A stretch of 64,000 bases of DNA from Acetobacter orleanensis (GTDB lineage: Bacteria; Pseudomonadota; Alphaproteobacteria; Acetobacterales; Acetobacteraceae), in contig NZ_LHZV01000065.1 of the NCBI RefSeq assembly GCF_001581005.1, forward strand, positions 124,001 to 188,000, written 5' to 3'. The notes below the pieces were generated by a model that was not told where the DNA came from, did not search any database, and saw only the letters and a list, made by a program, of their open reading frames with translations. Of this stretch, positions 1 to 64,000 are shown piece after piece (position 1 is the stretch's first letter; every line of letters starts with the position of its first letter). A program made the translations under genes and the position numbers.

Positions 1-1557
1 GATGGCGTTACCACGCGCCTCCACCTTGGCGTTGCTGACTGCCCAGGCCATGATGGGCTGCCCGCAATGCAGCAGGCTTCCATCGGCCAGTTTTCTTTCT
101 GCGGTCTTGATAGCGCCAGACAGCGTCCAGCCCTGTGCCACGCCGACCACTCGGGGGCCATCAATGCCGCGCTCTGCCAGAGCATCGACAATTAATCCCA
201 CGCCCTGCGGATCAAGGCCAACCATGGCAAGCTTTCCGGACTTGTTTACGCCGCCCAACGTGTCGGACAGGTGCTCAACATCCATTCCAGGCTCAGTTAC
301 GATTACCAGATCACCCTGTTTGCCAAAATCTTCCAGCTGCGAGGCTTCGCGCTTACGCAGTTGCAAAACACCTTCCATCACCCAGCTTTTTGACCACTGG
401 AGCCACTCAGACGTGACGCTATCCCGACCAAGGATCGTCAGAGAGAGCAGATCATCCAGACCCCCGCCATCAATTCCGGCCACGATCACGTCTGACCGGG
501 TGATGATTTCATCCACCGTCAGGTCTGGGTCAGCCTGCTGCGCCCAGTAATCCGCGCCAGCCCAGCGGTCATTCCTGAGCGCCAGGCCGATCTCGACATT
601 CAGATGCTGGGAGGCCCAGCGGTTCAGTTCCTCAAGACTATCGGCTTTCGCCTTTGCATAATCCTGCTTTAGACGCTCGACCGTGATGGAACGACCCGCG
701 TTCGGCAGGACCATGTGCCAGCAAGCCGGGTCTTCCCACGCAGCAGGCTCACCCGGCAAAGTTGACGGCTTTTGGATATCTTCCGGAAACTCATAAATGA
801 TTGGAAGCGTATGACCCTGCACAAGGCCATCCCGAATAGAGCGGGCCTGCATCAGGTCAGCCTTAAAGACACCACGAGGTGGTTTTTCGCTTTGCGTGGT
901 GATGGTCAGCAGGAATGCCTCCGGCTGGCTGATCATGCCACCACGTATCTGCCCCATCACCCGGCTGGCATCTGATTTCTCGGCAATAACGTGCTCTTCA
1001 TCCACCAGAATACCAGATGGCTTCACGCCCGTCATGACGTCGGGGGAGAACGTCTTAATCTGGAGCGTTGCCTTTGTCGGCAGGTAGGTGATTGTCTTTT
1101 TATGTTCCTGAATGTGGAAGCGTCGCCTTAGCCCCTTATCAAGATCAATCATCCCCGCCGACTGGTCGAAAGCGAGCTGAGCGATCTCCTTTGTCGGAGC
1201 GACATCCAAAAATTCTGCACGTGGCCTATCGTTAATCAGCACTGACGTGAGCATCAACCCTGCACCAAGGGTGGTCTTTGCGTTTTTTTTCGGCACAAGA
1301 AGGAACAACTCACGGATCATGCGTTGCCGCGTTTCTGGGTCGAAAGATCCATGCAACGCAAAAACGATTTCACGAAACCATTCGCCCGCAGCATCCGCCA
1401 GTAGCGGAGTGCCAACTACGTCAGGAATACGCAGACGATCAAAAATTTTGACCGCTAGCTCACCGCGCTCAACATTTAAATCCGGCAAGGATGGCATGAG
1501 GGAGCGGCCTGACCTGATACGCTCACGCCAGTCTGGGCAACTCAGATCCCATGTCAT
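1..1557 (-). CDS. Phage terminase large subunit (3' part missing)
   Basis: Packages phage DNA: ATPase motor plus nuclease. I read 519 codons without a stop from the ATG at 1557 to the window edge. A Walker A-like segment PKKNAKT lies near residues 89-95 and a Walker B strand ILVDEEH near 183-189, as in HK97-type TerL. A later aspartate-containing strand, VIVAGIDGGG, fits the start of the RNase H-like nuclease domain. The start overlaps the stop of the preceding small-terminase gene by one base, indicating translational coupling. The C-terminus lies outside the window, so completeness cannot be judged. Confidence 0.9.
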   Translation of the reverse strand, partial: MTWDLSCPDWRERIRSGRSLMPSLPDLNVERGELAVKIFDRLRIPDVVGTPLLADAAGEWFREIVFALHGSFDPETRQRMIRELFLLVPKKNAKTTLGAGLMLTSVLINDRPRAEFLDVAPTKEIAQLAFDQSAGMIDLDKGLRRRFHIQEHKKTITYLPTKATLQIKTFSPDVMTGVKPSGILVDEEHVIAEKSDASRVMGQIRGGMISQPEAFLLTITTQSEKPPRGVFKADLMQARSIRDGLVQGHTLPIIYEFPEDIQKPSTLPGEPAAWEDPACWHMVLPNAGRSITVERLKQDYAKAKADSLEELNRWASQHLNVEIGLALRNDRWAGADYWAQQADPDLTVDEIITRSDVIVAGIDGGGLDDLLSLTILGRDSVTSEWLQWSKSWVMEGVLQLRKREASQLEDFGKQGDLVIVTEPGMDVEHLSDTLGGVNKSGKLAMVGLDPQGVGLIVDALAERGIDGPRVVGVAQGWTLSGAIKTAERKLADGSLLHCGQPIMAWAVSNAKVEARGNAI

Positions 1558-1871
1558 CAGTGCATTCCGTTTTTAGTTCCCATGGCTTTCTCCTGAGCTT
1601 TTGGGGAGAGGACGGTATCCCATTCATCCGCCATACTGGTCTGTCCGTCGCCATCTTCAACTTTCGGCGCGAGCCTTGAGTGCATGAACGGAGCAGCTTC
1701 TTTTGCTGCCGACCATCGCGCGCTGAACGGGGCCTCAGGATCTCTCAAAACAGCCCTGAAAAATTCGAGAGGCGTCAGATGCGTGAGATCCCCAATTTCC
1801 GGGCCAGCATAATCGCCTTGCTCTTCCTTTTTTGGGCGTCCAGCACCATCACGCCGGCCACCACGAGCCAT
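1557..1871 (-). CDS. Phage terminase small subunit-like protein
   Basis: A 104-residue protein with the basic N-terminus MARGGRRDGAGRPKKE, a signature common in phage small terminases and their DNA-recognition arms. It sits directly before the large subunit with a one-base overlap. A strong ribosome site (AAGGAG, about six bases ahead) supports the ATG at 1871. The helical middle region (LTPLEFFRAVLRDPEAP) is also typical of such proteins. The role is inferred mainly from position and the N-terminal motif. Confidence 0.75.
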   Translation of the reverse strand: MARGGRRDGAGRPKKEEQGDYAGPEIGDLTHLTPLEFFRAVLRDPEAPFSARWSAAKEAAPFMHSRLAPKVEDGDGQTSMADEWDTVLSPKAQEKAMGTKNGMH

Positions 1872-2037
1872 AATTTATCTCCTTTGATTATTTGATTGTT
1901 TTCAAACAGCAGAAAAAATCTGCGCGTGAGACTGGCGCGGTTGGGGTGCCTTAACCCGCCAGACTTTTGCCTACCCCCCACCGTTGGCCGGGTCAGGCCA
2001 CGTAATTTGCTAGGAAACTATGAAAAAACCGCAGAAA

Positions 2038-2367
2038 TCAGCCGTTTTTCCCATATCTTTCCGCCATCCTCTGCGCCCTGACGCGGGCTGTTTTCTTGGT
2101 GTGGCAGGAACCGCACAGCAATCGGATGTTGGATGGCTCAAGCTTAGCGCCACCATCCTTGATCTCATGGACGTGGTCGCCAAAGAGACGGACACCCTCG
2201 CGTCCACACTCCTGGCATCGGCAGCCACGGACTGCCGTAATCTGACGCACCAGAGCACGCCATGCCGGAGACAGATAAAAGGGATCAGCCTTTTTCGGCG
2301 GCGGACGGGCTATGCGGGTGTCAATTGTCGCAACGCTGGGAGCGATGCATTTAAGGCGTGGTGCCAT
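2038..2367 (-). CDS. HNH endonuclease, phage packaging type
   Basis: A 109-residue HNH nuclease. Zinc-binding CxxC pairs are at residues 51/54 and 85/88. The catalytic motif GDHVHEI is near 63-69, the asparagine near 80 and the final histidine at 89. HNH proteins next to terminase genes stimulate terminase cleavage in HK97-like phages, and that is the likely role here. I chose the ATG at 2367 over an upstream in-frame ATG at 2415 because GGAG lies at good spacing before it, and the upstream start falls inside a transcription terminator. Confidence 0.85.
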   Translation of the reverse strand: MAPRLKCIAPSVATIDTRIARPPPKKADPFYLSPAWRALVRQITAVRGCRCQECGREGVRLFGDHVHEIKDGGAKLEPSNIRLLCGSCHTKKTARVRAQRMAERYGKNG

Positions 2368-2385
2368 TGCAGCTCTCCGGGCAAT

Positions 2386-2419
2386 AAAAAAGGCCGCGCA
2401 CCCCGTAGGCTGCACGACC
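2386..2419 (-). terminator. Rho-independent terminator between replication and packaging genes
   Basis: On the minus strand, GGTCGTGCA pairs with TGCGCGGCC (nine pairs, two of them G-U) around a ten-base loop, followed by six T. It ends transcripts coming from the early genes just before the HNH-terminase block. This implies a separate late promoter or antitermination. Confidence 0.65.
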
Positions 2420-2477
2420 CCTAATCATGACGCTCAAAACACTGCATTTTCCGGAAAAAGGGAAGAGAAAAATGCAG

Positions 2478-2936
2478 TCAGGCGTATTTTTTTTTCGTGA
2501 TGCTGGCTAAGCCCCTGCGAAACAGGCTTTTTGCTGTCTTGTCAGAGCGCCCAATTCGCTTACCGATCTTTTCCCAGCTAAGCCGGTGCCGATGCGTGAT
2601 AGGGTGGATCATCATCCAGAGCAGCACAACACGCCGCTGATCCGCCGCACTAATGGCCTGCACCCAACCCATTGCCTCATCCATACGGCTGATTTTTGCG
2701 GCACTCGGTACAGGCGGGCGGAGATCTTCCTCCGCTACTAGGGTCAGGAGGTCTTCCAGGTCCATCAGCGTGTCACGCCATGATGAGACCCGGCTGGACG
2801 GCCTGAGGCCATGTGAGGGCAAGCATGCCAGCGTGATACCTGCCTCAAACAGACGCTGCTCCACATTCTGAGCCATTTCATCCCCACTCATAGGCTTGTT
2901 GGCCATGATTTCTGCTGGCGTTCCGATGGTTCCCAT
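2478..2936 (-). CDS. Phage protein with C-terminal helix-turn-helix (DUF6362-like)
   Basis: About 152 residues if it starts at 2936; in-frame ATGs at 2906 and 2891 are alternatives. The C-terminal half (AISAADQRRVVLLWMMIHP, then a WEKIGKRIGRSDKTAKSLFRRGL segment) looks like a sigma-region-4-type helix-turn-helix. It resembles small alphaproteobacterial phage proteins filed as DUF6362, an assignment made from memory of the family. It lies immediately beyond the repeat array, and its 5' end contains two of the repeat units. A role in binding those repeats is possible but unproven. Confidence 0.6.
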   Translation of the reverse strand: MGTIGTPAEIMANKPMSGDEMAQNVEQRLFEAGITLACLPSHGLRPSSRVSSWRDTLMDLEDLLTLVAEEDLRPPVPSAAKISRMDEAMGWVQAISAADQRRVVLLWMMIHPITHRHRLSWEKIGKRIGRSDKTAKSLFRRGLASITKKKYA

Positions 2937-3161
2937 CTGGTTCCCTTCCAGTTCCCTTTATTATATATATTTATCAATAGATTAGTAAGAAAGGGAACTA
3001 AGGAACCAAGGGAACCGCAATTTCTCACACAGAGAGAATGGAGCACGAGGTATAGCTACTCCGTGAGAGCGCGGATATAGGTTCCCTTTCTGGATTTTGG
3101 TTCCCTTTAGGAAAATACAGCAACTAAAGGGAACTTGTTACGTTCCCATTGAGTTCCCTAG
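2928..3161. repeat. Iteron-like array of GGTTCCCTTT repeats; candidate phage replication origin
   Basis: At least ten copies of GGTTCCCTTT or close variants occur in both orientations. Forward copies start at 2928, 2939, 2950, 3080, 3099, 3141 and 3152. Inverse copies (AAAGGGAACC) start at 2990, 3007 and 3126, with a shorter one at 3000. Several neighbours are 11 bp apart, one helical turn. An AT-rich stretch (about 2957-2990) separates the groups like a DNA unwinding element. The array follows the replication ATPase and primase genes. Origin function is inferred; a multi-operator control region is the alternative. Confidence 0.7.
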
Positions 3162-3183
3162 TGCCCTTTATGCTGAAAAAACG

Positions 3184-5079
3184 TTAGTCTCCGTCGAACG
3201 AAAGACCCATTTCACAGCAACGCACCCAGAAGCAGCCCTTGTGCTTCATTTTGCCGATGCTCACCGCGCATTCTCTGCCTCTGCTATCCTTAGGCGGGGG
3301 GCGATAGCTTTCCATGCGGGCGAACTCATACATATACTTTTGCCCGGCAAAGACAGTCTCTTTAAACAGCGCGGCCAACATAGCGTTGCGCGGCCATATC
3401 CACAAGCCGTCACCATCACTGGCACGCAGGGCTGGCTGGCCGCTTCGCCCCGGCGGCTCATTGGCGCGGACCACACGGATACCGTAACTTGCCAGCACAC
3501 CGGCAACATTATCGCGAGAGTAATTGATATCCTGATACTCAGGTGAATCCTGCCCTCGTGGGGTATCCGGCTCAAGCATCCGGCTGATGAGCACGTTAAG
3601 GGGCTGGCGGTCTGTAGACCGGTTCATCTGGACCTTTTGTGACAGCAGGAAATCAATCATCTGCTGCGTGCCGCTTTGCGTCATGACCTGATCAACACTA
3701 CGGGTATAACCAATTACACCTTTCACAGCATCATCAGCCTCAGCTTCTGTTGGCACATGGTCAAACACGAGTGTCCACCAACCGGCTAGCAGTGATCCCA
3801 TCTGGTCCATTTCACGCGGCTGACAGCCTGCCTTGCCTACGGCGGCACGGAGGATAATACGTGCTTCGCGGTAACGTTCCCACCCCGCAATAGCACGGCC
3901 CCAGAGTGCCGGGCCGAGATCCCTGCACCACGCAGACAGGTCACGGTGTTCCGCAGTATGGTCAGCTCCCTGTTTGGCGGCATCCATTTCAATAATCGTG
4001 AAACGCCCCAGATGCTGCGCCTCCATATCCGGTGGCCGAATTGAGGCCATAATAATGCTGCCAGCCACGGAGATTTTGCGGGCGATACCGTCAGACCCGC
4101 CACGCGCGCCTTTGGTGCCTTCACCGCCGGTTGCGGACAGAACGAGATCCAACAGGGCACGGGCAGCACGCTGGTCAACACGATCAGACGCCTCATCCAC
4201 CAGCATCGGGATGGCGCGGCCATCCACCATCTGCTCAATCCCGGCTTTAGAAGCATCATTGGTTGCAAATTTGAGAGGGATGGCGCTTTTCAGCACCTCC
4301 AGCAGAGACGATTTACCACACCCCGCACCCCCGGTCAGGAATCCGGCAGGCCGCCAGGGAATAGCAGCGCCATAATAGGCACAGGCCAGCATGCCCATGA
4401 CGATAACGTCACTCCCTGGCACACGGAAATTCCAAAGATCACGGATGTTCTGCTGCAAGGCGCGGGCCTCAGCGCAGGAGCAGGGCTTTTCCGGGCGCGG
4501 CTCAGGTGCCGCCGCCGCCCATATCTGGTTGCCAATGCGCGTGCCTGGGAGCTCCAGCCGTGCGCCAACCAGAACACGATCCCCACAATGCACAATCGGC
4601 ATACCTGACGGATCAGGCCACACACCGGGACGGCGGATCTGGATATGGTCTCCATACAGACCAGACCGGAAGCATTCACGTTGCAAAAATTCGGCAACAT
4701 TATTGATTTTAAAATCAACAACCACGTCACGAGTAGTTTCCTCACCATCCTGTCCCTTTTCCTTAACCTTGGTTGTTTTGGGGAATTTCTCTTTCATCCA
4801 GAGGATGTTGCCACCGAACAGCGCGACCAGATCTGCACGGCGCGTCATCTGAGATGCCTTGAGCACCCGGAGCTGACCGACACGATCCAGAAAATAGAAT
4901 GAGCCATCCAGATGCCCAATGACAGAAATGGGACATTCCTCATCCGGTTTTGGCGCTTCCGGCGGACCACCGCCGCCATTTTTACTATCGCGGCCGCCAT
5001 CAATAACCTGAAACTGGCGATCTGCCGCATGGACCGCAGACCGGACGGCTGAAAGGCCGCTTTCACCGGATTGCATCAT
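3184..5079 (-). CDS. Phage replication P-loop ATPase (helicase-like)
   Basis: A 631-residue protein starting at the ATG at 5079, preceded by TAAGGA; upstream in-frame ATGs lie inside the primase gene. A Walker A motif, GGAGCGKSS, is at about residues 250-258, and a Walker B strand, IPMLVDEAS, at about 290-298. The N-terminal 40 residues are low-complexity and glycine-rich. The start overlaps the primase gene by 17 bases, so the two are coupled and probably act together in phage DNA replication. Helicase activity is inferred from context; the exact family was not identified. Confidence 0.7.
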   Translation of the reverse strand: MMQSGESGLSAVRSAVHAADRQFQVIDGGRDSKNGGGGPPEAPKPDEECPISVIGHLDGSFYFLDRVGQLRVLKASQMTRRADLVALFGGNILWMKEKFPKTTKVKEKGQDGEETTRDVVVDFKINNVAEFLQRECFRSGLYGDHIQIRRPGVWPDPSGMPIVHCGDRVLVGARLELPGTRIGNQIWAAAAPEPRPEKPCSCAEARALQQNIRDLWNFRVPGSDVIVMGMLACAYYGAAIPWRPAGFLTGGAGCGKSSLLEVLKSAIPLKFATNDASKAGIEQMVDGRAIPMLVDEASDRVDQRAARALLDLVLSATGGEGTKGARGGSDGIARKISVAGSIIMASIRPPDMEAQHLGRFTIIEMDAAKQGADHTAEHRDLSAWCRDLGPALWGRAIAGWERYREARIILRAAVGKAGCQPREMDQMGSLLAGWWTLVFDHVPTEAEADDAVKGVIGYTRSVDQVMTQSGTQQMIDFLLSQKVQMNRSTDRQPLNVLISRMLEPDTPRGQDSPEYQDINYSRDNVAGVLASYGIRVVRANEPPGRSGQPALRASDGDGLWIWPRNAMLAALFKETVFAGQKYMYEFARMESYRPPPKDSRGRECAVSIGKMKHKGCFWVRCCEMGLSFDGD

Positions 5080-6094
5080 TAAAATCCTTACCTTTAGGCG
5101 GCTTTGCCACGCGCACATCACGTCCGGCCTGCATGTGCAGATCTATTGCTTTCTGCAGGCCCTTTTTTGCTGCGGGGGCATCATCACGGTCTGCAAGAAT
5201 CAGCACATTTCTGGCTGCATCCGGCAGGCGGACAGCACCGAGATTTGAAAGGGAAACGGCTGCGAGGATACGCAGCTCCGGACAGGCCAGCGCGACGGAA
5301 AGGCATGTTTCAATCCCCTCACCAATCGCCACTGTTTCTGATCCGGTTATTTTATTGAGCGGTGTCCCGGCTACACCTTTGCGCAACCGGATGCAGCCAC
5401 CAGAAAATCGGCCACGGACCTTTTTGGGGCATTCAAGATGCGCCTTGGTCCATTGACCACCATGCTGGCCGAGCCAAGTCTGATGCAGGGCGATAATGCG
5501 CCCATCCAGATCCGTGATGGCAGCCAGCATGGCAGGCAATGGAGCTTCTATTTCCGAGCAGTAATGCTCTGGTGCAAACCGGAGCGCGCCGGGCACATGG
5601 TTCAGGCTTGTCAGATCAATGCCACGAGCAAGCAGATAGGCCATTACAGGCGTACCCATGATATTGTCCTGAGCACCCAGCCATACTTTGCGGGCGCTGG
5701 CGCGGTTAGCCTGCTCTTTTTCCGTCTGCTCCTTTTCTGCCTGTTCAGCCCGTTTCTTGATTTCAGCCCGATGGACGGTGACATCCGTATCTGCGGTCAG
5801 GCCCAGATAAGAGCAAGCCCAGCGGTATGCATCAGGCAGGCTACTGCCCGTCATGCAGGCGGCGACCAGATCTAAAGCATCACCGCCGGTATTTTCCGAA
5901 AAATCCTTCCAGATACCTGCTTTTGCGCCATGCAGATGGACAGACAAGCGGGTTCCGGGTTCACCGGCCACACTTCCGGCAGTCCATTCAGCACCCGCAC
6001 GGCGTCCGCCGGGCAATAGTTCCCGCGCAAGCGGCTCCATGCTTTGCGCTAGCATGGCGGATATTTCTTTATATGACAGCCGCTGTTCATTCAC
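5063..6094 (-). CDS. Toprim-domain DNA primase-like protein
   Basis: A 343-residue protein. The Toprim core is visible near the C-terminus: GEG with the catalytic glutamate near residue 259, and ADRDD with the metal-binding aspartates near 302-304. The N-terminal part (SVHLHGAKAGIWKDF, GDALDLVA) resembles other primases of this type. A highly charged Glu/Lys coiled segment spans about 110-135. I chose a GTG start at 6094 because GGAG lies eight bases ahead and it overlaps the methyltransferase stop by eight bases. The longer open frame upstream belongs to that gene read in another frame. Confidence 0.8.
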   Translation of the reverse strand: MNEQRLSYKEISAMLAQSMEPLARELLPGGRRAGAEWTAGSVAGEPGTRLSVHLHGAKAGIWKDFSENTGGDALDLVAACMTGSSLPDAYRWACSYLGLTADTDVTVHRAEIKKRAEQAEKEQTEKEQANRASARKVWLGAQDNIMGTPVMAYLLARGIDLTSLNHVPGALRFAPEHYCSEIEAPLPAMLAAITDLDGRIIALHQTWLGQHGGQWTKAHLECPKKVRGRFSGGCIRLRKGVAGTPLNKITGSETVAIGEGIETCLSVALACPELRILAAVSLSNLGAVRLPDAARNVLILADRDDAPAAKKGLQKAIDLHMQAGRDVRVAKPPKGKDFNDAIR

Positions 6095-6668
6095 AGTTGG
6101 CACTCCGCACCAACGGCAGCAGGCCAGTCTGCCAGACTGGCGCGGTATGGCCGGACTGCCAGACAAACCATGCATAGCATTCCTGTCTGCCCGGTTTTTT
6201 GCCGGAGCTTTTCCCTGCCGGATGCATGATGACACGCTCACTAGATACCCACTGACGCGCCAGAGGGCGCCGGGCGAGAAACTGGCGCCGGCTGACACTT
6301 TCCACCCGCCGAAATGGTAGCAGCAGGCAGACATGCGATGCGCCGCTTTCAAACGACACATCCACCAATTCTTCCCAACAGTTATAGGGCGGATTTGAGA
6401 CCACGCAGTCTGGCCGCCAGAAACGCAGGGTGTGACGGAAATCTCCAACAACCAAAGCTTGCCGCCAGCGGTCCACAATATCAGCACCGTTGGCGCGGAT
6501 ACCGTGTTCACGCATAACCAAGGGAATATTGCCTTCACCACAGCACGGGTCCATCACCCAGCCGGAAAACTGCTCAACCTGAAGGAGCGCCTGCACGGGC
6601 GCGGCTTCTTCCTGATAGAAATCATTTTCCACGCGGTCATAACGGGATGTTTTTTTAAACCGGCTCAT
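6087..6668 (-). CDS. Phage N6-adenine DNA methyltransferase
   Basis: A 193-residue methyltransferase. The SAM-binding motif DPCCGEG is at residues 40-46 and the catalytic NPPY motif at 92-95, typical of adenine-N6 enzymes. The ATG at 6668 is supported by AGGTGG seven bases upstream, and it overlaps the preceding gene by 14 bases. No restriction endonuclease is adjacent. It is therefore probably an orphan enzyme that protects phage DNA or modulates expression rather than part of a restriction system. No target-recognition domain is evident. Confidence 0.8.
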   Translation of the reverse strand: MSRFKKTSRYDRVENDFYQEEAAPVQALLQVEQFSGWVMDPCCGEGNIPLVMREHGIRANGADIVDRWRQALVVGDFRHTLRFWRPDCVVSNPPYNCWEELVDVSFESGASHVCLLLPFRRVESVSRRQFLARRPLARQWVSSERVIMHPAGKSSGKKPGRQECYAWFVWQSGHTAPVWQTGLLPLVRSANCE

Positions 6669-7089
6669 GACATGCCACCTGTTTAAAATAAAACCGCCGC
6701 ACAGGAGGGCCAAAGCCGAGAATAGACAGCACCGGAGCAAAGCCGCGCAGGCCGTTCTGAATATTGCTCAGGTGGGGTTCATGGATGCCAAAAATCTGCG
6801 CCGCAATGCGCTGGGATTTATGCTCCCGAATAAAATTATTCAGTTTTTCTTGCACATGCTGCGCTGTGACCAGATTTTTAGGATCTGCCGACAGAGGATA
6901 GCGCAGCACCTGCACCAATCCAAGCGCTGCCACAACATCATGGCTGAACCCGCGTAGGTTTTGCGTATCCCGCACAGCCTGCACCGGAATGTTGTGCTGG
7001 CGGGCAAAAGCCGCCGCACCGCCAGAAACACGAATTGCCCGGTTCATGATCCCGCAAAAACGGGTGCAGTCCATTAGCCGTTCAGACAT
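6655..7089 (-). CDS. Phage DNA-binding protein, helix-turn-helix type
   Basis: A 144-residue protein of unknown function. Two stretches look like helix-turn-helix units: one near residues 23-40 (GGAAAFARQHNIPVQAVRD) and one near 94-113 (RIAAQIFGIHEPHLSNI). It overlaps its upstream neighbour by eight bases and the methyltransferase downstream by 14, so it belongs to the early leftward operon. A regulatory role is plausible, but no specific family was recognised. Confidence 0.55.
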   Translation of the reverse strand: MSERLMDCTRFCGIMNRAIRVSGGAAAFARQHNIPVQAVRDTQNLRGFSHDVVAALGLVQVLRYPLSADPKNLVTAQHVQEKLNNFIREHKSQRIAAQIFGIHEPHLSNIQNGLRGFAPVLSILGFGPPVRRFYFKQVACHEPV

Positions 7090-7297
7090 TTTTCATCCGA
7101 TCCCGATTATAGCGCCATGCCAGAGACATACCGCTGGAGACGCGCACCTGATCTTTCAGGTCCGGCCGGATTGCCGCGGACTGGCGAAGGTCACGATCAT
7201 TCCGGCTGCGTGATGCGACAATATGCCGCCCAGGCAGAGCAGGCTGGCCAAAGCTCCGCACACAGACGGAAAGTGGATTTTTAGAAAAATTATTCAT
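7082..7297 (-). CDS. Small phage protein, unknown function
   Basis: A 71-residue, strongly basic protein (many Arg) with no recognisable domain. It is supported by position: it overlaps the gene before it by four bases (ATGA) and the gene after it by eight, as throughout this operon. Nucleic-acid binding would suit its charge, but that is only a guess. Confidence 0.5.
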   Translation of the reverse strand: MNNFSKNPLSVCVRSFGQPALPGRHIVASRSRNDRDLRQSAAIRPDLKDQVRVSSGMSLAWRYNRDRMKNV

Positions 7298-7467
7298 ATT
7301 TTCTTGCTTTTCTGGCTATCAAGCCGGAGCTGCTTGCGGCGGGTATAGATAGAGCGCTCAGAAACGCCGAGCCTGCGGGCCTGCCGCCTGACACATAGCC
7401 CGCACCGCTCAAAATGCCGTAGCTTTGTATCCATAGCGTGTGTCCATTCAATTGCTGCACGTACCAT
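7294..7467 (-). CDS. Very small helix-turn-helix phage protein (57 aa)
   Basis: I read a 57-residue frame from ATG at 7467 to TGA at 7294, beginning MVRAAIEWTHAM. The segment RRQARRLGVSERSIYTRRK has the spacing of a helix-turn-helix. The start overlaps the upstream stop by one base, and its stop overlaps the next ATG by four bases. This fills what would otherwise be the only gap in the leftward operon, which is the main reason to call it. Confidence 0.6.
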   Translation of the reverse strand: MVRAAIEWTHAMDTKLRHFERCGLCVRRQARRLGVSERSIYTRRKQLRLDSQKSKKI

Positions 7468-7946
7468 CAGGCCGCACCTGACTGGCCAGTGCCAACGATA
7501 TGCGGTTTATTATCCGCAATGATTTTGTGCAGAGCATGTTCCAGACGGTCCATTGCCAGCCGGGACGGGTGCAGGTGCTCCAGAATGGCCCGTGCCTCTG
7601 CAACATCAACCTGCCCATCTTCCAGACTTTCAATGCCTTCCTGCAAAACCTCGCTGGTAAACTTGGAGAATTTTGCGAGTTCCTGCGGGATATGCCCAGT
7701 CCCGGAGAACTTGACCGGAACAAGCCGGAATCCTTCAGCCACAGCCATGGCGGCAAGAATTAGCGGTTCCTGCGCGCTGATATCCAGATCCACCGCGACG
7801 TCAGCCGGGACACATTGCAGACTGTTGCGGTTGCCGTAGTCGCTCAACTGAGAGCGGCCAACGCGGCATACACGCTCCGCCGCATCTATCCCGCCAATGA
7901 CTTTGAGTGCATTTTTAGTGGCAGTTTTGATAGCTGCGACGGACAT
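7467..7946 (-). CDS. Phage early protein, CII-like regulatory candidate
   Basis: A 159-residue protein. The N-terminal 45 residues (KNALKVIGGIDAAERVC, SQLSDYGN) resemble the DNA-binding end of small phage regulators, and the rest is helical without a known motif. It lies two genes after the Cro-like protein, a position where temperate phages often carry a CII-type activator. Start and stop both overlap neighbours by one base. The functional label is tentative. Confidence 0.5.
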   Translation of the reverse strand: MSVAAIKTATKNALKVIGGIDAAERVCRVGRSQLSDYGNRNSLQCVPADVAVDLDISAQEPLILAAMAVAEGFRLVPVKFSGTGHIPQELAKFSKFTSEVLQEGIESLEDGQVDVAEARAILEHLHPSRLAMDRLEHALHKIIADNKPHIVGTGQSGAA

Positions 7947-8629
7947 CAGGCAACACTCCGCCAGCGCTCTAACCCGCGCCAGAGTGCCGACATTGAAACC
8001 TCATGCTCAGCATTCAGCGCACCGTTTAAACGCGGCAAGGCATAGACTGCCGTATTTTCAGCTTTTTCTGGCTCAGGATTGGGGTTTTTGACTTTATCGT
8101 ATTCCGCACAGATACGGCGGGACTTACTGAGATAGCTCTTTTTCAGAGTGCGGAGCTTTATGCCAAACAGAGTGGCAATGTCCTGCACCGGCAAACCCTG
8201 CAAAGAAAGAGCCGCAATGGCTGTGATATTCTGCCCAAGAATACTGGCCGGATTTGCCAGCATTTTCATGCCAAGCCGCCGCACTAGAGGCACATCAACA
8301 GAACTGGCTAGAGCCGCAAGGCTTTTAGCGCTACCCGTTTCAACCTGATAGGCCGTAACCAGCTCACGAATTTTGGCAATACAGACACCACTGCTCAGCG
8401 TGCCGTATTTTACACCCATAGCCATGGAGCAATGCCGGATTGTATGCCCGGCAATAACCAGACGGGCAGCGCCGGACACACGCTGCTGCATAGGCTCTGA
8501 CAAGCCCCGCAATACCCGGCTGGCAACATGGCTAAAAAGAGCCACATCGACTTCAGCACAGTTACTCCGGACCATATCCGGCTGACAGGCTGAGGCCGCA
8601 GGCGTACTGGTGGCGTTATGAGTTTTCAT
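7946..8629 (-). CDS. Phage protein with C-terminal helix-turn-helix, unknown function
   Basis: A 227-residue protein. A helix-turn-helix-like segment (GLPVQDIATLFGIKLRTLKK) is near residues 144-163, and another possible one lies near 65-80. Its ATG overlaps the stop of the Cro-like gene by four bases, so it is translated directly after it. It could be a second early regulator or an origin-binding protein. No family was recognised. Confidence 0.5.
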   Translation of the reverse strand: MKTHNATSTPAASACQPDMVRSNCAEVDVALFSHVASRVLRGLSEPMQQRVSGAARLVIAGHTIRHCSMAMGVKYGTLSSGVCIAKIRELVTAYQVETGSAKSLAALASSVDVPLVRRLGMKMLANPASILGQNITAIAALSLQGLPVQDIATLFGIKLRTLKKSYLSKSRRICAEYDKVKNPNPEPEKAENTAVYALPRLNGALNAEHEVSMSALWRGLERWRSVA

Positions 8630-8841
8630 GCTACCTCACTATTTGGATCAGGCGCCTCCCTAGCTTCGCCCAAAGCGCGCACCAGCCTAGTCAGCACGCT
8701 GACAGTTGGCGAAGTCTCACCGCTCTTCCATCTCTGGAACGTGCTACGGGCAACACCAGCACGCCTACAGACGTCACCGATTGATTGCCCTTGACGAACA
8801 GCCTCACATTCGATGTCTGCCGGGGTTGGGATAAGCATCAT
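8626..8841 (-). CDS. Cro-like XRE family repressor
   Basis: A 71-residue protein. Almost all of it is one XRE helix-turn-helix: QGQSIGDVCRRAGVARSTFQ followed by RWKSGETSPTVSVLTRLVRAL. It is the first gene of the leftward early operon and is divergent from the CI-type repressor, the standard Cro position. The operator repeats (8844-8925) lie immediately upstream. The start is the ATG at 8841 or 8838 (adjacent ATGs). Confidence 0.8.
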   Translation of the reverse strand: MMLIPTPADIECEAVRQGQSIGDVCRRAGVARSTFQRWKSGETSPTVSVLTRLVRALGEAREAPDPNSEVA

Positions 8842-8843
8842 GG

Positions 8844-8925
8844 ATGCAAATATGCGCAATAATGCAAACTATGCAAGCGCAAAAATGCGCCGGGACACGC
8901 TTTCTACTATATGCAAATATGCGCA
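8844..8925. promoter_or_regulatory. Immunity-region operators between cro and cI
   Basis: An exact 15-bp repeat, ATGCAAATATGCGCA, occurs at 8844-8858 and 8911-8925. Between them lie further ATGCAA units and an imperfect palindrome, AAGCGCAAAAATGCGC, at 8875-8890. The region separates the divergent Cro-like and CI-like genes, so these are very probably the lysis-lysogeny operators. The same 16-mer recurs inverted at 10406-10421. Confidence 0.75.
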
Positions 8926-8926
8926 T

Positions 8927-9631
8927 ATGGAAAAAGACGCACGCGCACTCCGAAAAGAGCAGCAGAAATATATAGATGAGATTAGGGGCCGGACAGGAAA
9001 ATCCTATTCGGCTATTGCGCGTGCTATCGGATCAGCACCAAGCACAATTGTGCGCTTCATGGATGACAATGCATCGTCACACGCCTTGAGCGCTATGACG
9101 ATGGAAAAGCTTAAGATCATATTTGACCTACCAAAATTCCAGCCCCCCAATATTGAAAGCCTTGTCCATTCCGAGCCCGTCACGTTAGCAGGTTTTATTC
9201 AGGCAGGAGTATGGCAGGATACCGGATTGTTCAGCCCTCAGGCCCCCCTTGAGTATGTCATGGTTGCACCAGATGAGCGTTACCCTGGTCTGCGGCGATG
9301 GGCCTTCACTGTGCGTGGCGATTCCATGGATAAAATTTATCCTGACGGCACAATTGTCGTTGCTGTTTCATTTTTTGATTTATGCCGTGCCCCTAAGACA
9401 GGGGATAAAGTTATTGCCATTAGAAAAGAGCATGGACTAGAAGAGGCAACACTGAAAGAAATCGAAATACTTGACGATGGGAGCGTTGCCCTATGGCCTC
9501 GCAGTACAAATCCAAGATTCTCTCAGGCCATTATAATTAATAATAAATTTGATGATGACCTGCCAGACGATGGGTGTCATTCAGATTACCGTATTGAAGG
9601 GCTTATTATCCAGAGCATAAGAAGAGAGTAA
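8927..9631 (+). CDS. CI/LexA-type phage repressor with S24 autocleavage domain
   Basis: A 234-residue protein from the ATG at 8927. The N-terminal helix-turn-helix (SYSAIARAIGSAPSTIVRFM) is followed by a LexA-like peptidase domain. That domain has an Ala-Gly cleavage candidate near 88-89 or 93-94, nucleophile Ser133 in GDSM and general base Lys177 in EATLK. I chose this start because upstream in-frame codons run through the operator repeats. The mRNA may be leaderless or nearly so, since no clear ribosome site precedes it. Likely maintains lysogeny and is inactivated during the SOS response. Confidence 0.85.
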   Translation: MEKDARALRKEQQKYIDEIRGRTGKSYSAIARAIGSAPSTIVRFMDDNASSHALSAMTMEKLKIIFDLPKFQPPNIESLVHSEPVTLAGFIQAGVWQDTGLFSPQAPLEYVMVAPDERYPGLRRWAFTVRGDSMDKIYPDGTIVVAVSFFDLCRAPKTGDKVIAIRKEHGLEEATLKEIEILDDGSVALWPRSTNPRFSQAIIINNKFDDDLPDDGCHSDYRIEGLIIQSIRRE

Positions 9632-9634
9632 AAT

Positions 9635-10381
9635 ATGGAATATGTATATATTAATAGAGACTCCGATAAAGAGAGAAAGAATAAATTTCTAACAAAGAAT
9701 AATATTGATTTTGATATAAAGAGATTTAAAGCAATAGATAAATCAGTAATAAGATTGGATAATCTTATCAGTAAAGGGATTGTTGAAGATGGCGCTTATT
9801 ATAGCATTTCTGCTATAGGAAACGCACTTTCACATATTTCTATATGGAATAAATCAATTAGAGATGGTAAGATTTATACCATATTTGAAGATGATGCAGT
9901 TATTTGCAAAAATTTTAAAGAAGAAAGTGATAAAATATTATCTAATTTATTTAATAAATTTGATATTATAGTTTGGGGATATAATTTTGATTCAACATTA
10001 ACGATAGACTTTCTTGAAAATATTGCTCCATGTGTTGTTAATTTTGATGAAATTAATTTAAAAAGAAATATAGATAAATTTTTTGATCGAGATATTCAGT
10101 CATATCCGTATAAACTACTTCAGTCATTTGGGTTATGTGGCTATACAATAACTCCAGAAGGAGCAAAAAAACTAATAGATTTTTGTCTTCCAATAAAAAA
10201 AGAATCATATTTTCAAATTGGCCTAAATAGAAATATTAAAAATGAAGGCTTAGACCATATCATGTCTTACAATTATAGAAATATAAGGGCTTTTGCTTCA
10301 TTTCCCCCTCTTTGTGTGTCAGAAAATGATAAAATAGCATCAACTATTAATTCTGATACGACATACAGACGCATCATATAG
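9635..10381 (+). CDS. Family 25 glycosyltransferase (lysogenic conversion candidate)
   Basis: A 248-residue protein resembling LPS/LOS glycosyltransferases of family GT25. It has an N-terminal YVYINRDSDKERK strand-helix, the SAIGNALSHISIWNKSI motif (about 58-75) and the metal-binding FEDDAV at 84-89. It starts three bases after the repressor stop, so it is probably expressed from the prophage in lysogens. Its base composition is strikingly AT-rich compared with every neighbour, indicating recent acquisition from a low-G+C donor. Likely role: modify cell-surface glycan, for example to exclude other phages. Acceptor and sugar are unknown. Confidence 0.8.
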   Translation: MEYVYINRDSDKERKNKFLTKNNIDFDIKRFKAIDKSVIRLDNLISKGIVEDGAYYSISAIGNALSHISIWNKSIRDGKIYTIFEDDAVICKNFKEESDKILSNLFNKFDIIVWGYNFDSTLTIDFLENIAPCVVNFDEINLKRNIDKFFDRDIQSYPYKLLQSFGLCGYTITPEGAKKLIDFCLPIKKESYFQIGLNRNIKNEGLDHIMSYNYRNIRAFASFPPLCVSENDKIASTINSDTTYRRII

Positions 10382-10400
10382 TAAGATCTGATACAATATA

Positions 10401-10449
10401 AAAATGCGCATTTTTGCGCTTGCTTATTTTGCATTTTTGCGCATATTCT
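10401..10449 (+). promoter_or_regulatory. Repressor-controlled promoter of the rightward operon
   Basis: The inverse of the immunity-region 16-mer (AAGCGCAAAAATGCGC) is at 10406-10421, and a second half-site group, TGCGCATATT, at 10438-10447. A plausible promoter overlaps them: TTGCTT at 10420-10425 and TATTCT at 10444-10449, spaced 18 bp. Binding of the CI-type repressor here would silence the operon that follows. Confidence 0.65.
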
Positions 10450-10482
10450 TGCCCCATCGCCACCAACGCGATGGAGGAACAC

Positions 10483-11010
10483 ATGCAGGCACAGACACCA
10501 CAGCAGACCGCCGAGGCAGGCCCCAGTGAGCTGGCCGCCCAGCAGGATGCTGACCTTTACCGCCATATCCTTTTCATCTTGGTTCCCAGCAGCAGCAGTG
10601 CATGGGTGCCAACGCTAGATACCTCATGCGACTGGATGGAGCACGCCCGCCGGGATGCGCCAGTAGGGGTTGATCCAGTATCTCTGGCAAAAACCTGCTT
10701 TGACGAAAGCTTTATGGCGCTGACGGGTTTAAAGCCCGTTACGGATGGAGAGCCACGGGATATCTGGACAAAGTTTGTCCATCGGCAGATCAGCCGGAAA
10801 TGCCGGGAGCTGAACCCGGAGAAATTCCGCAACAAGCCGCGTAAAATTGTGCAGATAGCCACGCATTATGACCCAGACATGATGAACTACCGGCTGCACG
10901 CCTTATGCAGTGACGGCACAATTTATGCACTAAGCCCTGAGCCGCACCAGCAGTGGCTGATTGAGCTGCCTATTCCGCAGGGCAATGTCCAGCAAGTAAC
11001 TGCACAGTAA
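10483..11010 (+). CDS. Phage protein, unknown function
   Basis: A 175-residue protein from the ATG at 10483, chosen because GGAGG sits six bases ahead. No domain was recognised. It has a conserved-looking centre with Trp and Arg/Lys-rich stretches (KFVHRQISRKCRELNPEKF) and a C-terminal part likely to form beta strands (YRLHALCSDGTIYALSPEP). It is the first gene after the repressor-controlled promoter, so it should be expressed strongly on induction. Confidence 0.5.
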   Translation: MQAQTPQQTAEAGPSELAAQQDADLYRHILFILVPSSSSAWVPTLDTSCDWMEHARRDAPVGVDPVSLAKTCFDESFMALTGLKPVTDGEPRDIWTKFVHRQISRKCRELNPEKFRNKPRKIVQIATHYDPDMMNYRLHALCSDGTIYALSPEPHQQWLIELPIPQGNVQQVTAQ

Positions 11011-11028
11011 AAGAAAAGAACAGAGCAG

Positions 11029-11262
11029 ATGCAAAACGTAAATCAGTTTGAGCGGCATCGCGCTGCATTGGAGCAGTGCGTCCATAATACTGTGCATGAT
11101 GCCGAAGCCCGGCAGGCCATGCTGAGCTACATTGCTGCAATGGGCGGCGCCATGCACGCAGAGGAACGCATTGCAGATGCCGCCATGCGGACAACCCACC
11201 ACGCCCAGCGCAGAGGCCTGCTGAGCCGGTTTGTGCTGGATGTGCGGGAGTGTGCGGCGTGA
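11029..11262 (+). CDS. Small phage protein, unknown function
   Basis: A 77-residue, mostly helical protein with many His, Ala and Arg (for example RHRAALEQCVHNTVHDAEAR). No motif was recognised. Support comes from its place in the operon: 18 bases after the previous gene, with its stop overlapping a GTG that probably starts the next gene. Confidence 0.45.
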   Translation: MQNVNQFERHRAALEQCVHNTVHDAEARQAMLSYIAAMGGAMHAEERIADAAMRTTHHAQRRGLLSRFVLDVRECAA

Positions 11263-11660
11263 GCCAGAAAGAAAACGATCTGAAAAAGCTTGAGCAATTC
11301 TATCACTCAGCCATCAAGCAGATTCAGGACGCTAAGGACGGCCATGAAATCAGCATTATCCTCTCTATTATCATGGGATATCCTGACAATGGAGACATTG
11401 GAACTGATACCAAAACTTATGGCCGCCGTGAGGAAATATTGGTTGGTTCACTGGATTCCGCCATCGAAGCGATAGCGGAATATCCTGATGAGGCCAGAAG
11501 CTTTATTGCGCTCCGCGCTCAGGCAATGATTGGCGAAAGCACCCAGCGCCTGAGAGCAGGGAATAAAACACCACCTACGACCGAAGAACTGGACGCCCTG
11601 ATTGAACAGGCCAAGCTAAACCATAGGGTGGCAACATGCCCAAACATAAAATTACACTAA
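11259..11660 (+). CDS. Phage protein, unknown function
   Basis: About 133 residues if translation starts at the GTG at 11259, which overlaps the preceding stop as GTGA; an ATG three codons earlier (11250) is the alternative. Predicted mostly helical: KKLEQFYHSAIKQIQDAKDG, then AIEAIAEYPDEARSFIALRA. No domain was recognised. Its end overlaps the next gene by 25 bases. Confidence 0.5.
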   Translation: MSQKENDLKKLEQFYHSAIKQIQDAKDGHEISIILSIIMGYPDNGDIGTDTKTYGRREEILVGSLDSAIEAIAEYPDEARSFIALRAQAMIGESTQRLRAGNKTPPTTEELDALIEQAKLNHRVATCPNIKLH

Positions 11661-11980
11661 AGCCGCAGCATAGCGGCGGGTATCTGGCAGTTTTAACAGA
11701 TGAGCATGGCCAGTTTGTGGAATTTGGCAAATGCCAGAGTGAGCAGCGCGACGGTAAGCGGCATATCACCGGCTCTAGCACACGCGGGCTGATGGGATGG
11801 GTGTTTGATCTGTGGTCCGTCGGCGGTGGCCTGTTCCACGCCACAGCCACGGACAACCGTGACTGGCTCATTGTTTTTAACGACTGCGAGACCGTGATGG
11901 ATGATGGCCAGCAGACTATTGAGGGCTGGAGCAATGACGTCCGGACGCTGGAGCCAGCGGCAGAGCAGGTGGCGGCATGA
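11636..11980 (+). CDS. Small phage protein, unknown function, beta-rich
   Basis: A 114-residue protein with alternating hydrophobic strands (GGYLAVLTDEHGQFVEFGKC, DNRDWLIVFNDC) that suggest a compact beta or alpha/beta fold. No family was recognised. Its stop overlaps the next start by four bases. Small beta-rich proteins in this phage position are often inhibitors of host functions, but nothing here proves that. Confidence 0.5.
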   Translation: MPKHKITLKPQHSGGYLAVLTDEHGQFVEFGKCQSEQRDGKRHITGSSTRGLMGWVFDLWSVGGGLFHATATDNRDWLIVFNDCETVMDDGQQTIEGWSNDVRTLEPAAEQVAA

Positions 11981-12549
11981 AAAAACATCAAGCGCTACCG
12001 TTTGTAAAGGCAGTCCCTGATACTGGAGGAATATTTACGCTTGATTTTGGTGATGGCGCATTTATCCCCAATGTGAATCTGGCTACTTGCTTTATATCAA
12101 TATCAACATCTGACTTTTGTTTTAGGAACTTCGCTCATGCAATGATGCCGTATGAAGACCGGGAAGTGTCTAGATATCCAACGAAGGAGACTATTCAAGT
12201 ATCGCGTATAGGTGAGCATCAATATGCACTGAGATATGATAAAGTTTTTTGGGGGATTAGAGACGTCGTTCGGGGTTCTAGTTTTTTCTTTGAGACAGAA
12301 GAAAAATGTAAAAGGTTCCGTGATGAAAAACAGTACGACGGAGAAGTTATTCCATATTTTTGCGTAAACCCCTCTTTTCCGCTTTTTTATGGTGAAGTCT
12401 TTGATTTTTGTATTGGCGCCTGTGAAGCGCAAATCCCTAATGCGAATGAGGCGGACAGTCGCTCAGAGCGGAATGGTTATCTGGCTGCGATAAAAGACTG
12501 TATTGATGCAATAAAATTAGCCCAAAAATCTGGAGCTCAGAGAGAATGA
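11977..12549 (+). CDS. Phage protein, unknown function
   Basis: A 190-residue protein, rich in aromatics (Phe, Tyr), with strand-like segments such as GGIFTLDFGDGAFIPNVNLA and a helical C-terminus (YLAAIKDCIDAIKLAQKS). The DNA is noticeably more AT-rich than the packaging genes. No motif was recognised. Four-base overlaps on both sides tie it to the operon. Confidence 0.5.
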   Translation: MKKHQALPFVKAVPDTGGIFTLDFGDGAFIPNVNLATCFISISTSDFCFRNFAHAMMPYEDREVSRYPTKETIQVSRIGEHQYALRYDKVFWGIRDVVRGSSFFFETEEKCKRFRDEKQYDGEVIPYFCVNPSFPLFYGEVFDFCIGACEAQIPNANEADSRSERNGYLAAIKDCIDAIKLAQKSGAQRE

Positions 12550-12746
12550 TACTGACACCAGAAATGATTGAGGCTGCTGCTGTTGCCATGGCTAATTTCG
12601 ACGTTTCTTTGGTTGGATGTCCAATTCTTCAAAGTATAGATGAGTTCAGGTTTGACAAAGATCGTGATGAGTATCTTAGGAGAGCCAAGGTAGTTCTTGA
12701 AGCTGCCATCACCGCATGGAACACCCGCGCAGGAGAGACGGCATGA
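12546..12746 (+). CDS. Small phage protein, unknown function
   Basis: A 66-residue acidic, helical protein (LTPEMIEAAAVAMANFD, DEYLRRAKVVLEAAITAWN). It resembles the many short phage proteins that open with a TPEMIEAA-type helix, whose function is not known. It overlaps both neighbours by four bases. Confidence 0.5.
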   Translation: MILTPEMIEAAAVAMANFDVSLVGCPILQSIDEFRFDKDRDEYLRRAKVVLEAAITAWNTRAGETA

Positions 12747-13195
12747 GCGCCCCAAGTATAGAATTGGAAAACCTTCCAAAAGCAGTAGAGCTTGCCAAAA
12801 AGCTAAAGTCTATTCGCCTCTCAATTTCTGCTTATGATCCGCGTGATTGTAAAGCAAAATTAAAGATATTTTTCCGTGTCGGCTCCGGGATTGACCCTGT
12901 TGAGTATAGTACAGACAAAGTTTTGCCCGTCCTTCGCGCTCATGAACAGGCTTATGAAAATGAGTTGTATAAACTTGGCGTCAAATATGGCCCAAGCGCA
13001 GAAAACCCGTGGGAGAAGCGGAAAGAAATTTACAACCGTATATCGTTGGAAATTCAAATGCACCCAGAGTTTAAGGATTATCTAGAAGCAATCCGTACCG
13101 ACAAGAAAGAATTTACTGACAAGTTCGAAAATAAAACTGCGATTAGTGCGCCAGATTTTCTTGTGTTCCATGATTGCGTGAAGAATGGGCGGTGA
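12743..13195 (+). CDS. Phage protein, unknown function
   Basis: A 150-residue protein starting at the ATG at 12743 (ATGA overlap with the gene before). It is Lys/Glu-rich with probable helices near 10-25 and 100-135. No known domain was recognised. The next gene begins two bases after its stop. It belongs to the repressor-controlled operon. Confidence 0.5.
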   Translation: MSAPSIELENLPKAVELAKKLKSIRLSISAYDPRDCKAKLKIFFRVGSGIDPVEYSTDKVLPVLRAHEQAYENELYKLGVKYGPSAENPWEKRKEIYNRISLEIQMHPEFKDYLEAIRTDKKEFTDKFENKTAISAPDFLVFHDCVKNGR

Positions 13196-13197
13196 AG

Positions 13198-13620
13198 ATG
13201 AGCAACTCCACCAACTGGCCCAACCCCGAACGGCCCGGCGTACCGCTGTTCCCTGAGCAAGATGGAAAGCACGTCATTGACGTTGATCCAGAGGGACAAA
13301 AAACTGAACTGGTCTATTACTGGATAGCAAAACATCAAGTCTGGATTGAATACGAATACCAAGGCCCTGACGATGCCCTTGAGGGATATGACCTGATCGG
13401 ATGGGTCTATGTCGGCCCCTGCTTCACCCCCACTCAGATCAGCGAGATGCTGGCGGGAGAGCGGGAGAGATGCTTGGCCGCAATTACTGAGCATGGGAAA
13501 CGGGCTGAATTATGCTGGAATGGAAGCACGTCCGACGAAGAAAAACAGTATTGGCGAGGCGCGCTTAACACTTTTGAAGCATGCTCTGACGAAATCCGCA
13601 ACCTAGGAGCCGCGTCATGA
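13198..13620 (+). CDS. Phage protein, unknown function
   Basis: A 140-residue protein starting at 13198. It has a beta-type N-terminal half (ELVYYWIAKHQVWIEYEYQG, GYDLIGWVYVGP) and a helical C-terminal half (QISEMLAGERERCLAAITEH, then NTFEACSDEIRNLGAA). The ending resembles phage proteins annotated only by length, and the function is unknown. Its stop overlaps the excisionase-like gene by four bases. Confidence 0.5.
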   Translation: MSNSTNWPNPERPGVPLFPEQDGKHVIDVDPEGQKTELVYYWIAKHQVWIEYEYQGPDDALEGYDLIGWVYVGPCFTPTQISEMLAGERERCLAAITEHGKRAELCWNGSTSDEEKQYWRGALNTFEACSDEIRNLGAAS

Positions 13621-13868
13621 GCAAAGCAGATGGCCAGACAGGAAAGCAGCGGCCAACAATGCCTGATTGGCCACGCATTATGCGGCGAGAAAAGGCCGCA
13701 CAATATCTGGATATTTCCCCAAGCCTTTTGGATAGAGAGGTTGCATCCGGACGCCTGCCTAAGCCCGTGCAGCTTACCCCTACAGTACGTGGATGGGTAA
13801 GGGACGACCTAGACGCGATGATTGATGATCTTAAAAACCCAATGGACCCCGCAAGCGACTGGATCTGA
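13617..13868 (+). CDS. AlpA/excisionase-like DNA-binding protein
   Basis: An 83-residue protein with a MerR/AlpA-type winged helix-turn-helix: MRREKAAQYLDISPSLLDRE, then SGRLPKPVQLTPTVRGW. It lies directly before the integrase, whose ATG overlaps its stop by one base. Proteins of this type act as excisionases or as activators of integrase genes. Which of the two applies here cannot be told from sequence. Confidence 0.75.
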   Translation: MSKADGQTGKQRPTMPDWPRIMRREKAAQYLDISPSLLDREVASGRLPKPVQLTPTVRGWVRDDLDAMIDDLKNPMDPASDWI

Positions 13869-14920
13869 TGACCAAGCTTAATCTGCTATACGTGCAGAAA
13901 ATTAGAAAAAATAAAAGGTTATATTATTATTTCAGAAAACCCGGATGTAGCCGGAGACAGCTTCCAGGATATCCCGGCAGTCGGGAGTTTATGGAGGCGT
14001 ACCAACAGGCGCAGTCTGGAGATAAAGAGCAGGTCGGAGAGTCCAAAGCGATACCCGGCAGCATGCGGCTGCTAGTAGCGACATGGCGTATGTCACATCA
14101 GTTCAGGTCTTTACGTGCCCAGTCACAAACAACCTATGCGCACCTGCTGGATAAATTTGTTGAATTACACGGTGATAAGTCTGTCCGCACTGCACAGCCC
14201 AAGCATATCCGTGCGATACTGGAAGCAATGAGCAATACACCAGCACAGGCTAATGCGCTGCGGAATGTTTTACGCCAGCTTTTTCAGTATGCTTTTGAGA
14301 ATGACTGGAGACCAGACAATCCGGTTCGGGACATTAAAAAGCTCAAATACAAAAAGAGCCCGATTCCTACATGGTCGGAAGAGGATATAGAGAAATTCGA
14401 GCAATGCTGGCCAATCGGCACACGGGCACGGCTTGCACTGACACTGCTGCTCTATACAGGCCAGCGCCGCAGCGATGTGATTCGCATGGGAGTGGCGAAT
14501 GTGAAGGATGGAGCGATATCTGTCGCGCAGATCAAAACGGATGTGCGCTTACTGATCCCGCTGCATCCAGATCTGCATGCAGTAATCAGGCTATTGCCAG
14601 AAAATACAGCCGCATTTCTGATGACCCAGCAAGGCAGGGCATTTGCTTCTGGGAACGCATTTTATAACTGGTTTAAGGAGTGTGCCGTTAAGGCAGGCAT
14701 ACCCAGCACACTTGGCCCGCATGGACTGCGCAAAGCAGCGGCGCGACGGATGGCGGAGGCTGGCTGCACACCACATCAGATTGCATCAATCACAGGCCAT
14801 CAGACACTTGCAGAGGTTGAGAGATACACCAAAGCCGTGCAGCAAAGACTGGTAGCAGAGCAGGCCGTCAGCATGCTTGGAAAACCTGAAAAAAGGCTAA
14901 AAGCAAAGAAGCCTGTGTAA
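13868..14920 (+). CDS. Tyrosine-family phage integrase
   Basis: A 350-residue site-specific recombinase. The SAM-like core-binding domain covers about 65-160. The catalytic domain follows with Arg200 (TGQRRSD), Lys223, HGLR (His285, Arg288), His311 in TGHQT and the nucleophile Tyr320 in VERYTKA. All key residues are present, so it should be active. It is the last gene of the repressor-controlled operon and points at the 3' end of tRNA-Ala, the probable integration target. Co-expression with the excisionase-like protein suits prophage excision on induction. Confidence 0.95.
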   Translation: MTKLNLLYVQKIRKNKRLYYYFRKPGCSRRQLPGYPGSREFMEAYQQAQSGDKEQVGESKAIPGSMRLLVATWRMSHQFRSLRAQSQTTYAHLLDKFVELHGDKSVRTAQPKHIRAILEAMSNTPAQANALRNVLRQLFQYAFENDWRPDNPVRDIKKLKYKKSPIPTWSEEDIEKFEQCWPIGTRARLALTLLLYTGQRRSDVIRMGVANVKDGAISVAQIKTDVRLLIPLHPDLHAVIRLLPENTAAFLMTQQGRAFASGNAFYNWFKECAVKAGIPSTLGPHGLRKAAARRMAEAGCTPHQIASITGHQTLAEVERYTKAVQQRLVAEQAVSMLGKPEKRLKAKKPV

Positions 14921-14987
14921 ACTGGCAAAGCAAAGTTTACACAAAATCTTATTTTATTGTTGTAAATCAATGAGATAATAAGGCGGG

Positions 14988-15063
14988 TGGTGGAGCTAAG
15001 GGGAATCGAACCCCTGACCTCCTCATTGCGAACGAGGCGCTCTCCCATCTGAGCTATAGCCCC
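14988..15063 (-). tRNA. tRNA-Ala (anticodon CGC), prophage attachment target
   Basis: A full cloverleaf can be drawn: acceptor GGGGCTA/TAGCTCC, D-stem GCTC/GAGC, anticodon stem CCTCG/TGAGG with loop TTCGCAA, T-stem AGGGG/CCCCT, and encoded CCA. The anticodon CGC reads GCG (alanine). Its 3' half faces the integrase gene, so the attachment core is expected within it and a partial copy should sit at the left prophage end outside the window. Confidence 0.95.
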
Positions 15064-15170
15064 GCCTTTATAAGGCTGGAAGCTAAAGGGCTTATCAAGA
15101 CACTGTCAAGCTGTATTGTATCGGTCTGAGGTCTGGCGAAAACCAGATCCGCCCCCTGTGTTGTGGAGAC

Positions 15171-15476
15171 GTGTTCTTGCTGTTTGTTCTTTTCTCAGTG
15201 TTGATGCGGCTGTTGGAAATTTATTGCTGGATTCTGATTCTGTCCTGCATTTTCATCAATCTCTGTCTGTTTGGTATTCTGGACAGCCGGAAGCAGATTG
15301 TCTGGAAAGTGGGCCTCTTCCTTAATCGGATTACGGAACCGGTGTTGGAACCTGTGCGCCGTATTCTGCCCTCACTGGGTGGGGTGGACTTTAGCCCTAT
15401 GGTTGTGCTGCTGGGGATTCAGTATGTGCTGCAACCGGTACTGGTCAGTCTTTTCAGAACACTGATGTATCGGTGA
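15171..15476 (+). CDS. YggT family membrane protein
   Basis: A 101-residue protein with two hydrophobic membrane segments flanking the family signature EPVRRILPSLGGVDFSPMVV. YggT proteins are small inner-membrane proteins implicated in cell-envelope or osmotic functions. The start is uncertain: GTG at 15171, GTG at 15198 or ATG at 15204 are all in frame, and the last would start MRLLEIYC. It is a stand-alone gene between tRNA-Ala and an accessory patch. Confidence 0.8.
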   Translation: MFLLFVLFSVLMRLLEIYCWILILSCIFINLCLFGILDSRKQIVWKVGLFLNRITEPVLEPVRRILPSLGGVDFSPMVVLLGIQYVLQPVLVSLFRTLMYR

Positions 15477-15479
15477 GAT

Positions 15480-15904
15480 TCAAAAAGGGATCGTGTCTCA
15501 TTTTTGAGCACGAACCCGGGTGGTCTTTTCTTTCTCAGGAAAAAATTACGCAGCAGCATTGTTGGCTTTTGCGGCTTAACGATGTCTGCACTCTCCGCAT
15601 CCATCTGCGCGATCGCGGAGGGGATGTTGGCCGGATTGAAGACGGAATCTGTAATCAGGCCAATATCGTTGCCCAGCGTGTGGTGGCATTAACTGCGGAA
15701 ATTGCCGGAGCACGGGCGCTAATGGCCGTGTAACCCATATCAACGCTCTGGCAGAGCTCTGGCCGATTGCGCGACCAAGCGCACGGCCGAAATCGCCAAA
15801 GAGACGACTACTGCTGGCTGCGGTAAGTTCATACTGATTAACGTCGCGTCTTGCTTGTATTCCAAAGTAAAAGGAGTGACGTTGTCACTTTTATCCAATG
15901 ACAT
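15480..15904 (-). pseudogene. Probable decayed gene, several frameshifts
   Basis: Protein-like sequence continues on the minus strand but hops between frames. The first piece begins at an ATG at 15904 (MSLDKSDNVTPFTLEYKQ). Then come SSSRLFGDFGRALGRAI in a second frame, GYTAISARAPAISAVNA in another, and GNDIGLITDSVFNPANIPSA with AQMDAESADIVKPQKP in the last. Each piece ends in a stop soon after the presumed shift. I infer one protein of about 130 residues broken by small indels; its family is unknown. Three unrelated short open frames is the alternative. Confidence 0.4.
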
Positions 15905-16088
15905 GCCTGTTCGATTTTCTGTAATGATTATTGATAATTATTTTTGATGTATAAATATAAATTGTAAAAAATATTAATGGAATTATAAAATTTATATATA
16001 AATAAAACAGGTAAAAATTTACGATTTTTACCTGTTTCCAGAAACTATCCAGTCATCTGGTGTTAGTCAGATAGGCATGAGGTCTCTT

Positions 16089-16382
16089 TTAGCCAAAAAG
16101 AATACGCAGATTTTTCCCAATATCCGGCAGGGCTTTGGAGAACGCATCCGCCTGCTTCTGGCCAGCAGCCATATCAGCTTTTGCAGTCTCAATAACCGTG
16201 TTTGGTGTCACGTTGCCGCTGAACAGCGCTTTGAACTGGTTGGACAGAGCCTGCCCGTCCTGAGTCAGAGTGGCACGCATATGAGAGACAAAGTCTACCA
16301 GACCATTGGCTGCGGCTGTCTGAGCATCGTTCATGGTGCCACCGTTTACGGCAGACAGTTCAGTTGTTGTTAAAGAACGCAT
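16089..16382 (-). CDS. Double-glycine leader secreted peptide (bacteriocin-like)
   Basis: A 97-residue protein opening MRSLTTTELSAVNGG. This matches the GG-leader pattern (Leu at -12, Glu-Leu at -8/-7, Val at -4, Gly-Gly at -2/-1) that directs processing and export by peptidase-containing ABC transporters. The mature part would be about 82 residues, Ala/Gln-rich and helical, ending LPDIGKNLRILFG, with no cysteine. GGAGAG five bases before the ATG at 16382 fixes the start. No transporter or immunity gene is nearby, so the exporter must be elsewhere. Antibacterial function is inferred from the leader alone. Confidence 0.7.
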   Translation of the reverse strand: MRSLTTTELSAVNGGTMNDAQTAAANGLVDFVSHMRATLTQDGQALSNQFKALFSGNVTPNTVIETAKADMAAGQKQADAFSKALPDIGKNLRILFG

Positions 16383-16483
16383 GATTTCTCTCCAAAAATT
16401 AACCGAAGTTAATTCGTATAATTTTTGAGACAATTCTGCAAGGGGATGGACACGCCGCGCGTTATCGACAGAGGCTGCACTGC

Positions 16484-16532
16484 TTATCCACAAGCTTACC
16501 CCCGCAGCAATCCGCAGAATCTGGGGATAAGT
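16484..16532 (+). repeat. Dispersed 49-bp repeat, copy A (paired DnaA-box-like ends)
   Basis: Matches 34954-35002 at 44 of 49 positions. It begins with TTATCCACA, a perfect DnaA box, and ends with TGGGGATAA, the inverse of TTATCCCCA, one mismatch from the box. It lies between the GG-leader peptide gene and the spanin-like genes, in otherwise non-coding sequence (16383-16715). Confidence 0.7.
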
Positions 16533-16715
16533 ACAAAGGCAGGAAATTGTGTGGTTTCAGGACTGTCGTACGCAATAGGGCACAAGCATACAGGGCGACC
16601 ATAAGACGGAGGCAGATGGCTCTGGCTTTACAATCTGGTCAACGCCATTGGGTAGAACAACGGCCATGCCACGGGCGCTGCCGATACAAACCCCAAAAAT
16701 TGACTGGACCCCACC

Positions 16716-17009
16716 ATGAATACTGTTGCCACAAATTCCCACGCTATCACCCCGCTGGTTACTGCTGGCGAGGCTCTGTTTTCCACGCTGACCGACCACA
16801 CTTTCAGCGAGAATGCTGTCAAAGTCAGTTCCGGTGTTACGTCCCTTTTGGATGGCTTGTTCCCGACGCTTGCCTCAAAAGTTAGCTTCGATATGGATGG
16901 CGTTCTGATTGGCACGACGGAAGTGCTGACCGGACTGAATACCGCCATCTGCGCGGCGAAGGTCAAGCAGGCCGCGGCACAGACCCCGGCTATCACGGGC
17001 GGCGCATGA
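16716..17009 (+). CDS. Small protein in phage-lysis-like cluster, unknown function
   Basis: A 97-residue protein, Ala/Thr/Val-rich, with hydrophobic stretches but no clear membrane helix. No family was recognised. Its stop overlaps the ATG of the next gene by four bases, tying it to the spanin-like pair downstream. It could be a lysis accessory or a phage structural remnant. Confidence 0.5.
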   Translation: MNTVATNSHAITPLVTAGEALFSTLTDHTFSENAVKVSSGVTSLLDGLFPTLASKVSFDMDGVLIGTTEVLTGLNTAICAAKVKQAAAQTPAITGGA

Positions 17010-17239
17010 CACCGTATCTCTGGTGGGGGCTGACGATTGTTGTGATCGTCAGCCTCATAGCATTGATCACCTTCGCGTTTCGTGCGGGTGATAACGCGCA
17101 GAACGTGCACAGCAGCGAACTCGCGGCAGAAGATGCCGAAGTTGTGGCCGGAGTGCAGGCCAACATGGCCAAGGCGCAGGCTGAAGGGCCGCAGGATAAA
17201 GACCAGCTTCTGCAGCGGCTGGATGCGGGGACGGGGTGA
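17006..17239 (+). CDS. Inner-membrane spanin-like protein
   Basis: A 77-residue protein with one N-terminal membrane helix (about 5-26, WWGLTIVVIVSLIALITFAF) followed by a charged, helical periplasmic tail. The layout matches small Rz-type inner-membrane spanins, although it is short. A lipoprotein with an o-spanin layout follows seven bases after its stop. The function is inferred from this pairing. Confidence 0.55.
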   Translation: MTPYLWWGLTIVVIVSLIALITFAFRAGDNAQNVHSSELAAEDAEVVAGVQANMAKAQAEGPQDKDQLLQRLDAGTG

Positions 17240-17246
17240 GGCGCAA

Positions 17247-17474
17247 ATGAGCCAGAAAGTGCTTTATTTGGCAGTTTTCTGCCTGCTTATGGCGAGTTGT
17301 TCACCCTCAACGCTCAAACCAGTCTGCCCCCAGATCGTCCCATGGTCGGCTGAGTTCCAGCATCAGGCGGCGGCGGAAATCAGGGCAAATCCCGGTCTCG
17401 TCGCACTGCCTGAGATTGCACGGCAGGACGTGGTGCTGCGGGATCAGGTGAAGGCGTGCCGAAAGGGAAGGTGA
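17247..17474 (+). CDS. Rz1-like outer-membrane lipoprotein (o-spanin candidate)
   Basis: A 75-residue protein with a lipoprotein signal: a hydrophobic run (VLYLAVFCLLMASC) with lipobox MASC and the lipid-anchored Cys at 18. A short periplasmic domain follows (IRANPGLVALPEIARQDVVL). Together with the preceding protein it looks like a two-component spanin, which fuses inner and outer membranes at the end of phage lysis. It resembles lipoproteins of alphaproteobacterial phages. Confidence 0.6.
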   Translation: MSQKVLYLAVFCLLMASCSPSTLKPVCPQIVPWSAEFQHQAAAEIRANPGLVALPEIARQDVVLRDQVKACRKGR

Positions 17475-17852
17475 GGGGCTTCCACTCTCTGTGGGGTAGG
17501 CCATGCAGTTTATGCTGCTGTTCAATCCCCGTCTACGGTGATTGCCTGCGGCCACAAGCTAGTTGTTCAGTCCCTGCGTGGCAGAGGGATTCCGGTAATG
17601 ATCTACTGCGGCTAAGCGTGATCCCGGCTGGTTTCCGATTTTTCTGCGAGGCTGAACGCTTAGACCCATGCGGGGGCGTGTGGTAGCGGTCACCATCATT
17701 GATGGTCCGTTTCAGTGTGTCCATCCACATCGCCGCTCTGTAAGCGTAGATACGGGTTAGGTTAAGTATAAGGAAATGCCAGTAGTCACGAAAAGGTGAC
17801 CACGTCAAATTACACTAAACTGTCATGAAATCCGCAGAAATCTGCGTTAAAA
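17475..17852 (+). other. Gene-free stretch before tRNA-Phe
   Basis: No convincing gene, ribosome site or repeat was seen in these 378 bases. Short open frames here lack starts with ribosome sites and read as noise. It may be remnant DNA of the accessory patch that ends at the tRNA. Confidence 0.4.
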
Positions 17853-17928
17853 TGGTGCCCAAGACCGGGATCGAACCAGTGACACTGCGATTTTCAGTCG
17901 CATGCTCTACCAACTGAGCTACTTGGGC
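17853..17928 (-). tRNA. tRNA-Phe (anticodon GAA)
   Basis: The cloverleaf is complete: acceptor GCCCAAG/CTTGGGC, D-stem GCTC/GAGC, anticodon stem TGCGA/TCGCA with loop CTGAAAA, T-stem ACTGG/CCGGT, and encoded CCA. The anticodon GAA reads Phe codons. Its 3' end faces the spanin-like patch, a hint that this tRNA may once have been an integration site. Confidence 0.95.
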
Positions 17929-17983
17929 ACCGCAGCCTTGCGGCGTGAGAGAGCATGTATCTCAGGAGCGGAGGGAGATCAAG

Positions 17984-18166
17984 TCACCTTTCGTCATTTC
18001 TCTCAGGTTTTTCGAGAGTCTCTTCCTCCGCAGGAGGGCCGGGAATACGATACTGCCCGGAAAACCAGCGTCCGAGGTCAATATCCGCGCAACGCTGGGA
18101 GCAGAAGGGGCGTGTTGCGGTCTGGGTTGGCGCGCCACAAACGGGGCAGGTGCCGGTTTTGCTCAT
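17984..18166 (-). CDS. yacG: DNA gyrase inhibitor YacG
   Basis: A 60-residue zinc protein with the four-cysteine pattern CPVCGAPT...FCSQRC typical of YacG, which binds gyrase B and limits its activity. It overlaps the upstream RNase E/G-like gene by four bases, a known alphaproteobacterial arrangement. The C-terminal tail is acidic. Confidence 0.85.
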
Positions 18167-19248
18167 GCGTGTGTCGTCCAGAAAAAGTCAGGGAGTGCGG
18201 GGTCCATCCGCAGGGTGACGGGCTTGCCCCGTTGCGCGATGCAGTCTGCCAGAGCCTGAGGGTCCTGTTCCAGTGCTGTTGTTAGCCCCAGTCCGCAGCG
18301 TAGCACAGTGGCCGTGGTTTCCTGTGTGACCAGATGGCGTAGTACGGCCAGAGCCTGCCCATGCGGGGAGGCGAGTAGTTCCGGCAGAGAGGGATGAATA
18401 CGAGCGCGGACAAGTTCCACCAGCCCCAAAGCGGTAATGCCAAGGCAACGAGGGCGGAGTGGATCATCCTGCAAGGCTGCTTTAACAGGTTCCAGAAGGG
18501 CCTGCCGTTTGCGGGTGGCTAGGCCAGCAGGGTCAACCAAGATCGCACCAGAAAGATTACGCAACCGGATCTGGCGCATCAAAGCCGGAAGGGCGTCCCG
18601 GTTGGCGGCAAATTGGGCAGTCTGTTTCGGCCAGCCGGATTTGGCAGGAGGCGCGTCCATATCAATGGCCACCAGAGCCGGTGTGGGCGTGATGCTGGCC
18701 TGCATCCCGCCGGGCAGGCTGACAAGCGGATCTTCCAGTGCTGCGCAGGCATGCGCAATGTCTTCCGGGAAAGGCTGGAGTTCCTGCTGCCGACGCGCCC
18801 GCAGCGCAACAGGGAGGCTGGCTGCCGCAGCGGGAGAATCGACTATAATTCTGGCGTCCGGCCAGCGGGCGGCCAGACGGTCCAGAGGAGTAGGTCCTCG
18901 GCTGATTAGTCCCAGTTTGGTCGGGAGGGGCTCAGGTGTTTTTTCCGGTTTGAGCCGCACACCTTTGCCGCCCTGCGCCGCGCGGACCACGCGCACAGTC
19001 AGGGTCTGTCCTTCCGTGAGGGTGTCTGAGCCTTTCTGGTCGGGCAGGAAGCCACTTGCGCCTGCTCCCAGATCCACAAATGCGCCGCCCATTCCGGGCG
19101 CATGGGCGCTGATCCGGCCGAGATAGACATCATCCACCCCGTCCGGTGCCGCAGGACGCCACAGCGCGTAATCAAGCAGGGTATCATCCTGTGTGACGGC
19201 AATGCGCGTTTCGCCCGGAAAGGTGGCGAGGCGCAGGAAAATGCTCAC
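18163..19248 (-). CDS. Short ribonuclease E/G family protein
   Basis: A 361-residue protein. The S1-like N-terminal domain is seen as [21 protein letters not shown] near 41-61. The family core then has catalytic-site candidates [11 protein letters not shown] and [11 protein letters not shown]. It is shorter than typical RNase G (about 480 residues) and lacks the zinc-link cysteines (CPxC) and the C-terminal scaffold. A full-length RNase E gene lies 3 kb away. Short paralogs of this type between maf and yacG are common in Alphaproteobacteria; their substrates are poorly known. Overlaps yacG and maf by four bases each. Confidence 0.8.
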
Positions 19249-19889
19249 GCCAGCCAGCGTCCCGGCTGCCCGCGCAAAAGCTGGGCCGTTTCAAACAGAG
19301 GCAGGCCGATGACGGCGGAGGCGCTGCCGGAGACAAAGCGGATAAACGCTGCCGCATGGCCCTGTAGAGCGTAGCCGCCCGCCTTGCCTTGCCAGTCGCC
19401 TTGATCCAGCAGGCTTTCAATCTGATGCGGAGTCATGCGGGAGAAAGTGACTGCCGTTTCCACAACCCGCTCGGCCCGATGGCCTTCCGGCCAACCGGAG
19501 GAAGGGATAACGGACAAAGCCGTCAACACCGTATGGCGACGGCCGGACAACTGTTGCAGACAGGCGCGGGCTGTCTCACGGTCTTCTGCTTTAGGCAAAA
19601 TGCGGCGTCCGAGAGCAACAACTGTGTCTGCCCCCAGAACCAGAGCCGGGTCGCTCAGGCTGGCGGCCACAGCCGTCGCTTTTTCCAGAGCCATGCGGCT
19701 GACGTACGGGCGCGGCAGTTCTGTCCGGGCTGGCGTCTCGTCAATATCAGCGGGAAGAACGCGGTCCGGCACCATCCCGATCTGCCGCAGCAGGTCAAGC
19801 CTGCGGGGCGATGCGGAGGCCAGCACAAAGTGAGGGCGGCCCACGCTTTCCGTGCCATCCGGCCCGGATGCAGCCCCGGATATCGCCAT
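19245..19889 (-). CDS. maf: Maf-like nucleoside triphosphate pyrophosphatase
   Basis: About 214 residues from the ATG at 19889, four bases after infA. Family landmarks: LASASPRRLDLL at the start of the fold, DETPARTELPRPYVSRMALEKA, LGADTVVALG and the C-terminal GGYALQGHAAAFI. Maf enzymes hydrolyse non-canonical or modified nucleotides such as dTTP/UTP derivatives and have been linked to septum control. The domain is complete. Sits in an infA-maf-RNase-yacG operon. Confidence 0.9.
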   Translation of the reverse strand: MAISGAASGPDGTESVGRPHFVLASASPRRLDLLRQIGMVPDRVLPADIDETPARTELPRPYVSRMALEKATAVAASLSDPALVLGADTVVALGRRILPKAEDRETARACLQQLSGRRHTVLTALSVIPSSGWPEGHRAERVVETAVTFSRMTPHQIESLLDQGDWQGKAGGYALQGHAAAFIRFVSGSASAVIGLPLFETAQLLRGQPGRWLA

Positions 19890-19893
19890 TCTC

Positions 19894-20112
19894 TTACTTG
19901 AAGCGGAAGGTAATGCGACCTTTGGAAAGGTCATAGGGTGTCATTTCGACATTGACCCGATCACCAGCCAGAACGCGAATACGGTTCTTGCGCATTTTGC
20001 CGCTGGTGTGGGCCAGAATCATATGTTCGTTGTCGAGTTTAACCCGGAACATCGCGTTGGGCAGCAGTTCGGTAACCGTACCGCTGAATTCAATCATGTC
20101 TTCTTTAGACAT
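19894..20112 (-). CDS. infA: Translation initiation factor IF-1
   Basis: A 72-residue protein of exactly the usual IF-1 length: [20 protein letters not shown] at the start, then the OB-fold core and the ending [11 protein letters not shown]-1 binds the ribosomal A site during initiation. It lies 70 bases from hisD and just ahead of maf. Confidence 0.97.
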
Positions 20113-20182
20113 GGCGTCCTTCGTTCATTTTAAAGCCTCGTTGTGGTTGGATGTGCAGATATGGGTGAGTGCGCCGGTTCGG

Positions 20183-21496
20183 TCAAGCGTTAGGCGTGGT
20201 TTGCACCAGCGCGTCAAGCCGGGCGGAGATGCTCAGCGCATGGGCTTCCAGCCCTTCGGCCTGTGCCAGAGCAACACCGGCCGGGCCAATACGCCGCAGG
20301 GCGTCCGGGCCCCCGGCCAGAAAGGTTGTCCGCTTCATGAAATCAAACACGGACAGGCCGGAAGCAAACCGCGCGGTACGGGATGTGGGCAGCACATGGT
20401 TCGGCCCACCCACGTAATCCCCCACAGCTTCCGGGCAGAACCGGCCAAGGAAAACCGCGCCCGCGTGCCGGACTTTGGCAAAAAGAGCTTCCGGGTCATC
20501 CACCATCAGTTCCAGATGTTCGGGGGCCAGACGGTTAGCTAGAGTGATGGCTTCTTCCAGATCTTTCGTGACCAGAACAGCCCCGTTCCGCTCCCAGCTT
20601 GCGCTGGCGATTGTGGTGCGGGTGAGTGTTTTCAGTTCGGTGGTGACAGCCTCAGTCACCTTGTCGGCAAAGGCGGCATCCGGTGTAATGAGGGTGGCCT
20701 GAGCCAGTTCATCATGTTCCGCCTGCGCGAGCAGATCGAGCGCAATCAGGCGCGGATCGGTGGCCGAATCGGAAATTACCACCACATCGGACGGGCCAGC
20801 GATGCTGTCGATGCCGACATGCCCGAACACCTGCCGCTTGGCTTCCGCTACAAAGGCATTGCCGGGGCCAACAATACGGTCCACCGGACGAATGGTCTGT
20901 GTACCAAACGCCATGGCCCCCACGGCCTGCGCGCCACCAACCCGGTAGATTTCGGTCACACCGGCGCGATGGGCCGCCGCCAGCACCAACGGGTTGATGA
21001 TCCCATCCGGCGTGGGTACACACATGGCCAGCCGCTGGACACCGGCGACACGGGCCGGAATGGCGTTCATCAACACGGAAGAAGGATAGGCCGCTTTCCC
21101 GCCGGGCACGTAGAGGCCCACAGCATCCAGTGCGATCCAGCGCAGGCCCAGTGTCATGCCGACATCATCCGTATAACGGATGTCAGACGGCATCTGGGCT
21201 TTGTGGAAAGATTCAATGCGCGTGGCGGCAACATCCAGAGCGGCCATTAACTCCGGGCTGACCTGTGTGCAGGCAGCAGCGATTTCATCCGCCGTAAAGG
21301 CCAGTTGCGCCGGTGTGAGCGGCAGACGATCGAACTTCTCTGTCAGCGCGCAGAGCGTGGCATCACCCTTTTGGCGTACGGCGGCCAGGATCTCCGCAAC
21401 GGGTTTATGGACTTCCTGCCCCTGTTCTTCACGGGCTGTCAGAAGCGAGGCAAAATCGGCCTCAAAACCGGGGTTACGTGTATCTAACCGTTTCAT
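20183..21496 (-). CDS. hisD: Histidinol dehydrogenase
   Basis: A 437-residue enzyme for the last two steps of histidine synthesis (histidinol to histidine, NAD-dependent, zinc). Landmarks: YVPGGKAAYPSSVLMNAIPA, VDRIVGPGNAFVAEAKRQVFG, DSIAGPSDVVVI, EHDELAQATLITPD and GPNHVLPTSRTARFASGLSV. Full length. The start overlaps the hisG stop by four bases, so the two are co-translated. Confidence 0.97.
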   Translation of the reverse strand: MKRLDTRNPGFEADFASLLTAREEQGQEVHKPVAEILAAVRQKGDATLCALTEKFDRLPLTPAQLAFTADEIAAACTQVSPELMAALDVAATRIESFHKAQMPSDIRYTDDVGMTLGLRWIALDAVGLYVPGGKAAYPSSVLMNAIPARVAGVQRLAMCVPTPDGIINPLVLAAAHRAGVTEIYRVGGAQAVGAMAFGTQTIRPVDRIVGPGNAFVAEAKRQVFGHVGIDSIAGPSDVVVISDSATDPRLIALDLLAQAEHDELAQATLITPDAAFADKVTEAVTTELKTLTRTTIASASWERNGAVLVTKDLEEAITLANRLAPEHLELMVDDPEALFAKVRHAGAVFLGRFCPEAVGDYVGGPNHVLPTSRTARFASGLSVFDFMKRTTFLAGGPDALRRIGPAGVALAQAEGLEAHALSISARLDALVQTTPNA

Positions 21497-22242
21497 GAGG
21501 ACTGCTTTGCCTTGGTTTTTTCTGCGGCAGGAGGAAAAGTCTCTAGCGCGCTGCGAACGCTGTTGATAATCGCGCCAATGTCTTCGGGGCGGGTTTTTAG
21601 TGCCGTACGGTTTACAATCAGCCGACTGGTAATATGCGTAATGGTTTCCACTTCCCGCAGCCCGTTGGCGCGCAGGGTGGAGCCGGTATCCACCAGGTCC
21701 ACAATCAGGCGGGAAAGCCCTAGCATCGGGGCCAGTTCCATCGCGCCATGCAAATGCACGATATTGGCGTTGATACCGCGTGCCGCAAAAAAGCGGCGGG
21801 TTATGGCGGGATATTTAGTGGCAACCCGGACTTCTGACCACCGCGCCCATTCTTTTGGGTCATGCAATAGATCGGCTGGCTGGGCGACGGAAACGCGGCA
21901 ATAGCCAATGCCCAGATCCAGTGGGGCATAAATTTCCGGGTAGTCAAATTCCATCAGCACATCCGCGCCGCAAATGCCGACATGCGCGCCACCAGAGGCC
22001 ACAAAGGTCGCCACATCAAAAGAGCGGACACGTACAACATCCAGCATGGGATTCTGCGTGGGGAAGCGCAGTTTGCGGCTGTCATCACCCAGACAATCGG
22101 CGGATGGGGCCATCCCGGCTTTATCAAGAAGCGGCGTGACGGCTTTCAGGATACGCCCTTTAGGCAGAGCCAGAACCAGAGGGCCCCGGTCCTGCGCTCT
22201 GGAAGAACGCGCGGGCTGAAGATCTGGCTGGGGCACGGTCAT
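21493..22242 (-). CDS. hisG: ATP phosphoribosyltransferase
   Basis: A 249-residue enzyme that commits ATP and PRPP to histidine synthesis. Landmarks: LALPKGRILKAVTPLLDKAG, the GADVLMEFD region, and the PRPP-binding stretch LIVDLVDTGSTLRANGLREV. It lacks the long C-terminal regulatory domain, so it is the short form, which usually needs HisZ as a regulatory partner; no hisZ is seen in this window. First gene of a hisGD pair. Confidence 0.95.
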   Translation of the reverse strand: MTVPQPDLQPARSSRAQDRGPLVLALPKGRILKAVTPLLDKAGMAPSADCLGDDSRKLRFPTQNPMLDVVRVRSFDVATFVASGGAHVGICGADVLMEFDYPEIYAPLDLGIGYCRVSVAQPADLLHDPKEWARWSEVRVATKYPAITRRFFAARGINANIVHLHGAMELAPMLGLSRLIVDLVDTGSTLRANGLREVETITHITSRLIVNRTALKTRPEDIGAIINSVRSALETFPPAAEKTKAKQSS

Positions 22243-22373
22243 GAAAACTCCGGTGGGGCGGGGCAGGTCAGTTTTATGGAGGTCTTACCTACCATACGCG
22301 GCCAGTCGTCAAAAGAGGCAGGACGGCATTGGGGGCAGGTTCCCAAAAACCTGCCCCCTTCTTAGTCCTACTT

Positions 22374-25313
22374 TTAGCGACGCCACCAGCCTGTGCGGCG
22401 CTTGGCGGCGGGCTTTTCATCATCAATGACGATGGGCTGTACAATGGACGCATCGGCTGCGTCCTCTTTTGCTATCGCCTTGTCAGCACTGGCCGCGCTG
22501 ACTTCAGCCGGGGCGGTTTTGCTGGCAGAGGCCGTGTCTTTAGCGGCTGCCCGACGGCGGCGCGGAGCAGGTTTTTCCGCAGTGGGTTCTGCGGCTTCAT
22601 CCTGCGCTGTCGCTGCGGAAGCCTCGTCCGTCGCGCCGGCAGTTTTCCGGCGTGTTGTCGTGCGGCGGCGTGAGCGCGGCTTGGCCTCTTCTTCCACACC
22701 CGGTTCGGCAGAAGCCTCTGCATCCCCAGCAGTCGCTCCGGTAGCGGCTTCGTCCTCCACTTTTTTCCGCGTTGCGCGACCGCGCCGCGGTTTTGGAGGT
22801 GCAGCCTCCGCCGTCGCGTCTTCAGCAGAAACGGTTTCAGTCTGCGTTTCGGCCGGAGCAGAGGCTGTCTGCTCAGACTGTGTGGCAACCACAGTCTCTT
22901 CGTCTGCGGGCGCAGCCTTACGGCGACGGGCAGGGCGTCTACGTGCCGGTTTCACATCCGCAGGGGCTTCTTCCGCTACTGTTTCAGCCGGGGTTTCAGC
23001 CTTGGTTGCGGTGTCCGTCTGCACTGGTGCTGCAACAGGGGCGGCTTTGGCAGACTTCGCCTTTTCAGCTTCAGCCGCTTCCATGGTGGAGTTTTCGATC
23101 AGATCAAAAATATCCAGCCCACCGCCAAACGGATTAGCGGGTGTTGGACCCTGCCATGTCGGACGGCGTGGCTGCGGGGCCGGGCCTTCCTCAATTGCAA
23201 CCCGGGTTTCCTGCGTTTCCGCGCCATTCGGACGAATGCGAGAGTGGCGCGTGCGACGGCGACCGGGGATCAGATTGTCTTCCCCTTCAGCCGAACCCTC
23301 GGCAACAGGCCGCTCGTCTCTGTCCGAAGGCTGAGCGATTACGGCTGTCTGTTCCTGTGTGCCCGCGTTTTCTTCACGGTTTCCGTTTCCACCACGGCGA
23401 CGACGACGACGGCGACGACGCGGCTCTTCTTCCCCATTGCCGGATTCAGCGGCAACAGCCGGAACTTCCATCTGGATTGGCGTATCGTGTTCCACAACCG
23501 GCAGGATGTCCTGAGCAGTGTCTTCCACGATTTCCGCCACGGCATTTTCTACCGGCGGCAGGGCGGTGGGGTTGCGGCTGACCTTGGGCGGCTGGCGGCG
23601 TTCAATGCGAATTTCCGGCACAGGTAACGTGGCGTCAGCCGCAAACAGAATTTCCATCTGATGCCGCTGTTCGATTTCGGCCAGCCAGTCGCGCTTGTTG
23701 TTCAGCACATAGAAGGCGATTTCCGCAGCCACATGCACAGTAATGGCAGAAGCGCGGCGGCGAGCGCCTTCCTCTTCCACGGCGCGCAGCACATGCAGGG
23801 CGGAGCTTTCAAGACCACGCACCATGCCGGTGCCCTGACAGTGCGGGCAGGGGACAAAGGCGGCTTCTGCAACGGAAGGGCGCAGCCGCTGGCGAGACAT
23901 TTCCAGCAAGCCAAAATGAGAGATGGACCCCATCTGGATGCGCGCGCGGTCATGGCGCAGCGCGTCTTTCAGGCGGCGCTCAATAGCCACGTTGTGGCGG
24001 CGGGATTCCATGTCAATAAAGTCAATGACAATCAATCCAGCCAGATCGCGCAGGCGGAGTTGACGGGCCACTTCATCCGCCGCTTCCTGATTGGTGCGGA
24101 AGGCGGTTTCTTCAATATTGCGCTGGCTGGTCGCTTTGCCAGAGTTGACGTCAATGGCCACCAGAGCTTCCGTCTGGTTGATAACCAGATAGCCGCCTGA
24201 GCGCAGGGACACGACCGGGGAGAGCATGGCGTCCAGATGCCCTTCCACATGGTAATGTGTGAAAAGCGGCTGATTTTCCTTGTTCCACAGTCGGACTTTT
24301 TCGGCGTGCTGCGGCATGAGCATCCGCATGAAGTCTCGCGCGGCTTTCCAACCATGCTCGCCGTCCACCAGAATTTCACTGACTTCGCGCGTGTACACAT
24401 CGCGGATGGCGCGTTTGACGAGGCTTGCTTCCTCGTAGATCAGCGCCGGGGCGACGGACTGCATCGTCAGGTCCCGAATATCGTCCCACAGATGGAGCAG
24501 ATATTCACAGTCACGCGTGATTTCCGGCCCCGGGCGCTGGGCACCCGCTGTGCGGACGATCATGGCCATGCCGCGCGGCAGTTCCAGAGCAGAAATAATG
24601 TCGCGCAGGCGGCGGCGGTCAGGAACGGACGTAATTTTGCGGGATACACCGCCGCCACGCAGGGCGTTGGGCATCAGCACACAGTAGCGGCCAGCAAGAG
24701 AGACATAGGTGGTCAGGGCCGCGCCTTTGTTGCCGCGCTCTTCCTTGACAACCTGCACCAGCAGAACCTGCCGGCGGCGGATAACTTCCTGAATACGATA
24801 GTTGCGCAGGAAACGCGCGATCCGTTTCTGGATCAGGGCCTCCTCACCCGTATCGGTTTCACCGCCGACATAATCGGGCGCGTCATTCCGGCGAGCGGGA
24901 CGGCGGGCGTCTTCATCGCTGGCGGACTCATCCGCATCGGTGCTGGCGTCGTCCTCTTCAGCGGTGGGAGCCTGCGCGTCGGTCTCGTCTTCGTCGTCAG
25001 ACTCGCCGGCGTCAATCAGGGTCTCTTCTTCAGCCTGTAGGGCGAGAAGCTTCTCCCGGTCGGCAACCGGAATCTGGTAATAGTCAGGGTGGATTTCACT
25101 AAAGGCCAGAAACCCGTGGCGATTACCGCCATATTCGACAAAAGCGGCCTGAAGGCTAGGCTCTACGCGAATAACACGGGCAAGATAGATGTTCCCTTTG
25201 AGCTGCTTTTTGGAAGCGGCTTCAACATCGTAATCTTCAAGTCTGTTTCCATCCATAACGACAACGCGGGTTTCTTCCGCGTGCGTCGCATCGATCAGCA
25301 TACGCTTTGACAT
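22374..25313 (-). CDS. rne: Ribonuclease E
   Basis: A 979-residue endoribonuclease that initiates mRNA decay and processes stable RNAs. The N-terminal S1 domain (VEPSLQAAFVEYGGNRHGFL) contains an acidic insertion at about 95-140. The catalytic centre (ALVAIDVNSGKATS, GLIVIDFIDME) and the zinc-link CPHCQGTG follow. The C-terminal 400 residues are low-complexity: Arg clusters and Ala/Glu repeats such as ARRRPARRRKAA, which usually form the degradosome scaffold and RNA-binding region. Complete. A long leader (about 470 bases to the divergent gene) may serve autoregulation. Confidence 0.95.
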   Translation of the reverse strand: MSKRMLIDATHAEETRVVVMDGNRLEDYDVEAASKKQLKGNIYLARVIRVEPSLQAAFVEYGGNRHGFLAFSEIHPDYYQIPVADREKLLALQAEEETLIDAGESDDEDETDAQAPTAEEDDASTDADESASDEDARRPARRNDAPDYVGGETDTGEEALIQKRIARFLRNYRIQEVIRRRQVLLVQVVKEERGNKGAALTTYVSLAGRYCVLMPNALRGGGVSRKITSVPDRRRLRDIISALELPRGMAMIVRTAGAQRPGPEITRDCEYLLHLWDDIRDLTMQSVAPALIYEEASLVKRAIRDVYTREVSEILVDGEHGWKAARDFMRMLMPQHAEKVRLWNKENQPLFTHYHVEGHLDAMLSPVVSLRSGGYLVINQTEALVAIDVNSGKATSQRNIEETAFRTNQEAADEVARQLRLRDLAGLIVIDFIDMESRRHNVAIERRLKDALRHDRARIQMGSISHFGLLEMSRQRLRPSVAEAAFVPCPHCQGTGMVRGLESSALHVLRAVEEEGARRRASAITVHVAAEIAFYVLNNKRDWLAEIEQRHQMEILFAADATLPVPEIRIERRQPPKVSRNPTALPPVENAVAEIVEDTAQDILPVVEHDTPIQMEVPAVAAESGNGEEEPRRRRRRRRRGGNGNREENAGTQEQTAVIAQPSDRDERPVAEGSAEGEDNLIPGRRRTRHSRIRPNGAETQETRVAIEEGPAPQPRRPTWQGPTPANPFGGGLDIFDLIENSTMEAAEAEKAKSAKAAPVAAPVQTDTATKAETPAETVAEEAPADVKPARRRPARRRKAAPADEETVVATQSEQTASAPAETQTETVSAEDATAEAAPPKPRRGRATRKKVEDEAATGATAGDAEASAEPGVEEEAKPRSRRRTTTRRKTAGATDEASAATAQDEAAEPTAEKPAPRRRRAAAKDTASASKTAPAEVSAASADKAIAKEDAADASIVQPIVIDDEKPAAKRRTGWWRR

Positions 25314-25796
25314 AAAAAGAAAAACTCCGGCGTGCCGGTGGCCGGCCTATCCGGTGGAGCCGCGTGGGCGGCTGGACACGGGATGGGGACGCTTCCGACA
25401 GGCATAGGTCTGTATGTGTGAGAAAATGAGAGGCGGATGTCCGGTCATGTGCTGAGGTGACAGCAGAGGCGCGGAAACAGAAAGCTGTCTCCGGTCTGGT
25501 CATGCACTCCAAGAACGTGGCCCTGACGATGGTCATATATCCTTCAACCAATGTTTCCTGCTCCCATCTGCGCTGGGCGGCGGTTTAACGCCAGCCGCGC
25601 CCTTAAACTCTAAAGGAGCGGAAACAGGATGCATGACGGGCAATCCTGCCTTGAGCCATGCTTGCCGACCATGACCCAAACGGCAACAAACCGCAAGCCA
25701 TTCAGCAAGACTGTTTTGCATCTCTCTGGTCTTGACACGGTTTCGACATTATCTGTGGGCAGGATTGCCCCAATAAGATGAAGTGTGAGCCGCGCC
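25314..25796. promoter_or_regulatory. Divergent promoter region, including probable rne leader
   Basis: This 483-base stretch separates the rne start from the divergent amidase gene. No convincing gene was seen. In other proteobacteria rne has a long structured 5' leader that RNase E cleaves for autoregulation. The length here is compatible, but I did not establish a fold. Confidence 0.35.
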
Positions 25797-26735
25797 ATGA
25801 CGTCAGACCCTGTAAAAACAGACGGCTTTTTTCTGATGGCCGGGCGGTCCGCCCGCACAGCCGGACTACTTGCTCCACACTCAGCAAATACTTCGCTTAA
25901 TCGGCGCGGCCTTTTGGTTGCGGGTGCTGGGCTCATTACTGGCGGCGTGCTGGGTGGGGCCGCACAGGCCGCAGGCGCGGCGCACCATACCGGCAGCCAG
26001 TCTCTACATGCGCCCGCTATTATTGGAAAAGCGCAACCCACCCTGCCGCTGGTAATGCTGGACCCCGGCCATGGCGGGAAAGACCCCGGTGCCATCGGCT
26101 ATAGTGGTACCTATGAAAAATACGTCGCGGAAGCGGCTGCGGCGGAACTACGCCAGCAGCTTCTGGCAACCGGGCGGTATCGCGTGGCCATGACGCGCAC
26201 GAGCGACCATTTCGTGCCACTGGATGGGCGGGTTGAACTGGCCCAGCAACATGGCGCCTCCCTCTTTATCTCCATGCATGCGGATGCTCTGCACAATGCT
26301 GGAGTCCGCGGTGCCAGCGTGTACACGCATTCGCACGGGGCATCAGACAGCCAGACAGCCGACCTCGCCAAAACAGAAAATAGCGCGGACCGTTATGGTG
26401 GCCCCTTGGTGCAGGGGGCTTCTCCTGAAGTGCAGCAGATTCTGGCCAGTCTGGTGACGGAAGAAGCCCGACGTGGCTCTGCACATATGGCCAGCGCGGT
26501 TGTCTCATCCTTTCAGTCACGCATTAACCTGCTGCCGCACCCGCACCGTCATGCCGCGTTTGCCGTTTTAAAATCGGCCCAGATTCCTTCGGTTCTGGTG
26601 GAGATGGGTTTCATGTCCAACCGGCTGGATGAGGCCGCTCTGCGGCAGGCCGGGCATCGCGCTATGGTGGCTGGTGCCATGTGCACCGCGGTAAACCGCT
26701 ACTTTGCCTCGGCAGGGGTTGGGCTAGCAGGCTAA
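25797..26735 (+). CDS. N-acetylmuramoyl-L-alanine amidase, Amidase_3 type
   Basis: A 312-residue periplasmic zinc amidase that splits daughter-cell peptidoglycan. A Tat-like signal NRRGLLVAGAGLITGG is near residue 36. The catalytic domain starts at VMLDPGHGGKDPGAIG, with zinc ligands in DPGHGG, the Glu in GTYEKYVAEA, and ISMHADA. The family ending SVLVEMGFMSN is present. It lacks an N-terminal AMIN domain. The start is the ATG at 25797; an in-frame GTG at 25785 is possible. Confidence 0.9.
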   Translation: MTSDPVKTDGFFLMAGRSARTAGLLAPHSANTSLNRRGLLVAGAGLITGGVLGGAAQAAGAAHHTGSQSLHAPAIIGKAQPTLPLVMLDPGHGGKDPGAIGYSGTYEKYVAEAAAAELRQQLLATGRYRVAMTRTSDHFVPLDGRVELAQQHGASLFISMHADALHNAGVRGASVYTHSHGASDSQTADLAKTENSADRYGGPLVQGASPEVQQILASLVTEEARRGSAHMASAVVSSFQSRINLLPHPHRHAAFAVLKSAQIPSVLVEMGFMSNRLDEAALRQAGHRAMVAGAMCTAVNRYFASAGVGLAG

Positions 26736-26848
26736 GGCGGGGTTAATTCGTACAAAAATATTTGTTGCAAAAAGAAAACGGACTGGCGGAGGGCCGCTCT
26801 TCCTGATAGTTAGGCTATATTATAACATAGTCTGACGGGATAGCGTTC

Positions 26849-28534
26849 ATGCGTAAAAAACAGACAGGCCTGAAACTGGCCGGTTTGCTTGCAACAGTGT
26901 CTGTGTTTGCGGCAGGCACCAGTCTGGTGTGGCAACCGCTTGCCATTGCCGAAGAAAATCACCCAGCGGCAGAGGCTGCGAAGCAGAAAATCAGTGTAGA
27001 AGATTTTTTCGGCAAACCGCAGAGTGTGACAAGCAGTGGCTCTGTGACCGTGCATGGCGCGCATATTGATTACGAGGCGGTTTCTGGCACCCTGATTGTC
27101 CACAAAGCCGGCTGGGATGATTCCGAACTTCCGGATGTCGATAAAGACAAAAAACAGCCGGACGCTGCGGCCTCCATGTATTACGTCGCGTATTTCAAAA
27201 AAGGTGTGCGTCCGGAAAATCGGCCCATCACCTTTATTTATAATGGCGGCCCCGGTTCTTCCAGCGTGTGGCTGCATATGGGCGCGTTCGGCCCGAAACG
27301 CGTGGTGACGGCGGATGATGCGCATACACCCGCCGCGCCCTACAGCATTGTGAATAATAACGACAGCCTTCTGGATGTGTCTGATCTGGTGTTTATCGAC
27401 GCACCCGGCACAGGCTACGGACGCCTGATTGGCAAGGATAAGGAAAAAGCATTCTGGGGCACAGATGCAGATGCTGGCGCCTTTACGGATTTCATTGCGC
27501 AGTTCCTGTCTCGCTTTGGCCGTTACAACTCCCCCAAATATCTGTTTGGTGAAAGCTACGGTACAACGCGGTCCGCGATTGTGGCCAATAAGCTGGCTGA
27601 TGATAAAGGGATTGATCTGAACGGTGTGATCCTGCTTTCGCAGATATTGAACTACGATAACGATATTGACGGGGTCGCCATGAACCCCTCGGTAGATCAG
27701 CCTTATGTCTTGGCATTGCCGAGCTACGCCGCAACGGCGTGGTATCACAAATGTCTGCCTGCTCAGCATCCTGACCTTAAGGCATTCCTGAAAGAGGTAG
27801 AGCATTTTGCCCTGACTGATTACACGGCAGCCTTGCAGGAAGGAAACGCCATTTCTGACGCGCAGCGTGACGCCACGGCGCAGAAACTGCATGATTATAC
27901 CGGCCTTCCGGTAGAGTATATCAAAAAGGCGGATCTGCGGATCAGCGGTGGGGAGTTTGAAAAAGCCCTGCAAGGCGATAAGGATCTCGATACCGGGCGT
28001 CTAGATAGCCGCTTTTCTGGCCCGACAATGGATAAACTCTCACAGTTTTCCTCTTATGATCCGCAGTCATCGGCCATGTCTTCCGCCTATATCGCAGCAT
28101 TTAATGATTACGCCCGTAATACGCTGCATTATGGCAACTCCCCGGCCTTTGGTGATGGGTATCAGGAGTATAAATTCTTCTCTGATGCCATCATGAAATG
28201 GGATTTCTCACACAAACAGCCTAATGCGGACTTCCCGATTCATGGTGCGGTGAATGTGCTGCCCGATCTGGCTTCTGCCATGAAGCATAACCCCAGCCTG
28301 AAAGTGATGCTTAATCAGGGATATTATGACCTCGGGACACCCTACTTCGAGGGTATTTATGAAATGAAGCATTTGCCCATTTCACATGACCTGAGCAATA
28401 ATATTCAGATTATGCAGTATGAATCCGGGCATATGGTTTACGCAAACCAGAATGCGCTGACACAGCTGCATGACAACGTCGCGAAATTTATCACGCAGAC
28501 GCACACTGCTCTGGCACCTGCGGCGGCAAAATAA
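26849..28534 (+). CDS. Secreted serine carboxypeptidase-like protein, peptidase family S10
   Basis: A 561-residue protein with an N-terminal signal (KLAGLLATVSVFAAGTSLVW). S10 hallmarks: oxyanion segment FIYNGGPGSSSVWLHMGAFGP, nucleophile serine in FGESYGTTRS, aspartate region near MLNQGYYDLGTPY and histidine in YESGHMVY. S10 enzymes remove C-terminal residues at acidic pH, which suits an acid-producing bacterium. Stand-alone gene with a hairpin downstream. Confidence 0.9.
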   Translation: MRKKQTGLKLAGLLATVSVFAAGTSLVWQPLAIAEENHPAAEAAKQKISVEDFFGKPQSVTSSGSVTVHGAHIDYEAVSGTLIVHKAGWDDSELPDVDKDKKQPDAAASMYYVAYFKKGVRPENRPITFIYNGGPGSSSVWLHMGAFGPKRVVTADDAHTPAAPYSIVNNNDSLLDVSDLVFIDAPGTGYGRLIGKDKEKAFWGTDADAGAFTDFIAQFLSRFGRYNSPKYLFGESYGTTRSAIVANKLADDKGIDLNGVILLSQILNYDNDIDGVAMNPSVDQPYVLALPSYAATAWYHKCLPAQHPDLKAFLKEVEHFALTDYTAALQEGNAISDAQRDATAQKLHDYTGLPVEYIKKADLRISGGEFEKALQGDKDLDTGRLDSRFSGPTMDKLSQFSSYDPQSSAMSSAYIAAFNDYARNTLHYGNSPAFGDGYQEYKFFSDAIMKWDFSHKQPNADFPIHGAVNVLPDLASAMKHNPSLKVMLNQGYYDLGTPYFEGIYEMKHLPISHDLSNNIQIMQYESGHMVYANQNALTQLHDNVAKFITQTHTALAPAAAK

Positions 28535-28585
28535 ACTGACATTTTTTGCGTCAAGACAAGAAAATTTCTTCCTTTGACGTACGAT

Positions 28586-28879
28586 TTACCGCGAGGGTTT
28601 GCTCACACGAGCAAGCCCTCGTTTCTGTTTGAAGCCAGCGCTCAGCAGGCTTGTTCCTACGCCTGCAACCCCGCCGAGCCCCAGCCAGTAGAGAACGCCC
28701 AGCGTAGGGCTCTGGATAAGGCAGAAGGCCAGCGCGCAACAGGGACCTAGTAGCCGAATAACCCGATAAGTCAGTCGAGTGCGTGTCTGGTAGGGAAAAG
28801 CAACGTACGTTCTGGGTTGTAAAAATTCATGGCTCCAGAAGGTTGCACTCCAGAACACTAGCACACACAGCATTATCAT
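28586..28879 (-). CDS. Small membrane protein of iron-uptake cluster (DUF3325-like)
   Basis: A 97-residue protein with two or three hydrophobic segments (IMLCVLVFWSATFW, LLGPCCALAFCLIQ). The ATG at 28879 overlaps the stop of the PepSY gene by four bases. DUF3325 proteins typically accompany PepSY and DUF3649 proteins beside TonB-dependent siderophore receptors, as here. Biochemical function is unknown. Confidence 0.65.
   Translation of the reverse strand: MIMLCVLVFWSATFWSHEFLQPRTYVAFPYQTRTRLTYRVIRLLGPCCALAFCLIQSPTLGVLYWLGLGGVAGVGTSLLSAGFKQKRGLARVSKPSR
28592..28621 (+). terminator. Hairpin after the S10 peptidase gene
   Basis: CGAGGG and TTGCTC pair with GAGCAA and CCCTCG around a four-base loop, followed by a T-rich run. 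It lies 58 bases after the peptidase stop and overlaps the 3' end of the opposite-strand DUF3325-like gene, so it probably ends the rightward transcript. Confidence 0.55.
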
Positions 28880-30351
28880 GCGGTGGGTTCCCGTAATTTT
28901 AGCAGAGCCCAGAGCGCAATGAGACCTGTGGTGAAACCCAGAGCATCTGTTGTGATAAAAACACCCCCACCATGGCTCCATGGATGTGTGCCGGAGAGAT
29001 AGTCCAGCAGTGGCAACGCACATCCTGCGCCAGCCAGAAGCCCGAGTTGCTGCTGCCAGCCAGATGTCGCGTGGCGCGTCAGGGAGAGTGTAAGCGCATG
29101 CGCAGCGCACAGTGCCCATGCGGCAAAGAAAAGCGTGATTTCACATGCCATACGGTCATGCAGAGCAACAGGCAGGCATCTGTTGGCCCAGAAAAACCCG
29201 AGTATAGCAATAGGAAAACTGATAAGCGTTGTAATGGTCAGGCCTTCCGCTAACCTAAAGAACATCTGTTCTCCCGATGAGCGGCGGCGCTTCATGAGAA
29301 AGACCACAAACCCGCTCGCGGCTAACGCTGTCGCGGCTAGTCCAGAAAGGAAATAGAGCCAGCGCAAGGAGAGCGGCGCGTAGCGGGCATAATGTAATCC
29401 GCGCACAAGCTGCATGGTCGCGGCAGCCGGAGGGCTGTGTGTTACCGAACGGAGAAGACGACCATCTTTGCGGCTGAAATCTACATGATCTCTGGTTAGG
29501 AATGGACCAAAGGCGTCACTTTTAAAAATCCGCACTTCGTCAGGCGTAAAAAGAACGAGATTGCCATCAGGGCTGTGCAGTGTAGCGCGTGCCTGTGCAA
29601 GGAGAGGAGCAAGAGGCGGCAATAAGGGGCCAGTTTGCAAAACATGCCCTTTAGGCGGAGCCTTTTCCTTTTTGGGTAGCGCAGTGTTGTGTGAGGGAAA
29701 AAACGACTGCGCAGGGATGAGGAGCCGCGCATGGATAGCCGTGCCGGTGTACCCCATGAAAAGAATGAAGGGGAGAAACAGAACGCCAGCAATCAGATGC
29801 GCATCGACCCACGCACGAGGGCGCGGGCCGAATGGTCGGAACAGAACGAGGTCCGGCCAGAGGGCTTTGAGGTGAATGATAATACCGGAGCCAAGAGCAA
29901 CCAGCAGGCAGAGACCAAGAAAAGTTACAATCTGCGCGCCGGGTTGAGTGCCGCCCCGAAGCGAGAAATGGAAATTATAGAAAAACTGCCCCCCTGCGGT
30001 GTCACGCGTAGGGAAAGCCGCGCCGGTTGTTGAATTTAGCGCCGCGCCGATAAATTCATGCCCATCATAATGGAGCACCCGCAAAATCGGGTCACGGTGT
30101 GAGGGGAGGGACAGGAACGCGGAAACCCCTTGCTCTTCCTCGGTCTGAATGGTTTCAGCGGCGGCTTGGAGGGCTGTAGGGCTCAGGAGTGTGGTTTGTG
30201 TCAGCGGGACTTCGGGCTGCATCCACTGGGTGATTTCCGTATCGAAAACCGCCAGTGTTCCAGAAGCAAAAACAAGGACCAGAAGCAATCCGGCCAGAAA
30301 GCCCACCCAGCTATGGAGCCACCCCAGACGTACCCGTAATGTTTCACGCAT
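28876..30351 (-). CDS. PepSY-associated transmembrane protein
   Basis: A 491-residue inner-membrane protein. The first helix (WLHSWVGFLAGLLLVLVFASGTLAVF) and the central FHFSLRG and WVDAHLIAGVLFLPF segments match PepSY-TM proteins, which accompany TonB-dependent receptors and are thought to help reduce or release ferric siderophores. Histidines in LHSW, FNFHF and DAHL could bind heme. It is flanked by DUF3649-like and DUF3325-like genes, with a siderophore receptor divergent from them. The function in iron uptake is an inference from this standard neighbourhood. Confidence 0.85.
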   Translation of the reverse strand: MRETLRVRLGWLHSWVGFLAGLLLVLVFASGTLAVFDTEITQWMQPEVPLTQTTLLSPTALQAAAETIQTEEEQGVSAFLSLPSHRDPILRVLHYDGHEFIGAALNSTTGAAFPTRDTAGGQFFYNFHFSLRGGTQPGAQIVTFLGLCLLVALGSGIIIHLKALWPDLVLFRPFGPRPRAWVDAHLIAGVLFLPFILFMGYTGTAIHARLLIPAQSFFPSHNTALPKKEKAPPKGHVLQTGPLLPPLAPLLAQARATLHSPDGNLVLFTPDEVRIFKSDAFGPFLTRDHVDFSRKDGRLLRSVTHSPPAAATMQLVRGLHYARYAPLSLRWLYFLSGLAATALAASGFVVFLMKRRRSSGEQMFFRLAEGLTITTLISFPIAILGFFWANRCLPVALHDRMACEITLFFAAWALCAAHALTLSLTRHATSGWQQQLGLLAGAGCALPLLDYLSGTHPWSHGGGVFITTDALGFTTGLIALWALLKLREPTA

Positions 30352-30366
30352 GGGCTGCCTTTCTCA

Positions 30367-30708
30367 TCAAAGCGGAAGTGCTGTGGTAAGAGCCGCGGCG
30401 GCACAGGCACCAAGGCAAAGCATCAGTCCCCAGCGGTAGCGGAGTCCGGCAAACCCGGCCAGAACAAGGCAAGGGAGAAGAGCGGCAATGACCATGCCGC
30501 CCAGATCTGTCCTGAGTCGCACATCCTCAAATGGCAGATGCCGCGTGAGCAGCATGACCAGATGCGCTGTTAAAAAACAAAGTGCGCACACAAGGGCCAG
30601 CAGGCCGCACCGCCGGAGCACAGCCTGCTGTTTCTGGCGCTTTTTGGTGTTGGCATGCAGGGAAGAAGCGCCCGCTAAGCCGGTTTCTATGGTGCGACTC
30701 ATTCTCAT
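30367..30708 (-). CDS. Small membrane protein (DUF3649-like)
   Basis: About 113 residues from the ATG at 30708 (30702 is also possible). It has three hydrophobic stretches (LLALVCALCFLTAHLVMLL, GGMVIAALLPCLVLAGFAGL, GLMLCLGACAAAALTTAL). The size and position upstream of a PepSY protein match DUF3649 proteins of iron-uptake clusters. First gene of the leftward trio. Confidence 0.65.
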   Translation of the reverse strand: MRMSRTIETGLAGASSLHANTKKRQKQQAVLRRCGLLALVCALCFLTAHLVMLLTRHLPFEDVRLRTDLGGMVIAALLPCLVLAGFAGLRYRWGLMLCLGACAAAALTTALPL

Positions 30709-30795
30709 GTTGCTAGGGGCTCTGGGGAACGCTGTAAAGCCCGGTAACAGAACCATCTTATAAAATAATGTTGCGAATGTCTCTTAATTGCGCCT

Positions 30796-33132
30796 ATGCA
30801 AGCGCGATCAGTCTTTTACTCTGGATTAATGATGATGATGCGTGGTCGCCAGCCAGTCCTTTATTCACTGCACCGGCTTGGGCGGAGTGCGGTTTTACTG
30901 GCAACTGTTGCGGTCTTCAGCCCTGTGGCGTTTGCCGCACAGCAGGAGTCGACCGAGCAGAAGCCTGCGAGCACGCCTGCCAAAGATGTGAAGAAAGCAG
31001 AGCCATCTGTCAGGCCCACCGGCCTGTCTTCTGGTACGTCTTCTGGCACGCCCGCTTCTGCCACACCCGCGCAGCAGGATGAAAGTCTTCTGGTAACGGC
31101 CCGGCGGCGGAACCAGATGGAAGTCATCAGCGGTGGGCAGCTTGGTGCTCTCGGTACCAAAAAGGGGCTGGATGTGCCGTTTAACATTCGCAGCTATACG
31201 TCCAGCCTGATTCTCAACCAGCAATCCCAAACGCTGGGGGAAGTTCTGGAAAATGATCCTTCCGTGCGCACGACCTATGGATACGGCAATTTTTCAGAAA
31301 TTTTCGTGATTCGTGGATTCCCCGTATATGGGGATGATGTTGCCATTAACGGCCTTTACGGCATTACGCCCCGGCAGCTTGTCTCGCCGCAGTTGTATGA
31401 TCAGGTGCAGGTCATGAATGGCGCAAGCGCGTTCCTGAACGGTGCAGCGCCCGGCGGGACCGGCATTGGCGGGACAATTAACCTGATGTTCAAGCATGCC
31501 CGGAACACACCCATCACCCGTGTAACAGGGGATTACGCAAGCCAGGGTGTTGGTGGCGGCAGTCTGGATGTCGGGCGGCGCTTCGGGCAGGATAAAGCCT
31601 ACGGTCTGCGCCTGAATGTGGCAGGTCTGGCTGGTCAGACTTCGGTTGATCACGAACGTCGCCATTCCACCGCGCTTGGTGCGGATTTTGACTGGCATGA
31701 TGACAAAACCCGCATTTCTCTGGATATGAACTATCAGAACCAAGGGGTTAATGGGGGCCGCCCCGGCATCTTTCTCGGGGCGGGCGTTACAGGTGTGCCG
31801 CGTGTTCCCAGTGCCTCGCACAATTATGGGCAACGCTGGACATATAATGACCTGAACTATATTTTTGGCATGCTCAATATCGAGCGTGATCTGTCAAAGC
31901 ATGTGACGCTTTATGGGGCTTTTGGCGGTTTGGGGAGTGATGAAAAAGGGAACTACTCCACGCTCACAGTGCAGAACTCCCGTACTGGGGCTGCAACCGC
32001 AGGGGCCATGTATGTGCCATACCAGCAAACAAATGAAAGCACACGAGGCGGTGTACGCGCCCATTTTGAGACCGGGCCCGTCAGGCATGAACTCAACGCC
32101 GGTGGCTCCGCACTGTGGGAAGTAAGTCGCACGGCCTATTCCATGGCGCCCACGCCCTTTAATACCAACCTGTATGAAACTGCGCCGGTGCCTGCCCCTA
32201 AAGAGAGCTGGGTAGGCGGTAATCTGGATAATCCGCTGCCAACAAGCCGAACGCAGCTTTATAGTCTGTTCTTTTCAGATACGATGTCTTTTTGGAAAGA
32301 TCGCATCGCGCTGACCGCCGGGTTCCGTTACCAGAATATGCTCATTAACGGCTATAATGCCTATGGTAATGGCGCGCGAACAACGCGTTATAATGAGGAT
32401 GCCATCACCCCGGTTGTCGGGCTGGTTATACATCCCACCCGCCGCACCTCTCTCTATTTCAACCGGATTGAAGGCCTCGCGCAGGGTCCAACGGCTCAGG
32501 GCGCGAATGTTGTCAATCTCGGTCAGATTTTTCCGCCGTTTAAAAGTGTGCAGTATGAGGTGGGCGCAAAATACGATACCGGACGTTTTGCAACGACACT
32601 GGCTTTTTACCAGATTTCCCAACCTAATTCCTATACGGAGCCATTTGGGAATAACGGTGCGTTTATCTTTCGGGAAAATGGCTTGCAGCGGAACCGGGGG
32701 GCTGAGCTGAGTGTTAACGGACAGATCCTGCCCGGTCTGCGTTTTAACGGCGGCGCTACGCTGATTGATGCTGATCTGCGGCGTACTGCGCAGGGTGCGA
32801 CAAACGGTAATACAGCAATTGGGATCCCCAATTACACCATCAATGGAAATCTGGAATATGACCTTCCTTTCCTGCAGGGTGCAACGCTGGTCGGGCGTGT
32901 AGAAAATACTGGAAAGCAGTGGGTTAATACACGCAATACGCTGCATCTTCCTGTATGGACACGGTTTGACCTTGGTGCCCGCTACACGTTTGCCGTAGCC
33001 CATAAGCCTCTTACCTTGCGCTTTGGGGTCGATAACATTGCTAACACACGCTATTGGGCTTCGGCCTTTAATGGCTATCTGCTTCAGGGGCTACCCAGAA
33101 CGTTCAAGTTTTCCTTCACGACAGATCTGTAA
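30796..33132 (+). CDS. TonB-dependent siderophore receptor
   Basis: A 778-residue outer-membrane receptor. It has a long signal region (SAVLLATVAVFSPVAFAAQQ), a TonB box-like ESLLVTARRR near residue 96, then the plug domain (LGEVLENDPSVRTTYGYGNF, FVIRGFPVYGDDVAINGLYG). A 22-strand-type barrel follows, ending LPRTFKFSFTTDL with the expected aromatic pattern. It probably imports a ferric siderophore. The adjacent divergent membrane genes support this. No clear Fur box could be assigned in the short 87-base gap before the DUF3649-like gene. Confidence 0.92.
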   Translation: MQARSVFYSGLMMMMRGRQPVLYSLHRLGRSAVLLATVAVFSPVAFAAQQESTEQKPASTPAKDVKKAEPSVRPTGLSSGTSSGTPASATPAQQDESLLVTARRRNQMEVISGGQLGALGTKKGLDVPFNIRSYTSSLILNQQSQTLGEVLENDPSVRTTYGYGNFSEIFVIRGFPVYGDDVAINGLYGITPRQLVSPQLYDQVQVMNGASAFLNGAAPGGTGIGGTINLMFKHARNTPITRVTGDYASQGVGGGSLDVGRRFGQDKAYGLRLNVAGLAGQTSVDHERRHSTALGADFDWHDDKTRISLDMNYQNQGVNGGRPGIFLGAGVTGVPRVPSASHNYGQRWTYNDLNYIFGMLNIERDLSKHVTLYGAFGGLGSDEKGNYSTLTVQNSRTGAATAGAMYVPYQQTNESTRGGVRAHFETGPVRHELNAGGSALWEVSRTAYSMAPTPFNTNLYETAPVPAPKESWVGGNLDNPLPTSRTQLYSLFFSDTMSFWKDRIALTAGFRYQNMLINGYNAYGNGARTTRYNEDAITPVVGLVIHPTRRTSLYFNRIEGLAQGPTAQGANVVNLGQIFPPFKSVQYEVGAKYDTGRFATTLAFYQISQPNSYTEPFGNNGAFIFRENGLQRNRGAELSVNGQILPGLRFNGGATLIDADLRRTAQGATNGNTAIGIPNYTINGNLEYDLPFLQGATLVGRVENTGKQWVNTRNTLHLPVWTRFDLGARYTFAVAHKPLTLRFGVDNIANTRYWASAFNGYLLQGLPRTFKFSFTTDL

Positions 33133-33210
33133 TTGCCAGCCCGCGTGGTCATGCTTAAATCTGGATAAGGTGCGGGCCTGAAAGCATTTGTCTCTTATGG
33201 TCCGTTTTTA

Positions 33211-33243
33211 TAAAGCCACCCTTCCGGGTGGCTTTTCTTTTTT
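33211..33243 (+). terminator. Strong terminator after the TonB receptor
   Basis: A perfect ten-pair stem, AAAGCCACCC / GGGTGGCTTT, with TTCC loop is followed by a T-rich tail (TTCTTTTTT). It ends the receptor transcript just before the lysis-like cassette, so that cassette needs its own promoter or read-through. Confidence 0.85.
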
Positions 33244-33255
33244 CCGGACAAAACA

Positions 33256-33648
33256 ATGCAAGACAACCGATGCGCAACCGCCGAAGAGGTGGCGCTCCTG
33301 CGTGAACGTGTGGCGCGTGTTGAAGGAGGGCATGACCACCTTCGTGATGGTCTGGATACCTTATCCAGACAGTTTTCCGATTTGCGGCGGGATTTAACGC
33401 AGGCTGTTGCGGAAAATGCTGCCCGCACACGGCATGAAATCATGTCCCGTGTGGATGAGATGGGCCGTGATGCACAGAGCCGGGACGCTGAAGTTTCCGA
33501 CCGTCTGGCACGTATAGAAGGCGGTATCCGGCTGGCAAACTGGGCAACACTCGCCTGCATCGCCCTCGCCACCGGACTGCTTGGCTGGGCGCAGATTGGC
33601 GACGCTGTCTGGAAAGTTTTGCTGTCTCTGGCGGGAATGTCCTCATGA
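33256..33648 (+). CDS. Phage-type coiled-coil protein with C-terminal membrane helix
   Basis: A 130-residue protein. The N-terminal 95 residues form a heptad-rich coiled coil (EEVALLRERVARVEGGHDHL, RLARIEGG), followed by one membrane helix (WATLACIALATGLLGWAQI). This layout is common for proteins encoded beside phage endolysins and may be holin-related. Its stop overlaps the hydrolase start by four bases. Confidence 0.6.
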   Translation: MQDNRCATAEEVALLRERVARVEGGHDHLRDGLDTLSRQFSDLRRDLTQAVAENAARTRHEIMSRVDEMGRDAQSRDAEVSDRLARIEGGIRLANWATLACIALATGLLGWAQIGDAVWKVLLSLAGMSS

Positions 33649-34052
33649 ACAAGACCGTTGACACCGCTGCGCGCACAGCATGGGGGGAGGCGCGGGGAGA
33701 AGGCCCGCATGGAATGCAGGCCGTGCTCAATGTGATTGGGAACCGCGCGGCCCAGCCGGGATGGTGGGGGCATGACATTGCGTCTGTCTGCACGGCTCCG
33801 GCGCAGTTTTCCTGCTGGAATAAGCAGGACCCTAATCGGACACTCCTGCTGCATGTGGCGCACACCAATGCTCAGTTCCAGCAGGCTTATGCCCTTGCCA
33901 GTCAACTTTGCAGTCAGACACTTTCAGATCTGACAGGCGGCGCCGACCATTATTACGACTGGCGCGGCGTAAAACCCGAATGGGTTCAAAATAAATTTTT
34001 CACAAAAACTATAGGCCACCACGCATTCTATCGGATTGGCCTGAAAGGATAA
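33645..34052 (+). CDS. Phage-type cell wall hydrolase (SleB/Hydrolase_2 family)
   Basis: A 135-residue endolysin-like enzyme. The family motif AARTAWGEARGEGPHGMQAV (with catalytic Glu candidates) and NVIGNRAA are near residues 8-34; ADHYYDWRGVKPEW follows. No signal peptide is seen, so export would need a holin, which the next gene may provide. It sits in a three-gene lysis-like set without other phage genes around it, far from the prophage. Confidence 0.8.
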   Translation: MNKTVDTAARTAWGEARGEGPHGMQAVLNVIGNRAAQPGWWGHDIASVCTAPAQFSCWNKQDPNRTLLLHVAHTNAQFQQAYALASQLCSQTLSDLTGGADHYYDWRGVKPEWVQNKFFTKTIGHHAFYRIGLKG

Positions 34053-34057
34053 ACCGT

Positions 34058-34369
34058 ATGCAACAGACACTTGTAACAAGTGCGAAAGTCAGTAGTCTTG
34101 CCGCACTCATCCCCTTGGTGCTGGGGGCGGTGCCAGAGGCATGGGATCATCTTATCTGCACCGTGATTATTGTGTGTGGCGCCGTGAGCACCGTTATTCC
34201 AGTGCCCCATGCAGGGTCAGCATGGATGGGGCTTTACAAGGCTCTTTCAGTCGCCGGACTCAATTTTGGCTGGGCCGCAAACCATCTTGCGTCAGCGGGC
34301 TCTGTCGCCTCCCTGCCTGACGAGGAGAGTAACGCGCAACATGAGGGGAGGGTGAAGAATGCCCAGTAG
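34058..34369 (+). CDS. Holin-like small membrane protein
   Basis: A 103-residue protein with two hydrophobic segments (VSSLAALIPLVLGAV, LICTVIIVCGAVSTVIPV) and a hydrophilic, acidic C-terminal tail. It follows the hydrolase gene by five bases. The layout fits a phage holin, though the family was not identified with certainty. Confidence 0.6.
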   Translation: MQQTLVTSAKVSSLAALIPLVLGAVPEAWDHLICTVIIVCGAVSTVIPVPHAGSAWMGLYKALSVAGLNFGWAANHLASAGSVASLPDEESNAQHEGRVKNAQ

Positions 34370-34661
34370 TCGTGAAGGCAGTCGTGAAGGTGGGCCGTTA
34401 TTTTTATAAGGCGCTGTTCTGAATTTCCATATTCTGAACGGAGCGAGTTGGATTTGTGAGTGTACGCGAGCGTTTTTCGTCTCATGAAGCCGAAACGCAA
34501 GATAGTCCGATGTTTTTTCCCCCTGCCTTGCTGCTTGTGTCGGCCTTGCGCCAGCAAGATCGGATCGTAAGGATAAAACAGGAGTGATTGGCTATCCGGC
34601 AGGTGTTCGGGAACAGTATCGTTTCTAGAGCGTTTTCACTGTAGCAATGGAGGACATTTTT

Positions 34662-34784
34662 ATGGAAAAACTGTCTGAAGACTTTAAAGCCCGCCAAAAG
34701 CCGGTGGCGCGTATTCTTGTTGCAGTCAGCGCTGCGATGGCTGGGTTTCTGATCATGATGTTCCGGTTGATCAGAAAACGCTGA
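34662..34784 (+). CDS. 40-residue membrane peptide
   Basis: I read MEKLSEDFKARQKPVARILV onward to a TGA at 34784: a charged N-terminus, one hydrophobic helix (VARILVAVSAAMAGFLIMMF) and a basic tail RLIRKR. GGAGG eight bases ahead of the ATG is a strong ribosome site, and a terminator-like hairpin follows. This makes translation likely despite the small size. It resembles toxin-type or regulatory membrane peptides in layout, but no family was recognised. Confidence 0.55.
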   Translation: MEKLSEDFKARQKPVARILVAVSAAMAGFLIMMFRLIRKR

Positions 34785-34818
34785 TTTTTCTGAGTAATTC
34801 GTGCTCCATCACAATTGG

Positions 34819-34864
34819 CCCGGTTCTCTTTGCTCAGGCAAGGGGAGCTGGGCCTCTTTTTTTG
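34819..34864 (+). terminator. Probable terminator after the 40-residue peptide gene
   Basis: GGCCCGGTTCTC and GAGCTGGGCC can pair imperfectly around a loop, and the stem is followed by a run of seven T. It is placed to end the small-peptide transcript. Confidence 0.5.
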
Positions 34865-34953
34865 ATTCTGGGATGTTGCGTTACCGCGTGTCGTTGCACG
34901 GTAAAAGGTCTGGCAGTCCTGAATGGCGGTATAATCCCGGCAGGATGTACCCA

Positions 34954-35002
34954 TTATCCACAGGCTTACCCCCGCAGGCATCCTCAGATTCTGGGGATAA
35001 GT
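34954..35002 (+). repeat. Dispersed 49-bp repeat, copy B (paired DnaA-box-like ends)
   Basis: Identical to 16484-16532 at 44 of 49 positions, in the same orientation. It begins with the perfect DnaA box TTATCCACA and ends with TGGGGATAA. It lies in the non-coding 34785-35184 stretch between the small peptide gene and tRNA-Leu. No gene was seen in this stretch. Confidence 0.7.
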
Positions 35003-35157
35003 GTGCAAGGGTTATTATAACGATAGATATGGAGAGGCCGTCAGCCCACGCAAGGCTTGAGTGAGGCATCTGATTAGGTGTGCTGTAGAGGGAGGAAGGT
35101 CTACGTTCATCATCCCCTATGCAGAAAGCATGAGGGAAGATGAAGAACAGTAGATAC

Positions 35158-35180
35158 AAAAAAACCGCAGTTTCCTGCGA
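35158..35180 (-). terminator. Terminator of tRNA-Leu
   Basis: On the minus strand, directly after the tRNA 3' end, CGCAG pairs with CTGCG around a GAAA loop, followed by seven T. The stem is short but ideally placed. Confidence 0.6.
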
Positions 35181-35184
35181 GTTT

Positions 35185-35271
35185 TGGTGCCCAGAAGAAG
35201 ACTCGAACTTCCACGACCTTGCGGCCACAGATACCTGAAACCTGCGCGTCTACCAATTCCGCCATCTGGGC
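35185..35271 (-). tRNA. tRNA-Leu (anticodon CAG)
   Basis: An 87-base class II tRNA: acceptor GCCCAGA/TCTGGGC with G-T tolerance, anticodon stem CAGGT/ATCTG with loop TTCAGGT, a long variable arm (TGGCCGCAAGGTCG) and encoded CCA. The anticodon CAG reads CTG. It borders the second lysis-like patch, with its 3' end facing it. The following 35272-35590 holds no gene that I can see. Confidence 0.95.
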
Positions 35272-35590
35272 TCAGAGGGCAACCGGGTTGCCCCGGCTGG
35301 TGAAGGGGTGTTTAGCTCGGGCCATGTCGTCCGTCAACGGGGAAAATGCGTTTTTCTGTCGTTTTGTTTCTGCATAGTATTCGGAGTGCCTAGACTTTGA
35401 AAAATATGCCGGGAAACCGCCAATTTCGTGGTTTGAAGCATGCTGTTTGTGTCTTGCTGCCGGGTCGCTGAGGGTGTGCTGACCTATTTGTGCTCACTCG
35501 CTGTTTGGGAAACGGGCGTAGAGTAGGCCTAAAGTATAGGCAGGCCACCCTTGGAAGGCAGGCCAGAGCAGACAGGAGTGGAAAGAGTCC

Positions 35591-36544
35591 ATGAGTGAGC
35601 AGAAAGTTGCGACGGTGTTTGGCGGCGGTGGATTTGTTGGCCGCTATGTTGTTCAGCGTTTAGCTGAGGCCGGCTATAGGGTCCGCATCGCCTGCCGCAG
35701 GCCTGATAAGGCTGCCGTTCTCCGGGTGCTGGGCGATGTCGGGCAGATTGCTCCGTTTTATGCCTCCGTGCTGGATGATGCCTCCGTGGCCTGCGTGGTT
35801 GAGAATGCGTCTGTTGTGGTCAATTTGGCGGCTGTGCTGGGAGACGGGTCCGGGCAGGGGCTGGAGGCCGTGAATGTTGAAGGGGCTGGCCGCGTTGCGC
35901 GCTTGTCCGCTCAGGCCGGGGTGCCCACATTTATCCAGATGTCCGCGCTGGGGGCGTCTCCCACAGCCCCGTCAGCGTACGGACGGAGTCGCGCTGCGGG
36001 AGAAGGCGCTGTGCGGGCAGCGATTCCGCAAGCCTCCATTGTTCGGCCTTCTGTGATTTTCGGGCCGGAAGACCAGTTCTTTAATATGTTTGCCATGCTG
36101 GCGCGGTATCTGCCTGTTTTGCCGGTGTATGGTGCAACGACCCGCCTGCAACCTGTTTACGTGGGCGATGTTGCGCAAGTTGTGGGACGTCTGGCGGATG
36201 AGCCCGCTCTTGCGGGGCGCGAATGGGCGCTTGGTGGCCCGGATAGTCTGACCATGAAGCAGATTTATGAGTGGGTCTTGCAGACCACCCAGCGTTCTCG
36301 TCCGCTTTTTGTGGTTCCGCCCGTTCTAGCCCGGATGCAGGCGGCAATTTTTGAGCGGTTGCCCGGCCATATCCTGACGCGTGACCAGTTGCTGATGCTT
36401 TCTCAGGACAATGTCGTTCCCGCCGGACAGTGTGGCTTTGCGGAACTCGGCATTATGCCGCAGAGCATTGAATCGGTGGTGCCGTTTTATTTGGCTCGTT
36501 ATCGGGTTGGTGGAGGGCGGTCTGGAATTCGTGTTGAAAAATAA
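35591..36544 (+). CDS. NDUFA9-type NAD(P)-binding protein (complex I-associated family)
   Basis: A 317-residue short-chain dehydrogenase-like protein. The Rossmann motif VFGGGGFVGRYVVQRLAEAG is at the N-terminus; then FIQMSALGASPTAPSAYGRS and the IVRPSVIFGPEDQFFN stretch typical of the atypical SDR group that includes mitochondrial NDUFA9. The YxxxK catalytic pair is replaced by YxxxR, as usual for this non-catalytic group. Alphaproteobacterial members may associate with respiratory complex I. Stand-alone gene. Confidence 0.85.
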   Translation: MSEQKVATVFGGGGFVGRYVVQRLAEAGYRVRIACRRPDKAAVLRVLGDVGQIAPFYASVLDDASVACVVENASVVVNLAAVLGDGSGQGLEAVNVEGAGRVARLSAQAGVPTFIQMSALGASPTAPSAYGRSRAAGEGAVRAAIPQASIVRPSVIFGPEDQFFNMFAMLARYLPVLPVYGATTRLQPVYVGDVAQVVGRLADEPALAGREWALGGPDSLTMKQIYEWVLQTTQRSRPLFVVPPVLARMQAAIFERLPGHILTRDQLLMLSQDNVVPAGQCGFAELGIMPQSIESVVPFYLARYRVGGGRSGIRVEK

Positions 36545-36741
36545 GGGGTTACATCCATAAAGGTCCGATATGTGGTGTATATAAAAAGGGTTTTGGGTGG
36601 AGAATCTTTTTCAAAAACAGAAAAAATAAAGAAAGGACAGCAATGCTGTCTTTTCACGACAGCTTGTAAGGCGTTACCTCAATTCCGCTTGTTTAGGGTG
36701 CGCTCCGTTTGGCGCGCGCCCTGCCTTCGGGGATCGCCTTA

Positions 36742-38190
36742 ATGACCACACCCATGCTGAAATTTGTCTCTGTCGCTCAAAAGCAGCCTGATAAGCGCAC
36801 AGCGCAGGCGCGGCGGGCTGATTTCGCGGAGATTTATGAAGACTTCGCGCCTGTTGCGGCTGGTGAGCAGGCTAGCCGGTGTTCTCAGTGCGGTGTGCCG
36901 TTTTGCTCTGTGCATTGCCCGCTGGGGAACAATATCCCCGACTGGCTGATGCTCACGGCGGAAGGGCGGCTGGAAGAAGCGTATGAAATTTCTTCCGCAA
37001 CCAACACCTTCCCTGAAATTTGCGGCCGCATCTGCCCGCAGGACCGCCTGTGCGAAGGCAACTGCGTGATCGAGCCGGGGTTTGAGAGTGTTACCATCGG
37101 GGCTGTTGAACGCTATATTACCGACACAGCCTTTGAGAATAACTGGGTCAAACCCACGCGCCCTGTGCGTGAGCGCACGGAAAGCGTTGGGGTGATTGGT
37201 GCTGGTCCCGGGGGGCTGGCGGCTGCTGAGCGGCTGCGTGCGTCTGGCTATCAGGTGCATGTGTATGACCGGTATGACCGCGTGGGCGGCCTGCTGGTTT
37301 ACGGTATCCCCGGTTTCAAGCTGGAAAAAGATATTGTCGCGCGTCGCCATGCGCTGCTGGAAGAAAGCGGTGTGGTGTTTCATTTGGGGCAGGGCGTTGG
37401 CAGTGGTGAGGGTGATCTCTCCTTCGCTGACCTGCGGAGCCGCCATCAGGCGGTCCTGATTGCCACCGGCGTTTATAAATCCCGCGAGATTGCCGGCCCC
37501 GGTGCCGGACTGGCGGGTATTGAACGCGCTCTGGATTACCTGACTGCTTCCAACCGCCGTTCTCTGGGGGATGTGTTGCCGGATGAGGCCAAGGCGCTGG
37601 ATGCAAAAGGCAAAAATGTCGTGGTGCTAGGCGGGGGCGATACCGCCATGGACTGCGTGCGCACGGCCATCCGTCAGGGCGCGAAATCCGTCAAATGCCT
37701 CTATCGGCGTGACAAAGCCAATATGCCCGGTTCCGCGCGGGAAGTGAAAAACGCGGAAGAGGAAGGTGTGGAGTTTGTCTGGCTGTCTGCCCCGGAAGCC
37801 TTTCTGGGTGATGGGCATGTGACAGGCGTGCGCGCCACCCGCATGAAGCTCGGCTTGCCGGATGCCACGGGCCGCCAGTCTGTCGAGCCGCTGGAAGACA
37901 GTTCCTTCACGCTGGAGGCGGATCTAGTCATCAAGGCGCTGGGGTTTGACCCGGAACCGCTCCCGCAGCTTTGGGGTCAGCCGGATCTTGCTGTCTCACG
38001 TTGGGGCACGCTCAAGGTCGGGCATGACAGCTTTATGACCAGCCTGCCCGGCGTGTTTGCCGCGGGGGATATTGTGCGCGGGGCCAGTCTGGTGGTGTGG
38101 GCTATTCGCGATGGTCGGGATGCGGCGGAACGCATTCATCAATGGGTTGAAACACAGGCAACGGCGCAGACCGTGGCGGAGCAGGGATAA
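36742..38190 (+). CDS. gltD: Glutamate synthase small (beta) subunit
   Basis: A 482-residue NADPH-oxidising subunit of GOGAT. The N-terminal Fe-S cysteines appear as CSQCGVPFCSVHCPLGNNIP and CGRICPQDRLCEGNCVIEPG. The FAD site is GAGPGGLAAAERL, the NADPH site GGGDTAMDCVRTAIR, and the second flavin motif FAAGDIVRGASLVVWAI. It feeds electrons to the large subunit, whose ATG overlaps its stop by one base. The start is the ATG at 36742; 36754 is a possible alternative. The gltD-before-gltB order is unusual compared with enteric gltBD. Confidence 0.95.
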   Translation: MTTPMLKFVSVAQKQPDKRTAQARRADFAEIYEDFAPVAAGEQASRCSQCGVPFCSVHCPLGNNIPDWLMLTAEGRLEEAYEISSATNTFPEICGRICPQDRLCEGNCVIEPGFESVTIGAVERYITDTAFENNWVKPTRPVRERTESVGVIGAGPGGLAAAERLRASGYQVHVYDRYDRVGGLLVYGIPGFKLEKDIVARRHALLEESGVVFHLGQGVGSGEGDLSFADLRSRHQAVLIATGVYKSREIAGPGAGLAGIERALDYLTASNRRSLGDVLPDEAKALDAKGKNVVVLGGGDTAMDCVRTAIRQGAKSVKCLYRRDKANMPGSAREVKNAEEEGVEFVWLSAPEAFLGDGHVTGVRATRMKLGLPDATGRQSVEPLEDSSFTLEADLVIKALGFDPEPLPQLWGQPDLAVSRWGTLKVGHDSFMTSLPGVFAAGDIVRGASLVVWAIRDGRDAAERIHQWVETQATAQTVAEQG

Positions 38191-41100
38191 TGGGTATGCA
38201 GAAGCATCCTGACACCACGCAAGGTGAAAGCGCCAAAGAGTTTTTTGAAGCGTGGGAAAGCAATGTTGCCGCTCTGGATGGGCTGTATGACCCGGCGGAC
38301 GAGCGGGATTCCTGTGGCGTTGGTTTTGTTGCCGCTCTGGATGGCAAGCGCCGCCGGGATGTGGTGGAAGCCGGGATCGCGGCGCTAAAGGCCATCTGGC
38401 ACCGTGGCGCTGTGGATGCGGACGGCAAAACCGGGGATGGCGCGGGTATCCACGTGGAAATTCCGCAGAAGTTCTTTGCGGACGCCATTACCAGCACGGG
38501 TGACCAGCCGGTAGAGGGTTCGATTATTGCTGTCGGGCAGGTGTTCCTACCCAAGACGGATCTGGTAGCGCAGGAACTGTGTCGCCAGATTATCGAGACG
38601 GAAATTCTGGCCTTCGGTTACGGCATTTACGGTTGGCGTCAGGTGCCGATTGATACGGCCTGCATTGGTGAAAAAGCCAATGCAACACGGCCGGAAATCG
38701 AACAGATCATGATCCGTAATCTGCCCGGAACGGCGGAAGATGCGTTTGAGCGGGATCTGTACGTCATCCGTCGCCGGATTGAAAAAGCAGCGATTGCAGC
38801 ACAGGTAGATCTGTATATCTGCTCTCTGTCCTGCCGCTCCATTATCTATAAAGGCATGTTTCTGGCCGAGCATCTGACGGAGTTCTATCCAGACCTTCTG
38901 GATGAACGTTTTGTTAGTCGCTTCGTCATTTATCATCAGCGTTATTCGACCAACACCTTCCCGACATGGAAGCTAGCGCAGCCGTTCCGGCGTCTGGCGC
39001 ATAATGGTGAAATCAACACCATTTCCGGCAATATCAACTGGATGAAAAGCCATGAAACACGGCTGTCTCATCCTGATCTCGACCCGTGGATGAAGGACAT
39101 CAAGCCGCTGGTGCAGGCGGGTGGGTCCGATACCGCAACGCTGGATAACGTGTTTGAACTGCTGACCTTTGCCGGGCGTGATGCGCCCGCGGCCAAGGCG
39201 CTGATGATTCCCGCCAGCGTGGGCGGAAATTCTCTGATGAAGCAGTCTCATCGCGATATGTTTGCTTATTGCAATGCCGTCATGGAACCGTGGGACGGCC
39301 CGGCGGCTCTGTGCGCCACGGATGGTCGCTGGGTGATTGCCGGTCTGGACCGTTCCGGCCTGCGCCCGCTGCGTTATACGGTGACAGAGGACAAACTGCT
39401 GATTGTCGGGTCTGAAACCGGCATGGTCCGTGTGCCTGAAAACAATGTTGCCAAACGCGGGCGGCTTGGGCCGGGCGAGGTGATTGGCGTCGATCTTCAG
39501 GAAGCGCGCCTATATGGCAATGAAGAATTGCTGGATCTGCTGGCCTCCCGTCAGGACTTTTCCTCATGGGTCGGCGGGATCCAGAAAATTGGCTGCATTG
39601 TGCGTTCTGATGTGACGGAGCCGGTCTTCTATCAGGGTGAGGAGTTGCGTCGCCGTCAGTTGGCGGTGGGGACCACGCTGGAAGAACTGGAAGCCATTCT
39701 GCACCCGATGGTGGAAAGCGGAAGCGAAGCCATTGGCTCCATGGGGGATGATACGCCGCTGGCGGTGCTCTCTACGCGGTTCCGCGGGCTTTCACATTAT
39801 TTCCGGCAGGGGTTCAGTCAGGTTACCAACCCGCCGATTGATTCTCTACGTGAATCTCGCGTGATGAGTCTTGTCACTCGTCTGGGAAATCTAGGGAATA
39901 TTCTGGATCAATCCGCAGAACAGTGCGAAATGCTGCAACTGCCCAGCCCGGTTCTGACTTCGGGTGAATATGAGGCGCTGCGGTCTTTCTGCGGAACATC
40001 AGGCTGCCTGATTGACTGCTCCTTCCCCGCCAAGGAAGGCGAGGCTGGCCTGCGTGAAGCCATTGCCCGTATTCGGCGTGAGGCCGAGGAAAGCGTGCGC
40101 GGTGGTTGCACCCATGTGTTCCTGACGGATGAAAACCAGTCCCCGGACCGGGCCTATATCCCGATGATTCTGGCGACGGCGGCTGTCCATACGCATCTTG
40201 TCCGTAATTCTTTGCGCACTTTCACGTCTCTGAACGTGCGGGCTTCCACCACGTTGGATGTCCATTCTATTGCGGTGACCATCGGGGTCGGGGCGACCAC
40301 GGTTAACCCGTATCTGGCGCAGGAAAATATTGCGGACCGGCATCGTCGTGGGCTGTTCGGCAAGCTCACTCTGCGTGAGTGCATGGAGCGGTATCGCAAA
40401 GCCGTGGACAAAGGTCTGCTCAAGATCATGTCCAAAATGGGCATCTCAATCGTGGCGTCTTACCGTGGCGGCTGTAATTTTGAAGCTGTCGGGTTGTCCC
40501 GTGCGCTGACGGCGGAATTCTTCCCCGGCATGCCGTCCCGTATCTCCGGGATCGGCCTGCCCGGTATTGCCCGTAATGTGCTGACTTTCCATCAGGAAGC
40601 ATGGGACTCCGCGTCTCTTGCTTTACCCGTCGGCGGTTTTTACAAACTGCGGCGCAAGGGTGAGCAGCATGCTTTTGATGGGTCGCTGATCCACATGCTT
40701 CAGACCGCCGTGGCGACTGACAGCTTTACCATCTACAAGCGGTATGCGGACGCCGTGCGGGCTCAGCCGCCGGTGGCGCTGCGTGATCTGCTGGACTTTA
40801 AGGAAGGGCGGACGCCCATTCCTGTGGAGGAAGTGGAAAGCATTACGCAGTTGCGTAAACGGCTGATATCGCCAGCAATTTCTCTGGGTGCGCTAAGCCC
40901 GGAAGCGCATGAGACATTGTCCATCGCCATGAACCGGATTGGCGCAAAATCTGATTCTGGTGAGGGCGGGGAAGACCCGGAACGCGCGAAGCCGCGTCCG
41001 AATGGCGATAATGCGTCCTCCGCCATCAAGCAGGTGGCCTCGGGCCGCTTTGGCGTCACGGCGCAGTATCTGAACGACTGCCGCGAGCTGGAAATCAAGG

Positions 41101-42746
41101 TGGCGCAGGGCGCTAAACCGGGTGAAGGCGGGCAGTTGCCGGGCTTTAAAGTTACGGAACTGATTGCAAAACTGCGTCATGCCACGCCGGGGGTGACTCT
41201 CATTTCTCCTCCGCCGCATCACGATATTTACTCGATTGAGGATCTGGCCCAGCTTATTTATGATCTCAAGCAGATCAACCCCGAGGCAACAGTCACCGTC
41301 AAGCTGGTCGCACGCTCCGGCATTGGTACCATTGCGGCGGGTGTGGCGAAGGCAAAAGCCGATGCCATTCTGATTTCCGGCCATTCCGGCGGCACAGGGG
41401 CCAGCCCGCTGACCTCCGTGAAATATGCGGGCCTGCCGTGGGAATTGGGGCTTGCGGAGGCGCATCAGGTGCTGATGCTCAACCGCCTGCGTCACCGCGT
41501 GAAGCTGCGCACGGACGGCGGCATCAAGACCGGGCGTGACGTGGTGATTGCCGCCATGCTGGGTGCCGAGGAGTTCGGTATTGGCACAGCAAGCCTTGTG
41601 GCCATGGGCTGTATCATGGTGCGCCAGTGCCATTCCAACACCTGTCCGGTGGGTGTGTGCTCGCAGGATGAGGCCATGCGCAAAAAGTTTGAAGGCACGC
41701 CGGAGAAGGTTATCAACCTCTTCTCCTTCATTGCCGAAGATGTACGCAATATTCTGGCGTCTTTGGGGTTCCGCACTCTGAACGAAGTCATTGGCCGGAC
41801 GGACCTGCTGCGTCAGGTTTCCCGTGGTGCGGATTATCTGGATGATCTGGACCTGAACTCTCTGCTTTCACAGGCAGACCCCGGCCCGTATGCACGCTAT
41901 TGCACACTGGAAGGCCGGAACGAGGTGCCGGACACGCTGGATGCGCAGATGATAAGCGATGCAAAGCCACTGTTCGACCACGGTGAGAAAATGCAACTGC
42001 ATTACAATGTGCAGAACACGCAGCGCGCCATTGGCACCCGCATCTCCTCTCTCATTGTGCGGAAGTTTGGCATGACCACGCTGGCGCCGGGTCATCTAAC
42101 CGCCCGCCTGCGTGGGTCCGCCGGGCAGTCTCTGGGCGCGTTTGCCGTGCAGGGACTGAAGTTGGAAGTGCTGGGGGATGCCAACGATTATGTTGGCAAA
42201 GGTCTTTCCGGCGCGACCATTACCGTGCGGCCTTTTCCGTCTTCCCGCCTTGTCAGCAACCAGAACGCCATTATCGGCAATACGGTGCTGTATGGCGCGA
42301 CGGCGGGTGAACTCTATGCGGCTGGGCAGGCGGGTGAACGCTTTGCAGTCCGTAACTCCGGCGCGGTTGCGGTGGTGGAAGGCTGCGGCTCCAACGCCTG
42401 CGAGTATATGACAGGCGGGACTGTGGTGGTTCTGGGTGAAATTGGTGACAATTTCGGTGCGGGCTTTACCGGCGGTATGGCGTTTGTTCTGGACAGCGCC
42501 AATACCTTTGAAAAGCGCGTGAACCCAGAGTCTCTCTTCTGGACGCGGGTGACGGATGAGCGTTGGGAGCAGGAACTGCGGCGTCTGGTGGAGCGGCATG
42601 TGGAAGAAACCGGCTCTCTTTATGCAACAAACCTGCTGCATAAGTGGGAGGATACCCTGCCGCACTTCTGGCAGATTGTGCCGAAAGACTATGCGCGCAT
42701 CATCGGTTTTGCTTTGCCGGAAGAAGAACTGGCCAAGTCTGCCTGA
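38190..42746 (+). CDS. gltB: Glutamate synthase large (alpha) subunit
   Basis: A 1518-residue enzyme making glutamate from glutamine and 2-oxoglutarate. A short propeptide (about 36 residues) precedes the N-terminal nucleophile Cys in RDSCGVGFVAAL. The glutaminase domain (YHQRYSTNTFPTWKLAQPFR) follows, then the central domain and the FMN domain with ISGHSGGTGASPLTSVKYAG. The 3Fe-4S cysteines are in GCIMVRQCHSNTCPVGVCSQ. The C-terminal beta-helix has repeats such as GSNACEYMTGGTVVVLG. Full length; forms the working complex with the adjacent small subunit. Confidence 0.97.
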   Translation: MGMQKHPDTTQGESAKEFFEAWESNVAALDGLYDPADERDSCGVGFVAALDGKRRRDVVEAGIAALKAIWHRGAVDADGKTGDGAGIHVEIPQKFFADAITSTGDQPVEGSIIAVGQVFLPKTDLVAQELCRQIIETEILAFGYGIYGWRQVPIDTACIGEKANATRPEIEQIMIRNLPGTAEDAFERDLYVIRRRIEKAAIAAQVDLYICSLSCRSIIYKGMFLAEHLTEFYPDLLDERFVSRFVIYHQRYSTNTFPTWKLAQPFRRLAHNGEINTISGNINWMKSHETRLSHPDLDPWMKDIKPLVQAGGSDTATLDNVFELLTFAGRDAPAAKALMIPASVGGNSLMKQSHRDMFAYCNAVMEPWDGPAALCATDGRWVIAGLDRSGLRPLRYTVTEDKLLIVGSETGMVRVPENNVAKRGRLGPGEVIGVDLQEARLYGNEELLDLLASRQDFSSWVGGIQKIGCIVRSDVTEPVFYQGEELRRRQLAVGTTLEELEAILHPMVESGSEAIGSMGDDTPLAVLSTRFRGLSHYFRQGFSQVTNPPIDSLRESRVMSLVTRLGNLGNILDQSAEQCEMLQLPSPVLTSGEYEALRSFCGTSGCLIDCSFPAKEGEAGLREAIARIRREAEESVRGGCTHVFLTDENQSPDRAYIPMILATAAVHTHLVRNSLRTFTSLNVRASTTLDVHSIAVTIGVGATTVNPYLAQENIADRHRRGLFGKLTLRECMERYRKAVDKGLLKIMSKMGISIVASYRGGCNFEAVGLSRALTAEFFPGMPSRISGIGLPGIARNVLTFHQEAWDSASLALPVGGFYKLRRKGEQHAFDGSLIHMLQTAVATDSFTIYKRYADAVRAQPPVALRDLLDFKEGRTPIPVEEVESITQLRKRLISPAISLGALSPEAHETLSIAMNRIGAKSDSGEGGEDPERAKPRPNGDNASSAIKQVASGRFGVTAQYLNDCRELEIKVAQGAKPGEGGQLPGFKVTELIAKLRHATPGVTLISPPPHHDIYSIEDLAQLIYDLKQINPEATVTVKLVARSGIGTIAAGVAKAKADAILISGHSGGTGASPLTSVKYAGLPWELGLAEAHQVLMLNRLRHRVKLRTDGGIKTGRDVVIAAMLGAEEFGIGTASLVAMGCIMVRQCHSNTCPVGVCSQDEAMRKKFEGTPEKVINLFSFIAEDVRNILASLGFRTLNEVIGRTDLLRQVSRGADYLDDLDLNSLLSQADPGPYARYCTLEGRNEVPDTLDAQMISDAKPLFDHGEKMQLHYNVQNTQRAIGTRISSLIVRKFGMTTLAPGHLTARLRGSAGQSLGAFAVQGLKLEVLGDANDYVGKGLSGATITVRPFPSSRLVSNQNAIIGNTVLYGATAGELYAAGQAGERFAVRNSGAVAVVEGCGSNACEYMTGGTVVVLGEIGDNFGAGFTGGMAFVLDSANTFEKRVNPESLFWTRVTDERWEQELRRLVERHVEETGSLYATNLLHKWEDTLPHFWQIVPKDYARIIGFALPEEELAKSA

Positions 42747-42779
42747 TCTGGACCGTGCCTGAAAAAATATAAGCTCCCG

Positions 42780-42827
42780 AAAGGCCGCTTCTGTTTTACC
42801 TGTGTGTAAAATGGAGCGGCCTTTTTG
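42780..42827 (+). terminator. Terminator after gltB
   Basis: A ten-pair stem, AAAGGCCGCT / AGCGGCCTTT, with an additional inner TTTTAC/GTAAAA pairing, is followed by T residues. It lies 34 bases after the gltB stop. Confidence 0.8.
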
Positions 42828-42899
42828 GTGATGTGCTTTTTATTGATGTGTTGGTGGTGCAAAGGGAGAGTGACGGGGCAGGGTTAGATTTCACCAACC

Positions 42900-42959
42900 C
42901 AGTCATACTCATGCCAGTCACACTCATACCACTCACATCGATGCCAATCACAGCAATGC
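42900..42959. repeat. 15-bp tandem repeat, four copies
   Basis: Four consecutive 15-base units start at 42900, 42915, 42930 and 42945, each close to CAGTCACACTCATGC. The match decays from left to right. It lies in the 259-base gap between the gltB terminator and the M3 peptidase gene. No convincing gene occupies the gap; one short frame would encode a five-residue repeat through it. Confidence 0.75.
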
Positions 42960-43086
42960 TCTCTCAGCGCGCACGTCTGCCCTTTACGGAAAGACCTCCA
43001 AGCCTGCGTGACCTGCGCCTTATGTGAAGCCCGATTGCGTTCACATGTACTCGCCTCAAGGTAAATTGCGCGGTAGGATGGGCTTT

Positions 43087-44943
43087 ATGGAACATACAGC
43101 GCATTCTCACCGTTCGTCTCAGCTTCCGGCCTTTGCGGCGGAAGCCGGGATTGTGGCCGCAACCAGTGCCGCGCCGGGGCAGGGGGCTTCCACCCTACCG
43201 CGCTGGGACCTTTCGGCCCTTTATGCCAGCATGGAAGACCCGGCCATCAAGCAGGATCTGGCGCAGGCCGAGCAGCAGGCGAAGGATTTTGCCGCCCGGT
43301 ATCAGGGCAAGCTTGCGGCGCTGAATGGGGCGGAACTGGCCGAGGCTATCCGGACCTGTGAAGCGATTGAGGAAGTGCTGGGCAAAGCCGGGTCCTATGC
43401 TTCGCTGCTGTTTGCCGCCAATTCGTCCGATCCGGCCATCAGCCGTTTCAGCCAGTCCATTAGCGAAAAACTGACGGATATTTCCACGCATCTGCTGTTC
43501 TTTACGCTGGAACTCAACCGTCTGGATGAGGCCGTTCTGGCGCAGAATATGCAGGACCCGGCTCTGGCGCACTGGAAGCCGTTTCTGGATGATACCCGTC
43601 TGTTCCGCCCGCATCAGCTTTCTGATGAGGTGGAGAAGGTTCTGCTGGAAAAATCCGTTACGGGTGCCCAGTCATGGTGCCGTCTGTTTGATGAGACGAT
43701 TGCCGCCCTGCGCGTGACGCTGGACGGCACGGACATGCCGGTGGGAGATGCGTTGAACCGTCTTTCCGATTCGGACAGGTCCGTGCGTGAGAAGGCCGGG
43801 AAGGCTGTGGGGAAGGTGTTTGGGGACAATGTGCGGCTGTTCGCCCTCATTACCAACACGCTGGCCAAGGATAAATCCATCTCCGACGGGCTGCGGCACT
43901 ATGCCCGCCCTACATCCTCCCGCAACCTGTCCAACATGGTGGAAGATGAGGTGGTGGACGCGCTGGTCTCTGCCGTGCGGGAAGACTATCCCCGCCTCGC
44001 GCACCGCTATTATGCCCTGAAAGCCAAATGGATGGGGCTGGACAAGCTGGAGCATTGGGACCGCAACGCCCCGCTGCCCGGTTGCGAGGACCGCAAAATC
44101 CCTTGGGATGAAGCCAAGCAAATTGTCCAGAAAGCCTATGACGGGTTTGACCCGCGCATGGGTAAGGTGATCAACACCTTCTTGACGCATCCGTGGATTG
44201 ATGTGCCGCCCGCACCCGGCAAGTCTCCGGGCGCATTTGCGCACCCCACCGTGCCGTCTGCGCATCCGTTTATTCTGCTGAACTATCATGGCCGCACGCG
44301 GGATGTGATGACGCTGGCGCATGAGTTGGGCCATGGTGTGCATCAGGTTCTGGCGGCAAAGCAGGGGTATTTTCAGTCCAACACACCGCTCACTCTGGCA
44401 GAAACAGCCAGCGTGTTTGGGGAAATGCTGACCTTCCAGTCCCTGTTGGATGCGGAAACGGACCCGGCCCGCAAACGCACCCTGCTGGCAGGCAAGGTGG
44501 AAGATATGCTCAACACCGTGGTGCGCCAGATTGCGTTCTACGAGTTTGAAACCCGTGTGCATGATGAGCGGAAATCCGGTGAACTTCTGCCGGAACGGCT
44601 TGGAGAAATCTGGCGGCAGGTGCAGACGGAAAGCCTCGGGCCGATCTTTAACTTCACGCCTGAGTATGATGTGTTCTGGGCGTATATCCCGCACTTCATC
44701 CACTCCCCGTTCTATGTTTATGCCTACGCCTTTGGGGATTGTCTGGTGAACGCGCTGTATGGGGTGTTTAGTGAAGGCGCGCCCGGTTTTCAGGACAAAT
44801 ACATTGCCATGCTGGAAGCTGGTGGTACCAAACGCCACAAGGAACTGCTGGCTCCCTTCGGGCTGGATGCGTCCGACCCCGGTTTCTGGCGCAAGGGGCT
44901 GGATGTGATTTCCGGCTTTATTGACCAGTTGGAGCAGGCGTAA
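43087..44943 (+). CDS. M3 family oligoendopeptidase (PepF type)
   Basis: About 618 residues from the ATG at 43087; in-frame ATGs at 43078 and 43048 are alternatives. The zinc site MTLAHELGHGVHQVL has the HExxH core, and the third ligand is probably the Glu in TLAETASVFGEML. The N-terminal domain (LDDTRLFRPHQLSDEVEKVL) and the YHGRTRDVMT segment match the PepF/M3B family. Cytoplasmic peptidase for small peptides. The ABC1 kinase gene starts two bases after its stop, so they form an operon. Confidence 0.92.
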   Translation: MEHTAHSHRSSQLPAFAAEAGIVAATSAAPGQGASTLPRWDLSALYASMEDPAIKQDLAQAEQQAKDFAARYQGKLAALNGAELAEAIRTCEAIEEVLGKAGSYASLLFAANSSDPAISRFSQSISEKLTDISTHLLFFTLELNRLDEAVLAQNMQDPALAHWKPFLDDTRLFRPHQLSDEVEKVLLEKSVTGAQSWCRLFDETIAALRVTLDGTDMPVGDALNRLSDSDRSVREKAGKAVGKVFGDNVRLFALITNTLAKDKSISDGLRHYARPTSSRNLSNMVEDEVVDALVSAVREDYPRLAHRYYALKAKWMGLDKLEHWDRNAPLPGCEDRKIPWDEAKQIVQKAYDGFDPRMGKVINTFLTHPWIDVPPAPGKSPGAFAHPTVPSAHPFILLNYHGRTRDVMTLAHELGHGVHQVLAAKQGYFQSNTPLTLAETASVFGEMLTFQSLLDAETDPARKRTLLAGKVEDMLNTVVRQIAFYEFETRVHDERKSGELLPERLGEIWRQVQTESLGPIFNFTPEYDVFWAYIPHFIHSPFYVYAYAFGDCLVNALYGVFSEGAPGFQDKYIAMLEAGGTKRHKELLAPFGLDASDPGFWRKGLDVISGFIDQLEQA

Positions 44944-44944
44944 C

Positions 44945-46303
44945 ATGGCGGAACGCGATTTAGACAATAGCGGCGTTTTTGGTGAACTCCGCCGTATGGT
45001 GCAGACAACCGGCACCGTGGGTGGCATTGCCGCCCGCCTTGCCGGGCACAAAATGGGTATCCGCTCAGGCGGGGCATCTCATGCGGAAGATCTGAAATCC
45101 ATTCTTGGCGGCCTGAAAGGGCCGTTGATGAAAGCCGCCCAGCTTCTTTCCACCATTCCCGGCGCGCTGCCGGACGAATATGCGGAAGAACTGGCCCAGT
45201 TGCAGGCCAATGCGCCGCCGATGGGCTGGAACTTTGTGCGTCGGCGCATGACGGCGGAACTGGGGGCGGGCTGGGAGACGCATTTTCGCTCCTTCGGGAG
45301 GGAGGCTTCAGCCGCCGCTAGCCTCGGGCAGGTGCATAAAGCTGTGCTGACCGATGGTCGGCAGGTGGCCTGCAAGCTGCAATATCCAGACATGAATGCG
45401 GCGGTGGAAGCCGACCTGCGCCAGTTCCGTATGGCGATCGGGGTTTATCATCGGCTGGATAACGCCATCCGGCAGGATGACGTGGTGGAGGAATTGACCG
45501 AGCGCCTGCGTGAGGAACTGGATTATCTGCGTGAGGCCGCCAACATGCGGCTCTATCGCAGCGTTTTGGTAGATTGCCCGGAAGTGACGGTTCCTGCACC
45601 GGTCGATGAACTCTGCACGCGCCGCCTGCTGACCATGGACTGGGTCAATGGGCGCGGGCTGAACGCTGTCATTCAGGCTGGCCTGACGGAAGAGCAGAAG
45701 CAGAAGATTGCCCGTACGCTGTTCCGGGCTTGGTATGTGCCGCTCTATCAGTACGGCGTGGTGCATGGGGACCCGCATATGGGCAACTTCACCGTGCGGG
45801 ATGATTACGGCCTGAATCTGCTGGACTTCGGGGCGATCCGTATTTTTGACCCGTCCTTCATCAAGGGCAATATCGACCTCTATCGCGCCTTGCAGACCAA
45901 AGATAAGGACTTGGCGACGCAGGCTTATGCGGCATGGGGCTTTAAAGACCTGACGCCGGAAAAGGTCGATGTGCTGAATGAGTGGGCCGGGTTCCTGTAT
46001 GAGCCGCTGATGGATAACCGCGTGCGGTATATTCAGGAAGGCAACAACCCCAATCAGGGCCGAGAAATTCTCTCTCGCGTGCATGAAGGCCTGCAACGCA
46101 CGGGCGGTGTGCGCCTGCCGCGTGAATTTGTGCTGGTGGACCGTTCCGCCGTAGGGCTGGGGTCTGTCTTCATGCGTCTGAAAGTAAAGATGAACTGGTA
46201 CGAACTCTTCCACGAGATCGTGCGGGACTTTGATGAAGCCGCTCTGGCTGCCCGCCAAAAAGCTGCCGTGGAGGCAGCGCGTTTTCCGGTGTCTGCCAGT
46301 TAA
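44945..46303 (+). CDS. ABC1/UbiB-family protein kinase-like protein
   Basis: A 452-residue protein of the UbiB/ADCK family. The characteristic KxGQ-like motif is varied (LMKAAQLLSTIPGALPDEYA). The Ala-rich loop EASAAASLGQVHKAVL, the ADP/ATP-site lysine in QVACKLQYP, and the catalytic HGDPHMGNF followed by LLDFGAIR are all present. Family members support ubiquinone synthesis or lipid distribution. It lacks the C-terminal membrane helices of UbiB, so it is closer to the soluble ABC1 group. Gap 46304-46530 after it holds only stem-loop sequence. Confidence 0.88.
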   Translation: MAERDLDNSGVFGELRRMVQTTGTVGGIAARLAGHKMGIRSGGASHAEDLKSILGGLKGPLMKAAQLLSTIPGALPDEYAEELAQLQANAPPMGWNFVRRRMTAELGAGWETHFRSFGREASAAASLGQVHKAVLTDGRQVACKLQYPDMNAAVEADLRQFRMAIGVYHRLDNAIRQDDVVEELTERLREELDYLREAANMRLYRSVLVDCPEVTVPAPVDELCTRRLLTMDWVNGRGLNAVIQAGLTEEQKQKIARTLFRAWYVPLYQYGVVHGDPHMGNFTVRDDYGLNLLDFGAIRIFDPSFIKGNIDLYRALQTKDKDLATQAYAAWGFKDLTPEKVDVLNEWAGFLYEPLMDNRVRYIQEGNNPNQGREILSRVHEGLQRTGGVRLPREFVLVDRSAVGLGSVFMRLKVKMNWYELFHEIVRDFDEAALAARQKAAVEAARFPVSAS

Positions 46304-46530
46304 TCTGCCAGAGTTGGGGTGGCCTCATATACGACCGACGGGATCGGCTGGCTCATTGGGGAGGCTCACCACAGCAAGGTACGACAGCCTGATCTGTGTC
46401 GTGGTGTGAGGGCGTGGGCTTTGTACGGTCCGTTGCCTGTCCCGCCAGCTTTTTTGAAAGAGAAGCCGGGCGGCGGAGCCCGCCACCGTCTGCGCTCTGG
46501 CTGGAGGCAGACGGCTAATCGCTCAGGCGC

Positions 46531-47121
46531 TCAGTACGCCTGATAGTCCACTTTCTTCAGATGCTTTTCGTTATAATCGAGCTGTTCTTTGGTGAGTTGG
46601 AAGCCCACTTCAAACCGATAATCCGACTCCGTGTTTTTGGGCGGAATGGGTAGATCGACCGTTACAACCTTGCTGTCGCTGGTTGTGCTGGAAAGGTTGG
46701 CCGGGAACTGGAAGGTGTGTTTGAACACATGCTTGTTCACAATCCGGTCCCCATGCAGCACGGCAATAAACCATGGCAGGGTGACAGTGTTGCCGGCTGC
46801 GGCCGGGCCGTGGCTGACCACAAAACGCAGCACGATTCGGGTTTTCAGGTCTTTCGGCCCTGCGCCCAGACAGTCCCCCTGCAATTTCAGGATGCTTGCC
46901 TTTGTAATCAGGTGCGGGAAGGTCGCCGTCTTGCCGTCATACAGATAGTAATCCGCGGCTTCCGGCGGGATATGCGTCAGCGGGCAGGAGGGGGCGAAGG
47001 ATATGGACGCACTTTCCTCATCCCCGCAGCCGCCAAGGGTCGTCAGCAGGCCAAGAGCCGCGAGACCTGACACCGCAAAACGGGGCAGCAAACGGCAGGG
47101 ACGAGAAAGGTCTGGGAGCAT
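46531..47121 (-). CDS. Putative lipoprotein, unknown function
   Basis: A 196-residue protein with a lipoprotein signal: LPRFAVSGLAALGLLTTLGGC with lipobox LGGC. The mature part is beta-rich with strands such as TRIVLRFVVSHGPAAAGNTV and ends KHLKKVDYQAY. No family was recognised, but similar lipoproteins occur beside ispH in acetic acid bacteria as far as I recall. The start is ATG 47121; 47127 is also in frame. Perfect CCGTCTGC/GCAGACGG inverted repeat at 46486-46514 lies downstream and may terminate it. Confidence 0.65.
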   Translation of the reverse strand: MLPDLSRPCRLLPRFAVSGLAALGLLTTLGGCGDEESASISFAPSCPLTHIPPEAADYYLYDGKTATFPHLITKASILKLQGDCLGAGPKDLKTRIVLRFVVSHGPAAAGNTVTLPWFIAVLHGDRIVNKHVFKHTFQFPANLSSTTSDSKVVTVDLPIPPKNTESDYRFEVGFQLTKEQLDYNEKHLKKVDYQAY

Positions 47122-47360
47122 GTGCAAATCCGGAATTATCGGTTAGAGGGGGTGAACTGATAAAAAACGAGCAAAAGAGAGACATCAAGCAGGGTTGTGC
47201 TGGCCACAATGCCGGAAAACGGGTTGCATCGCCACCTCGCTTTGCGTAGGCCATGACCATGGTGACCGTAACCTTCATCTGGTTTCGGGCATAGCCTACC
47301 TTACTTATGCTTTTAAGAGCTGTTTTTTCTATACCGTCCGCCGCAAGTTTGGGGAACACC

Positions 47361-48362
47361 ATGCCCGATCAAACGCCATCCCTTGCCACACAGGAGCCTG
47401 CGCAGGCTTCCCATGGCAGGTCTCTCAAGGTTCTTCTCGCTGGTCCGCGTGGGTTTTGCGCCGGGGTAGACCGCGCAATCCGCGTTGTGGAAGAAGCTAT
47501 CCGCCGTTACGGCGCACCTGTTTATGTGCGTCATGAAATTGTCCACAACCGGACGGTCGTGGAAGCTCTGGAAGCACAGGGCGCCATTTTTGTTGAGGAA
47601 CTGGATGAAGTTCCCGCTGATGGTCATGTTGTGTTTTCAGCCCATGGTGTGCCCAAAACGGTCCCGGCTGAGGCAGAGCGCCGCAACCTGCTCTATCTGG
47701 ATGCAACCTGCCCGCTGGTGTCCAAAGTGCACCGTGAGGCTGAGCGGCATTATGCCGGGGGTGGCCCGGAAAGCCGCCATATCCTGATGATCGGCCATGC
47801 CGGACACCCGGAAGTGGTGGGCACCATGGGGCAGTTGCCGCCCGGTGCGGTCACGCTGATTAACGATGCGGAAGAAGCCCGCACCGTGCAGCCTGCTGAC
47901 CCCGCGCGTCTGGCCTTTATCACGCAGACCACGCTCTCCGTTGATGATACGGCGGAGATTGTGGACATCCTGCGTGAACGCTTCCCGCTGATTGAAGGCC
48001 CGAAGCGCGAGGATATCTGCTACGCCACCACCAACCGTCAGGAAGCAGTCAAGGCCATTGCGCCGGAATGTGATCTGGTGATTGTTATCGGCTCCCCCAA
48101 TTCCTCCAACTCCCAGCGCCTGCGGGAAGTGGCTGAACGCTCCGGTGCGCCGCGCGCCCTGCTGGTGCAGCGTCTGGATGCGCTGGACTGGTCCGTGCTG
48201 GAAGGCGTGAACACGCTGGGCATTACGGCTGGTGCCTCTGCCCCGGAAGCACTGGTGCAGGAAATGGTGGCCGAAATGGCCAAGCGGTACACACTGTGCA
48301 TTGATGAACGCACGGTGAAGGAAGAAAACGTGATCTTCCGTCTACCTGCGCCTCTGGGCTGA
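47361..48362 (+). CDS. ispH: 4-hydroxy-3-methylbut-2-enyl diphosphate reductase
   Basis: A 333-residue iron-sulfur enzyme, the last step of the MEP isoprenoid pathway (HMBPP to IPP and DMAPP). The three cluster cysteines are seen in [25 protein letters not shown] and [12 protein letters not shown]. Substrate-binding motifs [32 protein letters not shown] and [12 protein letters not shown] are intact. The start at 47361 removes a non-homologous N-terminal extension. It begins a run with thrB and rnhA. Confidence 0.96.
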
Positions 48363-48377
48363 GGGTAGCGCACGGGT

Positions 48378-49352
48378 ATGGCTGTTTATACAGATGTGAG
48401 TGATGAAGCCCTTGAGGCGTTCCTGAACGACTACGCCATTGGCAATCTGGTGGCGTTTCGGGGCATTGCCGAAGGCGTGGAGAATAGCAATTTCCAGCTA
48501 CGCACCACGCAGGGGGATTTTATTCTCACGCTGTATGAAAAGCGGGTGAATGCACAGGAGCTTCCGTGGTTTCTCGGGCTTATGCAGCATTTGGCCGGGC
48601 AGGGTGTTTCCTGCCCGCAGCCTGTTGCCAGCAAAGCCGGACAGACGCTTGGCTCTCTGGCGGGCAGACCAGCCGCCATTACCACGTTTCTGCCCGGTGT
48701 CTGGCCGCGTAAAATCCGGCAGGAGCATTGCCGTCCGCTCGGGCAGGCGCTGGCCCGGCTGCATGAGGCCGGGCGCAGCTATACGCCGGTGCGCCGGAAT
48801 GCTCTGGGGCCGGAAGCATGGCAACCACTGCTGGCCTCCTGTCGCGCCGGAGCGGACGCTGTGCATCCGGGCCTGCTGGCGGAACTGGATGAAGCCTTTA
48901 CGCATATCCTGCCTAACTGGCCGGGGCAGGGTGGTCATCCGGTTCTCCCACACGGGCAGATTCATGCGGACTTGTTCCCGGACAATGTTTTTTTTCTACA
49001 GAAGACCGTTTCTGGCCTGATTGATTTCTATTTCGCCTGCACGGATTTTCTGGCCTACGACATCGCTATCTGCCTCAACGCGTGGTGTTTTGAAGGCGAT
49101 GGGTCATTTAACGTCACCTTTGGCCGCCAGTTGGTGCAAGGTTATGAGTCCGTGCGTCCGCTTAGCGCGGAAGAACGGCAGGCGCTGCCAGTTCTGGCGC
49201 GCGGTGCGTCCATGCGCTTTCTGCTGACACGGCTGTATGACTGGATCAACACGCCGCCGGACGCGCTGGTTACCCCCAAAGACCCGCTGGATTACCTCAA
49301 GCGCCTGCGCTTCCATCTGGCAACGGAGACAGTTGATGGCTACGGATTCTGA
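48378..49352 (+). CDS. thrB: Homoserine kinase, aminoglycoside-phosphotransferase type
   Basis: A 324-residue kinase of the ThrB type II group, phosphorylating homoserine for threonine synthesis. Landmarks: [20 protein letters not shown] (nucleotide loop), the catalytic [11 protein letters not shown] and [19 protein letters not shown]. Sixteen bases after ispH; rnhA overlaps its end. The ispH-thrB-rnhA order is typical of Alphaproteobacteria. Confidence 0.94.
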
Positions 49353-49869
49353 AGCCTCCGCCATGTCGGAACCGCAGGTGGACCCTCAGCAAACAGCCGG
49401 GCAGGAGCCTGAGGTTCAGGTTGTGGAAATCTGGACAGATGGTGGTTGCCGCCCCAACCCCGGCCCCGGTGGCTGGGGTGTGCTGCTGCGCTTTAAAGGC
49501 GTGGAACGCGAACTCTCCGGCGGGGAGGAGGCAACAACCAACAACCGTATGGAACTGACGGCTGCGGCGGAAGCGCTGGAAGCCCTCAAACGCCCCTGCA
49601 CGGTGCGGCTACATACGGATAGTGAGTATGTGCGCAACGGCATTACCCGCTGGCATACAGGCTGGGTGCGGCGCAACTGGCGCAATGCATCGGGTGATCC
49701 GGTCGCTAATATGGATTTATGGCGCCGCCTGCTGGATGCGGCCAAACAGCATGATGTGTCATGGCTCTGGGTGAAGGGCCACTCTGGTGTGCCGGAAAAT
49801 GAACGGGTGGATGAACTCGCGACCGAGGCTCGAAAAACTGTTGAAGAGGCTATGAAAAATCCCGGCTGA
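49336..49869 (+). CDS. rnhA: Ribonuclease HI
   Basis: A 177-residue enzyme that removes RNA from RNA-DNA hybrids. Catalytic residues are visible: Asp in [17 protein letters not shown], Glu in [13 protein letters not shown], Asp in [12 protein letters not shown] and Asp in [11 protein letters not shown], with the His in [11 protein letters not shown]. About 28 non-conserved residues precede the domain. The ATG at 49336 (GGAGAC upstream) overlaps thrB by 17 bases; the ATG at 49363 is an alternative start. Confidence 0.95.
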
Positions 49870-49905
49870 TAGGGGCTGATTGCCTGAGGGAGCGACGGGG
49901 AGTGG

Positions 49906-50475
49906 ATGATGTCTGATTTATCCTCACGGCAATATGTGATTGTTCATGGCTATCGGGCGACCCCGGAGGCGCACTGGTTCCCTTGGCTGAAAGCGCAACT
50001 GGAGCAGACGGGTGCCAAGGTGCATGTGCCCGCTTTGCCATCCTCTCAGGCACCGGACCCGCAAATCTGGGCTGAAACCCTGAACACCGTCCTGCCGCAT
50101 CTGACACCGCAAACAGTGCTGATTGGCCATAGCCTCGGCTGCATCACGCTGCTGCGGCACCTCCTGTCGCGGCCCGTGGGCGAGACTCTTGGCGGATATG
50201 TTCTGATCTCAGGGTTTGACCAGCCTCTTGAGGCCTTACCGCACCTGAACGGATTTACAGACTGCCCTCTGGACTATGATGCTCTCCGACGCCTGAGTGC
50301 GTTCCGGGCCTCAGTCTTTTCCGATAATGACCTCGTTGTCGCCCCGCAGTGTTCTCGCTCTCTGGCGGCTTCCTTGCAGACCACAACACTGGAAGTCCCC
50401 GGAGGCGGCCATTTTCTGGGGCGGGAGGGGTTTGAGCAGTTTCCCGCTCTCCTAGACCTTCTGCAACAGGTCTGA
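49906..50475 (+). CDS. RBBP9/YdeN family alpha/beta hydrolase
   Basis: A 189-residue serine hydrolase-like protein: VIVHGYRATPEAHWFPWLKA (oxyanion region), nucleophile Ser in LIGHSLGCITLL, Asp in VFSDNDLVVAP and His in VPGGGHFLG. These four motifs match the RBBP9/YdeN family, whose substrates are mostly unknown. The start is one of two adjacent ATGs (49906, 49909). Confidence 0.88.
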   Translation: MMSDLSSRQYVIVHGYRATPEAHWFPWLKAQLEQTGAKVHVPALPSSQAPDPQIWAETLNTVLPHLTPQTVLIGHSLGCITLLRHLLSRPVGETLGGYVLISGFDQPLEALPHLNGFTDCPLDYDALRRLSAFRASVFSDNDLVVAPQCSRSLAASLQTTTLEVPGGGHFLGREGFEQFPALLDLLQQV

Positions 50476-50521
50476 CCGTCACCATGTCTGAGAGTGCTCT
50501 TACTCAAATCGGCTTTGTGTC

Positions 50522-51025
50522 ATGACAATCTGCCCGATTATTCGTTTCCCTGACCAGCGTTTGCGGCAGGTGGCGGAACCTGTCACGGTTTTTGATCACA
50601 CTCTCTCTGCTCTGGCGCAGGATATTCTGGAGAGTATGCGCGCCGCTCCGGGCATTGGCATGACAGCACCGCATATTGGCATAGCCCGACGCGTTGTGGT
50701 GCTGGAATTGCCGGATGCGGCCCAGCCACAGACCTACGTGAATCCTGAAATCCTCTGGATGTCAGAAGACAAAGTCCGGCAGGAAGAGGGGAGCGTTTCC
50801 ATGCCGGGTGTGACAGAGCAGATTGAGCGCGCCGCCAGAGTGCGGGTTGCGTATCATGATCTGGATGGTGTGCGGCATGAGGAAGAGGCGGAAGGCCTGC
50901 GTGCCGCCTGCCATCAGCATGAAATTGATCAACTGAACGGCTTATTCTGGCTCCAACGCCTGTCCAGCCTGCGCCGTAACCGTCTGATTGCGCGCTATGA
51001 AAAAATGCAGCGTTTCCGCCCGTAA
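50522..51025 (+). CDS. Peptide deformylase-like protein with degenerate metal site
   Basis: A 167-residue protein aligned end to end with peptide deformylase. The three signature motifs are altered. GxGLAAPQ reads GIGMTAPH (44-51). EGCLS reads EGSVS, so the metal-binding Cys is Ser91. HExxH reads HEIDQ, so the second His is Gln137; the catalytic Glu134 and His133 remain. In E. coli the equivalents are Gln50, Cys90, His132, Glu133 and His136. With two of three metal ligands gone it is probably not a working deformylase. Another, intact def gene must exist elsewhere. Role unknown. Confidence 0.85.
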   Translation: MTICPIIRFPDQRLRQVAEPVTVFDHTLSALAQDILESMRAAPGIGMTAPHIGIARRVVVLELPDAAQPQTYVNPEILWMSEDKVRQEEGSVSMPGVTEQIERAARVRVAYHDLDGVRHEEEAEGLRAACHQHEIDQLNGLFWLQRLSSLRRNRLIARYEKMQRFRP

Positions 51026-52535
51026 AGTCCCAGCGCGTTCCGGTTTTTCAAGAGGTCCTGTCTTGCCAGTATTTTTCAAACGGATTGGCACAGTCTGGCT
51101 GGGGTATCTGGTCGCCTTTGTGGTGCTGTCCGGCTTTTACATGGCTTTGGCCGCAACATTGCCGCTCAATTCAGACAGTACGTCTGCTGTGTTGGAAGCG
51201 CAGGATATTCTGCGTGGGAATGCTCTGCTGCATGGCTGGGATCTTTCTGCGGAATCCTATGACGTAACGGAAACGCTTCCATTCGTTATTGTTGCAGGTC
51301 TGGCGGGCTGGCATCTGTCTTTTTACTATCTGGTGCCAGCCTTATTGATGGCCGCCATGGTGCTGCTGGCGTTCCGGTTGTGCCGGATTTTAGCGCCAGA
51401 GGGGGCGTGGTGCTGGCTGGCTCTGGTGGCGGCTCCTACGGCGTTTGGTGTGCAGGTGATGCTCATTCCCTGCATCCATGTGGGGGCTTATGTTGGGGTC
51501 TTGCTCTGCTGGTTGCTGATTTTTGCACAGAGTAAGGGGGAGCGGCTGGCCCTGTGGGCGGCTTTTGTCGTTTTAATGGTTCTGTGTCTCGCGAGTGATG
51601 ACATCATAAAATATTGCTTCGTTTTTCCTGTTCTCGGGGCGGCTAGTCTGCTCAGTGCGCAAAAGCGTCGGCTGGAACACGGGCGGCTTGTTTTGTGCCT
51701 GCTTGTTTCCATGGGGCTGGTGCATGTATTGAAAACCGTATTGGCCCATAACGGTGCGTTCCATGTGCCGGGGCTATGGACCATGTCTTTCGCGGGGCAG
51801 GAGCGGATTGGATATAATCTGTCCGTTCTCGTTTCCGGCATTTTACATTTTTTCGGGGCGTATTTTTTCAGTAAAGAGTTCTCCCTGCATGGTTCGGGGA
51901 AAGAACTGGCCCATCTGGCTGTGTTTCTGCTGGCGTTGTGGGGCGTTATCAGGATCGTGCGGAGCAAAACAGTCCGGCTTGATCTGTTTGATTATGCCGC
52001 ATTGCTGTGCATGGGCCTTATGGTTGCGGCATTTACGGTCAGCCAGTTAGCGATTGATGATGCGTCTACCCGCTATTTAGTCTTTCCCTATGTGATGATG
52101 GCGCTTCTACTGGCGCGCCATACCCGCCTTTCTCAAGCTGGCCGAACACTGGGGCTGGCAGGAGCGGTGGTCTATGCCGTGTTAAGCGTGCCAATGCCGA
52201 CTGTGCAGATTTGGCAGACTAACCGCAATTTCCCCATCAATATGGAACTGGCTCGACTGGGGCTGAGGCAAGGATTTGCGCCTTATTGGGCGGCGGCGGC
52301 CAACAGCCTGCCTAATCCGGTCCGCATTGCGCCTGTGGAATTTGGTGCTGACATCACGCCATTTCATTATCTGTCAAAGCGAGACTGGTACACGCAGGGG
52401 GGCAATTTCTTCTTGTGCAAGACGCCCGCTCAGGCCGCGCAGCTTCAGGCGCGCTTTGGCCCGGCGCGCAAGGTTGAAGCGATCGATGGGCATATTCTGC
52501 TAGTGTGGGACAAAATAATTACCCTGCCGGGCTAG
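50997..52535 (+). CDS. Polytopic membrane protein, GT-C glycosyltransferase-like
   Basis: About 512 residues from the ATG at 50997, or 515 from 50988. Roughly ten to twelve hydrophobic helices, for example IGTVWLGYLVAFVVLSGFYM and ALLCMGLMVAAFTVSQLAI. The loop after helix 1 (LPLNSDSTSAVLEAQDILRG, then GNALLHGWDL) has the acidic residue pattern of GT-C enzymes that use lipid-linked sugars. A soluble C-terminal segment follows. Its start overlaps the PDF-like gene. Function assigned by layout only. Confidence 0.55.
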   Translation: MKKCSVSARKVPARSGFSRGPVLPVFFKRIGTVWLGYLVAFVVLSGFYMALAATLPLNSDSTSAVLEAQDILRGNALLHGWDLSAESYDVTETLPFVIVAGLAGWHLSFYYLVPALLMAAMVLLAFRLCRILAPEGAWCWLALVAAPTAFGVQVMLIPCIHVGAYVGVLLCWLLIFAQSKGERLALWAAFVVLMVLCLASDDIIKYCFVFPVLGAASLLSAQKRRLEHGRLVLCLLVSMGLVHVLKTVLAHNGAFHVPGLWTMSFAGQERIGYNLSVLVSGILHFFGAYFFSKEFSLHGSGKELAHLAVFLLALWGVIRIVRSKTVRLDLFDYAALLCMGLMVAAFTVSQLAIDDASTRYLVFPYVMMALLLARHTRLSQAGRTLGLAGAVVYAVLSVPMPTVQIWQTNRNFPINMELARLGLRQGFAPYWAAAANSLPNPVRIAPVEFGADITPFHYLSKRDWYTQGGNFFLCKTPAQAAQLQARFGPARKVEAIDGHILLVWDKIITLPG

Positions 52536-52569
52536 GGTTTTTTGAAGAAGATGCTCTGGGAGTAACAGC

Positions 52570-53529
52570 TCAACGGTCCGTCAGGCGAAACTCAATGCGG
52601 CGGTTGCGGGCGTAGGCGGCTGCGGTGTTACTCGTGTCCAGCGGCTGATAGTCCGCAAAGCCGGTTGCGGCCAGATGGCGCGGGCTGATGCCTTCCGCAA
52701 CCAGCAGCTTCACAACTGTAATGGCGCGGGCAGAGGAGAGTTCCCAGTTGCTGGGGAAGGCGGTGTGAATGGGTTGGCGGTCAGCATGGCCATCCACGCG
52801 CAGGATCCATGGAATATCCGCTGGAATATGGCTGGTGACACTTTTGAGAGTCTGCGCCAGCGTACGGATTTCTGCCTGACCTTCCGATGAGAGGTCCGCG
52901 CTGCCAACCGGGAACAGGACCTCACTCTGGAAGATAAACCGGTCCCCGACGATATGCACGCCCTTCTGGTTGTGCAGGATATCCCGCAGCCGCCCGAAGA
53001 ATTCGGACCGATAGCGGCTGAGCTGCCCGACCTTATCCAGTAGAGCGGTATTCAATTTTGCGGACAGGTCGCCAATCGTGGCGTCTTTGCTCTGCACGGC
53101 TTTTTGCGACACATCGAGGGCCTGCGCCAGAGCGGCCAGCCGGGTGTTCAGGTCCGTCAGTTCGTCATTGATCTGCGTTACCCGTGTCTGGTCGGCAGCA
53201 CTCAGGGCGCTGGCGGCCTCGGCTTCCGCCGTTCTGGCGGCAAGAGCCTCGGTATCGTGCGTATGCTGGGCCTGTAGGCCAGTGACACTGTCTTCCAGCG
53301 CATGGGCGCGGGCGTGTTCGGTATCAAGCTGGCGGGAGAGTTCTGCTGTCTGCCCTTCCAGTTTTTCCAGCACATGCTCCCGCCGGTTGAGGGCTGCGGA
53401 CAGCAAGGTTTGGCCCATGACAAACACCAGCAGCACAAAAATAACGACCATGAGCAATGTGGAGAGCGCATCCACATAGCCGGGCCATGCGTCCAGTCCG
53501 GCATGGAGTTTTCTGCGGCGGCGGGCCAT
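52570..53529 (-). CDS. MotB/OmpA-type peptidoglycan-anchored protein
   Basis: A 319-residue inner-membrane protein with one helix (ALSTLLMVVIFVLLVFVMGQ) just after Asp20 in GYVDALSTLL, the place of the proton-binding Asp in MotB. A long coiled coil (about 55-165) follows, then an OmpA domain: WILRVDGHADRQP, LSSARAITVVKLLVAEGI and ARNRRIEFRL. It forms a stator-like pair with the MotA/TolQ-type gene just before it. No flagellar genes lie near, so it is not obviously motility-related. Confidence 0.82.
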   Translation of the reverse strand: MARRRRKLHAGLDAWPGYVDALSTLLMVVIFVLLVFVMGQTLLSAALNRREHVLEKLEGQTAELSRQLDTEHARAHALEDSVTGLQAQHTHDTEALAARTAEAEAASALSAADQTRVTQINDELTDLNTRLAALAQALDVSQKAVQSKDATIGDLSAKLNTALLDKVGQLSRYRSEFFGRLRDILHNQKGVHIVGDRFIFQSEVLFPVGSADLSSEGQAEIRTLAQTLKSVTSHIPADIPWILRVDGHADRQPIHTAFPSNWELSSARAITVVKLLVAEGISPRHLAATGFADYQPLDTSNTAAAYARNRRIEFRLTDR

Positions 53530-53531
53530 GG

Positions 53532-54584
53532 TCAGGGTGCTTTCCGGTCAGCCGGTGCGGCCTCGGCTGTGGCAGCAACGGTGCGGGCCAGCAGGCGCAG
53601 GTCATTCCGCAGGTCCGTCGTCATGCGGGCACGGCCCTCTTCCGTATTCTGCACCAGCGTGTGTAGCAGACGCTCAATATTATGCAGCGTTTCTGTCTGG
53701 GTGGTGGTGGACTCCAGCCTGTCAGACAGTTTGCTCAGCAGAGCGCGTTCCTGCTCGCGCCGGGCTTCACTCGTGCGGACCAGATTTTGCAGGGATTCCA
53801 GATTTTCCGCCGTCTGTTCCAGTAGCGCCTGAATATAGGCGGGAACGGAAGTGGTGCTTTCCATGCCCGTGCCGGAGGGTGCTGCAAAGCGTGTCTGCTC
53901 GGCCAGCCATTCTTCCAGCTCATTAAAAAAGCGGTTCTGGGCCTGCCCGGCGGTGAGGTCCAGAAAGCCGAGCACCAGTGCGCTGGCCAGACCGAACAGC
54001 GAGCCGGAAAACGCGGTGCTCATGCCATGCAGCGGTTTGGCCAGTCCGGTTTTGAGCTGGCCAAACATGGCGTCCAGATCGCCCCCGCTGACGGACATGT
54101 TGGCGATTACATCCGCAATGGCGGCCACAGTCAGCAGCAGACCGTAAAATGTGCCCAGCAGGCCGAGAAAAATCAGCAGGCCCGTCAGATAGCGGGAAAC
54201 TTCCCGTCCTTCATCCAGCCTGCCGGAAATGGAATCCAGCACGGCCTGCATGGCTGGGGTGGACAGAGCCGTTGGGTTGCCGCGCTGGTCCGGGCCGGTG
54301 CCAAGGGCGGTGGCGAGGGGTGCCAGCATACGCGGCGGGGGCAGGGCGGCCAGACCGGTGCGGGACTGGCGGAGGGCATCTACCCAGCCCACTTCCGGCA
54401 GCAGGCGGCGCACCATCATGACATTCCACAGAATGCCAATGGCCAGAAGGCCCAGAATCAGGCCATCCAGCAGTGGATTGCTAAAGAAGGCATCCCGCAG
54501 GGGCCGCCATAATGTTGCAGCGACAAGCGCCACACACACGAGAAACCCGATCATTCTGAAGAGATACTGTGTGGGGCGCGTCAT
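53532..54584 (-). CDS. MotA/TolQ/ExbB-type proton channel protein
   Basis: A 350-residue inner-membrane protein with two N-terminal helices (MIGFLVCVALVAATLW, LLDGLILGLLAIGILW). The family core is YLTGLLIFLGLLGTFYGLLL and PLHGMSTAFSGSLFGLASAL. A cytoplasmic coiled-coil tail of about 120 residues (LEQTAENLESLQNLVRTSEA onward) distinguishes it from TolQ. Ends two bases before its MotB-like partner starts. The pair should use proton flow to do mechanical work in the envelope; what it drives is unknown. Confidence 0.82.
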   Translation of the reverse strand: MTRPTQYLFRMIGFLVCVALVAATLWRPLRDAFFSNPLLDGLILGLLAIGILWNVMMVRRLLPEVGWVDALRQSRTGLAALPPPRMLAPLATALGTGPDQRGNPTALSTPAMQAVLDSISGRLDEGREVSRYLTGLLIFLGLLGTFYGLLLTVAAIADVIANMSVSGGDLDAMFGQLKTGLAKPLHGMSTAFSGSLFGLASALVLGFLDLTAGQAQNRFFNELEEWLAEQTRFAAPSGTGMESTTSVPAYIQALLEQTAENLESLQNLVRTSEARREQERALLSKLSDRLESTTTQTETLHNIERLLHTLVQNTEEGRARMTTDLRNDLRLLARTVAATAEAAPADRKAP

Positions 54585-54615
54585 CTGGATCCGGTCCGGT
54601 TAGAAGGGAGAGGCG

Positions 54616-55506
54616 TCAGGGTACAGCGTCTGACTGGTAGATATCTATATAATCCTGCCCGGCATTGTGGGCTGGTGTTTTTGGTAGGCCAATCACGCGC
54701 AGATAAATGCGGGTGGAGGGAATGCCACCATTCATGAGCACACTGCGCGCGGCCAGCCCGCGGGTGAGCGACATGCGGCGGGGCAGGGAGGGGTCATCCA
54801 CAGCGCCGGAACTGTAGGCGTCAATCAGGGCGCGCGTATGGGGTTTTTCACTCAGAGACTGGGCGAAGGCGAGCAGCGCCTGATGGGTTTCCGGGTTGAG
54901 CGTTGCCGCTCCCGCGCCAAAGGTAATGCGCACACCGCCGGGAATGGAGGAGACAGTTCCGGTGGCTTTGGCATCCACAGCCGGCTGGGCTGGCATGGGG
55001 AAGGGGTGCAGTTCCACATCGGGCGGAGCCGGTGCAAGCTGTGGCACCGGGGGCGGTGCCAGCGGAATGGTGGCTGCGGGAGCAGGATGCGCAGGTGTTG
55101 CGTGCTTGGCGTCGCTGGCAGGCGTTTTGCTGCTGGATGCTGGCGCAGAGACGGGTGCAGCTTGCTGTGAGGGCGTAGCTGTCGGGGCGTCCTGTGTGCT
55201 TTGCGCGGCAGGCTTGTGGGGACCAGAGGGGGGCGGGGTAGGCGTTACCGGATGCGTGAGCGGCGGTTCCATAGCCGGTTTAGGCGCGGCCCGCTTGGGG
55301 GCTGGGGCCTTTTTATGCTCAGCCGGATGCGCGGCAGGGAGCTTGGGAGCCGCTTGCTTGCTGGCCAGTTCATCCAGCGCCTGAGAATTGGTGACAACCT
55401 GCGCATGCGCCAGCGAGGAGCCCAGAGAGGGCACCAGCGCGGCTGGCAGCAGGAGGAAGGCGCACAATCCTGTCAGACGGCGCGGTCGGGGATGAGAGTT
55501 GTGCAT
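54616..55506 (-). CDS. Periplasmic OmpA-like protein with Pro/Ala-rich linker
   Basis: A 296-residue protein from the ATG at 55506. It has a signal peptide (LTGLCAFLLLPAALVPSL, cleavage after AHA), a long Pro/Ala/Lys low-complexity linker (about 35-170), then an OmpA-like fold: ITFGAGAATLNPETHQALLA, HTRALIDAYSSGA and RGLAARSVLMNGGI. It lies 31 bases after the MotA/MotB-like pair's upstream end, in the same orientation, so it is probably part of the same envelope unit. Confidence 0.7.
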   Translation of the reverse strand: MHNSHPRPRRLTGLCAFLLLPAALVPSLGSSLAHAQVVTNSQALDELASKQAAPKLPAAHPAEHKKAPAPKRAAPKPAMEPPLTHPVTPTPPPSGPHKPAAQSTQDAPTATPSQQAAPVSAPASSSKTPASDAKHATPAHPAPAATIPLAPPPVPQLAPAPPDVELHPFPMPAQPAVDAKATGTVSSIPGGVRITFGAGAATLNPETHQALLAFAQSLSEKPHTRALIDAYSSGAVDDPSLPRRMSLTRGLAARSVLMNGGIPSTRIYLRVIGLPKTPAHNAGQDYIDIYQSDAVP

Positions 55507-55601
55507 TGCGGGCAAGACTAAACCAGAAGAGGGGCGGGGTGAAATGGCGGAACACCTTTTGAGGTGATCTTTTATGCGCCGGGTGGGGCGAATATACGGC
55601 A

Positions 55602-56522
55602 TCAGGCGGAAAACTGTTCTGCGGTAATGCGCTCGGACAATGTCTGGCCGGGGTCAAACAGCACGGTAACGGCCAGGTCACGGTCTTCATGAATCTGCAC
55701 GGATATGACATCCCGGATTTCAATCGAATCTGCCACCGCCGCAACCGGACGTTTTTCGGCTTCCAGAATGGTAAAACCTACCCGCGCTGTAGATGGCAGG
55801 AGTGCTCCCCGCCAGCGCCGGGGGCGAAACGGGCAGATGGGTGTCAGCGGTAGCAGATTGCCCGAAAGCGGGACAATGGGACCGTGGGCAGACAGATTAT
55901 AGGCGGTGGACCCGGCGGGGGTGGCGAGCAGCGCGCCATCGCAGATCAATTCCGGCATGCGCACCATGCCATCCACATCCACCCGGATTTTGGCCGCCTG
56001 CCGGGTCTGGCGGAACAGGAAGACATCATTGAGCGCCAGCGCTTCATGCGTGTTGCCCTGCATCGTGCGGGCCGTCATGCGCAGCGGGTGCAGGGTGGCC
56101 GCCTGCGTGGTTGTCAGGCGTTGAGGCAAATTGTCTTCCAGCATCGGGTTCATCAAAAACCCGACGGAGCCGCAGTTCATGCCGTAAACCGGCACGCTCA
56201 GATGTTGTTCGAGCACGACGCGGAGCGTTTCCAGCATAAAGCCGTCCCCCCCAAGGCAGACAACAACCTCTGCTTCCCCCGGGTGGCAGTTGCCATACTG
56301 GTGGACCAGCCTGTCAAACTCATGCCGGGCCGTATCGGTCGGGGCAGCCATAAAAGCAATGCGTTCTGGCACATGGGGCAGAACGGGGGCGGTTGTCGGG
56401 GTTAGCGCAGGGACTGTGGGGGGCAACACCGGCGGGAGCGTTGCGGGCTGAAGTGGAGAGCTGGTCATGGCAGGCACCCCATGGCGGGCCGGAAGCGGAA
56501 AAAACGGGTGGGCAGGCGGCAT
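55602..56522 (-). CDS. nadK: NAD kinase
   Basis: A 306-residue (or 288 from the ATG at 56468) enzyme that phosphorylates NAD to NADP. Landmarks: [15 protein letters not shown] with the GGDG motif, the [12 protein letters not shown] stretch, and [25 protein letters not shown] read in two parts. The N-terminal 30 residues are Pro/Thr-rich and non-conserved, so the shorter start may be right. Ends 95 bases from the OmpA-like gene start. Confidence 0.94.
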
Positions 56523-56525
56523 CCC

Positions 56526-57737
56526 TTATCCTGCACTGGTCATGTCCTGAAAGGGGGTGGGGGCATTTTTATGCAGCTCCGTGCCGAGCAGTTCATCATA
56601 CACATGCAGAGTTGCCTGCTGCATGGCGTGGGTTGTGTAGCGGGCCAGTACGGTCGCGCGGGCGGCTTCCCCCATGGTGTGCAGGGCGTCCGGCGGGGCG
56701 AGGAGAACGCTGGTCATGGCATCGGCCAACGCCTGTATATCTCCCGGAGGAATGCTCAGGCCGGTCATGCCATGCTGCACCGTTTCCAGCGCCGCCCCGT
56801 GGGCGGTCACAATGACAGGGCGGGACATGGCCTGTGCTTCCACCACCACCCGGCCAAATGGTTCCGGCCGCAGGGAGGGAATAACAACCACTGTTGCCAG
56901 CGCCATGGCCGCGGGCATGTCCTGACAGTGCCCGGCAAACCGCACTTGGTCCGTCAACCCCAATGCGCGCGCATGGGCAACGAGGCTTTCCGCATACGCA
57001 TTCCCCGGCGGGCAGGACCCAACAAATACGCAGACCCATGGTGTCATGGGTGCCACGTGTTTAACCCGTGCCAGAGCCTCCAGCAGGAAACGCTGGCCTT
57101 TCCATTCCGTCAGTCGGCCCGGCATTAAAATAACAGGCACTCCCGCAGGCACATCCCAGCTTTCACTCAGCCGATGCACACGCTGCCCGCTGACAGCCTC
57201 CGGGCTGAACTGGGTGATATCCGCGCCGCGCGGGATGACCCGTAGCCGGTCCGGGCCGACATGATACTCCTGCGCCAGCCGCTGGCCGATATGCTGGCTG
57301 ATGGCAATTACCCGGTCTCCAGCGGCCAGCACAGCATTGTAGCGTTTTTTACCGGGAAAATTGTTGGCATGCACACCATGCCATGTGGTGACAAACGGCG
57401 TGCCGGTGCGGGTGCAGGCCAGCCGGGCCACCCATGCTGGAGCGCGGGAGCGGGCGTGGACCAAGGCGACCTTATTCTGCTGGATAAAGCGTGCGAGTGT
57501 TCCCGCGTTGCGCAGGATGGAGAACGGGTTTTTGCTGCCGCATCCGGGCAGGGCGTGGTGGCGTGCGCCTAGTCGCTCCAAGGAGGGTACAAGCCTGCCG
57601 CCCGCACTCATGACCAGTGCGGTGCCGCCTGCCTGTGTGATGGCGTCGGCCATTTCCAACGTGCCCCGTTCCACCCCGCCCTGTTCCAGTGCCGGAAGGA
57701 TTTGCAGGATGACGGGGGAGGGCGGCGTAATCGTCAT
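56526..57737 (-). CDS. Family 4 glycosyltransferase
   Basis: A 403-residue GT-B enzyme. N-terminal LPALEQGGVERGTLEMADAI (acceptor side), the central PGRLTEWKGQRFLLEALARV, and the C-terminal EPFGRVVVEAQAMSRPVIVT with its EX7E motif that contacts the sugar nucleotide. Likely adds a sugar to LPS core or an exopolysaccharide precursor. A heptosyltransferase-like gene lies nearby on the other strand, which supports an envelope glycan role. The nadK start follows three bases after its stop. Confidence 0.9.
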   Translation of the reverse strand: MTITPPSPVILQILPALEQGGVERGTLEMADAITQAGGTALVMSAGGRLVPSLERLGARHHALPGCGSKNPFSILRNAGTLARFIQQNKVALVHARSRAPAWVARLACTRTGTPFVTTWHGVHANNFPGKKRYNAVLAAGDRVIAISQHIGQRLAQEYHVGPDRLRVIPRGADITQFSPEAVSGQRVHRLSESWDVPAGVPVILMPGRLTEWKGQRFLLEALARVKHVAPMTPWVCVFVGSCPPGNAYAESLVAHARALGLTDQVRFAGHCQDMPAAMALATVVVIPSLRPEPFGRVVVEAQAMSRPVIVTAHGAALETVQHGMTGLSIPPGDIQALADAMTSVLLAPPDALHTMGEAARATVLARYTTHAMQQATLHVYDELLGTELHKNAPTPFQDMTSAG

Positions 57738-57844
57738 ATCTGGCTGTTAGCATGGTTTTCCGGCAACAGACACTCTCACGCGCGCAGGCGGCTTTGCGGA
57801 CTGACTTGACCACCCGACCCGTATCCGCGTTATGGAAGAGAGTG

Positions 57845-58762
57845 ATGACGCATTTGCCTTTCCTCGTCCGGCCTGTTCCAGTGCGCTGCACGCCGTTTGT
57901 GGTCACGCTGGGGCTTGGCGTCCTGCTGGCTGGAGCCCCCGCTGGCGCGGCGACCATACGCCCTGCTGCCCGGATAGGGCAGGCAGGTGCCGGGGCCGGG
58001 GCCTCTGCCGCGCATACGGGTCCCGAGCATACTGGTGCCGCACATATGGGCAAGGACGCTCGGCAAAGCTGGACGCTCCCCGACTGTATGAGCATGGTGG
58101 AGGAAGACCCGTTTGGCGCGCGGGATTATGCTCAGGACTGGTTAAAGCACGGGGGAAACCGCGAGGCCCGGCATTGTCATGCTCTGGCCCTGCTGGAACT
58201 GGGAAATGAGCAGGAGGCAGCGCAGGAGCTGGATGATCTGGTACGTAACGCCCCGTCTTCCGGCCCGGAAAGCTCTGCCAGCCTGCGGGCTGTCATGGCG
58301 GAGGAAGCCGCCGAAGCGTGGCTTTCCGCAGGCAATCCGCCCGGTGCGTTGAGCATTGTGGATTATGGCCTGTCCATTCGCCCCGGTGATACCACGCTTC
58401 GTCTCGCCAAAGCGCGGGCGTTGCTGGAGCAGGGCAACGCGGCGGCTGTCGTGGCGGACCTGACCTCTCTGGTTGCACGCGGAGCGGATGCCCCGCCAGA
58501 GGCTTTTGTTCTTCTGGCCTCGGCCGAGCGGCGGCTGGGGCAGTTGGACAAAGCCACGCAGCATATCACGTTGGCTTTGCAACGCATGCCGGAGAACGCC
58601 GCGGCTCTGTTGGAGCGCGGCATTATCCGGGAACAGGTGGGGGATGCCACCGGCGCGCGGGCGGACTGGCAGCATGTGCTGGACGTTGCGCCGGATAGTC
58701 ATGAAGCCGATCTGGCCCGGCAGGATCTGGCTGTTCTGGCGGCTGACCCGGATTCGCCGTGA
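57845..58762 (+). CDS. Secreted TPR-repeat protein
   Basis: A 305-residue protein from the ATG at 57845. It has a signal peptide (TPFVVTLGLGVLLAGAPAGA), a low-complexity Ala/Gly/His segment, then about five tetratricopeptide-like units: EARHCHALALLELGNEQEAA, AEAWLSAGNPPGALSIVDYG, LRLAKARALLEQGNAAAVVA, and so on. TPR proteins act as protein-interaction scaffolds. The stop overlaps the GTG start of the next gene. Confidence 0.75.
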   Translation: MTHLPFLVRPVPVRCTPFVVTLGLGVLLAGAPAGAATIRPAARIGQAGAGAGASAAHTGPEHTGAAHMGKDARQSWTLPDCMSMVEEDPFGARDYAQDWLKHGGNREARHCHALALLELGNEQEAAQELDDLVRNAPSSGPESSASLRAVMAEEAAEAWLSAGNPPGALSIVDYGLSIRPGDTTLRLAKARALLEQGNAAAVVADLTSLVARGADAPPEAFVLLASAERRLGQLDKATQHITLALQRMPENAAALLERGIIREQVGDATGARADWQHVLDVAPDSHEADLARQDLAVLAADPDSP

Positions 58763-59691
58763 TACAACAAACCGGTTTGCGCCGTATTCTGGTTATCCGG
58801 CTGGGAGCGCTTGGGGATTTTGTGCAGAGCTTCGGGCCGTTTCAGGCCATCCGAACAGCCCATCCGGACGCACACATCACCTTACTGACGACCACCCCGT
58901 TTGTGGAACTGGCCCGTCTTTCTCCATGGTTTGATACGGTTGAGTGTGACCCTCGGCTCTCATGGGGCAATCTGCCCGCCCTGCTGGCTTTCCGGCAGGC
59001 GTTGCGCGGATATGACCGGGTTTATGATCTCCAGACTTCCAGCCGCACAGCCCGGTATTACGCTCTGGCAGGACGCCCCAAGACGTGGTGCGGGCATGTC
59101 GGGCGCTCTCCGCTGGCGCACGCCAACCTCTGGCGGAATGATATGCATACCCGCACCCGTCAGCGTGACCAGTTGCGGCGCGCGGGGATTGCGGATGTGC
59201 CTGCGCCGGATACGCGCTGGCTGGCGGACCTTGGGCCACATCTGGAAGGGCCCTATGGGCTGATTGTGCCCGGTGCCTCGCCGCATCGCCCGGCCAAACG
59301 CTGGCCTGTGCGCCGCTATGCGGAACTGGCAACGCGTATGAAAGACCTTGGGCTGCGGCCCGTGGTTGTCGGGAGTAAGGCCGAGCAGCCGCTGGCCGCA
59401 GCTATCACGCAAGCCTGCCCGCAGGCGTTGGACCTGACAGGCCGGACAACCCTGCCGGAACTGGCCGGTCTGGCCGCGCGGGCGCAAGTGGCCGTGGGGA
59501 ATGATACCGGGCCTATGCATCTCGCGGCCCTTATGGGCTGCCGCTCTGTGGTGTTGTTCTCCGCAGACAGTAATCCTGCGCTCACAGCGCCGCTCGGGCG
59601 AGCACCGAGGCAGGTTTGTGTGCTTTGTGTGCGTGATCTGGCGACACTTTCTGTCAACAGGGTTGCAGCCGCGCTCTCCTGCCGCCATTAA
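58759..59691 (+). CDS. Family 9 glycosyltransferase (heptosyltransferase-like)
   Basis: A 310-residue GT-B enzyme with GTG start at 58759 overlapping the TPR gene stop by four bases. Landmarks: ILVIRLGALGDFVQSFGPFQ, GLIVPGASPHRPAKRWPVRR and the C-terminal VAVGNDTGPMHLAALMGCRS. These match heptosyltransferases that build the LPS inner core. The exact donor is not predictable. Confidence 0.9.
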   Translation: MIQQTGLRRILVIRLGALGDFVQSFGPFQAIRTAHPDAHITLLTTTPFVELARLSPWFDTVECDPRLSWGNLPALLAFRQALRGYDRVYDLQTSSRTARYYALAGRPKTWCGHVGRSPLAHANLWRNDMHTRTRQRDQLRRAGIADVPAPDTRWLADLGPHLEGPYGLIVPGASPHRPAKRWPVRRYAELATRMKDLGLRPVVVGSKAEQPLAAAITQACPQALDLTGRTTLPELAGLAARAQVAVGNDTGPMHLAALMGCRSVVLFSADSNPALTAPLGRAPRQVCVLCVRDLATLSVNRVAAALSCRH

Positions 59692-59727
59692 AAGCCTTTA
59701 CAACCATTTGATCTCTGGAGTTCTTCC

Positions 59728-61659
59728 ATGCCTGCCATCACCTTGCCTGACGGATCCGTTCGCAGTTTTGACGGGCCGGTCACGGGCACGGCCATTGCCG
59801 AAGCCATCGGGCCGGGGCTGGCCAAAGCGGCGCTGGCCATGGAGGTCAATGGTGCGTTGCAGGATATTGGCCGCCCTATCAGTGACGATGCCGCTGTCCG
59901 CTTCATTACCCGGAAGGACCCGGAGTCTCTGGAGATGATCCGGCATGACGCCGCCCACGTGCTGGCCGAAGCTGTGCAGTCTCTCTACCCCGGCACACAG
60001 GTGACCATTGGGCCGTCCATTGAAAACGGCTTCTATTACGATTTTTACCGGAACGAACCGTTCTCGCCGGAGGACTTCGCCGCCATTGAAGCGCGGATGA
60101 AGGAAATCGTCGCCAATGCCGAGCCCTTCGTGCGGGAAGTCTGGCCGCGTGACAAGGCGATTGCCTTTTTTGAAGAAAAGGGGGAGCGCTTCAAGGCCGA
60201 ACTGATCCGTGACTTGCCGGAAAGTGAGGATATTTCCATCTACCGGCAGGGCGAGTGGCTCGACCTGTGCCGTGGCCCGCATCTGCGCACCACAAAAGAT
60301 GTTGGCACGGCGTTCAAGCTGATGAAGGTCGCAGGTGCGTACTGGCGCGGTGACCATCGCAACCCCATGCTGACCCGCGTTTACGGCACCGCATGGCGGG
60401 ACCAGAAGGAACTGGACGCCCACCTGCACCAGTTGGAAGAAGCGGAACGCCGGGACCATCGCCGCATCGGGCGGGAAATGGACCTGTTCCATTTTCAGGA
60501 AGAAGCGGTGGGCCAGATTTTCTGGCACCATAAAGGCTGGCGGCTGTATTGCGCCCTTCAGGACTATATGCGCCGGGCGCAAACTCGTGGCGGCTATCAG
60601 GAAGTGCGCACCCCGCAACTGGTGGATCGTGGCCTGTGGGAAGCCTCTGGCCACTGGGACAAATATCGCCACCACATGTTTGTGGCGACGGTGGAGGACG
60701 AGGATAAGACTCTCGCTCTCAAACCCATGAACTGCCCGTGCCATGTGCAGATTTTCCGCCACGGCCTGCGTTCCTATCGTGAACTGCCGATGCGGATGGC
60801 GGAATTCGGGGCCTGCCATCGGTATGAACCGTCCGGCGCGCTGCATGGGCTGATGCGCGTGCGCGGCTTTACGCAGGATGATGCGCATATTTTCTGCACG
60901 GAAGACCAGATTGCGGATGAGACCGTGCAGTTCGTGCGGATGCTGCATGAGGTCTACAAGGATCTGGGCTTTGAGCATGTCCGCGTGAAATTTGCGGACC
61001 GGCCTGAACAGCGTGCCGGAAGCGATGCTACATGGGACAAAGCCGAGCACGCGCTGAAGGAAGCATGTGAAGTCGCTGGCGTGACCTATGAATATAATCC
61101 GGGTGAGGGCGCGTTCTACGGCCCGAAACTGGAATTTGTGCTGCGGGATGCCATCGGGCGTGACTGGCAGTGCGGCACGCTTCAGGTTGACCTCGTGCTG
61201 CCGGAACGACTCGATGCGAGCTATATTGGCGAGGACTCCGCACGCCACCGCCCGGTCATGCTGCATCGTGCGATTTTGGGCTCCTTTGAGCGTTTCCTTG
61301 GAATTCTGATTGAGCAGCATGCTGGCCGCTTCCCGCTCTGGCTGGCTCCTGTGCAGGTGGTTGTGGCGTCTATCGTCAGTGATGCCGGGGCCTATGCGGA
61401 AGAAGTGGCCGCTGCTCTGCGCGCTGTAGGTCTGGCGGCGGAAGCGGATGCGCGGAACGACAAAATCAACGCCAAGATTCGCGAGCATAGCGTGGCCCGC
61501 GTTCCGATTATTCTGGTGGTTGGCCGCCGGGAAGCGGAAGAGCGGACCGTGGCCATGCGCCGTCTGGGCGGGCAAGATCAGGAAACCTTTGGGTTTGATG
61601 AGGTTGTGAGCCTGATTGCCAAAGAAGCAACACCGCCGGACCTGCGCAAAAAGGCGTGA
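59728..61659 (+). CDS. thrS: Threonyl-tRNA synthetase
   Basis: A 643-residue class II synthetase of normal length. The N-terminal TGS domain ([20 protein letters not shown]) is followed by the editing domain with [17 protein letters not shown] and CRGPHLRTT. The catalytic core has [10 protein letters not shown] (zinc Cys), [20 protein letters not shown] and [20 protein letters not shown]. The anticodon-binding domain ends the protein. GGAG precedes the ATG. The infC gene follows, as in many bacteria. Confidence 0.97.
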
Positions 61660-61758
61660 GACTCGGCTGGTTGTTTTGGGCAGGGCTGGAATGAGTCTGT
61701 TTTCTGGCCCGGCATGCTTGATAAACGGCCAAGAATTGCGCACATAATAACAGCGTAA

Positions 61759-61794
61759 GCGGAAGCACCGGGAGGCGCTTCTGTTTGTTTTTTT
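61759..61794 (+). terminator. Possible terminator or attenuator between thrS and infC
   Basis: GGAAGC and GCTTCT-type arms pair around a short loop and are followed by a T-rich tract ending just before the infC ribosome site. It could end thrS transcripts or attenuate infC. The stem is modest. Confidence 0.4.
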
Positions 61795-61814
61795 ATCCAT
61801 GACAGGAGCTGACC

Positions 61815-62351
61815 ATAGCCAGACCCCCTATTCCCGCGCCGCCCACCCGCGAGGGACCACGTGTTAACGAAGAGATACGCGTTCCGCAGGTTCGTCTGAT
61901 TGACGAAGAAGGCGAGATGGCGGGTGTCATGTCGACCCGCGATGCGCTGGCTCGCGCTTATGGTGTTGGGCTTGATCTTCTTGAGATCAGCCCGAACGCA
62001 GAACCGCCCGTTGCCAAGATTCTTGACTACGGCAAGTTCAAGTATGAGCAGCAGAAAAAGCGCAACGAAGCCCGCAAGAAGCAGAAAGTTATTGAAATCA
62101 AGGAAGTCAAGGTTCGTCCGAATATCGACGAAAATGACTATCAGGTTAAAATGCGCTCTGTGAAAAGCTTTCTGGGTGAAGGTGACAAGGTCAAAGTCAC
62201 CCTGCGGTTCCGTGGTCGTGAAATGGCGCATCAGGAACTGGGCATTAAGGTTCTGGAGCGTATCCGGACCGAAATGGATGAGCAGGCTAAGGTTGAGCAG
62301 ATGCCGCGCCTTGAAAACCGGCAGATGATTATGGTGCTGGCGCCCCGCTAA
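61815..62351 (+). CDS. infC: Translation initiation factor IF-3, ATA start
   Basis: A 178-residue factor. Both domains are present: [20 protein letters not shown], then [20 protein letters not shown], with the linker and C-terminal [17 protein letters not shown]. No ATG, GTG or TTG gives the conserved N-terminus. The only suitable initiator is the ATA at 61815, with AGGAG six bases ahead. Rare initiators (AUU, AUC, AUA) are a known infC trait and let IF-3 repress its own translation. An ATG at 61917 would delete the N-domain start. Confidence 0.92.
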
Positions 62352-62400
62352 GGGGTTATCCGGCCCGTAGGACATGCTCCTGCTGTCTGTCTGAGTATTA

Positions 62401-62440
62401 AAAACGCCTGTGCGGACATGTCCCGCACAGGCGTTTTTTT
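62401..62440 (+). terminator. Strong terminator after infC
   Basis: A perfect twelve-pair stem, ACGCCTGTGCGG / CCGCACAGGCGT, around a seven-base loop, followed by seven T. It lies 50 bases after the infC stop. The flanking A run makes it potentially bidirectional, serving the convergent SIMPL gene too. Confidence 0.93.
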
Positions 62441-62484
62441 ATGCCGTTTTTCGGTGGTTGCTTTCTCTTTACGGGAGCAGCAAC

Positions 62485-63198
62485 TTACGGAGCCAGCAAC
62501 ACGGTAGCGTTGGCGCTTGCCCGCACAGTTTGTGTTTCTGCGGTGCTGGAGGGCGGCGGCGCGCTGTCCGCCATGGCGGCGCGAGCCGGCATAGCCATCA
62601 TCATGACAGGGCGCGGAAACCCACCGTGAGACAGAGAGACGTTGGCAAAACGCACCACATGCATCCCGAGTGTGGCGGCCAGAGTTTCAGCCTGCTTTTT
62701 CAGATCTTCCACAGCTTTTTGCTCAGCGTCCAGCATCAGCTTCTTCTCGTTTTCGGGAGAAAGTGACCATGAAAGGTCGTCCAGCATCAGCCCTTCACCC
62801 TGAAGCTGCCCGGTCAGTGGCAGCAGGTTTGTGCCATTAGGTGCTGTAAAGGTGAGAGCCTGCGAGGCTGTCCATGATGAAGGCCCTTTATCGGGCTGAT
62901 TTTCCGAGACGGAATATTGGAGCACAGCGGCCTTCACCCCAGCGGCTTTGGCAGACTGCTCCACCGCCTTATGAACCAGTGTGTTGACGGCCTGCTGAGC
63001 AGTCGCAGCAGTCTTTTCCCGACTTTCTGCCCGGAACCGGGCAATCAACTGGTCGGGCGGGGCCTCCACGGAGCCCGAGCCGTTCAGTTCCAGACGCGTG
63101 TAGCTGTCTTCTGGCCTGCTTTCAGCCAGAGCCGGAGCAGTGGCGGCCAGAGCAAGGGCCAGAGTGCTGAGAACAGTGAGGCGAGGGGAAAGGCGCAT
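62485..63198 (-). CDS. Periplasmic SIMPL-domain protein (DUF541)
   Basis: A 237-residue protein with signal peptide (LTVLSTLALALAATAPALA) and a SIMPL domain: LELNGSGSVEAPPDQLIARF, LQYSVSENQPDK, and AVEDLKKQAETLAATLGMHV. Family members are envelope proteins of uncertain role, some linked to oxidative stress. Its ATG shares one base with the stop of the preceding small secreted protein, so they are co-translated. Confidence 0.85.
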   Translation of the reverse strand: MRLSPRLTVLSTLALALAATAPALAESRPEDSYTRLELNGSGSVEAPPDQLIARFRAESREKTAATAQQAVNTLVHKAVEQSAKAAGVKAAVLQYSVSENQPDKGPSSWTASQALTFTAPNGTNLLPLTGQLQGEGLMLDDLSWSLSPENEKKLMLDAEQKAVEDLKKQAETLAATLGMHVVRFANVSLSHGGFPRPVMMMAMPARAAMADSAPPPSSTAETQTVRASANATVLLAP

Positions 63199-63548
63199 TA
63201 AGGTGATGTCCTTTTCAAGCTGATAATGGCGCGGCGCAGACGACTGATCCCGGAGCGGACCAGCCCCTGACGGCACAGGTCTGTACCTTCTTCCTGCAAC
63301 TGGCTGACCATACGCGGCAGGGTATCTTTATTATAACTCTCAATGACACGGGAAAGCCGAAAGCAAAAGGCGGCACTGTCTGAGGTAATAACCACAGGCT
63401 TAGGACCCGGGAGGACAGGCAGAATGCGGCGCCCTTCATCCTGAGGTGGTGGTGGGAGAACCGCTTGTGCTGAAAGCCGCGTGGCAATGGCTGTTGTCGC
63501 GATGCTCCCTAATGTCAGCATAAGGGCGAGAAGCAGGGATCGTCTCAT
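63198..63548 (-). CDS. Small secreted protein, unknown function
   Basis: A 116-residue protein with an N-terminal signal (SLLLALMLTLGSIATTAIAT). The mature part is helical with two cysteines (AAFCFRLSRVIESYNK, EEGTDLCRQGLVRSG) that could form a disulfide. No family was recognised. Translationally coupled to the SIMPL protein. Confidence 0.65.
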   Translation of the reverse strand: MRRSLLLALMLTLGSIATTAIATRLSAQAVLPPPPQDEGRRILPVLPGPKPVVITSDSAAFCFRLSRVIESYNKDTLPRMVSQLQEEGTDLCRQGLVRSGISRLRRAIISLKRTSP

Positions 63549-63630
63549 CCTTTACCATTTTAAGGAGCCAATGTCTTTTTCAAGGCAAAACGATTTTTGT
63601 AATGATTTATTGATGTAAAGCGGGGTGGTA

Positions 63631-64000
63631 TTAATGATTGTTAGGCATTGAGTCTGCTAGCAAGAGTGCGTTCGCTTCCGGAAGCGGGATTTCAATGCAG
63701 GTGATCAGCCCCGGATTGTTGGATGAGAGGTGCAACTGCCCCTCATGCAACTGCACAATGGCCTGAACCAGTGAGAGGCCAAGGCCAGAGCCGGGGGTGT
63801 TTCTGGCCTGCTCAGCCCGGAAAAACCGTTCCGAAGCACGGGCCATATCGGCCTCATTCATCCCGATCCCCACATCGGCCACGCATAAGCGCAGCAGCGC
63901 GCCCCGGCTGCCGTCTGACCGACGGGCCGCGGGGAGGACTTTCGCGGAAAGGGTGACGGCTCCGTTGGAGGGGGAGAATTTAACAGCGTTATCCAGCAGG
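63631..64000 (-). CDS. Sensor histidine kinase, C-terminal part
   Basis: The ATP-binding domain of a histidine kinase, open to the window edge: N box LLDNAVKFSPSNG, G1 box VADVGIGMNEADMARASERF, F box FFRAE, and G2 box GSGLGLSLVQAIVQLHEG. It ends LLLADSMPNNH. The sensor and His-phosphorylation domains lie outside the window, so the signal cannot be named. Confidence 0.9.
   Translation of the reverse strand, partial: LLDNAVKFSPSNGAVTLSAKVLPAARRSDGSRGALLRLCVADVGIGMNEADMARASERFFRAEQARNTPGSGLGLSLVQAIVQLHEGQLHLSSNNPGLITCIEIPLPEANALLLADSMPNNH

Follow-up and report, generated by a model that had tools for sequence, protein, structure and literature searches.

A repeat array directly behind an MCM-like helicase gene as the probable replication origin of a temperate tailed phage in Acetobacter orleanensis

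What is the function of a crowd of short repeats that lies between replication and packaging genes in Acetobacter orleanensis, and which protein reads it? In the window, the 64-kb stretch of contig NZ_LHZV01000065.1 analysed here, ten exact copies of GTTCCC/GGGAAC lie within positions 2929-3158, as GTTCCC on the plus strand at 2929, 2940, 2951, 3081, 3100, 3142 and 3153 and as GGGAAC at 2993, 3010 and 3129. They are 10 of the 37 copies in the whole 64 kb and form the densest 260-bp cluster among all 6-mers of the window. When the 420 bp behind the helicase gene were dinucleotide-shuffled 200 times, the commonest 6-mer never exceeded 5 copies (mean 3.0), against the 10 observed. The first-pass annotation, made from the letters alone, had reported a dense repeat in both orientations with partly exact 11-bp steps, and all of this holds (steps at 2929/2940/2951 and 3142/3153). 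Its repeat unit stands as far as the common core GTTCCC, but the full decamer GGTTCCCTTT occurs only twice. Degenerate sites were added by eye at 2920 (GTTCCG), 3002 (GGAACC) and 3161 (GTGCCC). The sites fall into four clusters: A (3129-3168; GTTCCC at 3142 and 3153, the degenerate GTGCCC and the opposite site 3129), B (3081-3105; GTTCCC at 3081 and 3100), C (2993-3015; GGGAAC at 2993 and 3010 and the degenerate GGAACC, inverted relative to B) and D (2929-2956; GTTCCC at 2929, 2940 and 2951 in exact 11-bp steps, with the degenerate GTTCCG at 2920, inverted relative to C). The gap between C and D is an AT-rich element (2957-2992), which is conserved in alignment and is a probable melting site. 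The AT-rich core of the first-pass annotation thus exists as the stretch 2957-2991, but it lies between two of the four clusters and is not central. There is no second cluster of the word, as we call the repeat core, elsewhere in the window, where GTTCCC reaches at most 2 copies per 300 bp, and no Rfam family reached its gathering score in positions 1-12000. A GC-skew switch, which had been proposed as a check, is not seen, since the skew over the prophage has no extreme at the array and its minimum is at position 9183 of the window. Free-standing triple sites were found in one of the 49 genomes of the genus, namely the window's own.

The gene order on the minus strand is Toprim primase, helicase, array, DUF6362 helix-turn-helix protein, HNH protein, small terminase subunit (a candidate, from a weak phrog match) and large terminase subunit. 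The helicase gene (3184-5079, minus strand) encodes 631 amino acids and is the candidate initiator gene; its product matches phrog_21086, a family carrying the label function unknown, over the full length, and gave no Pfam match above the cut-off. The primase (DUF7146 and Toprim_3; 5063-6055, minus strand), whose gene overlaps the helicase start, is likely the partner of the helicase at the fork. On the other side of the array, the longest reading of the 2478-2936 frame begins within the array, and its ATGGGAACC is one of the sites; the DUF6362 gene more likely starts at 2906 (2478-2906, minus strand), in which case the array would be non-coding. To the left of the array, contiguous DNA encodes a portal, a head protease, a major head protein, a head-tail adaptor and a minor tail protein, and an integrase gene is present at 13868-14920, so that the element is a whole temperate phage. 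Phage-inducible chromosomal islands (PICIs) have no portal, head and tail genes of their own, whereas such genes and a large terminase subunit gene are present here. Beside the repressor region, the gene at 9635-10381 matches glycosyltransferase family 25 (Pfam PF01755), and its product is possibly a lysogenic-conversion protein modifying surface sugars.

An AlphaFold2 model of the helicase (mean pLDDT 81, 28 sequences) shows a predicted AAA+ fold of the MCM-like type, shared with Cch and SaPI5. The closest solved fold is the SCCmec Cch helicase (5dgk_B; Z 16.5, rmsd 5.0, 334 residues), followed by MCM proteins and then by the SaPI5 primase-helicase (7ola_B; Z 13.0, rmsd 7.2, 315 residues), in a comparison that spans the helicase residues up to about 470. 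The family profile set against solved chains gave P-loop-type and other weak matches only among the 60 of 73 chains listed, with no Cch or SaPI Rep among them. Behind this body, the C-terminal domain (residues 466-631; 3187-3684, minus strand) is modelled as helices and strands, with three short strands at residues 606-620, and this secondary structure would allow winged-helix units. When the domain was folded alone, without an alignment, the pLDDT was 41. Within it, the tail (residues 592-620; 3220-3306, minus strand), which contains the three short modelled strands, is our proposed reader of the word, by analogy to a difference between two co-resident prophages described below.

Relatives of the helicase turned up at each taxonomic level searched: genus (3 of 49 genomes), family (21 of 299), order (18 of 200) and class (8 of 385). 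These sets overlap, and the window's own genome is counted in each. Two further loci, both of Acetobacter, came from the genome_contigs set, and two overlapping searches of viral_contigs gave 17 loci and the best 80 of 126. An EM motif search proved too permissive and was replaced by exact k-mers. In a blind search for the densest 6-mer, the cluster centre lay between -60 and 450 bp from the helicase stop in 116 of 136 loci, repeated copies included; all 136 have 350 bp or more of sequence downstream. Once near-copies had been removed, 93 non-redundant relatives remained, and 70 of them had a significant array behind the helicase gene, with 6-13 copies each of a word that was commoner than in all 200 shuffles. 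The remaining 23, in which no array above chance was found, are mostly distant members, and 12 of them have proteins of more than 800 amino acids. The 70 arrays have 40 distinct top 6-mers, for example GGGAAC, GGGCAC, GGTAAC, GTAGCC, GTAACC, TGTGAC, GTGAAC, GAGACA, CTGTGA and GGGACA. Thus conservation of the repeat in related phages, which the first-pass annotation had named as a check, fails for the word, which changes beyond close relatives, but is borne out for the array and its layout.

While the words differ, the order of A, B, a spacer, C, an AT-rich gap and a D inverted to C is kept. Across the relatives, cluster B has 2-3 sites 8-9 bp apart and cluster D typically has steps of 11-12 bp, and the distance from the last B site to the first C site is 49-106 bp in the 67 loci with assignable clusters, the opposite orientation of B and C being part of how the spacer is defined. 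Counted independently of any cluster definition, 378 of 451 spacings between neighbours of the same orientation are 8-12 bp, and orientation switches number 207, against a shuffled mean of 309 and a minimum of 269. Of the three gaps, the one between C and D has the highest AT content in 55 of 63 loci, with a mean of 73% against 37% for the loci. In ten aligned arrays of the Acetobacter type, many sites share alignment columns despite the words GGGAAC, GGAACC, GGTAAC, GGGCAC and GGCACC.

Which protein follows the word can be read from natural swaps between close relatives. The helicase of locus L034 is 93-97% identical to those of L028, L029 and L031 in the body, 48% in the C-terminal domain and only 33% in the tail, and the word is GGTAAC in L034 and GGAACC in the other three. 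At the DNA level, L034 and L031 mostly share 80-95% identity across the primase gene and the greater part of the helicase gene, and 80-97% across the downstream genes; in between, from about -450 to +247 with the helicase stop as zero, identity drops to 41-57%. In other words, about 150 C-terminal helicase residues and the array differ between L034 and its relatives, while the flanks are similar. A narrower exchange is seen in L043 and L049, two prophages in one genome, whose helicases are near-identical save for the last 33 or so residues (body 99%, residues 466-583 100%, tail 590-621 64% identity). Their words are TGTAACC and TGTGACC, respectively, so that one base is changed in nearly every iteron, and L049 retains one TGTAACC. 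Counted in blocks of 100 columns with the stop as zero, all 34 blocks between -3503 and -203 reach 94% DNA identity or more in this pair, and the four blocks between -103 and about +292 reach 57-76%. Past +292 the identity is 83-100%, with only three blocks below 90%, over downstream genes for an HNH protein, a repressor-like protein and the small and large terminase subunits; the two prophages differ further out. Two other loci, L004 and L063, share the L043 tail, and both also have GTAACC. A third, weaker pair consists of L002, L003 and L062 against L042, with bodies 80-81% and tails 76% identical and the words GTAGCCA and AGTGAA. In genome G341, the co-resident prophages L140 and L141 differ in the helicase tail and the array and are otherwise near-identical over the roughly 9 kb compared. 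The idea that co-resident prophages must differ in their word was not upheld: those of G341 and G523 differ, and others share it. Prophages can reside together with no need for different words, since L015 and L022 in G225 share a word, as do L035 and L036 in one IMG genome.

Among the 31 compared pairs with a body identity of at least 0.85, the 6 with a tail identity of at most 0.64 have a word distance of at least 0.27, and the other 25, with a tail identity of at least 0.78, have a word distance of at most 0.05; the 31 pairs are not independent and rest on two independent swaps. Below a body identity of 0.85 the tail rule loosens, as the tails of L023/L024 and L103/L107 have diverged with similar words, and L002/L042 differ in word with tails 76% identical. 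Mapping of the reader over the family (64 of 78 distinct-tail entries, omitting eight named loci and six proteins of at least 760 amino acids) gave weak partial rank correlations with word distance in all windows of the protein, the highest being 0.24 (residues 285-299), 0.24 (475-489) and 0.20 (585-599). Alignment columns with z below -3, counted with no control for ancestry, number 26 of 587 and are scattered over the protein, a scatter that may reflect shared ancestry. GTTAC words seemed to go along with a proline immediately ahead of the tail strand; noticed post hoc and with exceptions (L014, L015, L016, L021, L045, L097 and L131), this is only a lead. Taken by themselves, the natural swaps point to the helicase C-terminus as the reader of the word.

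The neighbouring helix-turn-helix protein had been the candidate binder in the first-pass annotation, and with it the array could be a late-gene operator: lying ahead of the DUF6362 gene and the packaging operon, it would be bound by the DUF6362 protein, which would control the transcription of both in the manner of RinA-type activators. The position of the array just upstream of the DUF6362 gene and the helical phasing of its sites would suit an operator. A promoter scan of 2400-3700 gave only one weak sigma-70-like match, outside the array and not above the number in shuffled DNA, and weighs neither for nor against this reading. The word, however, does not track the adjacent regulator in either direction: L034 and L031 have near-identical DUF6362 proteins and different words, while L029 and L030 have a common word and different helix-turn-helix segments. 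The array also keeps its position where other genes follow, such as an HNH-type gene directly after the array in L004 and L043 and the genes of an Arsenophonus plasmid discussed below. We therefore drop the neighbour as binder and consider the operator very improbable. A packaging site (pac or cos) for the small terminase subunit would fit the nearness of the array to the HNH and terminase genes; it is rejected on the comparison of L043 and L049, whose HNH and terminase regions are near-identical while their words differ, and the Arsenophonus plasmid has an array with no terminase among its recognised genes, which together make this reading extremely improbable.

It could also be argued that another replication protein reads the word and that the helicase C-terminus differs merely through the same recombination tract. 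Since the array adjoins the part of the gene encoding the helicase C-terminus, one recombination event would alter both, and the weak family-wide mapping is in line with such a view. Against it, the compared DNA of L043 and L049 is near-identical on both sides of the tract, over 3.5 kb in one direction and more than 5 kb in the other. Moreover, according to the available part of the source, the related SaPI Rep recognises, through its C-terminal domain, an iteron origin directly downstream of the rep gene, and the C-terminal domain of Cch2 binds direct repeats just downstream of the cch2 gene (PMC7581432). We consider a different reader improbable. The helicase, rather than its helix-turn-helix neighbour, is most likely the initiator.

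Among known systems, the SaPI/PICI type (pri-rep-ori) resembles the window's system in having, as far as the cited texts are available, an initiator helicase, an origin directly 3' of its gene and iterons that flank an AT-rich region (PMC6092414, PMC7581432); here, likewise, the array directly follows the helicase gene, and the AT-rich region has cluster C on one side and cluster D on the other. The differences are that the window holds a whole phage and not a satellite, that there are four clusters, that the Toprim primase is encoded by a separate gene and that 40 top words occur. The best structural match is Cch/Cch2 of SCCmec (AAGTG iterons), in which the repeats also lie just 3' of the gene; in the material available on Cch2, the putative origin has three iterons, compared with 6-13 copies here. 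The alpha protein of phage P4 is described, in the part of the paper at hand, as a helicase that binds origin repeats via a winged-helix domain (PMC4234260), and binding of origin repeats by the helicase is proposed here too; primase and helicase are one protein in P4 and separate genes here, and the window differs from P4 in having no second word cluster elsewhere. In the PLE of Vibrio cholerae, the available text describes the RepA binding domain and the origin as exchanged together as a module, and an origin-directed nuclease that targets the origin (PMC8263062). Binding domain and origin change together in PLE as they do here, whereas PLE has another initiator family with an N-terminal RepA_N binder and, by the same partial account, two replicon types in place of 40 top words. 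The window's system would thus work like SaPI, Cch and PLE and would differ as a whole-phage replicon, in its four-cluster layout and in the number of words. In origins of the lambda O type, the iterons lie within the initiator gene and are read by the N-terminal part of the protein. Here the array is 3' of the gene and the changes are in the helicase C-terminus. No earlier description of such a system was found in literature titles and abstracts, which is weak evidence of absence because subscription papers were mostly outside that scope.

The association of helicase and array extends to far relatives. A distant relative of the helicase (22% identity over part of the protein in one search and 19% in another) is encoded on linear plasmids of 8.2-8.3 kb in Arsenophonus nasoniae. 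One of these, of 8.2 kb (NZ_CP123558.1), has 7 ORFs of at least 70 amino acids; its annotated genes include those for a telomere resolvase, a YhgA-like protein and a helix-turn-helix protein, and no other replication gene was recognised, two small unannotated ORFs lying outside that search. Behind the helicase gene (region 1262-3460) there is an ATTACA array of 13 copies in the four-cluster layout. The count is barely above the shuffle maximum of 12, as the DNA is very AT-rich, and the layout therefore weighs more than the copy number. From its sequence, the plasmid looks like a minimal natural replicon of the helicase-and-array kind. Synechococcus phage MinM1 has 11 copies of CTCACA (shuffle maximum 5) in the four-cluster layout behind another far helicase relative. 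No array above chance was found in the plasmid relatives of Phaeobacter, Leisingera and Atlantibacter. Three circular Phaeobacter/Leisingera plasmids of about 40 kb (L386, L387 and L389) carry a helicase relative with no clear array, and the first two carry annotated terminase or HNH genes; all three look like phage-plasmids.

When viral contigs were searched with two DNA patterns alone, at least 65 loci, the window's own included, had 8 or more words within 300 bp, and the matches also contain plain tandem repeats. An ORF of at least 548 amino acids ends at the array in 14 of these loci; the other 51 listed have no such ORF, and some of them are plain tandem repeats. Ten of the 14 were tested, with L165 (of the window's own helicase family), L230 (which looks antisense), L235 (a near copy of L191) and L287 omitted, and each of the ten encodes a primase domain, a helicase-type domain or both, from families other than that of the window (VapE-like, AAA_25, Prim-Pol or Toprim); L297 has Toprim, and its AAA matches are only weak. 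Such arrays thus appear to be a wider hallmark of phage replication loci. In L150, L164, L185, L191, L199, L201, L210, L249, L286 and L297, GGGAAC or TGTGAC sites are densely arrayed at the 3' end of primase-helicase genes of these other families. Only 5 of the 85 listed loci with at least 7 words, the window's own among them, had a tblastn match to the helicase family of the window.

We conclude that origin function of the array, as proposed in the first-pass annotation, is very probable; it has strong comparative support in the 70 of 93 relatives, the layout, the AT-rich element, the joint change of word and C-terminus and the minimal plasmid; the helix-turn-helix binder attached to it is not supported. 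In our reading, for which our confidence is high and which rests on comparison of sequences, the array serves a temperate tailed phage as its replication origin, the adjacent MCM-like helicase is the initiator of this origin, and the C-terminal domain of the helicase reads the iterons. Replication would start at the array as follows. The C-terminal domain would bind the ten GGGAAC iterons, with the last 30-40 or so residues, a strand-rich tail, presumably deciding which word is read. The helicase, probably as two hexamers at the inverted clusters, would then open the adjacent 35-bp AT-rich element, load itself onto the single strands and work with the neighbouring Toprim primase. A further-reaching view is tentative, and we are inclined to doubt it: a hypervariable lock and key, in which the short tail would read the variable bases of the word by a simple residue-to-base code and move among phages with the origin as a cassette of about 400-700 bp, the diversity being maintained by conflict over origins with satellites, origin-directed nucleases and co-resident prophages.

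The reading of array and helicase as origin and initiator proposes a function for phrog_21086, a phage protein family of unknown function, and a sequence rule for locating origins in many alphaproteobacterial phages. The 70 helicase-array pairs, above all L043 and L049, allow a direct test of how the specificity of an initiator and that of about a dozen sites shift in concert. The pairs offer an unusually clear natural experiment on initiator-iteron specificity and suggest a source of small orthogonal replicons.
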